IMG/VR virus record: IMGVR_UViG_3300032331_003307
Span: 1 to 36,127 of that record
Origin: a virus
Length of the DNA stretch: 36,127 nt
Strand: one strand, 5' to 3'
Below are positions 1 to 36,127 of this stretch, piece after piece; the stretch's first letter is position 1, and each line of letters starts with the position of its first letter. Made by a program: the position numbers and the translations under genes. The notes under the pieces were generated by a model. The model searched no databases, was not told the origin of the DNA, and saw nothing but the letters and a program-made list of their open reading frames with translations.

Positions 1-2
1 CT

Positions 3-503
3 CGCCTAGAAGATATAAGGGAAAATCAGGAGTATATTGAAAAGAATAAAAAGCGTGAAGAGTATACAAGTACCCTAGACGCTATTTATGACATTTTCCA
101 TCCTTCCAAATTTCCAAGAGCGTTGATTCAGACCTACAGCTCTACTGTAACTGAGTATATGAATGATGTATTGGCTTCATTTGATTTCCCATACACAGCC
201 AAGGTAAACGAAACATTCGGAATTGATATCTTCAATGAAGAAGGTTTGCAGCTGCCTGCTGTATCAGGCGGCCAGCAGGTTATGGTAGGCTTTAGCTTAC
301 GTCTAGCGCTCCATAACATGTTCGTAGGAGCATTCCCGTTCATGATTGTGGACGAGGGCAGCTATGGCCTTAATGCAGAAAACAGTAAGAAGTACTTCGA
401 GATTATTCGAAGCCTAAACAAAACAAGCAAGTTCAAGCAGGTGATAGTCATCGACCATCATCCTGAGTTGAGCGATTATGTAGACAACACTATTAACTTA
501 TGA
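3..503 (+). CDS. Rad50/SbcC/gp46-like recombination nuclease ATPase subunit (5' truncated)
   Basis: Only the C-terminal part is present; the frame is open back to the window edge, so the gene starts outside. The visible segment begins with a charged coiled-coil-like stretch and then shows the C-terminal half of an ABC-type ATPase head: signature motif SGGQQ (bases 264-278), Walker B FMIVDE (339-356) and an H-loop DHH (453-461). This arrangement is that of Rad50, SbcC and T4 gp46, which pair with a Mre11/gp47 nuclease to process DNA ends for recombination-dependent replication. Position just before UvsW and the primase-helicase genes fits. The ATPase class is clear; the exact orthologue is inferred. 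Confidence 0.9.
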   Translation, partial: RLEDIRENQEYIEKNKKREEYTSTLDAIYDIFHPSKFPRALIQTYSSTVTEYMNDVLASFDFPYTAKVNETFGIDIFNEEGLQLPAVSGGQQVMVGFSLRLALHNMFVGAFPFMIVDEGSYGLNAENSKKYFEIIRSLNKTSKFKQVIVIDHHPELSDYVDNTINL

Positions 504-601
504 GCACTAGAACACAAACAAGAACAAGAAGCGTCACCAAAGGGAACGTGACTATCCGTAAAACTGTGACAATCAGTAAAACAGTTAAAAGAAGAAAATG
601 A
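500..601 (+). CDS. 33-aa basic Thr/Arg/Lys-rich peptide
   Basis: This small frame starts with an ATG that overlaps the stop of the gp46-like gene (ATGA) and ends with a TGA overlapping the next ATG at 598, so it exactly bridges the two genes with coupled start and stop codons. The peptide is strongly basic and rich in Thr, Arg, Lys and Val (begins MSTRTQTRTR, ends KTVKRRK) and has no acidic residue. No family is recognised. The bridging arrangement favours a real gene; the short length keeps confidence moderate. It could bind nucleic acid, but that is only a guess from charge. Confidence 0.45.
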   Translation: MSTRTQTRTRSVTKGNVTIRKTVTISKTVKRRK

Positions 602-819
602 GTTGCGTCAAGCGCCCATGGACGATTACTATGGACAAAACAAGAATGGTCGTGTCTCCGCCCATGGGTCCAGGGTTTTCAATAGAAGAAGCTGAAATGG
701 CTGACTCTATGAGTATCGCGTTTTCAGCATTCGATGAAACTGGAGAGGATTACGCTATATTCACTCTACACAAAAAAGACGGTGAAGTGCAGGCAACAAA
801 AACCATAAAAGTCTATTAG
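598..819 (+). CDS. 73-aa hypothetical protein
   Basis: Starts at an ATG overlapping the stop of the upstream 33-aa frame and is followed one base after its stop by the next ATG (821). It contains a GPGFSIEEAE segment and a C-terminal half predicted from sequence pattern to alternate beta strands (FSAFDETGEDYAIFTL then EVQATKTIKVY). No known domain is recognised. The tight packing in a same-strand operon between recombination genes is the main support. Confidence 0.6.
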   Translation: MSCVKRPWTITMDKTRMVVSPPMGPGFSIEEAEMADSMSIAFSAFDETGEDYAIFTLHKKDGEVQATKTIKVY

Positions 820-820
820 C

Positions 821-991
821 ATGAATAAAACATCCGCAATTAAAAAATTACTACAAGGAGCTGCTCTTGAGCTTAGAGAATTTGCAAAAGAAGCAGTTGT
901 GCAAGTTTTGCACGAGCAGGCAGATAAAATGAAATTGTCTGTAGAAGAAGCTAAGAAAACTCGCCGCAGACGGGTTTTTAACAATAAATGA
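821..991 (+). CDS. 56-aa helical protein with basic C-terminus
   Basis: The ATG lies one base after the preceding stop, and the TGA overlaps the ATG of the helicase gene at 988 (ATGA), so it fills the gap without slack. The sequence looks like one or two amphipathic helices (LLQGAALELREFAKEAVVQV) and ends in a basic cluster KKTRRRR. No family is recognised. A small nucleic-acid-binding or helicase-accessory role is possible but not shown. Confidence 0.55.
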   Translation: MNKTSAIKKLLQGAALELREFAKEAVVQVLHEQADKMKLSVEEAKKTRRRRVFNNK

Positions 992-2445
992 AAATAAGCG
1001 TCGTTAGATTTGATGGAGGGCTGCAGATAAGTCCCTGCCCTATGTATCTGCATAAATTCCTCAGATACCATCATAGGGAAATGAAGAGCATAAACTATCG
1101 CCGCGAATGCGTATTCGTGGAGAAGCTGCTGTATGCTACAGGACAAAATGGAGAAATATTTACTCTACCTGGGTTCTACCACGAACTGGTAAAGTTGATA
1201 CATAAGAATCTGGATACTGTCGAATCTAGCGATTTAAGGACACCGCTGCCAGAGCCTGACTGGAAAGCAGTTAGAAAAATCAAGCTGCGAGATTACCAGC
1301 AGGAACCTACCCTTGATATGATATTCAAGGGAATGGATGACAGTGGTGTTGTAAATGCGGCTGGAGGGTTTGGAAAAACGTTTATCCAGGCTATCACATA
1401 TGCAGCATGGAATAGTTTGAATACAATCCTGACAATCCCTCTTAAGCAGGTAGCTCTTCAGACGCACAAAAAATTCCAGATGCTATTCCCTGACAAGCAT
1501 ATCGGGCTTGTCGGGGATGGCAAGCACGACATCAGCAACGATATAACCATATCGACATTCAGGTCGCTAGCTAACTGCGCTCTTGAAAAATGCGAACTGC
1601 TGCTCGTGGATGAAATGCAGTCCGCAGGACAAGAGACATTTCAAAATGCCCTAAAACAGATGCGTCCTCGCAGAATTTTCGGGTATTCTGCAACTACAGA
1701 AGGTATTTTTAACAACACAGACAAGCTGTTAAAAGGCTTGTTTGGTCCTGATTTGATTTACTTTCCGTACGAGGATGCTGAGGAGGCCGGTGCGGTTGTG
1801 CCTGGTATGGTGTATATGGTCAAGTTGCCTGACTTCCTAATCATTGATAACTACAACAATTTTGACGCCAAGCTCAAGCACGGGATCAAAAGGTGTGATA
1901 AGCGTAATGAGCTGGTAGGCAGGGCATGCGCTCTAATTCCAGATGAATGGCAGACAATTGTGTTCATTGACCATGTTAAAGATCATTTGATTCCTATGTA
2001 TAAATATATGCCTAAGGAGACAAAGTATCTACACAGAGAGTCTAGCAAGAAGAATGTAGGAGCATTTGCACTTACAGCAAAGCAGCAGAACAAGACAATC
2101 GAAGAGTTTAGTAACAACGAATTCAAAATACTTATCGCTAGCGATGCGTTTAGGGCAGGCGTAGACATCCCCAATTGTAGGGTAGTTGTGCAGGCAAGCG
2201 GAGGCAGCAGTAAGGTTGAAGTACTTCAGGAAGCATACAGGGGAAGCCGCATATTAACACCAGAACAGCGTGAAAAATTTGGCTTGCCAGAAAAAACGCA
2301 TTTTGTGCTTGTAGATTTCATGGATAATCATGATCCTACATTAGAGGGAATGGCAAAGAAGAGGATGCAGTACTACCAAGAGCAAGGCTGGACGATTAGG
2401 GTAGTTAATCGCCCTGAAGAAATTGATTGGCATAAACACAAGTAA
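988..2445 (+). CDS. uvsW: UvsW-like superfamily 2 DNA/RNA helicase
   Basis: A 485-aa superfamily 2 helicase. Visible motifs: a Q-motif-like RDYQQEP near residues 101-107, Walker A GGFGKT (126-131), DEMQ as motif II (208-211), SATT as motif III (234-237), a motif V-like ASDAFRAGVDIP near 383-395, and motif VI EAYRGSRI near 414-421. T4 UvsW rewinds and branch-migrates recombination intermediates and removes R-loops, shifting replication from origin- to recombination-dependent. The length is close to T4 UvsW, and the neighbours (gp46-like, primase, helicase) fit. Motif II ends in Q rather than the more usual H or D. The start is SD-less and coupled to the upstream stop. Confidence 0.85.
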   Translation: MKISVVRFDGGLQISPCPMYLHKFLRYHHREMKSINYRRECVFVEKLLYATGQNGEIFTLPGFYHELVKLIHKNLDTVESSDLRTPLPEPDWKAVRKIKLRDYQQEPTLDMIFKGMDDSGVVNAAGGFGKTFIQAITYAAWNSLNTILTIPLKQVALQTHKKFQMLFPDKHIGLVGDGKHDISNDITISTFRSLANCALEKCELLLVDEMQSAGQETFQNALKQMRPRRIFGYSATTEGIFNNTDKLLKGLFGPDLIYFPYEDAEEAGAVVPGMVYMVKLPDFLIIDNYNNFDAKLKHGIKRCDKRNELVGRACALIPDEWQTIVFIDHVKDHLIPMYKYMPKETKYLHRESSKKNVGAFALTAKQQNKTIEEFSNNEFKILIASDAFRAGVDIPNCRVVVQASGGSSKVEVLQEAYRGSRILTPEQREKFGLPEKTHFVLVDFMDNHDPTLEGMAKKRMQYYQEQGWTIRVVNRPEEIDWHKHK

Positions 2446-2446
2446 T

Positions 2447-2722
2447 ATGACTTACAAAGAAAAAGACAGGCTGCAGCGCGAGCAAGATATAGCCCGTGTG
2501 GAGCATACGCTAAGCGTCCTGAAAGCTTATTGGCTAGAAAGACCATATCTAAGATTAGGGCAGCTAGTTTCGAATGCTTTCTATGTACTGCCCGAATACA
2601 CTAATCCCGAACTTGATATAGCAGATATATTCTATCTGCCAGATAATAGACTGCTAGAAGGATTGTCAAAACTAACAGAAGGAGAACGTGAATCAACGAG
2701 TAAAAGATCTACTGAAGCTTAA
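2447..2722 (+). CDS. 91-aa conserved hypothetical protein
   Basis: The chosen ATG lies one base past the helicase stop; an in-frame ATG at 2423 would extend into the helicase gene and is less likely. The centre reads YLRLGQLVSNAFYVLP and DIADIFYLPDNRLLEGL. This resembles a widespread family of tiny bacterial and phage proteins with an RLGQL...N...D.FY..D..LL pattern, whose function is unknown. The N-terminus is highly charged. It overlaps the primase start by 35 bases, so the two genes are probably translationally linked. Confidence 0.6.
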   Translation: MTYKEKDRLQREQDIARVEHTLSVLKAYWLERPYLRLGQLVSNAFYVLPEYTNPELDIADIFYLPDNRLLEGLSKLTEGERESTSKRSTEA

Positions 2723-3614
2723 GTTTGGTAAAGTTAAAGGGGTCTCGGGAGGAGGTTATAGAATAGCCTGCCCCACCTGCGATCCTAAACATAGCCAAAA
2801 GATGAAAAGGTATGTCAGCCCAGGCTGGTCTGACAGCAACTGCTTCATCTGTAACGAGAGAATTCCGCTAGCTGAACTTCTGGGTGAAAACATCGTATTC
2901 GACAGATCCGAGTCTGACGATGCTGACATACAAGAAAATAAGTATGCGAAAATCCTTCCGTACGGCTCAGCAATAAAACTGTCTCAGATTAACGACAGCA
3001 CTCATCCTGTGATGCAGTTTATGCTCAAAGATCACCTGAGCAATTTTGAATATTATGATAGCCTAGGAATACGCTATATACCTTTAAATGGAGGTATGAA
3101 CCTGCATTTTGATAACAGTAATTTTGTTGTAAACACAGCAGAATCACTGTTCTTTCCGGTTTTTGCAAAAGACAATTCGTTTGCAGGTTGGCAGCTGAGG
3201 TTTATACCTGGCACATGGAATGGTGATAGGTTCCAATTCATGAGGTATATGCACCTGTTCAACAAGGGCAATCATCTGTTTAATTACGCTTTCGCAAAAC
3301 AATACTCTACGGTAGTTGTTGTAGAAGGCGTAAAAAAAGCACTAAAGCTGGCTAACGCGGTGGCCACACTAGGAAAGGGAATCTCCTCTACGCAGAAACA
3401 GCTGATTCAAGAATGGAGGAATATCACGCTTATTCTGGATGGTGAAGATTCTACACAGCAGTTGGCCAGCGAGATTCAGCAAGAGTTTATACAGAATGGT
3501 AGAAAATGTATAAACATTGATTTGAGAAAATATGGTTTTGAATCTCCCGATGAAACAACTACCGAGCAGTTAGAGCAAATTATAAAAACTGAACATGACC
3601 AAGGAAGAGGATAA
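2688..3614 (+). CDS. DNA primase with zinc-binding and TOPRIM domains
   Basis: A 308-aa bacterial-type primase. The N-terminus carries a zinc ribbon of the CHC2/gp4 kind: C28-x2-C31 and C52-x2-C55. The C-terminal half holds a TOPRIM fold with the catalytic glutamate in VVVEG (E213) and the acidic cluster DGED (251-254). It makes RNA primers for lagging-strand synthesis together with the DnaB-like helicase two genes downstream. The start is a GTG at 2688, selected because AAGGAGA, one of the few good Shine-Dalgarno sequences here, lies five bases upstream, and because the zinc ribbon then sits at the usual distance from the N-terminus. At 308 aa it is short, close to T4 gp61. Confidence 0.85.
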   Translation: MNQRVKDLLKLKFGKVKGVSGGGYRIACPTCDPKHSQKMKRYVSPGWSDSNCFICNERIPLAELLGENIVFDRSESDDADIQENKYAKILPYGSAIKLSQINDSTHPVMQFMLKDHLSNFEYYDSLGIRYIPLNGGMNLHFDNSNFVVNTAESLFFPVFAKDNSFAGWQLRFIPGTWNGDRFQFMRYMHLFNKGNHLFNYAFAKQYSTVVVVEGVKKALKLANAVATLGKGISSTQKQLIQEWRNITLILDGEDSTQQLASEIQQEFIQNGRKCINIDLRKYGFESPDETTTEQLEQIIKTEHDQGRG

Positions 3615-4167
3615 TATACAAAAAACAGTTGAAGAATTAGTTTATTATTACGAGCAGAAGAAGAGGTTGCACACGAAGAGCTACGCATATTTGTCTAGCG
3701 AAAAAAATGATAAGTACTTTCGTGACGCTGCGGAATACTGTATAAAAAATCATGTATCCCCAGGGTCATACATATCGGCAGTGTATGATAATTTTACAGG
3801 CAAGAAGGCGTTCTTCGGGCCTAAGAACATACAGTCTAGCGTGGCTGAAAAGCATTTCAAGAACCTGCTCGCTGATGGTGGAGACTTCTATACTCCAGAA
3901 TTAAATAACCACAACCTGGACTATGATAAAATTTGGAACCAGCAGCTAGATATGGCTGGAGACTATATGTCCTTTGGCCTAAAAATTGAAGATATACTGA
4001 AAGACCCTAAGCTTAAGTTTTTCGCGTGGTTTAGAATACTTGCAACCACTCAAAGAAACGAGGAAATCATTCGTGAGTATATTCATATCGCGAAAAAAGA
4101 ATTAAATCCCAGGCTTGTAAGCTACCTAAGGCAGAACACCGAGCTAGACGTAAATAGACTTTTATGA
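3595..4167 (+). CDS. Unassigned 190-aa protein between primase and replicative helicase
   Basis: Overlaps the primase by 20 bases and the helicase by 4, so it belongs to the primosome operon. The sequence is mostly helical and charged (VEELVYYYEQKKRLHTKSYAYL), with aromatic-rich segments such as DKYFRDAAEYCIKNHVSPGSY and LKFFAWFRILATTQRNEEI. No nucleotide-binding motif is visible. In T4-like phages a helicase loader (gp59) or similar accessory factor accompanies gp61/gp41, and position and size would suit that role, but no recognisable gp59 signature is present. Treat a loader role as a hypothesis. Confidence 0.65.
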   Translation: MTKEEDNIQKTVEELVYYYEQKKRLHTKSYAYLSSEKNDKYFRDAAEYCIKNHVSPGSYISAVYDNFTGKKAFFGPKNIQSSVAEKHFKNLLADGGDFYTPELNNHNLDYDKIWNQQLDMAGDYMSFGLKIEDILKDPKLKFFAWFRILATTQRNEEIIREYIHIAKKELNPRLVSYLRQNTELDVNRLL

Positions 4168-5570
4168 GTAACTATAATGATGCAGATTATATTGAGCTAA
4201 ATATACGTTGCCTATACAGAGACAAGAAGGTGCTTCAGAAGGCGCTGGATCTGGATGTAAAGCCCGAAGACTTTGGGTCAATTGATATATACAAGCTGTT
4301 TGTCGAGGCCGCTCTAACCGTAGGAGAAGCGCCTATAAATCCGAAGCTGTGCTTGACTACAATCAAGCCCCTCTTTAAAAAGTATAACATATTAAATACA
4401 GATCTTGATACTATACTTAAGTTTCACGACTTCATATACAATGATGACCCTACCAACTCAGACTATTTACTGAGGAATCTTGCGGATTTCGTAAGATTCA
4501 GACGCTACCAAACTCTGAGGGCAGATAAGATCAGTTCTCCTGAAGAATTGGTCAAAGAAGCATCCAGGCTAATCGCAGACATTGAGACCAGAGATAATTC
4601 TGCCGAGGTTGCAGTATTTACTCCGTTTAAAGACCTGGTTGTACTACAGCACAAAGAAACTATTCCAACAGGGTTTAATGCAATCGATTCTGAAGCGCGA
4701 GGATTAAACTACCAGGAGTTGGCATTGATTATTGGGCATAGCGGTTCTGGCAAGACAGCTATGGCTGTATATTCGGCCATACAGAGCGCAAAAAGAAACC
4801 GCAAGGTGCTCTATCTAAGCCTTGAGGAGCCTGCTGAGAATATCTGCTCTCGCATATACAGTAACATATTCAGAATACCATATACCGACCTGCACAAAGG
4901 CTCAGTTCTCAAGCAGGAGGATTTGCGAGAAGCTTTTTTGCAAATGCCTGAAGTGGAAAAAGCAGGTATGCAGAATCTGCAGGTACACGATCTGAGGTAT
5001 GTAACTCCTGTAACGTGCAGATATATCCAGAACTATCTGGATCAGCTGTATGAAAAAACAGGGTATCATCCTGATGTGATATACATAGATCAGCTGGACT
5101 ATATCACCAGCATTCAAAAATGCGACCAGCAATGGCAGAAGTATGAGCGCGCAGCTTTCGAGGTAGACGAGCTGTGCGACCATCTGATTGGCGGTGAGCA
5201 TAAGTTCAGCGTGTTCCTGCTTCATCAAGCAGCAGGAAAGATGACCAAGAGATATACCAATGCTGAGATATCAGGCTTCAAGGGAGTAATCAAACCTGCG
5301 GACATGGTATTGGCTATCGGTAGAGATTCTACGCAAGATGATAATGTTAACATATTTTCTCTAAAATGCCGTCATGCTAAAAATTTCCAGTATGAGTATC
5401 TGGCAGAACTAGAGTATATGAACTTCGAGCAGGTGGATAGTGCCGAGAAAGCCAGGATCAAGAAAGAAAGTCAGTCTAGAGAAAACATTACTCCGTCAGC
5501 ATATAAAAACATACCTAAAAAGAAAACCCCTATGCTACCTTCCACGAGTTCAGGGTTTTTAGGAAATTAA
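4164..5570 (+). CDS. dnaB: Replicative DNA helicase, DnaB/gp41 family
   Basis: A 468-aa RecA-fold hexameric helicase. The N-terminal ~150 residues resemble the DnaB N-terminal/linker region. The core contains PTGFNAID (168-175), Walker A GHSGSGKT (191-198), the H1a-like LYLSLEEP with catalytic glutamates, Walker B VIYIDQLDYI, and a later arginine/lysine region. It unwinds the parental duplex at the fork and acts with the primase two genes upstream. The C-terminal ~30 residues are Lys/Pro/Ser-rich and look like a flexible tail. The ATG overlaps the upstream stop (ATGA) and has no SD. Confidence 0.92.
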   Translation: MSNYNDADYIELNIRCLYRDKKVLQKALDLDVKPEDFGSIDIYKLFVEAALTVGEAPINPKLCLTTIKPLFKKYNILNTDLDTILKFHDFIYNDDPTNSDYLLRNLADFVRFRRYQTLRADKISSPEELVKEASRLIADIETRDNSAEVAVFTPFKDLVVLQHKETIPTGFNAIDSEARGLNYQELALIIGHSGSGKTAMAVYSAIQSAKRNRKVLYLSLEEPAENICSRIYSNIFRIPYTDLHKGSVLKQEDLREAFLQMPEVEKAGMQNLQVHDLRYVTPVTCRYIQNYLDQLYEKTGYHPDVIYIDQLDYITSIQKCDQQWQKYERAAFEVDELCDHLIGGEHKFSVFLLHQAAGKMTKRYTNAEISGFKGVIKPADMVLAIGRDSTQDDNVNIFSLKCRHAKNFQYEYLAELEYMNFEQVDSAEKARIKKESQSRENITPSAYKNIPKKKTPMLPSTSSGFLGN

Positions 5571-5571
5571 C

Positions 5572-8262
5572 ATGAGTGAAAAATTACATATAGATACCAG
5601 TTTGGCTGAAGGTGCAACCCCAGAACTGCTGATCGTATTCTCGCATCCTACAAAAGATGATTTGGAGGCTAGAGCGTTCGGAAAGAAAGGTTCTGCAAAA
5701 GAAGTGCTGGATGCTCTTGATTTTGCGGGAATAGACTTGTCCAGGGTACACTTTACCGGAATGGTAAAATACGGAATAGGCAGCAAGCCAAAGCCTGCGG
5801 CAGAAGATATTGAATACTGGTCTAGTGCATTAGACGAGGAGATACTAAAGATACAGCCGAAACTCATCATGCCTATGGGCGCAGAAGCGTTCAAGAGGAT
5901 CATGAAGTCTAACATGAAGATGGGAGACTATACTGGGGAAATTATAGACTCTCCGTACGGCAAAGTTCTGGCAAACTATTCCGCAGGCATGGTGGCAGTG
6001 GTAGATCCCACCAAGAGGCCAGAGTTCAAAGAGATATTCAAGCTCGCCAGGAGGGCGCTTGATAATAACATCAACTATGATGAGTATAAGTATATAGTTG
6101 TTGATGACCCTGAGGTAAACAAAGCTATTCTTCAAAAATATATTGATGAAGAAATGTTTAATATAGGCTATGACGCAGAATGGTTCGGCTCTAAATTTAC
6201 TGACGATGAGGTGATGTATGAATTTCAGTATAGCTGTGCAAAAGATAAGGCGGTCATATTGAACATATCTAAAGACGGTGTTACTGAAAATTTAGAGCTG
6301 TTGAATACCATGAAGCTCATGCTCGAGCATCCTAAAGCCAGAAGGCTTGGATGGAATATTCGTGCAGACGACCTCAGGCTAAGATACCGAGGGTTTAATA
6401 TACCTGATGAAACGCTTGCATTCGACGGAATGAAAGCTGTGGCATTCTTTGACTCTAGGCTCAGCAAGGGCTTGGAGACAGGCATCAAAACCTTCACAAA
6501 CTATGCGCCATACTATACAGAGTTCAACAGGAAGATGAAAGAGCACAAGCTGGCTAAGAATGAGCTGGCTAAACTCAAATTTATAGAGCCTGATGTATAC
6601 TACCGCTATTGCGCTGGAGATGCTGTTTCTCATAGAGAAGCCTGCCTCAATATGATGGAAGCGCTGCCTGAGAACGTCAAGAAGCCCTACTTTGATATAT
6701 ACTTGCCTCTCACAAGCTATTTCACAGACATGGAGCTTACAGGCATTCCTGTAGACAAAGAGGTACTGGAAGATATTACTGTAAAATATAGTAAGAAATA
6801 CGATGAGTTGAAGGCCGAGCTGGTAGCATTTATCAAGGATAAGTTTGGAATAGACGACTTTAATCCAAACAGTTCACTACAGAAAAAGCAGCTATTGTTT
6901 GACACTCTCGGAGTGACCCCTGCCTACTATACAAAGTCTGGCAAGAGTCCTAAGAGTAAAGTGTGGTATGACATGCAGAAGCCGCAAACTCAAAAACTGT
7001 ATGAGCCTAGCACAAATGGTAAAAGTTTATCGACGATTAAGTTCCAGCTTGAAGAACTGATTGCAGAGGGCAATAGTGACGAGCATACGCTAGATTCGCA
7101 TAAAACCATATCTCTGCTGCTTAGCGTAAGCAGGGTGGGCGTGTTTGCTACTAAATTCTTATCTAAGAAGGGTGTTGCAAACGCTGGCGAATCTGAATTT
7201 GACGAGGATCATGATGAGCCTCTCAAACAGAGCTACTGGTCTGCCATATGCAAGGACGGTAGAGTTCATGCTAGCTTCTTTGAGTGTCTTAAAAACTTTA
7301 GGGCAAGCAGCAGCCCTAACGTACAAAATCCTGCGTCGAAAGTTTTGGCGTACATACCTGACATATTTGTTCCTGGCTACAGCAAGCTCACCAAAGATGA
7401 GCAGCAGCCATTTGATAAGCATCTGCCCAAGAATATCAGGAATATCTTCTACTCTGGAGATCCAAACTACTACTGGGTAGAACTTGACGTGGCGGGGGCA
7501 GATTTGGCGATTATGGCCTTCCTGTCTAAAGATAGAGACTTCATACACGATATACGTGCAGGAAGTTTCCATCAGACGAAGATGCGCGAGTACTTCAACG
7601 ACCACACTCTGACCAAGAAAGATGTGTCAAAGTATACTATTGCAAAAAGTATTACTTTCAGGGTTTCATATACTGCAGGATTAAAATCTGCAGCAATACC
7701 TATCCAAGCAGACATCTATGCTGAGAACGGGCTGGCTGTAGGGCTACCTACAATCGAGTTTGCTCTGCAGACATGGGAGAGGTATACACGCTATATGGAG
7801 TTCAGAGATGATTGCACCAATGAAGTTAAGAGCCATAAGCGAATAACCAATGCTAGAGGGCTTGTGCTTGATTATGAGGAAACTGATAACTTTGGCATAT
7901 TAGCAGGCTGGATGAATGAGAGCCTGGCATTTCCTGTAGCAAGCGAGTTGGCCTGGTTTATGTGGGAGGCATCTGTAAATCTAAAGAATACTCTTAAAAA
8001 AGAGAATCTTTGGATGGAGTATGTTTACCCTGTGAATACGGTGCATGATGCAGGCTACTGGCTGGTTCACAAAGATCTGATCAAAGACAACTATATCCAA
8101 GAGATACTCAAGCACACATTCTGTCATCAGACAAAGCTGGCCACAGGAGACAATGTTGGCTGCGAGCTGGCGATAATGGATAGATGGAAGGGTAAGGATA
8201 AGATATTTGAGAAAGAAACAGCTTGGAACTTCGATAAAAACATGTGGGAGTGGAAAGAATGA
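5572..8262 (+). CDS. polA: Family A DNA polymerase with N-terminal UDG-like domain
   Basis: An 896-aa replicative polymerase in three parts. Residues 1-165 resemble a uracil-DNA-glycosylase fold (LLIVFSHPT, VHFTGMVKYG, then QPKLIMPMGAEAFKRIM). Such a fusion is known in SPO1-type phages, where the domain's catalytic status is uncertain. Residues ~175-355 are a 3'-5' exonuclease with D201-A-E203, GWNIRADD near 260-267 and YRYCAGD ending at D350. The polymerase domain has motif A DVAGADLA (D639, with D644 where most enzymes have Glu), a motif B-like KSITFRVSY and motif C VHDAGYW. The second acidic residue of motif C (normally HDE) is Ala827. The enzyme is otherwise intact and, in its position after the helicase, is probably the main fork polymerase. 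Confidence 0.93.
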   Translation: MSEKLHIDTSLAEGATPELLIVFSHPTKDDLEARAFGKKGSAKEVLDALDFAGIDLSRVHFTGMVKYGIGSKPKPAAEDIEYWSSALDEEILKIQPKLIMPMGAEAFKRIMKSNMKMGDYTGEIIDSPYGKVLANYSAGMVAVVDPTKRPEFKEIFKLARRALDNNINYDEYKYIVVDDPEVNKAILQKYIDEEMFNIGYDAEWFGSKFTDDEVMYEFQYSCAKDKAVILNISKDGVTENLELLNTMKLMLEHPKARRLGWNIRADDLRLRYRGFNIPDETLAFDGMKAVAFFDSRLSKGLETGIKTFTNYAPYYTEFNRKMKEHKLAKNELAKLKFIEPDVYYRYCAGDAVSHREACLNMMEALPENVKKPYFDIYLPLTSYFTDMELTGIPVDKEVLEDITVKYSKKYDELKAELVAFIKDKFGIDDFNPNSSLQKKQLLFDTLGVTPAYYTKSGKSPKSKVWYDMQKPQTQKLYEPSTNGKSLSTIKFQLEELIAEGNSDEHTLDSHKTISLLLSVSRVGVFATKFLSKKGVANAGESEFDEDHDEPLKQSYWSAICKDGRVHASFFECLKNFRASSSPNVQNPASKVLAYIPDIFVPGYSKLTKDEQQPFDKHLPKNIRNIFYSGDPNYYWVELDVAGADLAIMAFLSKDRDFIHDIRAGSFHQTKMREYFNDHTLTKKDVSKYTIAKSITFRVSYTAGLKSAAIPIQADIYAENGLAVGLPTIEFALQTWERYTRYMEFRDDCTNEVKSHKRITNARGLVLDYEETDNFGILAGWMNESLAFPVASELAWFMWEASVNLKNTLKKENLWMEYVYPVNTVHDAGYWLVHKDLIKDNYIQEILKHTFCHQTKLATGDNVGCELAIMDRWKGKDKIFEKETAWNFDKNMWEWKE

Positions 8263-8990
8263 GTACGCTAACCAGATTTAAGCTTACCAATAACAGCAAA
8301 GTAAGATTCAAGGCAAATCACTGTAACACTTTCAGTCTGAAGCAGGGAGCCGCCGAAGATGGCGGTACCTGCCCAGGAATGACAGAAGGACCAGGAGGCT
8401 GTGGAGATAAATGCTATGATAAGAATCTCAGGAAGCTCTACAAAGCATATGCTAGTGTAGAAGACCATAATACTCAGCTTGTGATCAACAGCTCTAAAGA
8501 TGATACATACAGCGTAATTAAAAACTCTGTAATATACTGGCTGCTAGGAGAGGGAAACAAACAACCCTATTTCCGCATCCATACAGGAGGAGACTTCTAT
8601 AGCGAAGAGTACGCCAGTTGCTGGGCTAGAGTAATGATGGAACATCCTGAGGTACAGTTCTGGGCATATACCCGCTCATTGTTTGCTGTGCCTATTCTCG
8701 CGGAGGTGAGCAACCTAACTTTGTATTTGAGTTGCGATCCTGTAAACAAAGATAAAGTTATTAAAGCCTACGATGACTATAAACATTATCCTAATGTAGC
8801 TATAGCCTGGATGGGTAACGAGATTCCTGAAAATTTATTTTCAGATAAAGCTTTTTTAGTTTGCCCTGAAGTCACGGGTAAGCTAAAAAATAAAAAGACG
8901 GAAGGTGCATGCTCTAGATGCAGAGCTTGTGTTGACCGCAAACTAAAAAACGGAAAAATAAGACACATACAGTTCCCTATCCACAGGTAA
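8259..8990 (+). CDS. GP88-like phage protein with conserved cysteines
   Basis: The start is the ATG overlapping the polymerase stop (ATGA), preceded by a GGAGTGGAAAGA purine stretch; an upstream in-frame start would sit inside polA. The 243-aa product has an N-terminal cysteine cluster (C38-PGMTEGPGGC48 and C52), the motif RIHTGGDFYSEEY, and a C-terminal cysteine cluster ACSRCRACVDR. This layout matches the phage Gene-product-88 family, of unknown biochemical function. The cysteines suggest a metal or Fe-S centre, which is inference. It ends the replication operon; the next gene begins after a 43-base gap. Confidence 0.75.
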   Translation: MSTLTRFKLTNNSKVRFKANHCNTFSLKQGAAEDGGTCPGMTEGPGGCGDKCYDKNLRKLYKAYASVEDHNTQLVINSSKDDTYSVIKNSVIYWLLGEGNKQPYFRIHTGGDFYSEEYASCWARVMMEHPEVQFWAYTRSLFAVPILAEVSNLTLYLSCDPVNKDKVIKAYDDYKHYPNVAIAWMGNEIPENLFSDKAFLVCPEVTGKLKNKKTEGACSRCRACVDRKLKNGKIRHIQFPIHR

Positions 8991-9033
8991 TATTCTGCAA
9001 TGGTGACTGTATAAAACAACAAAAACAATTAGT

Positions 9034-9318
9034 ATGACCAAGAAAACATCAGTAAAAAACAAATCCTGCACCACCAAGTGCACCACAAAAGCAACCTGCA
9101 CAAAGAGCCCTAAAGTTTATCGCCAAGGCGATTTGCGCTATGTAAAGATCGCCGACGTTAAGCACTACTTTGTGTCAGACCTGGTTGCTCGCAATGGGCG
9201 CGGATTTGTTGACCGCCTGAAGAAGAAGCCCGTGAAGCTGCGCATCAAGGATAACAACAACAGCCAAGAACGCCGGCTTGTTAGTGCTACAGAAGCACGT
9301 ACGTTAAAGCTAGTCTAA
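9034..9318 (+). CDS. 94-aa basic protein with Cys/Thr/Lys-rich N-terminus
   Basis: Begins with a low-complexity segment of Lys, Thr and Cys (KSCTTKCTTKATCTK), followed by a compact basic domain (YVKIADVKHYFVSDLVARNG, then RLKKKPVKLRI). The family is not recognised; the domain could bind nucleic acid. Arginine is encoded mainly by CGC/CGT and leucine often by CTG, unlike the AGA/AGG-rich neighbours, suggesting high expression. The leader is A/C-rich (AAAACAACAAAAACAATTAGT) with no SD. A perfect hairpin follows the stop. Confidence 0.7.
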   Translation: MTKKTSVKNKSCTTKCTTKATCTKSPKVYRQGDLRYVKIADVKHYFVSDLVARNGRGFVDRLKKKPVKLRIKDNNNSQERRLVSATEARTLKLV

Positions 9319-9325
9319 TTTCCCT

Positions 9326-9351
9326 CCAAATGTTCCCCCCAGAACATTTGG
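9326..9351 (+). other. Perfect 10-bp intergenic hairpin without U-tract
   Basis: CCAAATGTTC and GAACATTTGG are exact inverted repeats around a CCCCCA loop. The following bases (GTCGCAGAAAA) contain no T-run, so it is not an ordinary intrinsic terminator. It lies between two small genes of similar codon style, where it could stabilise or process the transcript, or be a protein-binding operator. Confidence 0.6.
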
Positions 9352-9397
9352 TCGCAGAAAACAACAACACACAACTCAGTAAACTACTAATATTATT

Positions 9398-9658
9398 ATG
9401 AACACATACAAAATCGAAATCGCAGACAAGACCGGACACACAACTGTAGCTGACCTGACGCTAGACCAGGCAGTAGACGGAATTCTGGAGCATGCCGAAA
9501 ACAATGCCCGTTGGGTATTCATTAACGGTGAAAAGTTTGAGTTCCAAGGAACCAACTATCGTGCAGAAGAGAACCTCCAAAAGCTTCGCGGCAAACTCGA
9601 AGCCGTTGAGGATCCCGCTGTGCTACTGACCGGCATTCTGATTGGCGGGCGTAAGTAA
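9398..9658 (+). CDS. 86-aa hypothetical protein, highly expressed type
   Basis: An 86-aa acidic protein starting MNTYKIEIADKTGHTTVADL, with a helical segment LDQAVDGILEHAENNARWVF and a strand pair VFINGEKFEFQGTNYRAEEN. No known domain is recognised. Its codon choice (CGT/CGC for Arg, frequent GCC/GAA) matches the preceding small gene and differs from the rest of the window. The long A/C-rich leader (AAACAACAACACACAACTC) lacks an SD. A strong terminator follows, so this gene and its neighbour probably form their own abundant transcript. Confidence 0.7.
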   Translation: MNTYKIEIADKTGHTTVADLTLDQAVDGILEHAENNARWVFINGEKFEFQGTNYRAEENLQKLRGKLEAVEDPAVLLTGILIGGRK

Positions 9659-9681
9659 GCCTGGACAGATCAAGCAAAATC

Positions 9682-9720
9682 AAACCCCCTGGTGAGCAAT
9701 CATCAGGGGGTTTCTTTTTA
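9682..9720 (+). terminator. Rho-independent terminator
   Basis: Stem AAACCCCCTG/CAGGGGGTTT around a 12-base loop (GTGAGCAATCAT) followed by a T-rich run (TTTCTTTTT). It closes the transcript of the two small genes upstream. A further tiny CCC-TTCG-GGG hairpin (9721-9730) lies immediately downstream. Confidence 0.9.
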
Positions 9721-9760
9721 CCCTTCGGGGGAGACATACTAATTATAAATAATAAACACT

Positions 9761-11860
9761 ATGGACCTACCTTATAAATCTTTTTTAAAAATAGCGAAAC
9801 AAACACAAACATTAAGCAAGCACGTCAAGACAATGGACGTGAGCATCGATAAATCTACTGAATATGTAGATAATCAATACGTACCTACAGTAAAAGTAGC
9901 GTACACAAGTCTACACTTCGATACGGTGGCAGACATGCACGCCTATTCTAAGTATCTGCCGATACCTACACATAAACTTAAAATAGCATCAGACCTCAGA
10001 TACCAAGATCTTGAATCAAACATAGCTCAACGTGGAGGCTGGGACAATACTCACGTTATGCAATTTTTAAGACAGGAGAGCTCTAAGGGCGAGCCTTCCG
10101 TAAAGCTTATCCCTGAAGAAACAGCGTATGCTTTTCGCCCTAATATAATCAAGATCGCTCCTATCGAGTATACAGAAGGAGACTATACATACAGAATTCT
10201 TACAAACCAGAGCAGTAAAAACTATAGTGCGCGTATTCGAGTTATAGCTAGAAACGATGAGCCTATTTACGATTACCTGGATAAAGGGTTTTTCGTAATG
10301 ACTGTTACCGAAAAATCTGACGAACTATCTAAGCCTGCTTTTGTTGTGTCAGATAGTTATGATGTAAATACTGCACATATTTTTATGATGTGTAAGATGC
10401 AACATAACCTAATCAGTATGCTGAAAGACGAGTGCTTTGTGAGTAAGTATGATGCAGAAATGACTAAGCTCAAAATGCTCAGAAAGCTAACTCCTGAGGC
10501 TAAAGCGTTATACTTGAAGCATTCAAAGGCGATTGATGAAGATTATCGCAAGAATACTACACTGGTAGTAGTTGGGAAATTACTTGCTGGCGAAATTGAA
10601 AAAACTACTATTAGAGAAGTGGAATTTTCAGCTACAACAGCGAAGTATGAGAATACTGAAATTGAAGCTGAGGATCTCATGACTGTACTGTCAAAAGACC
10701 TTGATTTTAATAGCGAGTTCGACATCTATGCCGTGGTTCAACTCTATGCTAATTATGCGAAAACGAACCTGGCCGCCAAGCGCTGGAGTTACACAGAAAT
10801 CCAGGACATTAATGCTGGTGCGAATGAGCTTAAACAGAAGAGTATACCCACGTTTAAAATCAACGGAATCGGTATATCTGCAGCAGTTTCTTATTCTGGG
10901 CAAAGGTACTTAAACAATATCAGGATTAACCATGACGAGGTAGCTCAGGCGATATCTCGCGCTTCCTGCTATAGATCAGCCGAAGACTATAGCCTGTTCC
11001 TCAAGAGCATCAGCCGCATGAGTATTAGGAGGCATGATATTATCGCGAATGGTCTACAGGTAAAGATTCACGCAGGCATGAGCGGAGATGAATACAGAGA
11101 AGCTACTCCCGGCCTAAACGCTCCTGCGCTTAAGTTTGTAATTGATAAGCAAGATAAACGTATCAAGCTGTATATTGATGAAAATCGACAAGTGCCTGTA
11201 GATATCAGCGGGCTGATCAAGAAGGTGCAGACGATCAACTCAAAAACAAACAATAGATCGTTTTACGATAAATCAGAAAACGCATATCAGTATATCAACA
11301 GAGATCATATCTGGGCAGCTAAAGAGCTTACCAAAGCCCTGATTGAGTTTACTACGTTCCCCGTGAAGTTTAAGAATTTGGAGGACGGTACAGTAGTCGA
11401 GAAAGATGAGGTACTGATATCTAAAGACGACGTCGCTAAACTGTTGAAGGTAGTTGATGACCAGAACAAAGCTAAAATCGAAAGATCTAAGCAGTTCTTG
11501 AGTACTGCAGTAAAGCTTACAGGAGCTGAAGAAATTGAGTTCTTGGGACAAAAGGCCTATAGGGTAAAGGGCGGCCTTAGAGAATACGCTATAGTCATTA
11601 GTAACGCCAAGGTCTATGATTATGAGACAAAACAATATCGCTGTATTGTTAATGACAGGCATTATAAAGGTGCAGGTTATGACGACGTAGCCAGCAGACT
11701 ATTGGCTCTCAAAAACGACTCGGTAATGCAAGATCATATCGGCACACTAAGAGGCCAGGCCCAGCCAGGAGCTGAGAACGCTCATAATGATTACAGACCT
11801 GAGCGCGACGTTCAGGACATAATCAGCCCAATCGTAGATAAGGCATTTGAAAAAGTATAA
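9761..11860 (+). CDS. 699-aa protein of unknown function, first gene of the JAMM/E1 operon
   Basis: A large soluble protein with no recognised catalytic motif. The N-terminal two thirds are mixed alpha/beta (HFDTVADMHAYSKYLPIP; FKINGIGISAAVSYSGQRYL). The C-terminal ~110 residues form what looks like a separate module (AVKLTGAEEIEFLGQKAYRV ... DDVASRLLALKNDSVM), ending in a flexible tail. I recall similar C-terminal modules in other phage proteins but cannot assign a function. The leader contains TATAAATA (9744-9751) and no SD. It is followed after 2 bases by the JAMM gene, then the E1-like gene, so it could be a substrate or partner of that pair; this is inference. There is no C-terminal Gly-Gly. 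Confidence 0.8.
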   Translation: MDLPYKSFLKIAKQTQTLSKHVKTMDVSIDKSTEYVDNQYVPTVKVAYTSLHFDTVADMHAYSKYLPIPTHKLKIASDLRYQDLESNIAQRGGWDNTHVMQFLRQESSKGEPSVKLIPEETAYAFRPNIIKIAPIEYTEGDYTYRILTNQSSKNYSARIRVIARNDEPIYDYLDKGFFVMTVTEKSDELSKPAFVVSDSYDVNTAHIFMMCKMQHNLISMLKDECFVSKYDAEMTKLKMLRKLTPEAKALYLKHSKAIDEDYRKNTTLVVVGKLLAGEIEKTTIREVEFSATTAKYENTEIEAEDLMTVLSKDLDFNSEFDIYAVVQLYANYAKTNLAAKRWSYTEIQDINAGANELKQKSIPTFKINGIGISAAVSYSGQRYLNNIRINHDEVAQAISRASCYRSAEDYSLFLKSISRMSIRRHDIIANGLQVKIHAGMSGDEYREATPGLNAPALKFVIDKQDKRIKLYIDENRQVPVDISGLIKKVQTINSKTNNRSFYDKSENAYQYINRDHIWAAKELTKALIEFTTFPVKFKNLEDGTVVEKDEVLISKDDVAKLLKVVDDQNKAKIERSKQFLSTAVKLTGAEEIEFLGQKAYRVKGGLREYAIVISNAKVYDYETKQYRCIVNDRHYKGAGYDDVASRLLALKNDSVMQDHIGTLRGQAQPGAENAHNDYRPERDVQDIISPIVDKAFEKV

Positions 11861-11862
11861 TT

Positions 11863-12297
11863 ATGTATATATTTAGATACGGCATAGAGTCATTCGTCAA
11901 AGCTATATTAAAAGCTTCTGAAGAATGTGCCAGCACACAAGAGGAGGAGGGCGGCTTGATCCTAGAGAAAGAAAGCGTCTATGAATTCGTGAGGGTGAAA
12001 AATCTTTACGAAGGAACAGACAGGGCTTCAGGATTGTATGAGACAGATCAAGAGGAATTGTCTCAATTAGTGTTCTCAAGAATATGTAAAGGCTGGAAGA
12101 TGCACGCCAGCTTTCATACTCATCCATCATTCAGCCCTACTCCCAGCAGCCTTGATCTTGATAAACTGTTCCAGGGCTTCAGATACAACATAATATGGTC
12201 ACCAGTACATAGAACCTTTTCCTATTCTCAATGGATTGGAGAAGATTCTTACGTTACGTATTTACCAATTAAAACACTAGAAAAACTTAGCAAATAA
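11863..12297 (+). CDS. JAB/MPN (JAMM) metalloprotease-like protein
   Basis: A 144-aa single-domain protein with a complete JAMM zinc signature: H85-T-H87, then seven residues, S95-x2-D98 (FHTHPSFSPTPSSLD), with an upstream glutamate candidate in EEEGG (E29). JAMM proteins in eukaryotes and bacteria cleave ubiquitin-like modifiers or process sulphur-carrier-like proteins; some phage versions are tail-assembly peptidases. Here the gene is not in a tail operon. It is sandwiched between the 699-aa gene and an E1-like gene (2-base and 1-base gaps), the combination seen in bacterial ubiquitin-like conjugation or deconjugation loci. The active-site motif is seen; the substrate is unknown. Confidence 0.88.
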   Translation: MYIFRYGIESFVKAILKASEECASTQEEEGGLILEKESVYEFVRVKNLYEGTDRASGLYETDQEELSQLVFSRICKGWKMHASFHTHPSFSPTPSSLDLDKLFQGFRYNIIWSPVHRTFSYSQWIGEDSYVTYLPIKTLEKLSK

Positions 12298-12298
12298 C

Positions 12299-12895
12299 AT
12301 GAAATTAGACAAAATTGCTATTGCAGGCGCAGGCGGTATCGGCTCTAATCTACTAGGCATATTGTTTGATTATGGCTACAACCGTAAACAGTTCAGCTAT
12401 ATGGATACCGAAGTGGATATCTATGATGATGATACTGTGGACATTAAGAACCTGCTTCATCAAAACTTTAAAATTGATGATGTAGGTAAACATAAAGTAA
12501 AAGTGCTTGAAGATAAGTATATTGTTCATGGTATTACTCGTAGAATGACAGTGGATGACTTCAGTAAATACAATGTCATCTTCAGCTGTGTAGATAGCAT
12601 GGCATTCAGGAAAAGCCTGTACGAGTATGGCTGGAGCACTAGTAAAGATGAGCTATTCTGGGTTGACGGCAGATGCACCAGCAGGCAAGGTGCATTGTTG
12701 ACATCAGATGCGCTTAAACCCGCGCTAGAGCCGTTTATTAATGATTCGCAGGAAGAAGGCGGTTGTCTTCTAGCCTACGAGAAAGAGCAGAACATCAGTC
12801 ATACGCTGCCCACAGTGGTTGCCGCTATGATGGTGCAAGCATACCTGAATAAGCTTAGAGGTCAGCAGACGTTTAAATCAGTATTCATGGTCTGA
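12299..12895 (+). CDS. E1/ThiF/MoeB-like adenylyltransferase
   Basis: A 198-aa Rossmann-type adenylating enzyme. It shows the nucleotide loop GAGGIGSN (10-17), then DIYDDDTVDIKNLLHQNF, which corresponds to the E1 pattern D-x-D-x-V...N-x-x-R-Q with His in place of the Arg, and DVGKHK with the conserved lysine. FSCVDSMAFR matches the later D/R motif. There is no CxxC zinc pair. Cysteines C97, C126 (WVDGRC) and C156 (EEGGC) are present; one of the last two could carry a thioester. Family role: ATP-dependent adenylation of a C-terminal Gly of a ubiquitin-like or sulphur-carrier protein. Its tight linkage to a JAMM gene suggests a modifier system, but no modifier is evident in the operon. Confidence 0.87.
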   Translation: MKLDKIAIAGAGGIGSNLLGILFDYGYNRKQFSYMDTEVDIYDDDTVDIKNLLHQNFKIDDVGKHKVKVLEDKYIVHGITRRMTVDDFSKYNVIFSCVDSMAFRKSLYEYGWSTSKDELFWVDGRCTSRQGALLTSDALKPALEPFINDSQEEGGCLLAYEKEQNISHTLPTVVAAMMVQAYLNKLRGQQTFKSVFMV

Positions 12896-13164
12896 TGATC
12901 TGTAAAAAACATAAAGATACACAGAAAAAACTTGCTGAAGAACATTTAGTGCATATCCTTGAAAAGACATGCTTGTCGCTAAATATAAGATTAGAGGAAT
13001 GGAACCTCGACAAAGAGCTGTTCGTAGCTATTGTCACAAATCCGAAAGTAGATTCAGCAGCAGTACGCCACAATCTAGCTATGTACGACACATGCTATGA
13101 TATGGCAAAAAAATTGAACATTAAGATAAATACAAATCTTAAATGGTTCACAAACATCAACTAA
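12895..13164 (+). CDS. 89-aa helical protein, last gene of the JAMM/E1 operon
   Basis: Its ATG overlaps the E1-like stop (TGATG), implying coupled translation. The product is largely helical (KLAEEHLVHILEKTCLSLNI; AAVRHNLAMYDTCYDMAKKL) with three cysteines after the N-terminal MIC. It does not look like a beta-grasp ubiquitin fold and has no C-terminal Gly-Gly (it ends TNIN), so it is unlikely to be the modifier. It might be an accessory or adaptor of the E1-like protein. Function unknown. Confidence 0.65.
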   Translation: MICKKHKDTQKKLAEEHLVHILEKTCLSLNIRLEEWNLDKELFVAIVTNPKVDSAAVRHNLAMYDTCYDMAKKLNIKINTNLKWFTNIN

Positions 13165-13193
13165 ACTAGAAACTAAACTAAAACTAAACTAAA
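13161..13193 (+). repeat. CTAAA tandem-like repeat leader
   Basis: Six CTAAA-like units (variants CTAAA, CTAGAAA, CTAAAA) span the stop of the upstream gene and the whole 33-base gap before the gp32-like gene. The result is an A-rich, unstructured leader with no SD, of the sort seen before the better-expressed genes here. It may act as a translation enhancer. Confidence 0.55.
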
Positions 13194-13197
13194 TTAT

Positions 13198-14265
13198 ATG
13201 GCTATTATCGCACCATCACTAAAATTCGAAGGCTCTGACTTAAACCTCTCGCAATCCGCATCAGCGTATCTCAATGAGAATGTAAGAAAGGCTGTCTTTA
13301 ACAAAAGCACAAACAAAGATGGCGCCTACCTGTATTTTCTTCCTGCCTACAAGGCGGATTATGCAGGCAACGGCGTTTGGTACAAGAAGATCTACATCCG
13401 TGACAATTTTGGCACAAACTACAAGGAAAAGTATTTTGTAGCTAACCGCGCCACGGACCCTGCAGAGTACTTTGCAAATAACTTCAGGGTGCTTTATCCT
13501 GAAGATGCTAAAGTGGTAGATCAGGACGTTAACGGCAAAAAGTTCAAGAAGTATCCAAATTATGGTCGTGCGACTGAGCGTGTGCTGTTCAATGTTGCGT
13601 TCTCTCAGAATCTTTCTGCCGGGGCGCATGTGCTTGACCTGCCTCTCAGGAATGGCGCAGACAACCTGATGAACTGGCTGGAAGGCCTGGACATGCATGG
13701 TAAGGCTCGCCAGCCAATCAATCATCCTTCGCATTGTGTTCCTGTGTTTGTTAAGCTCAAGGAAAACAGTGCAAATCCATGGATGATTCAGGTAGAAGGC
13801 AATGAGGCTGTATCATTGCCTGAACAGCTCGCCGACAGCGAGTATCTGTACAATCTGGACGAAATCCTGGTAACCAAGACAAAGGAAGATATTATCGCAA
13901 AACTTCGTGAGATGTATTCTTCTGAAGTTTTTGATGACTGTATGGATGGTTTCCCTGGACTGACTAGAGCCTCCTCGCAAGGGGCAGTAGTCACGAAAGC
14001 TGCAACCACATCACGCCCAGCCGCAAGAGAAGAGCAAGTCGCTCAACCTGCTGCACCTAAACAATTAGCTCCAGTTATTGATATCCCGAGGGCTACAATA
14101 GATATTCCTAAGGCAAATATCTCTGCTCCTGTAGCTGCAGTGAATCCTCCTGTAGCTGCAATAAATACACCTACTGCAGCAGATATCGCAAGTTTACCTG
14201 CTAATCCAATGGCGAGTGCGCGGTTATCTAGGGAAGAAGCATTACGTTTCATCAGCCAAGAATAA
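13198..14265 (+). CDS. Single-stranded DNA-binding protein (gp32-like)
   Basis: A 355-aa protein directly before UvsX. The N-terminal ~240 residues form a beta-rich, aromatic- and lysine-containing domain (YLYFLPAYKADYAGNGVWYK; KIYIRDNFGTNYKEKYF), similar in layout to gp32-type proteins. The last ~90 residues are Ala/Pro-rich with repeated IDIP and PVAA units, then a short acidic end (SREEALRFISQE), like the flexible acidic tail SSBs use to recruit partners. No gp32 zinc motif is visible. It would coat ssDNA and load UvsX. Codons are more CGN-rich than in its neighbours, and the leader is A-rich, consistent with the high expression of an SSB. Function is inferred from architecture and position. 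Confidence 0.62.
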   Translation: MAIIAPSLKFEGSDLNLSQSASAYLNENVRKAVFNKSTNKDGAYLYFLPAYKADYAGNGVWYKKIYIRDNFGTNYKEKYFVANRATDPAEYFANNFRVLYPEDAKVVDQDVNGKKFKKYPNYGRATERVLFNVAFSQNLSAGAHVLDLPLRNGADNLMNWLEGLDMHGKARQPINHPSHCVPVFVKLKENSANPWMIQVEGNEAVSLPEQLADSEYLYNLDEILVTKTKEDIIAKLREMYSSEVFDDCMDGFPGLTRASSQGAVVTKAATTSRPAAREEQVAQPAAPKQLAPVIDIPRATIDIPKANISAPVAAVNPPVAAINTPTAADIASLPANPMASARLSREEALRFISQE

Positions 14266-14278
14266 CAATATATAAACT

Positions 14279-15505
14279 ATGGATTTTGACGGGTATTTTA
14301 ATTCAGTAAAGAAAAGTTTCGAGAAAACGTTTAAATCTGGCGGAGTAGCGCTTGAATTAAATACCGTAGATAAAGAGTTACCTCCAACAGGGATTATACT
14401 AGATAATCCTCTGTTGGAGTATGCATTCGACCGGCGCTTTATGGCGTACGGTCGGTGCTATCTCATCTATGGTAAAAAAGGTTGTAGTAAAACAACCATG
14501 TTGTTTGATCTAGCCAAGATATTCCAGAAGGCTGGAGGGCGTATGGTCTGGGTAGAGACAGAAAATGCTCCAGACTTCAGATATATGGAACTGCAGGGTG
14601 TCGACCCTACCAAAGTACACTATCACAACCCTAAATCTCTTGAGGAGGCTCTGACGTTGTGTCAGAACATCATCGAGAATTTTAGTAAGTACAGTGATGG
14701 TAAAACTCCGCTGCTTGTGGCTCTAGACAGTATCGCGGGAGGCTGTCCAGAGTATGAGCGTGAGCAGGACGTGGTAGGCCAGACCAAGGTAGGCGAGCAT
14801 GCTAAACTCATGAGCGCCTTCTATCGCAGGATCACGCCATATCTAGAATGCGAGAATATGGTGTTCGTTGCCACCAATCAGCTGAAAGAGCAGATTGGTG
14901 GAATGGGAGGCTTCGGGCAGGAAAAGCCTGAAGCATTGATCGGTGGCGATGCCCAGAGGTTCAACAGCACCTATCAGTTCAAGGTGGCCAGGATCAAAGA
15001 CAATCTGGAAGAAGATCATATGGGCGTAAAGCGCAAGGCAGGCTCTACGCACACTCTTGTAGTCAAGCGTAATAAGCTTGGGCGCGAGGGAAACAGTCAG
15101 AAGATTGAGTTTGATATCCACATCAAGGGAGGCATCGACTGGTACTCTCCTTTGGTGCGCCTTCTGGCTGAAGATTATCCTGCTCTTGTAGGAAAGTCTG
15201 GAGGATGGTATACTTGGAAGACCGAGGGTACCTCCTTTAGCATAGATGTTGAGGGAGTGCCCACAGACGGTGTGATAGATGTTAACAAGAAGTTTAGAGA
15301 GCATGAGCTTGGTTATATTATTAAAAACAGTCATGCCGCGAAAGAAATGATTCGCGATGCCTTTGCTGTTCCTCCAATGCATAATACTAGCGTAGAAAAA
15401 GAGATTGAAAAAGCTAACAAAGCTAAAAGAAAACGCGCCAGCGAACTCGAGGAGCAGGTTGAAGATATGGTGCACGAGCTGGAGCAGAGATCAAAGATAC
15501 TATAA
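14279..15505 (+). CDS. uvsX: UvsX/RecA-like recombinase
   Basis: A 408-aa RecA-fold strand-exchange protein. Walker A is GKKGCSKT (65-72); a catalytic Glu follows in VWVETENAPD; Walker B is LLVALDSIAGG near 143-153; FVATNQLKEQIGGMGGFG corresponds to the DNA-binding loop region after motif Q. The C-terminal ~40 residues are a charged helix. It forms filaments on ssDNA and drives recombination-dependent replication with the gp32-like protein upstream. The start is SD-less (AACAATATATAAACTATGG). Length is close to T4 UvsX. Confidence 0.93.
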   Translation: MDFDGYFNSVKKSFEKTFKSGGVALELNTVDKELPPTGIILDNPLLEYAFDRRFMAYGRCYLIYGKKGCSKTTMLFDLAKIFQKAGGRMVWVETENAPDFRYMELQGVDPTKVHYHNPKSLEEALTLCQNIIENFSKYSDGKTPLLVALDSIAGGCPEYEREQDVVGQTKVGEHAKLMSAFYRRITPYLECENMVFVATNQLKEQIGGMGGFGQEKPEALIGGDAQRFNSTYQFKVARIKDNLEEDHMGVKRKAGSTHTLVVKRNKLGREGNSQKIEFDIHIKGGIDWYSPLVRLLAEDYPALVGKSGGWYTWKTEGTSFSIDVEGVPTDGVIDVNKKFREHELGYIIKNSHAAKEMIRDAFAVPPMHNTSVEKEIEKANKAKRKRASELEEQVEDMVHELEQRSKIL

Positions 15506-15515
15506 TTGTTAGACG

Positions 15516-15704
15516 ATGAGTACGGAATATCTTAAGAAGCTTGAAGAAATTCAAAAATTGATAAGTAAAATGGATCTTCCTGCTTATCGTAAAACAGTTA
15601 AGCACAATGACGATGCCAGGTGGCTTAAGAATAATCTAGCGGTAAAAAACGCTAGCCACAAACACTACAAAGAAGTTATGCTGTTGTTGGAGAACTTAAT
15701 CTAA
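15516..15704 (+). CDS. 62-aa helical hypothetical protein
   Basis: Starts 10 bases after uvsX and ends 2 bases before the resolvase gene. The sequence is a charged helical peptide (MSTEYLKKLEEIQKLISKMD; NASHKHYKEVMLLLENLI). No family is recognised. Its position between uvsX and a Holliday-junction resolvase suggests a recombination accessory role, which is only inference. Confidence 0.55.
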   Translation: MSTEYLKKLEEIQKLISKMDLPAYRKTVKHNDDARWLKNNLAVKNASHKHYKEVMLLLENLI

Positions 15705-15706
15705 TT

Positions 15707-16210
15707 ATGAATGTTTATATAGGTTTCGATAATGGAGTTACCAACAACGGCATAGGTGTAGTTACAGCCGACAATAGGTCCGAGCTAATCACTCTACCTA
15801 CCCGAAGAGAGCTGAGCTACACGAAAGAGGCCAAGCATATCACCAGAATTGATTTCAATGCGCTATGTGAAGTTTTTGAGAAATTAAAAGCCCGCTACAT
15901 CGGAGATCAATTTATGGTGGGACTGGAGCGCCCCATGATAAATAGCACGAGGTTTAACGCCTCGCTGTCTGCTGTACGGGCGCTTGAAGCCACACTGATT
16001 GCAGTAGAGCAGTTTCAGTTTAGATATGAATATATTGATAGCAAAGAATGGCAGAAAATGCTACTTCCTAAAAATATAAAAGGTAGTGATGATCTGAAGG
16101 CCGCTAGCCTCGACATAGGCAAGCGTATGTTCCCCCATTTGAACATAAAGAAGGACGCTGACGGTCTGCTGATCGCTGAGTATATGCGCAGGCAATACCG
16201 CAAAAACTAG
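15707..16210 (+). CDS. RuvC-like Holliday junction resolvase
   Basis: A 167-aa RNase H-fold nuclease. The acidic active-site pattern of RuvC is present: YIGFDNG (D8) at the first strand, GLERP with Glu near residue 73, and the C-terminal pair KKDADGLLIAEY. RuvC-family proteins cut four-way junctions; in phages they remove branches before packaging. It follows uvsX and a short gene, consistent with the recombination block. It starts without an SD (TCTAATTATG). Confidence 0.8.
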   Translation: MNVYIGFDNGVTNNGIGVVTADNRSELITLPTRRELSYTKEAKHITRIDFNALCEVFEKLKARYIGDQFMVGLERPMINSTRFNASLSAVRALEATLIAVEQFQFRYEYIDSKEWQKMLLPKNIKGSDDLKAASLDIGKRMFPHLNIKKDADGLLIAEYMRRQYRKN

Positions 16211-16240
16211 CCGTACAGCATATAGAGCAACAAACAACAT

Positions 16241-16432
16241 ATGCCAAAAACTACTAAAATAAACAACGAAAAATTAAACCGAATCCGAAAGATTGCTGGT
16301 CTTAGGGCGGCAGCGACTAGAGCCAGGAAGAGGATCGAACAGGCTATCAAAGACCGCCGGTCTATGGCAGCTAAAAAAGCAGTAGAAACTCGACTCAAGA
16401 ATAAAGCTTTACTTAAAGACTCTCTGGCGTAA
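16241..16432 (+). CDS. 63-aa strongly basic helical protein
   Basis: Nearly a third of residues are Lys or Arg, arranged in alanine-rich helices (IAGLRAAATRARKRIEQAIK; SMAAKKAVETRLKNKALL). This composition is typical of small nucleic-acid-binding proteins. No specific family is recognised. The leader is A/C-rich (GAGCAACAAACAACAT) without an SD. Confidence 0.6.
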   Translation: MPKTTKINNEKLNRIRKIAGLRAAATRARKRIEQAIKDRRSMAAKKAVETRLKNKALLKDSLA

Positions 16433-16442
16433 TAATTCGATC

Positions 16443-16700
16443 ATGAATAATGACGAAGACGACGACTCAGAGCTCTGGGATGAAGATTCTGAAGATTCTC
16501 AGCCCGTCTCCAAAGAGTATGTAGAAGAGCAGATTCAAAAAATGCTCCGCAGAATGGAGGAAAAAGCAAAGCAAAAACTGCACTATCTAGAATCAGAGGG
16601 GTTTGTGCAAAAAACAGAAATCCCTGGAGTGTACGAATATACTCCAGAAGGACTGGTTATAGTTAGAGAGCAGTACAAGAAGATGATGGAAGATATGTGA
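16443..16700 (+). CDS. 85-aa protein with acidic N-terminus and coiled-coil
   Basis: The first ~22 residues are almost all Asp/Glu/Ser (NNDEDDDSELWDEDSEDSQ, encoded partly by a tandem GAAGATTCT repeat). A coiled-coil-like helix follows (YVEEQIQKMLRRMEEKAKQK), then a small domain FVQKTEIPGVYEYTPEGLV that resembles a winged-helix wing. No function is assigned. The acidic tail next to a basic-protein gene is notable. Confidence 0.6.
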   Translation: MNNDEDDDSELWDEDSEDSQPVSKEYVEEQIQKMLRRMEEKAKQKLHYLESEGFVQKTEIPGVYEYTPEGLVIVREQYKKMMEDM

Positions 16701-16775
16701 TTTGGGTAACCACGACCCCACTGGTAATAGGTTGGACTGTAATTGGAATGTAGCAGTCTGTAAATCCTGCCCAAA
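16701..16775 (+). ncRNA. Candidate structured RNA, three-way-junction-like
   Basis: This gap after the 85-aa gene can fold with an outer stem TTTGGGT/GCCCAAA (701-707 with 769-775), AACC/GGTT (708-711 with 730-733) and GACTG/CAGTC (735-739 with 754-758). It ends exactly where the first copy of the repeated element (16776) starts. It has tRNA-like length and an outer 7-bp stem, but no T-arm, so it is not a canonical tRNA. The folding was done by hand and is not tested by conservation. Confidence 0.3.
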
Positions 16776-16860
16776 AGCGACACCTGCCTCTCTGGATTCT
16801 GGAGTGCAAGGACTGGGAATACCCGGTCAACGAGTGGTGTGACACTGGGAGAGACTAGAC
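16776..16860 (+). ncRNA. Repeated structured RNA element, copy 1
   Basis: 85 nt with a 5' block AGCGACACCTGC identical to copy 2 (17873) and a 28-nt 3' block that differs from copy 2 at one base. The middle is unrelated in sequence but contains a 7-bp hairpin GACTGGG-AATA-CCCGGTC (811-828). ACACC (780-784) can pair with GGTGT (836-840). The 3' block ends in a hairpin CTGG-GAGAGA-CTAG (845-858), in which the single difference from copy 2 turns a G-C pair into G-U. It lies just upstream of the HhH-GPD gene. RNA class unknown. Confidence 0.5.
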
Positions 16861-16902
16861 AATTTCTGATTAAGCAAATCAGATAATTAAAATTGACCAT
16901 GA

Positions 16903-17676
16903 ATGAAACAACTTAACTTTTTGGTCGGCTATGAAGATATAGCAATAAAAGCTAACGATAATATCATAGTCGAAGATCAACGACAATTTTGGGATAAAAA
17001 TTATAAGGTACTCCCTTCACCAAGCAGAAACCCAGACTACGCTATAGTTGAAAACTTTTTCATAAATCTAGACTATACAAAAGTATTAGCATATAAAGAT
17101 TACTGGCAAGACATAGCGCCCAAGAACGACAGTGAATCCTTCCAGAGGTGGCTGTTTGCGTTCATGAGTGTACACACTTCATGGAAGTCTAACATTGTAG
17201 GATATCTTGCAATCAAAGATTGGTGGCGCTGGATTAATAAGCCTGACGAGCTGCTGGCCAGATTGGAAAAAAGCAGAGTAGGCCTTCAGCATAACAGATT
17301 AAAGTACATAAATATATTTGCTGATTTGTTTTGGCAAAACCCATCAGACTATAAGAAAAAAAGTGATGAAACATGGGTAGATTTAAGAAACAGACTTAAA
17401 GGCGGAACGGTAGGTTTAGGGTTTGCAAAAACGAGCTTTGCTCTGGAAATGTGTTATCCTAACAAAGCTAAAATAACCTGCCTTGACACGCACATGTTTC
17501 AAGCTTATGGTTTAGATCAAGTAAAAGATATAAAGCATTACAAAACAATAGAACGGCACTGGGTAGACATGTGCGGTATGTGGAATATTCCATCGTATAT
17601 AGCTAGATGCTTGTACTGGGATACTAAGCAAGGTTATAATGATAGCCGCTATTGGAGTCATGTTTTAGAAAAATAG
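16903..17676 (+). CDS. HhH-GPD (endonuclease III-like) DNA glycosylase-like protein
   Basis: A 257-aa protein whose C-terminal half looks like the helix-hairpin-helix plus Gly/Pro..Asp core: LRNRLKGGTVGLGFAKTSFA (161-180), with the hairpin GLGFAK and a lysine near the position used by bifunctional glycosylases, then CLDTHMFQAYG (194-203), where D195 fits the catalytic Asp of the VDTH motif in EndoIII/MutY relatives. There is no C-terminal four-cysteine Fe-S cluster. The aromatic-rich N-terminal half (FWDKNYK; DWWRWINKP) is not recognised. The family removes damaged or modified bases. The gene stands alone between two copies of a structured repeat and a tRNA cluster. Catalysis is inferred. Confidence 0.55.
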   Translation: MKQLNFLVGYEDIAIKANDNIIVEDQRQFWDKNYKVLPSPSRNPDYAIVENFFINLDYTKVLAYKDYWQDIAPKNDSESFQRWLFAFMSVHTSWKSNIVGYLAIKDWWRWINKPDELLARLEKSRVGLQHNRLKYINIFADLFWQNPSDYKKKSDETWVDLRNRLKGGTVGLGFAKTSFALEMCYPNKAKITCLDTHMFQAYGLDQVKDIKHYKTIERHWVDMCGMWNIPSYIARCLYWDTKQGYNDSRYWSHVLEK

Positions 17677-17692
17677 CTTATAATGATTGATC

Positions 17693-17761
17693 GCGGGATA
17701 GTGAAGTGGTAAAACAGGAGTCTCATAAGCTCCAGTCCCAGGTTCGATTCCTGGTCCCGCA
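17693..17761 (+). tRNA. tRNA-Met (CAT)
   Basis: Acceptor GCGGGAT pairs with GTCCCGC. The anticodon arm GGAGT-CTCATAA-GCTCC gives anticodon CAT, and the T-arm is CCAGG-TTCGATT-CCTGG. The D-arm is short with a weak pair. CCA is not directly abutting (AACCA follows the acceptor). Elongator Met is assumed; an Ile-lysidine CAT species cannot be excluded from sequence alone. Confidence 0.92.
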
Positions 17762-17776
17762 ACCAATTTAAATAAG

Positions 17777-17851
17777 GCCAGCATAGCTCAGTGGTAGAGC
17801 ATTGGTTTTGTAAACCAACGGTCGTCGGTTCAATCCCGACTGCTGGCTCCA
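17777..17851 (+). tRNA. tRNA-Thr (TGT)
   Basis: Acceptor GCCAGCA/TGCTGGC, D-arm AGCTCAGTGGTAGAGC, anticodon loop TTTGTAA in a TTGGT/ACCAA stem giving TGT, T-arm GTCGG-TTCAATC-CCGAC, and an encoded CCA end. The tRNA is intact in all four arms. Confidence 0.95.
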
Positions 17852-17872
17852 TATTTTCTCCTCCAATTGGAG

Positions 17873-17961
17873 AGCGACACCTGCTGGTGGCTCAGAGCCA
17901 TCAAGCCCTGATTGGGTCCATCCCTGTTTAGGAAGTGGTGTGACACTGGGAGAGACCAGAC
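17873..17961 (+). ncRNA. Repeated structured RNA element, copy 2
   Basis: 89 nt between tRNA-Thr and tRNA-Asn. It shares the 5' block AGCGACACCTGC and the 3' block AGTGGTGTGACACTGGGAGA (and on to CCAGAC) with copy 1 at 16776. The middle differs but again holds a hairpin, GGTGGC-TCAGA-GCCATC (886-902). The terminal hairpin is CTGG-GAGAGA-CCAG (946-959), fully Watson-Crick here. A CTCCAATTGGAG palindrome (861-872) directly precedes the element. No tRNA, terminator or coding function explains it. Confidence 0.5.
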
Positions 17962-17965
17962 ATAT

Positions 17966-18040
17966 TCCTAGATAGCTCAATGGTAGAGCATTCGGCTGTT
18001 AACCGAACGGTTCCTGGTTCGAGTCCAGGTCTAGGAGCCA
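17966..18040 (+). tRNA. tRNA-Asn (GTT)
   Basis: Acceptor TCCTAGA/TCTAGGA, D-arm AGCTCAATGGTAGAGC, anticodon arm TTCGG-CTGTTAA-CCGAA giving GTT, T-arm CCTGG-TTCGAGT-CCAGG, and an encoded CCA end. It begins 4 bases after the second copy of the repeated element. Confidence 0.95.
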
Positions 18041-18050
18041 CTTTTTTATT

Positions 18051-18302
18051 ATGCTCAATTGGATCGTCACATTTTTGTCATTATTTGTAACAGATATTCT
18101 TTACACCTATTACCTAAAAGCTGTACAAAAGGACGAGGCATTTAAAGCCAGTCTATGGATAACCGTTATTTTTATTGTGTCCTGCGTTGCAGTGATACAC
18201 TATACAACAGACCGTAAACTAATGATACCTGCAGCATTGGGTGCTTTTTGTGGCACCTATGCAGGTATAAAATTTAAAAAGAATGTCCCCGACAATAGGT
18301 AA
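18051..18302 (+). CDS. 83-aa membrane protein with three predicted TM segments
   Basis: Three hydrophobic stretches are visible: LNWIVTFLSLFVTDILYTYY, LWITVIFIVSCVAVIHY and IPAALGAFCGTYAGIKF, joined by short charged loops (VQKDEAFK; TTDRKLM). The small size and GAFCGTYAG pattern resemble small phage or bacterial membrane proteins of unknown role. It is not near the lysis genes, so a holin role is not favoured. Confidence 0.65.
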   Translation: MLNWIVTFLSLFVTDILYTYYLKAVQKDEAFKASLWITVIFIVSCVAVIHYTTDRKLMIPAALGAFCGTYAGIKFKKNVPDNR

Positions 18303-18504
18303 ATTTTATTATATAAACTATCAAGATCATACCGAGACTGAAGGCTCTTATTTTGGTATAGCCAAATGTGTAGGTAAATATGAACGCAATGAGCAAGGCG
18401 AAAATCTGCTTGCGCCTATGTATGAGTTTAAGCACCCAGACAATTCAGGCAAGATGGTGCTTAGCCTTTTTTTAGATAACGAAATATTATTTGAAGCAAA
18501 ATAG
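18283..18504 (+). CDS. 73-aa hypothetical protein
   Basis: Overlaps the end of the membrane protein gene by 20 bases and is followed 2 bases after its stop by the next ATG. It is a small, probably beta-rich protein (GKFYYINYQDHTETEGSYFG; KMVLSLFLDNEILFEAK). No family is recognised. Packing in the same-strand operon supports it. Confidence 0.55.
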   Translation: MSPTIGKFYYINYQDHTETEGSYFGIAKCVGKYERNEQGENLLAPMYEFKHPDNSGKMVLSLFLDNEILFEAK

Positions 18505-18506
18505 CA

Positions 18507-18722
18507 ATGGAAGAAACATCAAAAATAAAAGAAGAATTAGAGAAGAATACCGGATGCAGTACGATATTTTTAGAGAAATATGGAGAGAATATATGCTGGG
18601 GATTTAATGTCCCTAACGGTGCATCAGGTGTAGCGATAACCAACGACAGAATCCAGGGTCAGATAGTATTGTCTATGCAAACACTGGAGTCTCTTTTAGC
18701 TAAAGTAAAAAACGAAGCATGA
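18507..18722 (+). CDS. 71-aa hypothetical protein
   Basis: A small protein with a charged N-terminal helix (MEETSKIKEELEKNTG) and a beta-containing remainder (NICWGFNVPNGASGVAITND), ending in a helix LESLLAKVKNEA. Its stop overlaps the ATG of the next membrane peptide at 18719. No family is recognised. Confidence 0.55.
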   Translation: MEETSKIKEELEKNTGCSTIFLEKYGENICWGFNVPNGASGVAITNDRIQGQIVLSMQTLESLLAKVKNEA

Positions 18723-18862
18723 CATTTCTAAGACTGCTTACGTACATCGTTCTGTACCCATTTTATGTAATTGGGCTTGTGCTTTTCGGGCTGGCTCTAG
18801 TGGTGGTTTACCCTATACTTCTGGTGTACCTCACTGTGCTGGCTCTTCTTGAGGAAGAATAA
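18719..18862 (+). CDS. 47-aa hydrophobic membrane peptide
   Basis: The ATG overlaps the preceding stop (ATGA). The peptide is almost wholly hydrophobic with two possible TM helices, separated by a proline (FYVIGLVLFGLALVVVYPIL), and an acidic end LLEEE. The perfect overlap and the strong composition bias argue for a real small gene. Confidence 0.5.
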   Translation: MTFLRLLTYIVLYPFYVIGLVLFGLALVVVYPILLVYLTVLALLEEE

Positions 18863-18863
18863 T

Positions 18864-18920
18864 ATGATCTTTATAATCTTAGCGGTAATAATTTTAGTAC
18901 ATTTAAACAACAGAAAATAG
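18864..18920 (+). CDS. 18-aa hydrophobic micropeptide (doubtful)
   Basis: A tiny frame (MIFIILAVIILVHLNNRK) fits exactly between the 47-aa gene and the dNMP kinase ATG with one-base gaps on each side. The composition, a single TM-like run followed by a basic end, is what a membrane micropeptide would show, but chance cannot be excluded at this length. Confidence 0.3.
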   Translation: MIFIILAVIILVHLNNRK

Positions 18921-18921
18921 C

Positions 18922-19422
18922 ATGAAAAATTTTGATATAGGTATTACAGGACTAGCCGGCAGTGGTAAAGACACTATTGCAGACATCATATGTAAGCATT
19001 TTAATTATCGTAAGCTGAGCTTTGCTGCTGCGTTAAAGAATTTCTGCTCTCAGGCTGGATGGGACGGAAATAAAGACGAGGCAGGCAGAAAGCTATTGCA
19101 GGATGTGGGCATGGCATTTAGGATCTACAAACCTAATACGTGGGTAGAGCTAATTTCATCTCATATTGAACCAGGCGTAAACTATGTTTTCCCTGATGTG
19201 AGATTTTTAAATGAAGTAGAATATTTAAACAATAATAGAAATGGTTTAATTTTGCGTGTGGTACGTCCCAGTCTGGAGCTTACCCTCGCTCACGCGCATG
19301 TCAGTGAAAGCGGACAGAAAGACCTGGTGGTACATCATACAGTAATGAATGACCACAGTATTGAAGAACTAGAGAAAGCTGTGATAGAGTTAATTTCCAA
19401 GGAAATCGCTAAAGCTAATTAA
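18922..19422 (+). CDS. Deoxynucleoside monophosphate kinase (T4 gp1-like)
   Basis: A 166-aa P-loop kinase. Walker A is GLAGSGKDT (10-18), followed by a helix (IADIICKHFNY) and KLSFAAALK; VFPDVRFLNEVEYL carries the DxR motif typical of the phage dNMP kinase family, and RVVRPSL lies near the C-terminal lid. Family role: phosphorylation of dNMPs (in T4 including hydroxymethyl-dCMP) to feed DNA synthesis. It is short relative to T4 gp1 (241 aa), so the lid insert is reduced. The nucleotide specificity cannot be read from sequence. Confidence 0.8.
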   Translation: MKNFDIGITGLAGSGKDTIADIICKHFNYRKLSFAAALKNFCSQAGWDGNKDEAGRKLLQDVGMAFRIYKPNTWVELISSHIEPGVNYVFPDVRFLNEVEYLNNNRNGLILRVVRPSLELTLAHAHVSESGQKDLVVHHTVMNDHSIEELEKAVIELISKEIAKAN

Positions 19423-19425
19423 TTT

Positions 19426-19842
19426 ATGCCTGCCACATACCAAAATATAATTATTACAGAAGAAATACTGAACAGCGAGCCAAACTCGTTTTTTGTTTAT
19501 GGTGATAATCTAATGAGGGTAGGTCTAGGAGGGGCAGCCAAACTTAGAAACCATCCTAGGGCTATTGGATTTGTAACCAAGAAAAAGCCTTCACACGTAC
19601 ATGGGGCATGCTTTACTCCTGAAGAGTATGCTAAGCTTTTTTTCGAGCAGCTAGATCAGCTTTCAGCCCATGTCAAAAACAGCCCTAACAACAAGTTTTA
19701 TATATCAAAATTAGGAGCAGGGCTTGCAAACAGGCACTGGATATGGGAAAAAGTGATAAGTCATAATCTACAAGACGAGCTAGCCGGATACGATAACGTG
19801 GTATTCTGCTGGGATCAGAATGATGAAAATTTTAACAAATAG
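19426..19842 (+). CDS. Conserved phage protein with macro-domain-like pattern
   Basis: A 138-aa protein with FFVYGDNLMRVGLGGAAKL near the N-terminus and YISKLGAGLANRHWIWEKVI in the second half. The GDN..R.G.GG.A block, followed by a G.GLA.R pattern before a helix, is shared by small phage and bacterial proteins that look related to ADP-ribose-binding macro domains. That relationship is my recollection of the family, not shown directly. It is 3 bases after the dNMP kinase and 6 bases before an RNA ligase, so a role in nucleotide or RNA-end metabolism is conceivable. Confidence 0.6.
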   Translation: MPATYQNIIITEEILNSEPNSFFVYGDNLMRVGLGGAAKLRNHPRAIGFVTKKKPSHVHGACFTPEEYAKLFFEQLDQLSAHVKNSPNNKFYISKLGAGLANRHWIWEKVISHNLQDELAGYDNVVFCWDQNDENFNK

Positions 19843-19848
19843 AGATAT

Positions 19849-20868
19849 ATGGAAAAATACGCAGTAGTAGCCAAAATACTAGAACTCGCTCCTATTGACG
19901 GAGCAGACAGAATTGAGACAGCTACAGTGTTAGGCTGGAAGGTAGTTACGCAAAAGCATCTCTATAAGGTTGGAGATCTTGCTGTGATGGTCTTTCCTGA
20001 TACGCTGGTACCTAAGAAGTTTCTAGATGGAGCCTATCAAGGAAATGATAAGGTCAGATTGAAGACTGTAAAGATGAGAGGACAGTATAGTGCAGGTTTA
20101 CTGCTGCCTATTACGATAGTAGGCAGCAGCTTTGAAGAGGGAGATGAGGTTAGCGAACTTCTAGGTATTGAGAAATGGGTGGCTCCTGCAGCAGGGTCAC
20201 TTGGAGGAGATGTTGCAGGAAATTTTCCTACGGCAATCATATCAAAGACTGATGAGTTTAATGCTAGATCTGAGCCAAACGCGTTAAATGAGGCGAGGCT
20301 TTCTCCATTTACGGCCGTTGATTTTGTGGTCACAATTAAATGTGATGGCAGCAGTGGTACATTTATAGCTAAAGACGGAGAGTTTCGAGTATGCTCCAGA
20401 AACCTTGAATTGAAAGAGACAGAGGGTAATGCATTTTGGCAGGTAGCTAGAAAGTATGCTTTACATGAAAAGCTCTTAAAATTTGGAGACAATATGGCAT
20501 TACAGGGAGAGGTCTGCGGGCCTGGTATTCAGGGCAATCCAATGAAACTTAAAGAACTCACGTTCTTTGCATTTCTGATGAAGGATATCAAGTATGATAA
20601 GTGGTTAAGCTGGGCTACCTTGAAGGGGTTCTGTGAAGAATATAAAATTCCCCACGTCGAAGAGTTGGCTGTATTTAAATTCACCGAAACATACCCCACA
20701 CTAGACGACCTGCAAGAAATGGCTAACAACGCAAAGTACGACCATGGGCGCACTAATGCAGAAGGCATTGTTATTAGACCTGTATCTCCAATGAAATCCA
20801 GGGTGCTACAGAAGACCTGGTGGAGTTTAAAGGTTATGAATCAGCCTTACGACATGAAGAAAGACTAA
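19849..20868 (+). CDS. RNA ligase, DraRnl/Rnl5-like
   Basis: A 339-aa nucleotidyltransferase. Residues 1-110 look like an N-terminal OB-fold (VVAKILELAPIDGADRIETA; YKVGDLAVMVFPDTLVP), which distinguishes the Deinococcus-type Rnl5 family. The adenylation domain follows, with motif I IKCDGSSG (K164), GEVCGPGIQGNP, a motif III region FFAFLMKD, motif IV EGIVIRP (~305) and motif V SLKVMN (~326). It seals nicks or breaks in RNA using ATP. With the PNK/phosphatase gene at 25440 it could repair cleaved tRNAs. The length nearly equals DraRnl (about 342 aa). Confidence 0.85.
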   Translation: MEKYAVVAKILELAPIDGADRIETATVLGWKVVTQKHLYKVGDLAVMVFPDTLVPKKFLDGAYQGNDKVRLKTVKMRGQYSAGLLLPITIVGSSFEEGDEVSELLGIEKWVAPAAGSLGGDVAGNFPTAIISKTDEFNARSEPNALNEARLSPFTAVDFVVTIKCDGSSGTFIAKDGEFRVCSRNLELKETEGNAFWQVARKYALHEKLLKFGDNMALQGEVCGPGIQGNPMKLKELTFFAFLMKDIKYDKWLSWATLKGFCEEYKIPHVEELAVFKFTETYPTLDDLQEMANNAKYDHGRTNAEGIVIRPVSPMKSRVLQKTWWSLKVMNQPYDMKKD

Positions 20869-20943
20869 TGAAAAATACAGTAGAATTAATAGGATATTGA
20901 GGATAACCCGTTCGAGTACACAATAGCTGCATTTGACCTATAA
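20868..20943 (+). pseudogene. Possible frameshifted mini-ORF
   Basis: An ATG overlapping the RNA ligase stop reads MKNTVELIGY and then stops. One frame over, from base 20893, the same region reads DIEDNPFEYTIAAFDL and stops at 20943, one base before the next ATG. Removing a single base near 20891-20893 would join them into one peptide of about 24 residues that fills the gap. It may be a decayed gene, a sequencing error, or chance. Confidence 0.25.
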
Positions 20944-20944
20944 T

Positions 20945-21169
20945 ATGATTCTTAAACTTATTAAATACACTAGTAGACCTAACGACGAAGACTATATCTA
21001 TCTAGCTTCGGATAAAATCTATATCATGGAAGAGATCTACACTATAGACAAAAAAACTGAAAGTTTTAAATTTTCTCATACAGTTATTGATATAGGCTTT
21101 GACGAATATGTTGTCAAAGTTAGAAATCCTGCGGAAGAAATCTGCAAAATGCTGAAGGGTAAAAAATGA
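20945..21169 (+). CDS. 74-aa FlbD-like small protein
   Basis: The ATG at 20945 is preferred to an upstream TTG. The sequence (MILKLIKYTS; DKIYIMEEIYTIDKK; AEEICKMLK) follows the layout of FlbD-like mini-proteins common in phages: two N-terminal strands, a central V/I-E segment, a final strand and a C-terminal AEE..K.LK helix. Molecular function is unknown. It overlaps the next, related gene by 4 bases. Confidence 0.6.
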   Translation: MILKLIKYTSRPNDEDYIYLASDKIYIMEEIYTIDKKTESFKFSHTVIDIGFDEYVVKVRNPAEEICKMLKGKK

Positions 21170-21339
21170 TACAAATCAATAAAGACATCTGGGTCAACAT
21201 TATGAACGTCATATGGGTAGAAGATGTTTACGACCAAGACAAGGATTATCTGCATACAAAAATTGTCACAATTGGGGGAAACCTAATCGTGTTCGATACC
21301 TGCGCAGAAGAAGTAAGCAAACTCTTAAAACTTGATTAA
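21166..21339 (+). CDS. 57-aa FlbD-like small protein, paralogue of the upstream gene
   Basis: The ATG overlaps the upstream stop (ATGA). It reads MIQINKDIWVNIMNVIWVED, then TKIVTIGGNLIVFDT and AEEVSKLLKLD. The pattern lines up with the preceding 74-aa protein (shared E..Y..DK, T.I.IG and C-terminal AEE..K.LK), suggesting tandem duplication. No function is known beyond the family resemblance. Confidence 0.6.
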   Translation: MIQINKDIWVNIMNVIWVEDVYDQDKDYLHTKIVTIGGNLIVFDTCAEEVSKLLKLD

Positions 21340-21342
21340 AAT

Positions 21343-21351
21343 TGGTATAAT
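21343..21351 (+). promoter_or_regulatory. Extended -10 promoter TGGTATAAT
   Basis: A perfect TGN-TATAAT lies just after the stop of the 57-aa gene and 40 bases before the next ATG. No convincing -35 hexamer is seen, which extended -10 promoters do not need. Transcription from here would run through the 69-aa gene to the terminator at 21623, making a one-gene unit. Confidence 0.55.
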
Positions 21352-21391
21352 ATATTGGTAGTAACTTATTAAACTATTTATTTTAAAAATT

Positions 21392-21601
21392 ATGACAATT
21401 ACAAGAACATCACCAATCACAGGCATCACACACACTGTTGATTTACCTGTAACAGAAGAGCAGCTTATGAGTTACCAGCAGGGTACGCTCCTACAGAATG
21501 CCTTCCCTAACCTGTCCGCAGGAGACAGAGAATTCATCAAGTCTGGAATCACTGATTCTGAATGGCAATCGCTATTCGGTCCAGAGACTGAGGAAGAATA
21601 G
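21392..21601 (+). CDS. 69-aa conserved hypothetical protein
   Basis: A small acidic protein, MTITRTSPITGITHTVDLPV, then QLMSYQQGTLLQNAFPNLSA and REFIKSGITDSEWQSLFG. I recognise this as a recurrent small family in bacteria and phages (a TRTSP.TG..H...LPVT..Q start and an FPNLS..DREF..TGIT..EW end) of unknown function. It has its own candidate promoter upstream and terminator downstream, and an A/T-rich SD-less leader, so it is probably a separately controlled and abundant transcript. Confidence 0.75.
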   Translation: MTITRTSPITGITHTVDLPVTEEQLMSYQQGTLLQNAFPNLSAGDREFIKSGITDSEWQSLFGPETEEE

Positions 21602-21622
21602 CAATCAACCAGAACAATCAAC

Positions 21623-21654
21623 AACCCAGCACTCTAACAGGTGCTGGGTTTTTT
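21623..21654 (+). terminator. Rho-independent terminator
   Basis: A perfect 10-bp stem AACCCAGCAC/GTGCTGGGTT, with loop TCTAACAG, is followed by TTTT. The T-run ends immediately before the ATG of the next gene (21655), leaving no room for a leader or ribosome-binding site. Confidence 0.9.
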
Positions 21655-22194
21655 ATGTATTACTTTTGGAATAGTAACAAGACAGCGGAAGTTTGGTTTA
21701 GAAATAAACGTAGACCTCCAGAGCAAAATCATAAATTAATAACCGACAACTATTCGCCAACGGCTATTTTGTTTGGGTCCAGCTTATGTAGGGAGCTGTT
21801 TAATGCAGATGCGCCCACAGTCAATAGGTTTGCAATACTTAGACTAGTGAGGCTAGACGGAGGCTATAGCGCTTCTGGGAGTATATTTGTGAATGACAGC
21901 CTGACAATGAGTAAAATAAAGCGCTATGACTATGTGGAGCGTAGAGAAATTGAAGGGCAAGGTATCTATAGAATCGCAGATGTCAGCTTCCACACGTCGA
22001 CATGTACATATGAAGTAAAGCTATTAGGAAACTCTGAGTCTTCCAGGCTAGCTAAAAATAAAGAAATGTTTCAAGTTATGAAGTCAAATCTGGATAGAGC
22101 TACATTAAACATATATGTAGAGCTAATGATGGATTTGCCTAACATAGCTGAAGAGCTTTTCCACGTAATACCAGAGGTTAAAAGAAAAAAATGA
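21655..22194 (+). CDS. 179-aa hypothetical protein
   Basis: The first ATG follows directly after the upstream terminator's T-run. The next plausible starts are non-ATG (a TTG near codon 39), so the true start is uncertain. The protein is mixed alpha/beta with an aromatic N-terminus (MYYFWNSNKTAEVWFRNKRR) and a helical C-terminus rich in Glu and Lys. No family is recognised. It overlaps the sigma-factor gene by 4 bases and may be co-expressed with it. Confidence 0.6.
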   Translation: MYYFWNSNKTAEVWFRNKRRPPEQNHKLITDNYSPTAILFGSSLCRELFNADAPTVNRFAILRLVRLDGGYSASGSIFVNDSLTMSKIKRYDYVERREIEGQGIYRIADVSFHTSTCTYEVKLLGNSESSRLAKNKEMFQVMKSNLDRATLNIYVELMMDLPNIAEELFHVIPEVKRKK

Positions 22195-22763
22195 CCGAAG
22201 AATACTTTAATGAAATATACGGAGAAACAAAGTCGCTTACACTGAAGGTCATATTGTCTTTCAAAGCTGTGGATTTTCAGACAGCTGAAGATTTACTTCA
22301 GCAAGTTTACTTAAGATTTTATGAAAAATGTTCGCAAGAAAACGAATTGCCTAAAGTATGCGCTTGGCTGCGCACAACGGCAAAAAACACAACCATAAAG
22401 TATCTAAAGTACATTAACGCTGCTAAAAGAGCTGTAACTTATATGGATATGCCGTATGAAGAATACGACGATGACTCCGCACTCAACGGCTTATATTTGA
22501 TGATTGAGACAGAGATAAATCAGCATAAGCGAAGTAGAATAGCCAAAATAAAAAGACTTATCAACAGTCTACCTAAAAAGCAAAAGCAGGCAATGAGATT
22601 GGTCTATTTAAAAGGCTATAGAGTAAAGGATGCTGCGGTAGTTATGGGAAGTAACGAAAACTGCCTAGGCTTTCTTTTAAACAAAGCAAAAAATACAATA
22701 AAAAACAAAATTAACTTATGTTCAAAATCTATTTTAAAAACAAAGGATGCACCAGAAAGCTAA
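22191..22763 (+). CDS. ECF-type RNA polymerase sigma factor-like protein
   Basis: A 190-aa protein with the two-domain layout of extracytoplasmic-function sigma factors. Region 2 is AEDLLQQVYLRFYEK, followed by VCAWLRTTAKNTTIKYLKY, the usual W-L-x-x-x-A-x-N helix that contacts -10 DNA. A variable acidic linker follows (YEEYDDDSA). Region 4 is INSLPKKQKQAMRLVYLKGY with a helix-turn-helix RVKDAAVVMGSNENCLGFLL. It likely redirects host RNA polymerase to phage promoters, a role played in T4 by gp55. The start overlaps the upstream stop. Target promoters are not known; the three TGNTATAAT sites in this window are candidates. Confidence 0.8.
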   Translation: MTEEYFNEIYGETKSLTLKVILSFKAVDFQTAEDLLQQVYLRFYEKCSQENELPKVCAWLRTTAKNTTIKYLKYINAAKRAVTYMDMPYEEYDDDSALNGLYLMIETEINQHKRSRIAKIKRLINSLPKKQKQAMRLVYLKGYRVKDAAVVMGSNENCLGFLLNKAKNTIKNKINLCSKSILKTKDAPES

Positions 22764-22765
22764 GC

Positions 22766-23161
22766 ATGATTAACAGGCTTAGCTGTGAACCACATGAGCT
22801 TACCCCTGAATTTTGGAGTGCTCAAGAAGGACAGCTGGTGTGCTTCATAGACCCTGTGCACGAAGATAAAAAGTATTGGAGAGCAAATATGCAACTAGTA
22901 GATTCTAAAAAAATAAACTATCAAACGTACACGCTTTCTGATGGGCGAAGAATGGTCTCAGGCTATTGGAGTCCTGTGGCATATCTTGAGTTGGATAAAT
23001 ATAAAGCCCTTTTTACAGAGAGGGTAGGTGTTGCCCTGCACGATGTTATAAATAGCCCTGCAGCATATGAAGCATGGGAGCACCTGTGCGCCGCCCCTCA
23101 TATATTTAGGGCGGCAATAGATGAATTCCATGAATGGTTCCCAAACACAAACAAAGTATGA
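22766..23161 (+). CDS. 131-aa hypothetical protein
   Basis: The ATG at 22766 lies just after the sigma-factor stop; an in-frame ATG at 22718 would overlap that gene by 46 bases and is less likely. The product is a compact protein with HELTPEFWSAQEGQLVCFID at the start and a helical end AAPHIFRAAIDEFHEWFP. No known domain is recognised. Its stop overlaps the next ATG (23158). Confidence 0.6.
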   Translation: MINRLSCEPHELTPEFWSAQEGQLVCFIDPVHEDKKYWRANMQLVDSKKINYQTYTLSDGRRMVSGYWSPVAYLELDKYKALFTERVGVALHDVINSPAAYEAWEHLCAAPHIFRAAIDEFHEWFPNTNKV

Positions 23162-23379
23162 GTAAATTACAACTAAACAACATGACAGTCGAAGAGGCAA
23201 CAGAATATCTTGAAAGTATCGGAGAATGGCATACAGTACGTAATGTCCCAAGAGACGTAATGGTCAAGTGGGCCGAATATTTAAAAAACGAAGAAAATGA
23301 AATATCTAGTAATACCCGACGTTCACCAAAAGCTAGACAAGCTGGAAAGAGTCTTCAAGAAAGTCCAGAAGTTCGATAA
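23158..23379 (+). CDS. 73-aa hypothetical protein overlapping the phosphatase gene
   Basis: The ATG overlaps the previous stop (ATGA). The first ~48 residues look like a small helical domain (MTVEEATEYLESIGEWHTVR; DVMVKWAEYLKNEENE). The last ~26 residues run within the next gene in another frame and are Ser/Arg-rich, so this tail may be only tolerated sequence. The 83-base overlap is unusually long for this phage. Confidence 0.55.
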   Translation: MSKLQLNNMTVEEATEYLESIGEWHTVRNVPRDVMVKWAEYLKNEENEISSNTRRSPKARQAGKSLQESPEVR

Positions 23380-24121
23380 ACTGATCTCTCTAGGAGACTG
23401 GTTTGACAACTTTCATGATTCTCCTGAAGACAGCATGCGTACAGCCATGTATATTTTGGATTTGTACGAAGAGTTAGGAGACAATTTTATATGGCTCATG
23501 GGTAACCACGATATTCCATATTTGTTTCCTGAGACATACGATATACTCAGATGTAGCGGAAATACTTTCGATAAGCTTACAATTATTCAAAAGATATTTA
23601 AAGACAGGCTGCAACGGGCTAGATTGATGTTGGCTTACAGAATTAAATACGCTAAAAAGAAAGATATTATCCTTTCGCACGCAGGAGTGAGTAGATATCA
23701 CTTCGCCACAAAGTCTGGTAATATTTCTTCTAAACGTGTTTTAGACCTGTGCCATGAAACAACAGGAACCTTATTCCGCATGGAAGGAGATCCTATGGTT
23801 GAACAATACTTGCCCATCCTTAAGGCAGGCAGAGCCAGGAGAGGAGATATGCCTGTAGGGGGTATAACCTGGCAGGACTGGAACCTTGAGTTTCGTCCTC
23901 ACCCTCAGATAAGTCAGATTGTAGGACATACTCCTACTCAGAATCCTCAAATCATGGATGGTAATGGCTCAGCCATAGCCCCTGATAAGGGCACCCTGGA
24001 GACAGGTCTAGAGTATCATCTGGCTCCAGGAGTAAGCTATAACTTCAATATAGACACGCATCTAAATCATTATATGATCATAGAGAACGGAAAAATAACA
24101 ATACATAGAAATTATGATTAA
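23297..24121 (+). CDS. Calcineurin-like metallophosphoesterase
   Basis: A 274-aa protein with all the blocks of the PPP/Ap4A-hydrolase type metallophosphatase: PDVH (D8, H10), GDWFDN (33-38), GNHD (69-72), LSHAG near 125 and GHTPTQ near 214. Two metal ions bound by these residues hydrolyse phosphoester bonds. In phages, relatives act as protein phosphatases (lambda type) or as nucleotide or polynucleotide phosphatases; the substrate here cannot be told. It sits ahead of DNA ligase and PNK/phosphatase, so an RNA/DNA-end role is conceivable. Confidence 0.88.
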   Translation: MKYLVIPDVHQKLDKLERVFKKVQKFDKLISLGDWFDNFHDSPEDSMRTAMYILDLYEELGDNFIWLMGNHDIPYLFPETYDILRCSGNTFDKLTIIQKIFKDRLQRARLMLAYRIKYAKKKDIILSHAGVSRYHFATKSGNISSKRVLDLCHETTGTLFRMEGDPMVEQYLPILKAGRARRGDMPVGGITWQDWNLEFRPHPQISQIVGHTPTQNPQIMDGNGSAIAPDKGTLETGLEYHLAPGVSYNFNIDTHLNHYMIIENGKITIHRNYD

Positions 24122-24308
24122 AAAAGTTAAAGAAATATCTGGACCTGTGCTAAGTCATTGGTCTGAGCGCTTGGTAGCACTAGCCTGTCATTTATTAGCA
24201 GGTTTTCTAATTCAAACATGCTGGAATAATTTTGCAGGCTGTTTTGATAGCCTGCCAGAGTTAAGCCTGTTCGAGTCAACCATACTTTGGATTTGCTTAT
24301 ACTATTAA
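24114..24308 (+). CDS. 64-aa hydrophobic hypothetical protein
   Basis: Overlaps the phosphatase gene end by 8 bases and ends 1 base before the DNA ligase ATG. The middle is hydrophobic (LVALACHLLAGFLIQTCW) and could cross the membrane once; a second hydrophobic patch lies at the C-terminus (TILWICLYY). Four cysteines are present. No family is recognised. Tight fit is the main support. Confidence 0.5.
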   Translation: MIKKVKEISGPVLSHWSERLVALACHLLAGFLIQTCWNNFAGCFDSLPELSLFESTILWICLYY

Positions 24309-24309
24309 A

Positions 24310-25443
24310 ATGAATCAACTAACTACGCTGTACAAACTTACTTCAACGGGGGCTACGCAAGAATGGACCATTTTCTCTGAAGGTGGCTCATTCTGGACTG
24401 TAAGCGGCCAGATAGACGGTAAAAAAGTTACCAGCGCAAAAACAAGCTGTGCTGGCAAGAATGTAGGCAGAAAGAATGCCACGACACCAAACGAGCAGGC
24501 ATTAAAAGAGGCGCAGGCTAGATGGCAAAAAAAGTGCGATGAGGGGTATGTAGAAAATGTGGGTGCTCTTGATGTTGCATGGGCATGCAGAGTTGATCCT
24601 ATGTTGGCCAAGAACTATAGTGACTACAAGGATGAGCTACAGTTTCCTGTATATTGCCAACCCAAACTCGATGGCTTGCGCTGCATTGTTACCAGACATG
24701 GTGCATATAGTCGCAAGTGGAAGCCATTCTCCACGCTGCAGCATATCAGGGATGCTCTTCAGCCTGTTTTTGATAAGTATCCTACAATACTGGCATTTGA
24801 CGGTGAGATGTATTCGCATGAACTCAAAGACAATTTTGAGGAGATTGTCAGCATCGTCAAGCAACCCAAAGCGACAGCTCAAGACATTGCAAAATGTAAG
24901 GAGCTTGTACAATACCATATATATGATTATGTACCTGCAGAAGAGTACGCTAATCTAATATACAAGAGTAGAGATCTAGACTTGGATGTAGCGCTTATAG
25001 ACGCTCCCGACTGCCTGCGTAGAGTTAAAACAACTCTTGCATGGAACCAGGAGGAGTTAGATGAGCAGTACAACTGGTGCAGCATAGATGGCTATGAAGG
25101 ACAGATGATTCGTACAGATGCTCCATATCAGCAAAAGAGAACAAAATACCTACTCAAGCGTAAAGACTTTGTAGATGAAGAGTTCTTGATCTTTGGGTAC
25201 AAAGAAGGTAAGGGCAGCAGAGAAGGTTGCATTACATTGAGACTAACTACCAAAGACGGTAAAGAATTTGATTCTGTACCTGTAGGGGGAGTTGAGTATC
25301 TGCAAAGATTGTGGCAGAATCGTCTGCGGCTGCCTGGCCTTTATGCGACAGTTAAATACCAAAACCTTAGTACTGATGGAATACCAAGGTTTAACAATAC
25401 CATCAAATTCAGAAACGTACTGGGAGAAGACGTAGTAATATGA
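24310..25443 (+). CDS. ATP-dependent DNA ligase
   Basis: A 377-aa ligase. Residues 1-95 form a small N-terminal domain resembling a WGR-like fold (LYKLTSTGATQEWTIFSEGG ... EAQARWQKKCDEGY). The adenylation domain follows: motif I QPKLDGLRC (K119), motif III-like AFDGEMYSHE, motif IV YEGQMIRTD, motif V KYLLKRK. The OB-fold starts at DEEFLIFGYKEGKGSREG. It seals nicks between Okazaki fragments and in repair. Overlap with the PNK gene (ATGA) implies co-translation. Confidence 0.9.
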   Translation: MNQLTTLYKLTSTGATQEWTIFSEGGSFWTVSGQIDGKKVTSAKTSCAGKNVGRKNATTPNEQALKEAQARWQKKCDEGYVENVGALDVAWACRVDPMLAKNYSDYKDELQFPVYCQPKLDGLRCIVTRHGAYSRKWKPFSTLQHIRDALQPVFDKYPTILAFDGEMYSHELKDNFEEIVSIVKQPKATAQDIAKCKELVQYHIYDYVPAEEYANLIYKSRDLDLDVALIDAPDCLRRVKTTLAWNQEELDEQYNWCSIDGYEGQMIRTDAPYQQKRTKYLLKRKDFVDEEFLIFGYKEGKGSREGCITLRLTTKDGKEFDSVPVGGVEYLQRLWQNRLRLPGLYATVKYQNLSTDGIPRFNNTIKFRNVLGEDVVI

Positions 25444-26300
25444 ATAAAGTTATTGTTTTGAGGGGGTTACCGGCATCAGGTAAAAGTACCTGGGCTAAAG
25501 ATTATATAAGTAGAAACCCTAGAACTGTCCGGGTTAATAAAGATGACTTGCGGACGATGCTTCACAATAGCCAGTGGAGCGAAGAGAATGAGTTGATTAT
25601 TCTCGCAATGAGGGATACTATTATTGCTGAGGCTTTACACATGAGTCACGATGTGATAGTCGATGACACTAATTTTGCTGAAAAGCATGTCACGACAATC
25701 CAGGACATAGCTGCAGATTGGGAGGCATCATTTGAGGTTAAAGACTTTGATGTACCGCTAGAGGTGTGTTTGGATCGAAACCGGAAGAGAAACAGCAGTG
25801 TGCCAGACAAGGTGATTATAGATATGCACAACAAATATGTGCTACCTAAAAAAGAAAAAGTTGTACAAAGTCCAGGCAGAACAAAGGCTGTTATTGTGGA
25901 CCTGGATGGTACCTTAGCGCTGCATAATAGACATGCGTTTGCTATAGAGCAATGCGGCGCAGACAAACCCAACATTCCTGTACTTAACACTATAAAAGCG
26001 CTAAGCCAGTTTGGGTACAAACTAATATTTCTGACAGGAAGAGAAGATGCCTTCAGGCCGCAAACAGATAAGTGGCTTAAAGAAGTCTGTGACGTTGATT
26101 TGTTTGCGCCACGGTATATGTTATATATGCGGCCTACTGGAGACAACCGCAAGGACAGTTTAGTAAAAGAAGAAATACTCAGGAATGAGATTCTCCCCAA
26201 CTATTACGTCGAGTTTGCGCTTGATGACAGGCAGCAGGTAGTAGATCATCTTAGAGAAATGGGGCTGCCTGTGTTTCAGGTGGCTCCAGGAAATTACTAA
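25440..26300 (+). CDS. pseT: Polynucleotide kinase / 3'-phosphatase (T4 Pnkp-like)
   Basis: A 286-aa bifunctional enzyme in T4 order: an N-terminal 5'-kinase with P-loop GLPASGKS (9-16) and a catalytic Asp region VNKDDLR, then a C-terminal HAD phosphatase with DLDGT (D154, D156), a second motif LTGRED and a late acidic motif ALDDRQQ. It restores 5'-phosphate and 3'-OH ends so that a ligase can seal them; in T4 this repairs tRNA cut by anticodon nuclease. It is directly followed by tRNA-Arg, and an RNA ligase lies about 5 kb upstream. The length is close to T4 Pnkp (301 aa). Confidence 0.93.
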   Translation: MNKVIVLRGLPASGKSTWAKDYISRNPRTVRVNKDDLRTMLHNSQWSEENELIILAMRDTIIAEALHMSHDVIVDDTNFAEKHVTTIQDIAADWEASFEVKDFDVPLEVCLDRNRKRNSSVPDKVIIDMHNKYVLPKKEKVVQSPGRTKAVIVDLDGTLALHNRHAFAIEQCGADKPNIPVLNTIKALSQFGYKLIFLTGREDAFRPQTDKWLKEVCDVDLFAPRYMLYMRPTGDNRKDSLVKEEILRNEILPNYYVEFALDDRQQVVDHLREMGLPVFQVAPGNY

Positions 26301-26305
26301 TTTAA

Positions 26306-26382
26306 GTGCCCGTAGCTCAGCTGGATAGAGCAACGGATTTCTAATCCGTTGGTCGCAGGTTCGAATCCTGCCGGGCACGCCA
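26306..26382 (+). tRNA. tRNA-Arg (TCT)
   Basis: Acceptor GTGCCCG/CGGGCAC, D-arm AGCTCAGCTGGATAGAGC, anticodon arm ACGGA-TTTCTAA-TCCGT giving TCT, T-arm GCAGG-TTCGAAT-CCTGC, and an encoded CCA end. It reads AGA/AGG codons, which are frequent in most genes here. It starts 5 bases after the PNK/phosphatase stop. Confidence 0.96.
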
Positions 26383-26420
26383 TTTTGTAAAATTTATGTC
26401 GACCGTTTCGCCGGCGTAAA

Positions 26421-26510
26421 AAATAAGTCGTGAGTGTTTTGCTGAAGCGGTAGTATTCCCGCTACTCAAGATTCTGTACGCTGCAGCAGATCGGCTAACC
26501 ACGAAGCAGC
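26421..26510 (+). ncRNA. Candidate structured RNA downstream of tRNA-Arg
   Basis: The 158-base gap between tRNA-Arg and the next gene has no coding frame. Within it, TCGTG (428-432) can pair with CACGA (500-504), enclosing AGCGG/CCGCT (446-450 with 459-463) and a CTGCAG-centred inverted repeat near 480-487. A short class II tRNA-like look (CTCAAGA loop) is not supported by stems. It may be an untranslated leader or a small RNA. Confidence 0.25.
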
Positions 26511-26540
26511 AATTTAATCTTTATTAATTTAATTTAATTT

Positions 26541-27137
26541 ATGGGAATGTTCGACACAATATTAGTACATAAAAGCATAATTTTACCTCTCCTGGAAGGA
26601 GAGGAATTGTTAAAAAAAGAGTGGCGCGCAGACACGGAAGGTTGTTTTCATTTTCAAACTAAAGATCTGGAAAACGTCATGTGGATATACAAGGTGGGAG
26701 AGGACCACAAAGTATGGCGGGAGGTGCATGAATATACTGAAGATCCAGAGTGTAAATATGGCATGCGCCACGAAAGGTTGCCTGATGAGCGTTGCGAAAA
26801 TTTGAGCGCTTATGTAAATTTCTATGACATGGTACGTCATATTGGTGAAGATGAGGTATGGGTTGAGTTTGAAGGCCATATATTGAACGGTACGCTGGCC
26901 GAAGTTTCTTTAGTAAAATTAGAGAAAACAAATATGGCTGATAAAGAAGCCGAAATACAAAAGCAGCAGTTACGCTGGGATAAGATTAGAAGCACGTACA
27001 GCTGGAGAGTATTCTCAGCACTACGTGGAATTGAATGGAAGGTTCGTAAACTATTTAGACCTGCGTTTAATAAATACGAAAACTTCCTAAACAAACTAAG
27101 ACAAGACGCAGAAAATCAATACCCAACTGAAGAATGA
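26541..27137 (+). CDS. 198-aa conserved phage protein (MGMFDT family)
   Basis: Begins MGMFDTILVHKSIILPLLEG, an N-terminus recurrent in small phage proteins of unknown function, followed by FHFQTKDLE, also typical of that family. The C-terminal ~70 residues are a charged helix (ADKEAEIQKQQLRWDKIRST). The leader (AATTTAATCTTTATTAATTT) is A/T-rich with no SD. It overlaps the next gene by 4 bases. Confidence 0.65.
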   Translation: MGMFDTILVHKSIILPLLEGEELLKKEWRADTEGCFHFQTKDLENVMWIYKVGEDHKVWREVHEYTEDPECKYGMRHERLPDERCENLSAYVNFYDMVRHIGEDEVWVEFEGHILNGTLAEVSLVKLEKTNMADKEAEIQKQQLRWDKIRSTYSWRVFSALRGIEWKVRKLFRPAFNKYENFLNKLRQDAENQYPTEE

Positions 27138-27568
27138 CACTAATACAAGTAAGGGTCTGTGAGGCCCTAGCAAAACACTACCGTGTAAAAAAAGCTTTGG
27201 TGATGGATAGCGCCAAAGAATATATTAAAAATCTTGGTGAAGAACATCCCGTTATAGAGGTGGAGGTGGCTGACGAAAGGCTGAGAGTGGGCACAACTAA
27301 GGATACATGCCCTGTCGGTAAACTTTTTTTCTACAATAAGTTTATTAAGACAGAGCTGTACGCGGACGCCATCATGCTGTTTGAAAATGATGAAGTTGAG
27401 TGTGTGGCTTTTTATTCTGGTGGAGCGTTGATGGTCATCTCTGAAGCCTCACAATACGACGGTGAAGGTGGCGTATTTTTAAGAGACGCAGCCAAAACGC
27501 TAGGCTATGCTATAGAGCCGATGGCGCATTACCTCAAAAGAACGTCCCCGGTGTATTTTGAGGAATAA
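27134..27568 (+). CDS. 144-aa hypothetical protein
   Basis: The ATG overlaps the upstream stop. It has a helical N-terminus (VRVCEALAKHYRVKKALVMD) followed by a beta-rich middle (VIEVEVADERLRVG; CVAFYSGGALMVISE). No family is recognised. A candidate promoter starts immediately after its stop, so it is probably the last gene of its transcript. Confidence 0.6.
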   Translation: MTLIQVRVCEALAKHYRVKKALVMDSAKEYIKNLGEEHPVIEVEVADERLRVGTTKDTCPVGKLFFYNKFIKTELYADAIMLFENDEVECVAFYSGGALMVISEASQYDGEGGVFLRDAAKTLGYAIEPMAHYLKRTSPVYFEE

Positions 27569-27569
27569 T

Positions 27570-27578
27570 TGGTATAAT
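27570..27578 (+). promoter_or_regulatory. Extended -10 promoter TGGTATAAT
   Basis: The same nine bases and AATT flank (AATTGGTATAATA) as at 21343. It lies in a 99-base non-coding gap and would give a leader of about 80 bases to the ATG at 27668. No clear -35. Confidence 0.5.
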
Positions 27579-27607
27579 AATTAGGAAGCTTTTGTTGTGT
27601 AAAATTT

Positions 27608-27637
27608 TAGAATAAGTATCGGGTGATATTTATTCTA
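27608..27637 (+). promoter_or_regulatory. 13-bp leader hairpin
   Basis: TAGAATAAGTATC and GATATTTATTCTA pair over 13 bp (one G-U) around a GGGT loop. It lies between the promoter at 27570 and the ATG at 27668 and would sit in the 5' leader. There is no T-run directly after it, so it is not a simple terminator. It could control translation or RNA stability, or bind a protein. Confidence 0.5.
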
Positions 27638-27667
27638 AGTTTTCCGCAGCATATAAACCAAAACAAA

Positions 27668-28465
27668 ATGATCATACCTAAAGAAATCGAAGATGCTATC
27701 AAACTAAAAGAGCAGCAAGAATTTTGCGCAGCGTTATGCGCAGATATTCCAGAGCTTATTGCTCAGAATTTAAACAAGCCCACAAGCTCTCCGACTTCAG
27801 ATGAGCCAGGAGCCGACTTCGTTGTGGAAAGTATCCGCAATGAAATTAATCGAAGAGTTGACAGATATGGCGTAGCCTCGAAGTTGAATTTGACTGAGAT
27901 GCCCTGCGCTGTATCTAGACCTGGTGTGGGCGTGTTTCACATCGATTCCAATAGGTTTATCAATTCATCAGACGAGCTAATCGACCTGTTCAAGGCAGTA
28001 GAAGAGGTTAAAGTAGAGAAAAAGTATGCTGGTCCAGACAAAAATCATGTAACCGTGCTCAAGGCTAGGTTGCCTGATAACTATGTAGCTTGCTGCGCTT
28101 ATGTGCAGGCAAGACACATTCCAGCCAGCATCTTTGAGGAAGACCGAGTAGTCGCAAAGTTAATCAAGAACAAACTCGGACAGATCGTTGATGTTGATCT
28201 ACTGTGTAGAGATATTCCGCCACTGAATTCAAATGGAGCATATGGATATATGCCTGCAGAAAAAGTGAAGTTACACTACCATTGGATTACAGTGAAAATT
28301 AACAAAGAAACTCAGGCATTACAATGCTGGTTTCCTGGAATTGAGCGAAATATATCTGATAGTGGAAGACCCAAGGAAATGGTTCTTGTAGGAGCCCACT
28401 ACAAGAGGATAAAGAAGTCGGCAAAGTCCTATGGAGGATTCGGTGGCGAGAAACCTCAAGAGTAA
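27668..28465 (+). CDS. 265-aa hypothetical protein
   Basis: The ATG at 27668 is chosen because it follows an A-rich leader (AACCAAAACAAA); an upstream non-ATG start would run into the leader hairpin. The N-terminal ~45 residues are helical, then a Pro/Ser linker (NKPTSSPTSDEP) and a larger domain with DKNHVTVLKARLPDNYVACC and AEKVKLHYHWITVKIN. The end is Gly-rich (YGGFGGEKPQE). No family is recognised. Confidence 0.65.
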   Translation: MIIPKEIEDAIKLKEQQEFCAALCADIPELIAQNLNKPTSSPTSDEPGADFVVESIRNEINRRVDRYGVASKLNLTEMPCAVSRPGVGVFHIDSNRFINSSDELIDLFKAVEEVKVEKKYAGPDKNHVTVLKARLPDNYVACCAYVQARHIPASIFEEDRVVAKLIKNKLGQIVDVDLLCRDIPPLNSNGAYGYMPAEKVKLHYHWITVKINKETQALQCWFPGIERNISDSGRPKEMVLVGAHYKRIKKSAKSYGGFGGEKPQE

Positions 28466-28478
28466 CAATTAAAATAAG

Positions 28479-28505
28479 CCAGGTGGAGCAATAAACTCCA
28501 CCTGG
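28479..28505 (+). other. 10-bp perfect hairpin (terminator-like, weak T-run)
   Basis: CCAGGTGGAG/CTCCACCTGG with loop CAATAAA follows the stop of the 265-aa gene. Only TATTATAAT follows, with no proper T-run. It may be a weak terminator or an RNA-stabilising 3' end; the next ATG is 10 bases downstream. Confidence 0.55.
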
Positions 28506-28514
28506 TATTATAAT

Positions 28515-28850
28515 ATGCTTGATAGACCTAAACTTATATTTAGCTCATTCGCACTGGCGCTGTTTGGCGTACTTTGCGCAGTAAATATTATCCCGGTATT
28601 ACCGTATGTCATACTAACCAGTCTGCTATACACGCTGGTGGGTATAGGTGGCGTACTGCACTATACGAAGCAAGAGATGATTGATCTTCGTGACATTTAT
28701 GCCGAAAGAGAAAAGATGCTGAAAGAGAAGATTGAAACATTGCAGGAGGAGGTAATTAACAAAGAAAAAGAGAATATTAAACTAATTGAGAGACACAAAT
28801 TACCACAAGAAAGACTCCTCGATACTGACTTTGGCGTGTCTAGGAAATAA
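28515..28850 (+). CDS. 111-aa membrane-anchored coiled-coil protein
   Basis: Two N-terminal hydrophobic segments (LIFSSFALALFGVLCAVNII; VLPYVILTSLLYTLVGIGG) are followed by a long charged helix (EREKMLKEKIETLQEEVINK), the form of a membrane-anchored coiled coil. A short tail follows. No family is recognised. The start is SD-less and lies 10 bases after the hairpin. Confidence 0.6.
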   Translation: MLDRPKLIFSSFALALFGVLCAVNIIPVLPYVILTSLLYTLVGIGGVLHYTKQEMIDLRDIYAEREKMLKEKIETLQEEVINKEKENIKLIERHKLPQERLLDTDFGVSRK

Positions 28851-29265
28851 ATCAGTTCTAAAAACTGTAGCGGCAGTTAAGGTTGCAAGTAAAGCAGCCA
28901 GCTACTTCTATAGAAACAAAGAACACTACGCAGATTTTTTTGAGTTTAACTTTAGTGGTACTGAGTGTACGGCGGACCCTGTGACAACCGTGAGCTATCG
29001 CAATGTACCCATTGAAGAGAGCGAACGATTAAAGAAACTATACCGCCATTTTGGATATGTAGAAGAATCCGAGATATTCGGAAAATTAGGAACAGTTCCT
29101 ACGAAACTAAACCTATCTTGCCCTATCGAGGCTAAGTGGGTTTATGAGTATGTAAAAAAGTTTAAAACAAAAAAATATTCACCAGACAATAAAGTTTCAA
29201 ATCACGAAATAATTAAACCATTACCTCAAGTTGAGCTTGATGCGTATCTACTAATCACAGAATAG
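28831..29265 (+). CDS. 144-aa hypothetical protein with uncertain start
   Basis: This frame has no ATG near its beginning; the TTG at 28831 gives a 20-base overlap with the preceding gene, while an earlier TTG (28786) would overlap by 65. A frameshift joining it to the upstream coiled-coil gene is also possible. The N-terminus looks helical and basic (SVLKTVAAVKVASKAASYFY), followed by a charged domain rich in aromatics (KKLYRHFGYVEESEIFGKLG). It ends before a terminator. No family is recognised. Confidence 0.5.
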   Translation: MACLGNKSVLKTVAAVKVASKAASYFYRNKEHYADFFEFNFSGTECTADPVTTVSYRNVPIEESERLKKLYRHFGYVEESEIFGKLGTVPTKLNLSCPIEAKWVYEYVKKFKTKKYSPDNKVSNHEIIKPLPQVELDAYLLITE

Positions 29266-29277
29266 CCTGAGGAACAT

Positions 29278-29312
29278 AAAAAGGAAAATCCTCTACGGGT
29301 TTTCCTTTTTTT
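29278..29312 (+). terminator. Rho-independent terminator
   Basis: Stem AAAAAGGAAAATCC/GGGTTTTCCTTTTT (one G-U) with loop TCTAC and a run of seven Ts. The A-rich left arm makes it symmetric, so it could also stop minus-strand transcription coming through the convergent lysis genes. Confidence 0.85.
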
Positions 29313-29324
29313 AGCTATCAGCTG

Positions 29325-29333
29325 TGCTATAAT
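29325..29333 (+). promoter_or_regulatory. Extended -10 promoter TGCTATAAT
   Basis: Third TGN-TATAAT site in a non-coding gap. Its -10 ends seven bases before the ATG at 29341, so the predicted transcript would start at or next to the A of the start codon (leaderless). No -35 is evident. Confidence 0.45.
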
Positions 29334-29340
29334 TATAGAT

Positions 29341-29616
29341 ATGAAAGAAGACGATCAGGAATCTCAGGGATTTGTTATACCGAAAAGTTTCTTGAACCAG
29401 CTGAATGAGTATACTATAGGATATATTCTTCTAGTCTGTAATGAAAAAGGGGATCTATACTCACACGAGTCTTATGACAACCCTGTAATCAAGCTCGGCT
29501 TAACTAACTTTGCAGAAATGCATGTCAGTGCAATTCAAAAGCATATGCATAATGTGGCTCTTCAAGAAGAAGAAAATTTTGAAAAGCCTGACTCTGAAGA
29601 TAATGATTCGCTTTAA
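29341..29616 (+). CDS. 91-aa acidic hypothetical protein
   Basis: An acidic protein with a short hydrophobic strand (YTIGYILLVCNEKGDLYSHE) and a Glu/Asp-rich tail (EEENFEKPDSEDNDSL). No family is recognised. It has its own candidate promoter directly upstream. It converges on the endolysin gene: the two stop codons share the bases TTAA. Confidence 0.6.
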   Translation: MKEDDQESQGFVIPKSFLNQLNEYTIGYILLVCNEKGDLYSHESYDNPVIKLGLTNFAEMHVSAIQKHMHNVALQEEENFEKPDSEDNDSL

Positions 29617-30209
29617 GATAGCAGTAGAGCTGCTTCTCTGTCCCTGCGTCCTACAAGGCCACTATTCTTATCCCATAGACGCTTCATGCTTCTGAACTGG
29701 CCGGCCATCTTTTCATAGTCTTTAGACGATGCTATAATGTTTCTAAGCTCAAGCATCTCTGTTCTGGATGTACCTTTAAAAGATGTTCCACGGTTGAATA
29801 CAAGAGATACTATAGCAGCCTGTGCGTTTTCACTGAGATCAGCGACACCAGGAAAAGCTCTCTCTGTAAGCTTTGTAAATTTAGGTAGAATAAATTCTTT
29901 AAATGTTTGAATGGCTTCTTCCCAGGTAAAGGTAATACCCTTCAGCTTAACTGTATAGTCTTTTGCGTTAATACCTTTCAATCCTCTACCACTTCGAATT
30001 AGCGCCAGTTCTGCACTATCTGTTAGCGGCTTAAAGATTTTATCGATCTCTTCTTCAGTATAATAGCCGATATCAATGCCCACCATGGCTGTTGGACCAG
30101 AAAATCCTCCTGGCCAGGTAAAAGTGCTCTTATATACCTTTTCATAATAGGCTCTCCCACCTGTCTCCTCAGTAACAATAAACTCAATACCTTTATCATT
30201 TAGTTTCAT
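29613..30209 (-). CDS. Endolysin, lysozyme/pesticin-like muramidase
   Basis: The start at 30209 (MKLNDKGIEFIVTEETGG) is chosen over a longer in-frame option; it overlaps the upstream holin candidate gene by 14 bases. The 198-aa product begins with a conserved helix containing catalytic-type Glu residues (E14/E15) just before GG and AYYEK. TWPGGFSGPTAMVGIDIGYY, with its conserved Thr and Asp, follows. This pattern belongs to GH24/pesticin-like phage muramidases that cleave peptidoglycan glycan strands. No signal peptide is present, so a holin is required. It is the last gene of the minus-strand lysis operon. Confidence 0.8.
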   Translation of the reverse strand: MKLNDKGIEFIVTEETGGRAYYEKVYKSTFTWPGGFSGPTAMVGIDIGYYTEEEIDKIFKPLTDSAELALIRSGRGLKGINAKDYTVKLKGITFTWEEAIQTFKEFILPKFTKLTERAFPGVADLSENAQAAIVSLVFNRGTSFKGTSRTEMLELRNIIASSKDYEKMAGQFRSMKRLWDKNSGLVGRRDREAALLLS

Positions 30210-30636
30210 CTTCAATCTCCAGTGTGTAGTCGCCTTCTTTTTCGTTTGTAATCTTGCGCTCAGTAATATCCACAACCTCGACTTTGGCCTCTAATGAAGC
30301 ATTGCTGGCGCTATTATACTTAACATCCACAATAGCCTGTCCGCCTAAATACACAGCCATAATAGCCGCAAAGACCTCTACAGTTTTGGTGAATATTGTA
30401 GGGTATACTGACAATAGCGCAGGGTTATGGTCTAAAAGAAAAAGAATACCTATACTGGTAATGTAGAATATACCCAGGATGATAAACCCAGAGAAAGCTG
30501 CAAAGAACTTCTTGCTGGATAAATGATTTGTATTAGCAAGATCTTTATTTTGTTCAGGGCATACACCGGGAGGAGTTACACCATTCTGGAGAAAGGCTGC
30601 AGCGTTTTGAGCGACATTAATTAAAGATTTAAACAT
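30196..30636 (-). CDS. Holin candidate with two TM segments
   Basis: 146 aa. Two hydrophobic segments in the middle (FFAAFSGFIILGIFYITSIG; TVEVFAAIMAVYLGGQAI) are flanked by a soluble N-terminus of ~40 residues and an acidic, charged C-terminus (EKEGDYTLEIEDETK). Position between a spanin-like gene and the endolysin, with overlap to the latter, makes a holin or phage lysis-associated membrane protein likely. The sequence is not close to a holin family I can name. Confidence 0.55.
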   Translation of the reverse strand: MFKSLINVAQNAAAFLQNGVTPPGVCPEQNKDLANTNHLSSKKFFAAFSGFIILGIFYITSIGILFLLDHNPALLSVYPTIFTKTVEVFAAIMAVYLGGQAIVDVKYNSASNASLEAKVEVVDITERKITNEKEGDYTLEIEDETK

Positions 30637-30637
30637 A

Positions 30638-31147
30638 TTAGAAATAAGATTGTACCAGGAAATAACCTAGAGCAAAAGCTCCAAAAGGACCTAAAAATTG
30701 TAAAATAAAACCCCACGGTCCTGCTGTGGAAATAAGCGAGCCGACCACAGTAGAACCTACACGCAAGTATAGTAACCCTAGAAAAGCTCCCGCCAAGTAA
30801 CCCATAAATGATTTTATTCTATCGTACTTATTACGGGTTTTATTGTGTTCGACTTTTTCGGCCACTACCTTCTGCTCTGCATTAGACAATAGACCACGAC
30901 AGCGTTCACTTTCCTCATACAGTTCTATTTTTTCTTTTTGTTGAAGAACAGCCCAATCCTCCAAAGCCTTGAAAGATTCGTCTATTGAGGCTTTATCTTT
31001 CTTAAGCTGTACGATTCTTTCACCAGCCTGCATAAGTTCGCCTCTTAATTCTAATAACTCACTAGTAATAGATGGCTTTTTTTCAACAGCTATCAATGTT
31101 GCGTTCAGGCAAAGCAAAATTAAAATTACAAAATATCGCAGTTTCAT
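30638..31147 (-). CDS. Signal-anchored coiled-coil membrane protein (i-spanin-like)
   Basis: 169 aa. An N-terminal signal or anchor (FVILILLCLNATLIAV) is followed by a coiled coil from ~30 to ~105 (ERIVQLKKDKASIDESFKAL). The C-terminal half then returns to hydrophobic, Gly-rich segments (MGYLAGAFLGLLYLRVGSTV; GFILQFLGPFGAFALGYFLV). An i-spanin normally has only the N-terminal anchor and the coiled coil, so the hydrophobic C-terminal part is unusual. It is adjacent to the lipoprotein gene (no gap), supporting a spanin pairing. Confidence 0.5.
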   Translation of the reverse strand: MKLRYFVILILLCLNATLIAVEKKPSITSELLELRGELMQAGERIVQLKKDKASIDESFKALEDWAVLQQKEKIELYEESERCRGLLSNAEQKVVAEKVEHNKTRNKYDRIKSFMGYLAGAFLGLLYLRVGSTVVGSLISTAGPWGFILQFLGPFGAFALGYFLVQSYF

Positions 31148-31351
31148 CTATTTACCCTCTAAATCTAAAATAATTCTATCCAATCTGGATAAAGAATTGT
31201 TAACGGCCTTATTGAGCTCATCTATATTTTTACCTAGAGAACCAGAGGACATACGAGGAGGCTGCTCTAATGTAGGCGGAAGTGATCTTGTTCTGGGTAG
31301 ACTAGAGCAAGAAGCTAGCAATAAAAAGATCAATAAATAAACCCTACTCAT
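31148..31351 (-). CDS. Small outer-membrane lipoprotein (o-spanin/Rz1-like)
   Basis: 67 aa with a signal peptide ending in a lipobox LLASC (C15). The mature part is proline-rich near the start (LPRTRSLPPTLEQPP) and has a C-terminal helix (LNKAVNNSLSRLDRIILDLE). This is the form of Rz1-like o-spanins, which link to an inner-membrane partner and disrupt the outer membrane at lysis. First gene of the lysis cassette; implies a Gram-negative host. Confidence 0.7.
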   Translation of the reverse strand: MSRVYLLIFLLLASCSSLPRTRSLPPTLEQPPRMSSGSLGKNIDELNKAVNNSLSRLDRIILDLEGK

Positions 31352-31357
31352 TCCCGT

Positions 31358-31387
31358 ACGGTATCATAAACTGCCAAAAAGTGTCAA
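31358..31387 (-). promoter_or_regulatory. Candidate lysis-cassette promoter
   Basis: On the minus strand a perfect TTGACA lies at 31387-31382. The best -10 at 18 bases is weak (TACCGT, preceded by TGA). Transcription would start about at the ATG of the lipoprotein gene (31351), giving a leaderless message. The -35 hexamer is clear; the -10 is not. Confidence 0.35.
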
Positions 31388-31394
31388 GTGCATA

Positions 31395-31427
31395 AAAAAA
31401 GCCTGATCGGGAACGTCAGGCTTTTTT
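31395..31427 (-). terminator. Bidirectional intrinsic terminator
   Basis: Perfect 12-bp stem AAAAAAGCCTGA/TCAGGCTTTTTT with a 9-base loop. On the minus strand it lies directly after the 31449-31964 gene and before the lysis operon, so it separates the two transcripts; the A/T arms make it active in both directions. Confidence 0.85.
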
Positions 31428-31448
31428 ATTTGTATCTTTAAGGTTATA

Positions 31449-31964
31449 TTACTTTGTAGCTTTACTGGCCTCTTGCTGTTTCTCAACAAGGTTTAAAACC
31501 TTGCTCAAATCTTCTTTTAAAACTTGCTGCTGCTGATGCTGCGCTGAGAAATACCAGACTGCTCCTGCGAACTGTAGAATTAAACCTAGGGCAGCTGTGG
31601 CAAAATATCTAAGCACAGTCTCGCGCATCTCTACGTAACTATCGGCGGTCTGTCTTAAAAAGCTGAACTCTTTAGCCAGAACGGCTAGCTGCTCAGACAA
31701 GCTGGCTGTTATTCCCCTTAGACCATTTTTACCATCCACACCTATAGAGATATGCATAACATCTCGAGCCATATCTCTAACGGTGTGCATAGACTGCTCT
31801 AGTGACTCTATATTCTTCTTGGTATTCTCAGACAACCCTAATAGCTGATGTTTGATATTATCAATTTCAGAATCAATCAACATATATTGGTTTCGCAATT
31901 CCCAGATAGCTGGGTCGCTTGAGGGAGTGTATTGAGAAGAGTTTTCTGCAGAATCTTGATGCAT
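31449..31964 (-). CDS. 171-aa coiled-coil protein with one TM segment
   Basis: A long helical region (IDSEIDNIKHQLLGLSENTK ... LSEQLAVLAKEFSFLRQTAD) is followed by one hydrophobic helix (YFATAALGLILQFAGAVWYF) and a Gln/Lys-rich C-terminal coil (QHQQQQVLKEDLSKVLNLVE). A Gly-rich break, IGVDGKNGLRG, splits the coil. It resembles small phage membrane-associated coiled-coil proteins near virion or lysis genes; function not assigned. A terminator follows. Confidence 0.6.
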   Translation of the reverse strand: MHQDSAENSSQYTPSSDPAIWELRNQYMLIDSEIDNIKHQLLGLSENTKKNIESLEQSMHTVRDMARDVMHISIGVDGKNGLRGITASLSEQLAVLAKEFSFLRQTADSYVEMRETVLRYFATAALGLILQFAGAVWYFSAQHQQQQVLKEDLSKVLNLVEKQQEASKATK

Positions 31965-31988
31965 GGCAATAACGATTATATCAAAAAA

Positions 31989-32369
31989 CTATAGGTTTTG
32001 TCGCCGAATTATTTCTATTTTTTCTTCTGGATCTACCTGTTCTTCATTAGAAATGTAGTAGTTCATTTCCTTGTCATCATAGGTTTCTTTTTCGGCCGGC
32101 TCGTCATCATTAACATCTTCGTCAATTGTCTCAGCTTCTTTCTTTGCTCCTCTAAAAACCGACCTCACCGAATCATTATATACCTTGTCGACGATTAATA
32201 GCTCGCTAGTACCGACTTCTCCCAGGTAAACACCTTGCCTGGGCTTAATCATAGAGTGCTCCACACAGGTCCACTGGGACTCGTGTACACCCAACATTTT
32301 CAATGCTTCCACTCTTTCTTTGGGAATGGGCTTGCCGCTAACTACACAAATATATTTATTCTTACTCAT
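31989..32369 (-). CDS. 126-aa DksA/TraR-like zinc-finger-type protein
   Basis: The N-terminus reads YICVVSGKPIPKERVEALKM, matching the GKPIP..R..AL core of DksA/TraR zinc fingers, then WTCVEHS. The usual C-x2-C ... C-x2-C is here C-x2-S ... C-x2-H, so the metal site is altered or lost. The rest is very acidic (TIDEDVNDDEPAEKE). It lies directly downstream of the portal gene (minus-strand order), so a virion or assembly role is as likely as transcription control. Confidence 0.55.
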   Translation of the reverse strand: MSKNKYICVVSGKPIPKERVEALKMLGVHESQWTCVEHSMIKPRQGVYLGEVGTSELLIVDKVYNDSVRSVFRGAKKEAETIDEDVNDDEPAEKETYDDKEMNYYISNEEQVDPEEKIEIIRRQNL

Positions 32370-32381
32370 ATTCTTTAAGGT

Positions 32382-34145
32382 TTACTGAGGAGCCTGAGCT
32401 GCCTGCTGTTTAGCCCCCTGCAATCCTTGAGATTTAGACTGCGAGGTCATTTGTTCTAGTTGAGATTTTACTTGAGCGTAAAGATCCTGGTCTTGCGCCT
32501 TGATCTGCTGAAGTTGAGCTCTTCTTTGAGCGCCATCCATAGGGAATAGCTGCTGAGCTATCTGCTGAGCTTGCGCAAGCGCGTCTTGAGGTGTAACTGG
32601 TCCTCCTCCGCCAGGTGCGCCGCCTGCTCCTCCCTGCTGTTGCCCTTGTAGCATCTGCATCAAGCTCTGCTGTGTGGCTTGAGCTATCTGCTGCTTTTCT
32701 TGCTCTTCCTGCTGGATCTCTTGAGTAAGCCTGTCTTCTTCCATCTTCTTCCTAACCTGATCAGAATAATCGAAGTTATAGAGCTTGAGGAGTTCGGATC
32801 TTGCAATAGCGTTAGCTGACACCAGCTGGCCAATGATTCCTTTGCGCTCCATATCGTCAGAGAATGTAATTGGGATGAGTGCCACTTTAGCTTTAGGCAA
32901 GCCTAAGATATTACCCACGACATCACCAATATGGTTCAAAAGAGTGTTGTAGTTGGTCGGAATAATGCTCCAAGCGTTTTCGAACATACGCAACATAGGC
33001 CCTGCAGCCTGCTGCTGGAATGTCATTTGGAACATTTCTACCGGCACATCAAGAGCGTTCAGGATGGTGTTCTTAGCTGCCTCCATCATGTCTACAGGAG
33101 CAAGCTTGGTTCCTTCGCCTCCGAGCTGCTGGTAGTTTAAAGGAAAAGCAAACTTATGATAGGCTCCAGGATCTCTCCTATGCTCGTCGATCATCTCGTC
33201 AACAGCACTGGTCCATACAGCCCCGTTCTGGTTTAACAGAGGATTGGCTGCAGGGTTGGTGGCATCACCCATTGATATAACTCTGAAAGGAGCGATATCC
33301 TCAAAACAAATAACCTCATTGTATCTCTTCAGTGTTTGAAGCATGAAGAAGTCCTCAAAGATAAACATGCTAGGAGGGATAGCTTTGCCATCTGTGCGCA
33401 TAGTACTTGGAGAGTCTAGCTTAAGATGTATGAAATTTTTAGAATTGAATGAGAGCATGGTCTTGTTGAAAATGCACTCAAACACAATCTTTGGAGTTTT
33501 TTTACTATAAAACTTATTGTTTTTAGTTGTAACTTTTTTAGCATACTGCTGAGGAATATCCCAGAAGTACTCTGCCTCACCTGTAGTGTCTTCGTATCTA
33601 ATCTTTATTTCTTTTGCAGGCCAATGAACAACGTGTATTTTCTGGATATCATTCGCAGGCTTATCCATGCACTGATGCTGCCCTTTATAGCCGCATTTCA
33701 AGCACTGTAAAAGATACTCACCTTTGTTAAACTCAAAGTTGTTGGTTTTATCTATGCTTGTAGATTTTTGGCATTTAGGGCATGTAAGGTATCTATAAAA
33801 CCCTTGGTTTACGGTGATGAACTCGTTTCCATATGCGAGCAGGTTTAAGCCTGCCTTAGAGCATATCTGTTTCCATTTTAACTGCTCAAATACTTCAGTA
33901 TATTTCTTTTTAGCCTCTTCATCGTCGCATTCAATCGTAAGAGATGTAATAAAATAGTTAGCAATACGGTTGAGTGCCTGCTTGTAGAATCCGTTTCTGT
34001 ACAGGAAGTGTTCTGCCCATAACAGCATCCCCTCGATGTTCATCGGGAGATACTGAAGCGGAATATTATAGAATGGGTTAGAGTAGCGATCTCTACCCTT
34101 GTCACCTATCTTAAAAAAACTTTGTGGGTCGTCAGGAGTAAACAT
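32382..34145 (-). CDS. Portal protein with zinc-ribbon insertion
   Basis: 587 aa. The layout fits a phage portal: an N-terminal region with EGMLLWAEHFLYRNGFYKQA; a central domain (FHVV-like strands and RYNEVICFEDIAPFRVI); NTILNALDVPVEMFQMTFQQ, a typical portal stem/crown stretch; GPMLRMFENAW; and a Gln/Ala/Gly-rich C-terminus. Residues ~118-160 contain a CPKC ... CLKC zinc ribbon (C122, C125, C148, C151) that portals usually lack. A portal forms the dodecameric ring through which DNA is packaged. It is SD-less, with a 1-base gap to the 54-aa gene upstream. Confidence 0.7.
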   Translation of the reverse strand: MFTPDDPQSFFKIGDKGRDRYSNPFYNIPLQYLPMNIEGMLLWAEHFLYRNGFYKQALNRIANYFITSLTIECDDEEAKKKYTEVFEQLKWKQICSKAGLNLLAYGNEFITVNQGFYRYLTCPKCQKSTSIDKTNNFEFNKGEYLLQCLKCGYKGQHQCMDKPANDIQKIHVVHWPAKEIKIRYEDTTGEAEYFWDIPQQYAKKVTTKNNKFYSKKTPKIVFECIFNKTMLSFNSKNFIHLKLDSPSTMRTDGKAIPPSMFIFEDFFMLQTLKRYNEVICFEDIAPFRVISMGDATNPAANPLLNQNGAVWTSAVDEMIDEHRRDPGAYHKFAFPLNYQQLGGEGTKLAPVDMMEAAKNTILNALDVPVEMFQMTFQQQAAGPMLRMFENAWSIIPTNYNTLLNHIGDVVGNILGLPKAKVALIPITFSDDMERKGIIGQLVSANAIARSELLKLYNFDYSDQVRKKMEEDRLTQEIQQEEQEKQQIAQATQQSLMQMLQGQQQGGAGGAPGGGGPVTPQDALAQAQQIAQQLFPMDGAQRRAQLQQIKAQDQDLYAQVKSQLEQMTSQSKSQGLQGAKQQAAQAPQ

Positions 34146-34146
34146 A

Positions 34147-34311
34147 TTATTCTTCTGTTTCTAAAATCTCTTCGATGGGTGTTGGGTTAGCTAGTTTTTG
34201 TTTGTTTTTTGAGTCTGCGACAGCAAACCCATCCGCATCAAAATATTCGGCTTTTTTTGTGTTGTCAAAATCACTCAAGGATTTTTCTGTGAGCATTCCG
34301 TTTTTTTCCAT
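34147..34311 (-). CDS. 54-aa acidic hypothetical protein
   Basis: A frame starting at ATG 34311 (MEKNGMLTEKSLSDFDNTKK) and ending one base before the portal ATG. It fills the gap between the 206-aa gene and the portal gene. The product is acidic and probably unstructured or helical. No family is recognised. Packing on the same strand supports it. Confidence 0.5.
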   Translation of the reverse strand: MEKNGMLTEKSLSDFDNTKKAEYFDADGFAVADSKNKQKLANPTPIEEILETEE

Positions 34312-34314
34312 AAA

Positions 34315-34935
34315 TTAATCTTGATTTTCTTCAGGTACTTTAAATAGAATCATAAACTTTCTAGTAGAATCTGGCGAGTTAAAAGTAACACCAGGGTAAT
34401 AGACCTGCTCTGCTCTATACGAACCATCTCTGTATAGCATAAGCATTTCTCCGATCTTCGGCTCGAAAACAATAGAGTCTTCGTCAGCAAAAATGAGCAT
34501 TATTGCCTGCTGATGCTCTACCACATAATTTACTTTTGATTTAATTCTTCCGAAAGAGTTCTCAAAAATTACAATCTCCTGCCGGACTTCAGGGACAGAT
34601 ACAGCGGCATAATCTTCTTCTGCTTCTTGCTCAAAATCAGTGAAGCTTAACCTGGTAGGCTTAGACATCTCTGCGGACTTACGAGAATTTTTCTTTTTGC
34701 CTGTATGTGATTTAGAGGAAGTTGTGGTTTTTATCAATTTACCTCCTCCTTTTATAGCCACATCCTCAAACTGTTTCTGCTGGGCTCTAATATCGGCTTC
34801 TTTACCAAAAATACTCACACCGTGCTGGTCCAGCTTTATTCCTGTAGGAGAATATACCGATTTACTAGGATCACTTGATCCTATAACAACATCTCCTGAT
34901 TTAAAATGACTTTGATCTAGGTTATCCATACGCAT
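34315..34935 (-). CDS. 206-aa hypothetical protein, first gene of the minus-strand late block
   Basis: The N-terminal half is polar, with a Lys/Ser-rich linker (TTTSSKSHTGKKKNSRKSAE). The C-terminal half is beta-rich (NYVVEHQQAIMLIFADEDSI; GEMLMLYRDGSYRAEQVYYP), suggestive of a small virion or baseplate-type domain, but no family is recognised. Start could be the first ATG (34935) or the second (34929). It is divergent from the tail gene at 35006. Confidence 0.6.
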   Translation of the reverse strand: MRMDNLDQSHFKSGDVVIGSSDPSKSVYSPTGIKLDQHGVSIFGKEADIRAQQKQFEDVAIKGGGKLIKTTTSSKSHTGKKKNSRKSAEMSKPTRLSFTDFEQEAEEDYAAVSVPEVRQEIVIFENSFGRIKSKVNYVVEHQQAIMLIFADEDSIVFEPKIGEMLMLYRDGSYRAEQVYYPGVTFNSPDSTRKFMILFKVPEENQD

Positions 34936-34946
34936 ATTTATTTAAG

Positions 34947-34975
34947 TTTATATTTCTAGAGGACTGTTATATAAT
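34947..34975 (+). promoter_or_regulatory. Candidate sigma70-type promoter for the tail genes
   Basis: A -35-like TTTATA (947-952) and perfect -10 TATAAT (970-975), separated by 17 bases, lie in the divergent gap before the ATG at 35006. The spacing and -10 are good; the -35 matches 4 of 6. Transcription would start about 24 bases before the ATG. Confidence 0.45.
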
Positions 34976-35005
34976 GGTTTTAATAACAAGCAACACTTTT
35001 TTAAA

Positions 35006-35989
35006 ATGGCCAAAAGTATCCAAATTTCAAGACGTTACGTCGACACCAGCAAGGAATTGTCATCTTACCGGCTTTATATGGAGGCAATTAACGCCCAGGA
35101 AATGACCAACAAAGTGTTCATAAAGCAAAGAGTTGTCAATTTTTCTAAAGGCACTACTGATGATATTTTTGTGGGTGTATGTACGCCTGCTCAATTAGAA
35201 GACCTCGGAGAAGACTCACCATTAGCAGGAACTTCGTTTTTTAGATCAAATACTGTAGATTTAATCGCCACCACCTCGGAAGAATTAAAAAACATACTAG
35301 ACTCGGCTATCTTTGAAGTAAAAAAATTGGTGGACGATCTTTCGGCCTTGGATGTACTGGCTGACGACGAAATATACAGTATTCAACCAAATCAGCCAGT
35401 TACAGTGCTGGCTAATTCTCCTGGCATATCAAGTGTCTCCCAAATAGGAAACAGCCTGCTTGTTTATTTTACTGCGCCTGACAATGTGCTGCCTAGATAT
35501 ATAGATAACTACGAGTATAGCCTAGATGGAGGCGCAACCTGGACTCTTGCTTCGCCTGCCGCAGCCTATAGCCCTATAACTATAAGCGGAGTAGCTTACA
35601 GTACAACTTACAGTATTAAGATAAGAGCAATAACAGGAGGATTGAGGGGAAAAAGCTCCGCAGCGTTCGGGCACACAACATTTGTCAGAGGTATAGCCAC
35701 AAAATTTAAGGGGACAGTTAGTTCAGAATGGATGGATATTGCGAACTGGACGGATTCTTCCGATGTATCCGCAGAGACATTACCCACAACTTCTACCAAT
35801 GTTGTTTTACAGCATGATTGTGTGGTTGATGTAGATTCTACACTTTGGCGCTCACCTCAAAGTATATCCGCAGGCGCGTATGACATAACATTTAATTCTA
35901 GCGCGCAAGTGAGACCGGTAGTTACAAGCAATATTACTGCGACCACCGGATTGGTAGTATTTAATGGAGTAGACTACGGAACATTATGA
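35006..35989 (+). CDS. Tail/adhesin-type structural protein with fibronectin III-like domain
   Basis: 327 aa. Residues ~1-125 form an N-terminal domain (SIQISRRYVDTSKELSSYRL) that probably attaches to the virion. Residues ~130-230 look like a fibronectin type III domain (VYFTAPDNVLPRYIDNYEYS; GVAYSTTYSIKIRAITGG). The C-terminal ~95 residues are Thr/Ser/Val-rich beta structure (TSTNVVLQHDCVVDVDSTLW). Such domain sets are common in phage tail fibres and surface decorations. The next gene overlaps it by 4 bases. Confidence 0.65.
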   Translation: MAKSIQISRRYVDTSKELSSYRLYMEAINAQEMTNKVFIKQRVVNFSKGTTDDIFVGVCTPAQLEDLGEDSPLAGTSFFRSNTVDLIATTSEELKNILDSAIFEVKKLVDDLSALDVLADDEIYSIQPNQPVTVLANSPGISSVSQIGNSLLVYFTAPDNVLPRYIDNYEYSLDGGATWTLASPAAAYSPITISGVAYSTTYSIKIRAITGGLRGKSSAAFGHTTFVRGIATKFKGTVSSEWMDIANWTDSSDVSAETLPTTSTNVVLQHDCVVDVDSTLWRSPQSISAGAYDITFNSSAQVRPVVTSNITATTGLVVFNGVDYGTL

Positions 35990-36127
35990 GTACAATAACA
36001 GGAAACACAGAGTTCAATAACAGCAACAACAACGGAATAGTTACCGGGGAAACTTCTTTTTCCGGTGATAGTGCAAATACAGGTACTATAATTGGAGATG
36101 CTTATTTTTCAGACTCTTCGGAAAATA
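35986..36127 (+). CDS. Start of a repetitive, probably beta-helical tail protein (3' truncated)
   Basis: The ATG overlaps the upstream stop (ATGA) and the frame is open to the window end (47 codons visible). The sequence repeats a unit of 15-18 residues with the form I-x-G-x-x-x-F-x-x-S-x-N-x-G (TGNTEFNNSNNNGIV, TGETSFSGDSANTGTI, IGDAYFSDSSEN). Repeats of this spacing usually build solenoid or beta-helix folds in tail fibres and adhesins. It is probably much longer than shown. Confidence 0.65.
   Translation, partial: MSTITGNTEFNNSNNNGIVTGETSFSGDSANTGTIIGDAYFSDSSEN

Follow-up and report, generated by a model that had tools for sequence, protein, structure and literature searches.

Genes for a ubiquitin-like modifier candidate, an E1-like enzyme and a JAMM peptidase in the replication block of a phage lineage suggest phage-run ubiquitin-style protein tagging

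The known bacterial conjugation systems built on an E1 enzyme and a JAMM peptidase are mostly plasmid-borne or antiphage. Bil and type II CBASS (Cap2/Cap3) follow such a logic of E1 conjugation and JAMM deconjugation, while in archaeal sampylation (SAMP/UbaA/HvJAMM1) a small Gly-Gly beta-grasp modifier works with a single non-canonical E1, without an E2, and with a JAMM peptidase. Plasmid PRTRC loci (compare operon type 6d of Iyer et al., 2006) combine a standalone ubiquitin-like gene, a gene of ~430 aa, further genes and a ThiF gene in last place. In phages, a JAB or JAB-like gene lies directly before a ThiF gene in crAss-like phages (where the ThiF/JAB cluster is near primase and uracil-DNA glycosylase), in Flavobacterium phage Fpv3 and in Salmonella phage Arash (gp246c-248c). 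The locus described here is like each of these systems in the respects named, the beta-grasp fold of its candidate modifier being a prediction.

The window (the whole stretch of viral DNA analysed, 36,127 nucleotides) belongs to a lineage of large uncultured phages in which the gene set is conserved inside the DNA-replication block (Table 1). Four tightly packed genes had been described in the initial annotation; their coordinates were confirmed, with gaps of 2, 1 and -1 bases. Together with a gene for a ubiquitin-like modifier candidate (Ubl), one place upstream of the first of them, they form a block that recurs as Ubl-B699-JAMM-E1-(S89)-355-aa protein-UvsX in 26/30 contigs and is interrupted by contig ends in the remaining four. 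Ubl, B699, JAMM and E1 co-occur in order in every sufficiently long contig. The recurrence of the block in a fixed order is far beyond chance. For these four genes dN/dS is 0.03-0.10 in pairs with unsaturated dS (for Ubl, against loci L009, L003 and L039), and it is 0.24-0.26 for S89 and for the most distant Ubl pair. The module lies among genes for a DnaB-type helicase, a DNA polymerase and UvsX, the last at an identical position in all complete relatives, which supports the earlier proposal of a modifier/demodifier module inside a replication-recombination block. The two genes downstream had been called SSB and UvsX. The second name holds; SSB is a label from position because the 355-aa product has no Pfam or PHROG match.

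Table 1. Features of the locus, with positions in the window
Feature	Position	Strand	Product (aa)	Description	Basis
Ubl	9398..9658	+	86	Ubiquitin-like modifier candidate, C-terminus ...LLTGILIGG-RK	AlphaFold, fold matches, invariant Gly-Gly
Stem-loop	9682..9713	+		Strong, T-rich tail, intrinsic-terminator-like, directly 3' of Ubl gene	14-bp stem
B699	9761..11860	+	699	Lies between Ubl and JAMM without exception; C403 and C628 invariant	AlphaFold, alignment
JAMM	11863..12297	+	144	JAMM/Prok-JAB metallopeptidase that is predicted to process and deconjugate Ubl	PF14464, zinc site
E1	12299..12895	+	198	E1-like/ThiF adenylyltransferase; invariant C126 and C156	PF00899
S89	12895..13164	+	89	Small, rapidly evolving accessory protein with a single invariant Cys (C26)	Alignment of 15
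355-aa protein	13198..14265	+	355	Probably gp32-like single-stranded-DNA-binding protein by position	Immediately precedes UvsX in all complete relatives
UvsX	14279..15505	+		UvsX/RecA-like recombinase	phrog_97 E=3e-37, Pfam RecA E=2e-23; conserved in 26 complete loci

The initial annotation saw no ubiquitin-like protein, a statement that is wrong because the Ubl candidate is encoded here. The AlphaFold model (pLDDT 77) has the order b-b-a-b-b-a-b of a beta-grasp fold and a flexible C-terminus. Its best matches among solved structures in the PDB are mostly of the ubiquitin family (Ub, SUMO, ISG15 and SAMP1), with TM-scores to known ubiquitin-like proteins of only ~0.35-0.45, below 0.5, and a best E of 0.0095. 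The sequence is recognised by no family in PHROG, NCBIfam and the other family searches, and PRTRC-C matches 0/23 members. Gly-Gly followed by a short tail ends the protein, and this pair is invariant in 25/25 sequences (all 23 aligned, plus those of loci L110 and L111); a Gly-Gly close to the C-terminus occurs in merely 2.6% of small ORFs. The residues that follow it vary in number from 0 to 9, and in two loci Ubl is extended by 75 aa and ~155 aa beyond Gly-Gly. Variable tails and long extensions after an invariant Gly-Gly fit a precursor that is trimmed by JAMM. A hairpin lies 3' of the Ubl stop codon in 21/21 loci folded, and in 20/21 its z-score against dinucleotide shuffles is below -3 (median -4.7).

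The peptidase and the E1-like protein had been recognised from their motifs, and both assignments were upheld. JAMM has the zinc site H85-T-H87-x7-S95-x2-D98, preceded by E27/E28, and scores above the cut-off of Pfam Prok-JAB (E=5e-8), a family (PF14464) that 24/24 members match; the zinc-site E, H, H, S and D are invariant across 24 homologues. AfJAMM and further solved structures of the JAMM family align with it. The E1-like protein has GAGGIGSN (10-17), NLLHQ (51-55) and DVGKHK (61-66), the His replacing the usual arginine of NLxRQ. That it is an adenylyltransferase is supported by Pfam ThiF (E=4e-17, 62.6 bits against a cut-off of 28.1) and by nucleotide-site motifs and cysteines that are invariant in 22 homologues. 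Residues G10, G12, G13, D43, N51, Q55, K66 and D99 are invariant also in comparison with plasmid PRTRC and crAss-like E1s. C156 is invariant within the group, and distant E1s carry a Cys in this region, where the alignment is gapped. The E1 profile matches conjugation E1s (NEDD8, SUMO, UBA5 and CBASS Cap2) and also ThiF and MccB.

The remaining two proteins of the module are less easily placed. B699 was modelled with a pLDDT of 84, its C-terminus as helix, beta-meander, helix rather than the beta-grasp module looked for there, and a PDB fold search gave no match; on these grounds B699 was rejected as modifier or E2. DUF7737 is weakly matched by 20/24 members, and three viral proteins in BFVD match part of B699; a tblastn search made to trace these, with the most distant B699 as query, gave no useful match. 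S89 has no consistent family match and was undetected in several complete loci. As stated earlier for this DNA, no E2 is recognisable: Pfam finds none among the module's own proteins, and the two families Prok-E2_B and E2_D (the latter, PRTRC-B/Prok-E2_D, PF14460, with zero matches) are unmatched in six large relatives.

Relatives outside the lineage are scarce. No cultured relative of B699 or of a divergent Ubl was found among 50,697 phage records, and a search of 84,980 bacterial and archaeal genomes gave just three weak E1 matches (30-36%). No account of such a phage module turned up in searches of the open PMC literature (subscription papers and preprints being outside its scope). A wide AAA search, with a possible unfoldase link in view, strongly matched the AAA core of an unlinked protein in every large relative covered.

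Archaeal sampylation is a close parallel. The Haloferax desampylase model NF041370 matches the phage JAMM weakly (E=0.002, far under cut-off), and SAMP1 is among the fold matches of Ubl. The phage set differs in being phage-borne, in a tight replication operon, with a tailed Ubl precursor and with B699 and S89 in addition. PRTRC loci are parallel in gene order, and PRTRC_ThiF is the best NCBIfam match of the phage E1, at 45 bits against a cut-off of 144.75. In contrast to PRTRC, the phage module has neither ParB nor PRTRC-B/E2_D and its JAMM is compact; three PRTRC-C sequences end in Asn-Gly, whereas phage Ubl ends in Gly-Gly plus a tail. The Cap2 E1 domain is weakly matched, but unlike Bil and type II CBASS the set lacks an E2 domain (two families searched), a CD-NTase and an effector, and it belongs to the phage genome rather than to that of the host. 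The E1s of crAss-like phages, Fpv3 and Arash are only 21-26% identical to the phage E1 and their JAB proteins are longer; B699 and a compact Ubl are not recognisable there, and Arash has an E2_D-like protein (weak match). When profiles were compared with those of PRTRC and crAss-like parts, the outcome was uninformative because the control, JAMM against crAss JAB, failed as well.

Taken together, the data make it moderately likely that these phages encode a reversible ubiquitin-like system, possibly E2-less, that resembles archaeal SAMP/UbaA/JAMM. Points against it are the low fold scores of Ubl and its failure to match a sequence family, the negative result for an E2 in the families searched, the His in the NLLHQ motif of E1, and the use of these three components by sulfur-carrier systems as well. 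From the gene set, catalytic residues, Gly-Gly and synteny, as seen in sequence or model, we infer processing, activation, conjugation and targets as follows. Ubl would be expressed from its own gene, with its own terminator-like hairpin behind. JAMM would trim the short tail after Gly-Gly, and E1 would adenylate the exposed glycine and probably take Ubl as a thioester, with C156 as the likely crossover-loop cysteine; in the minimal E1 UBA5 it is the crossover loop that carries the cysteine (PMC12355090). Ubl may then be conjugated to target proteins through their amino groups, and JAMM could take it off again. Because no E2 is recognisable, transfer would either proceed without one, as in archaeal SAMPylation and in Urm1, whose conjugation is independent of E2/E3 (PMC12355090), or be performed by B699 with its two invariant cysteines. 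The targets would most likely be phage replication and recombination proteins, or host proteins encountered during replication. A stronger version, a complete self-encoded reversible cascade in which B699, with a new fold, is the transferase and the phage tags its own replication and recombination machinery, is rather unlikely.

The main rival is a sulfur-carrier role, which we regard as possible, if doubtful: JAMM would trim Ubl and E1 would make a Gly-Gly thiocarboxylate, whose sulfur would go to tRNA, nucleotide, DNA-base or cofactor modification. Such systems share these three components, and their pathways include small carriers that end in Gly-Gly and a short tail that can be removed; QbsE/QbsD/QbsC and CysO/Mec+ are examples with a JAMM-trimmed Ubl. 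These phages also encode tRNAs and many nucleic-acid enzymes. Operons of JAMM, E1 and ubiquitin-like sulfur genes have been described (Iyer et al., 2006; PMC1779556). However, the phage E1 has no rhodanese domain, no sulfur-accepting enzyme is recognised within the operon, and no rhodanese, cysteine desulfurase (Aminotran_5) or PAPS_reduct-like gene was found in seven large relatives, although host enzymes could supply sulfur.

Bacterial E1/E2/JAMM conjugation is presented as a weapon against phages in PMC10097602, and the phage genes might instead disturb conjugation by the host's Bil or type II CBASS, acting as a decoy modifier, a dominant E1 or a deconjugase. The PADLOC CBASS JAB and E1-E2 models are weakly matched, but at a generic level (best E 5e-5 and 9e-5); the module is fixed between replication genes in all complete relatives, not part of a variable accessory region, and a phage that relied on deconjugation alone would have no need of a Ubl and an E1. 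We consider counter-defence improbable. It had also been suggested that the C-terminal module of the 699-aa protein serves as modifier, or else that the modifier comes from an unlinked phage gene or from the host. B699 is strongly conserved and always adjoins the Ubl and JAMM genes, but with a Gly-Gly Ubl gene directly upstream in each complete locus, and with neither a beta-grasp C-terminus nor a conserved Gly-Gly in the final residues of B699, this is very unlikely. Finally, JAMM matches phrog_5556 'tail protein' (E=3e-6), a JAB-domain similarity that would suit a lambda gpK-like tail-assembly peptidase with the ThiF gene as a bystander. That reading is already contradicted by context and almost certainly wrong: neither an NlpC/P60 domain nor tail genes are recognised near JAMM, E1 is always adjacent, and all complete relatives have a replication context.

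In summary, Ubl, E1 and JAMM are fixed genes of this phage lineage, beside its replication and recombination genes, and the conserved gene set suggests that the phages tag proteins in ubiquitin style, with a system of their own, during infection. If conjugation is shown, ubiquitin-style tagging would be something that phages themselves use, and the trio of 86, 198 and 144 aa would be a very small, testable model for how a Ubl is processed, activated and removed. The B699-transferase cascade, if true, would be a phage analogue of ubiquitin/SUMO control over replication proteins. The related crAss-like ThiF/JAB clusters, among them one with a cultured host (Bacteroides cellulosilyticus), would offer a genetic system for studying this question.

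The four genes from B699 (a 699-aa protein) to S89 (89 aa) are arranged as the initial annotation described, with gaps of 2, 1 and -1 bases. The zinc site of the Prok-JAB peptidase JAMM is indeed intact (E27/E28...H85-x-H87-x7-S95-x2-D98) and the protein matches Pfam Prok-JAB above the cut-off, while the adenylyltransferase E1 matches Pfam ThiF (E=4e-17). There was no above-cut-off family match for B699 or S89 in Pfam, PHROG or NCBIfam. The replication-gene setting was confirmed, as genes for a DEAD-type helicase, a DnaB-type helicase and a DNA polymerase lie around the module and UvsX follows it shortly downstream; UvsX stands as named, but the 'SSB' preceding it is a label by position only, with no family match in Pfam or PHROG.

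Coordinates of the module, its surroundings and loci in other contigs
Sequence	Coordinates	Feature	Remark
Window	8244-8990	phrog_1392 protein, 248 aa	several Cys pairs; conserved upstream of module where relatives' flank suffices
Window	9325-9350	inverted repeat CCAAATGTTC/GAACATTTGG	about 50 nt 5' of Ubl start; no T-run
Window	9398-9658	Ubl, 86 aa	modifier candidate
Window	9682-9713	stem-loop	directly 3' of Ubl stop
Window	9761-11860	B699	
Window	11863-12297	JAMM, 144 aa	
Window	12299-12895	E1, 198 aa	
Window	12895-13164	S89	
Window	13198-14265	355-aa protein	
Window	14279-15505	UvsX	
L041	11300-12400	~1.1 kb interrupting E1 gene	carries an ORF for a LAGLIDADG-like homing endonuclease of 323 aa (by eye); Rfam gave no intron match
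L112	5132-6721	AAA ATPase, 529 aa	strong AAA-core match; unlinked
L050	2855-5782	crAss-like cr85_1 locus	
L051	2316-5545	crAss-like Kolpuevirus frurule locus	
L052	2532-5882	Flavobacterium phage Fpv3 locus	
L053	1519-4539	Salmonella phage Arash gp248c-gp246c	annotations read 'structural protein' or hypothetical

No ubiquitin-like protein had been recognised initially; however, the gene directly upstream of B699 encodes the best modifier candidate, Ubl, with the C-terminus LLTGILIGG-RK. The Gly-Gly is invariant in 23 aligned homologues and the residues after it are unconserved (none in three, otherwise one to nine, or a 75-residue extension). The most distant loci also keep the Gly-Gly, followed by a ~155-residue extension (L110) or a single Cys (L111). 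Among ORFs of comparable size in the window and in a 198-kb relative, only 2.6% carry Gly-Gly within the last 11 residues. The AlphaFold model (23-sequence alignment; mean pLDDT 77, low-confidence tail) runs strand-strand-helix-strand-strand-helix-strand, and the solved structures that Foldseek matches to it best are a trypanosome ubiquitin-like protein, SUMO, ISG15, di-ubiquitin, archaeal SAMP1 and Caldiarchaeum ubiquitin. With modest scores for these structures (best E 0.0095, TM near 0.4) and no recognition of the protein by any of the sequence libraries searched, a ubiquitin-like fold is likely rather than proven.

The earlier suggestion that the C-terminus of B699 is the modifier is unsupported because residues 563-651 are modelled as helix, beta-meander, helix and not as a beta-grasp. 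The B699 model has good local confidence (pLDDT 84; pTM 0.52) and no counterpart among solved structures. C403 and C628 are invariant (24-sequence alignment), and the protein might serve as transferase or scaffold, or be a target itself. Three viral BFVD proteins of 416-452 aa (A0A516M0H5, A0A516MG04 and A0A516LSW3) match the model (E 3e-7 to 2e-5) and are perhaps short homologues from other phages.

Scanning viral contigs with each module protein gave 29 contigs, 30 with the window. The order Ubl, B699, JAMM, E1, (S89), 355-aa protein, UvsX is upheld on one strand in 26 of the 30, and in the remaining four the module is cut off by the contig end; S89 was undetected in several complete loci. 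All 24 JAMM homologues compared share the zinc-site residues, and all 22 E1 homologues compared share the motifs of E1 together with C126 and C156. Counting only pairs with unsaturated synonymous divergence, Ubl, B699, JAMM and E1 have dN/dS values of 0.03-0.10, except for the most distant Ubl pair (0.26). There is exactly one JAB gene in each of six large relatives and exactly one ThiF gene in each of eight. Several relatives (L039, L023, L026, L031, L034-L036, L041, L044, L046) have an extra gene between B699 and JAMM, whose sequence (YIIDIET...ITFNG..FDIPFLCRR) reads like a DnaQ/DEDD-type 3'-5' exonuclease.

The stem-loop after Ubl is strong (14 bp stem, T-rich tail), and a hairpin of varying sequence is present there in all 21 loci tested (z below -3 in 20; median z -4.7). 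Because some distant relatives have no T-run, its role may differ between phages, terminating transcription in some and stabilising the 3' end in others; each of these would permit Ubl output to exceed that of the enzymes. Shine-Dalgarno-like motifs precede 5 of 33 window genes, no more commonly than random positions, and the closest phage relatives of E1 (BLAST) are mainly Flavobacterium and crAss-like phages, which together point weakly to a Bacteroidota host.

The data are best read as a cycle in which JAMM would trim the Ubl precursor behind Gly-Gly, E1 would activate the product for attachment to target-protein lysines, and JAMM would undo the attachment. C156 of E1 (Cys...LPT...VQ) presumably resembles the crossover-loop arrangement of UBA5. 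As first noted, no E2 is recognised, either by Pfam in the module proteins or as Prok-E2_B/E2_D in six large relatives. Urm1 provides a known precedent for conjugation without an E2, and in UBA5, a minimal E1, the cysteine sits on the crossover loop (PMC12355090). A sulfur-carrier role for Ubl, the chief rival, would need the same three parts and could draw sulfur from host enzymes, but E1 has no rhodanese domain and rhodanese, Aminotran_5 and PAPS-reductase-like genes were not found in seven large relatives. The module might instead act in counter-defence against host Bil or CBASS, although this accounts less well than the conjugation cycle for the fixed position within the replication block. 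The unlinked AAA ATPase of L112, similar in other large relatives tested, might speculatively be an unfoldase partner.

Bacterial operons combining Ub-like, E1, E2 and JAB genes, and a tail-assembly JAB/Ub pair in lambdoid phages, have been described (Iyer et al., 2006; PMC1779556). The gene order parallels that of plasmid PRTRC loci, but E1 scores far under the cut-off of its best NCBIfam model, PRTRC_ThiF, and there is neither a PRTRC-C match nor, in six large relatives, an E2_D; judged by sequence, the module falls outside PRTRC. By analogy, its working would most resemble archaeal SAMP/UbaA/JAMM, for which a claim of membership is not supportable.

We found no description of such phage modules among open PMC papers, to which the search was limited. 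By eye, in cr85_1, Kolpuevirus frurule and Fpv3 the second gene upstream of JAB encodes an N-terminal Ub-like-looking domain ending ...KSGA/KSGG plus another domain, and a conserved motif in the intervening gene, YMHSH...C[LI]G, recalls PRTRC-B/E2_D. The Arash genes (Prok-E2_D-like, Prok-JAB, ThiF) form a PRTRC-like set within a phage, the E2_D member being a weak match (E=0.024). In crAss-like phages, Fpv3 and Arash a JAB or JAB-like gene immediately precedes the ThiF gene, and their E1s are 21-26% identical to that of the window. These pairs suggest that phage Ubl modules may extend beyond this lineage.
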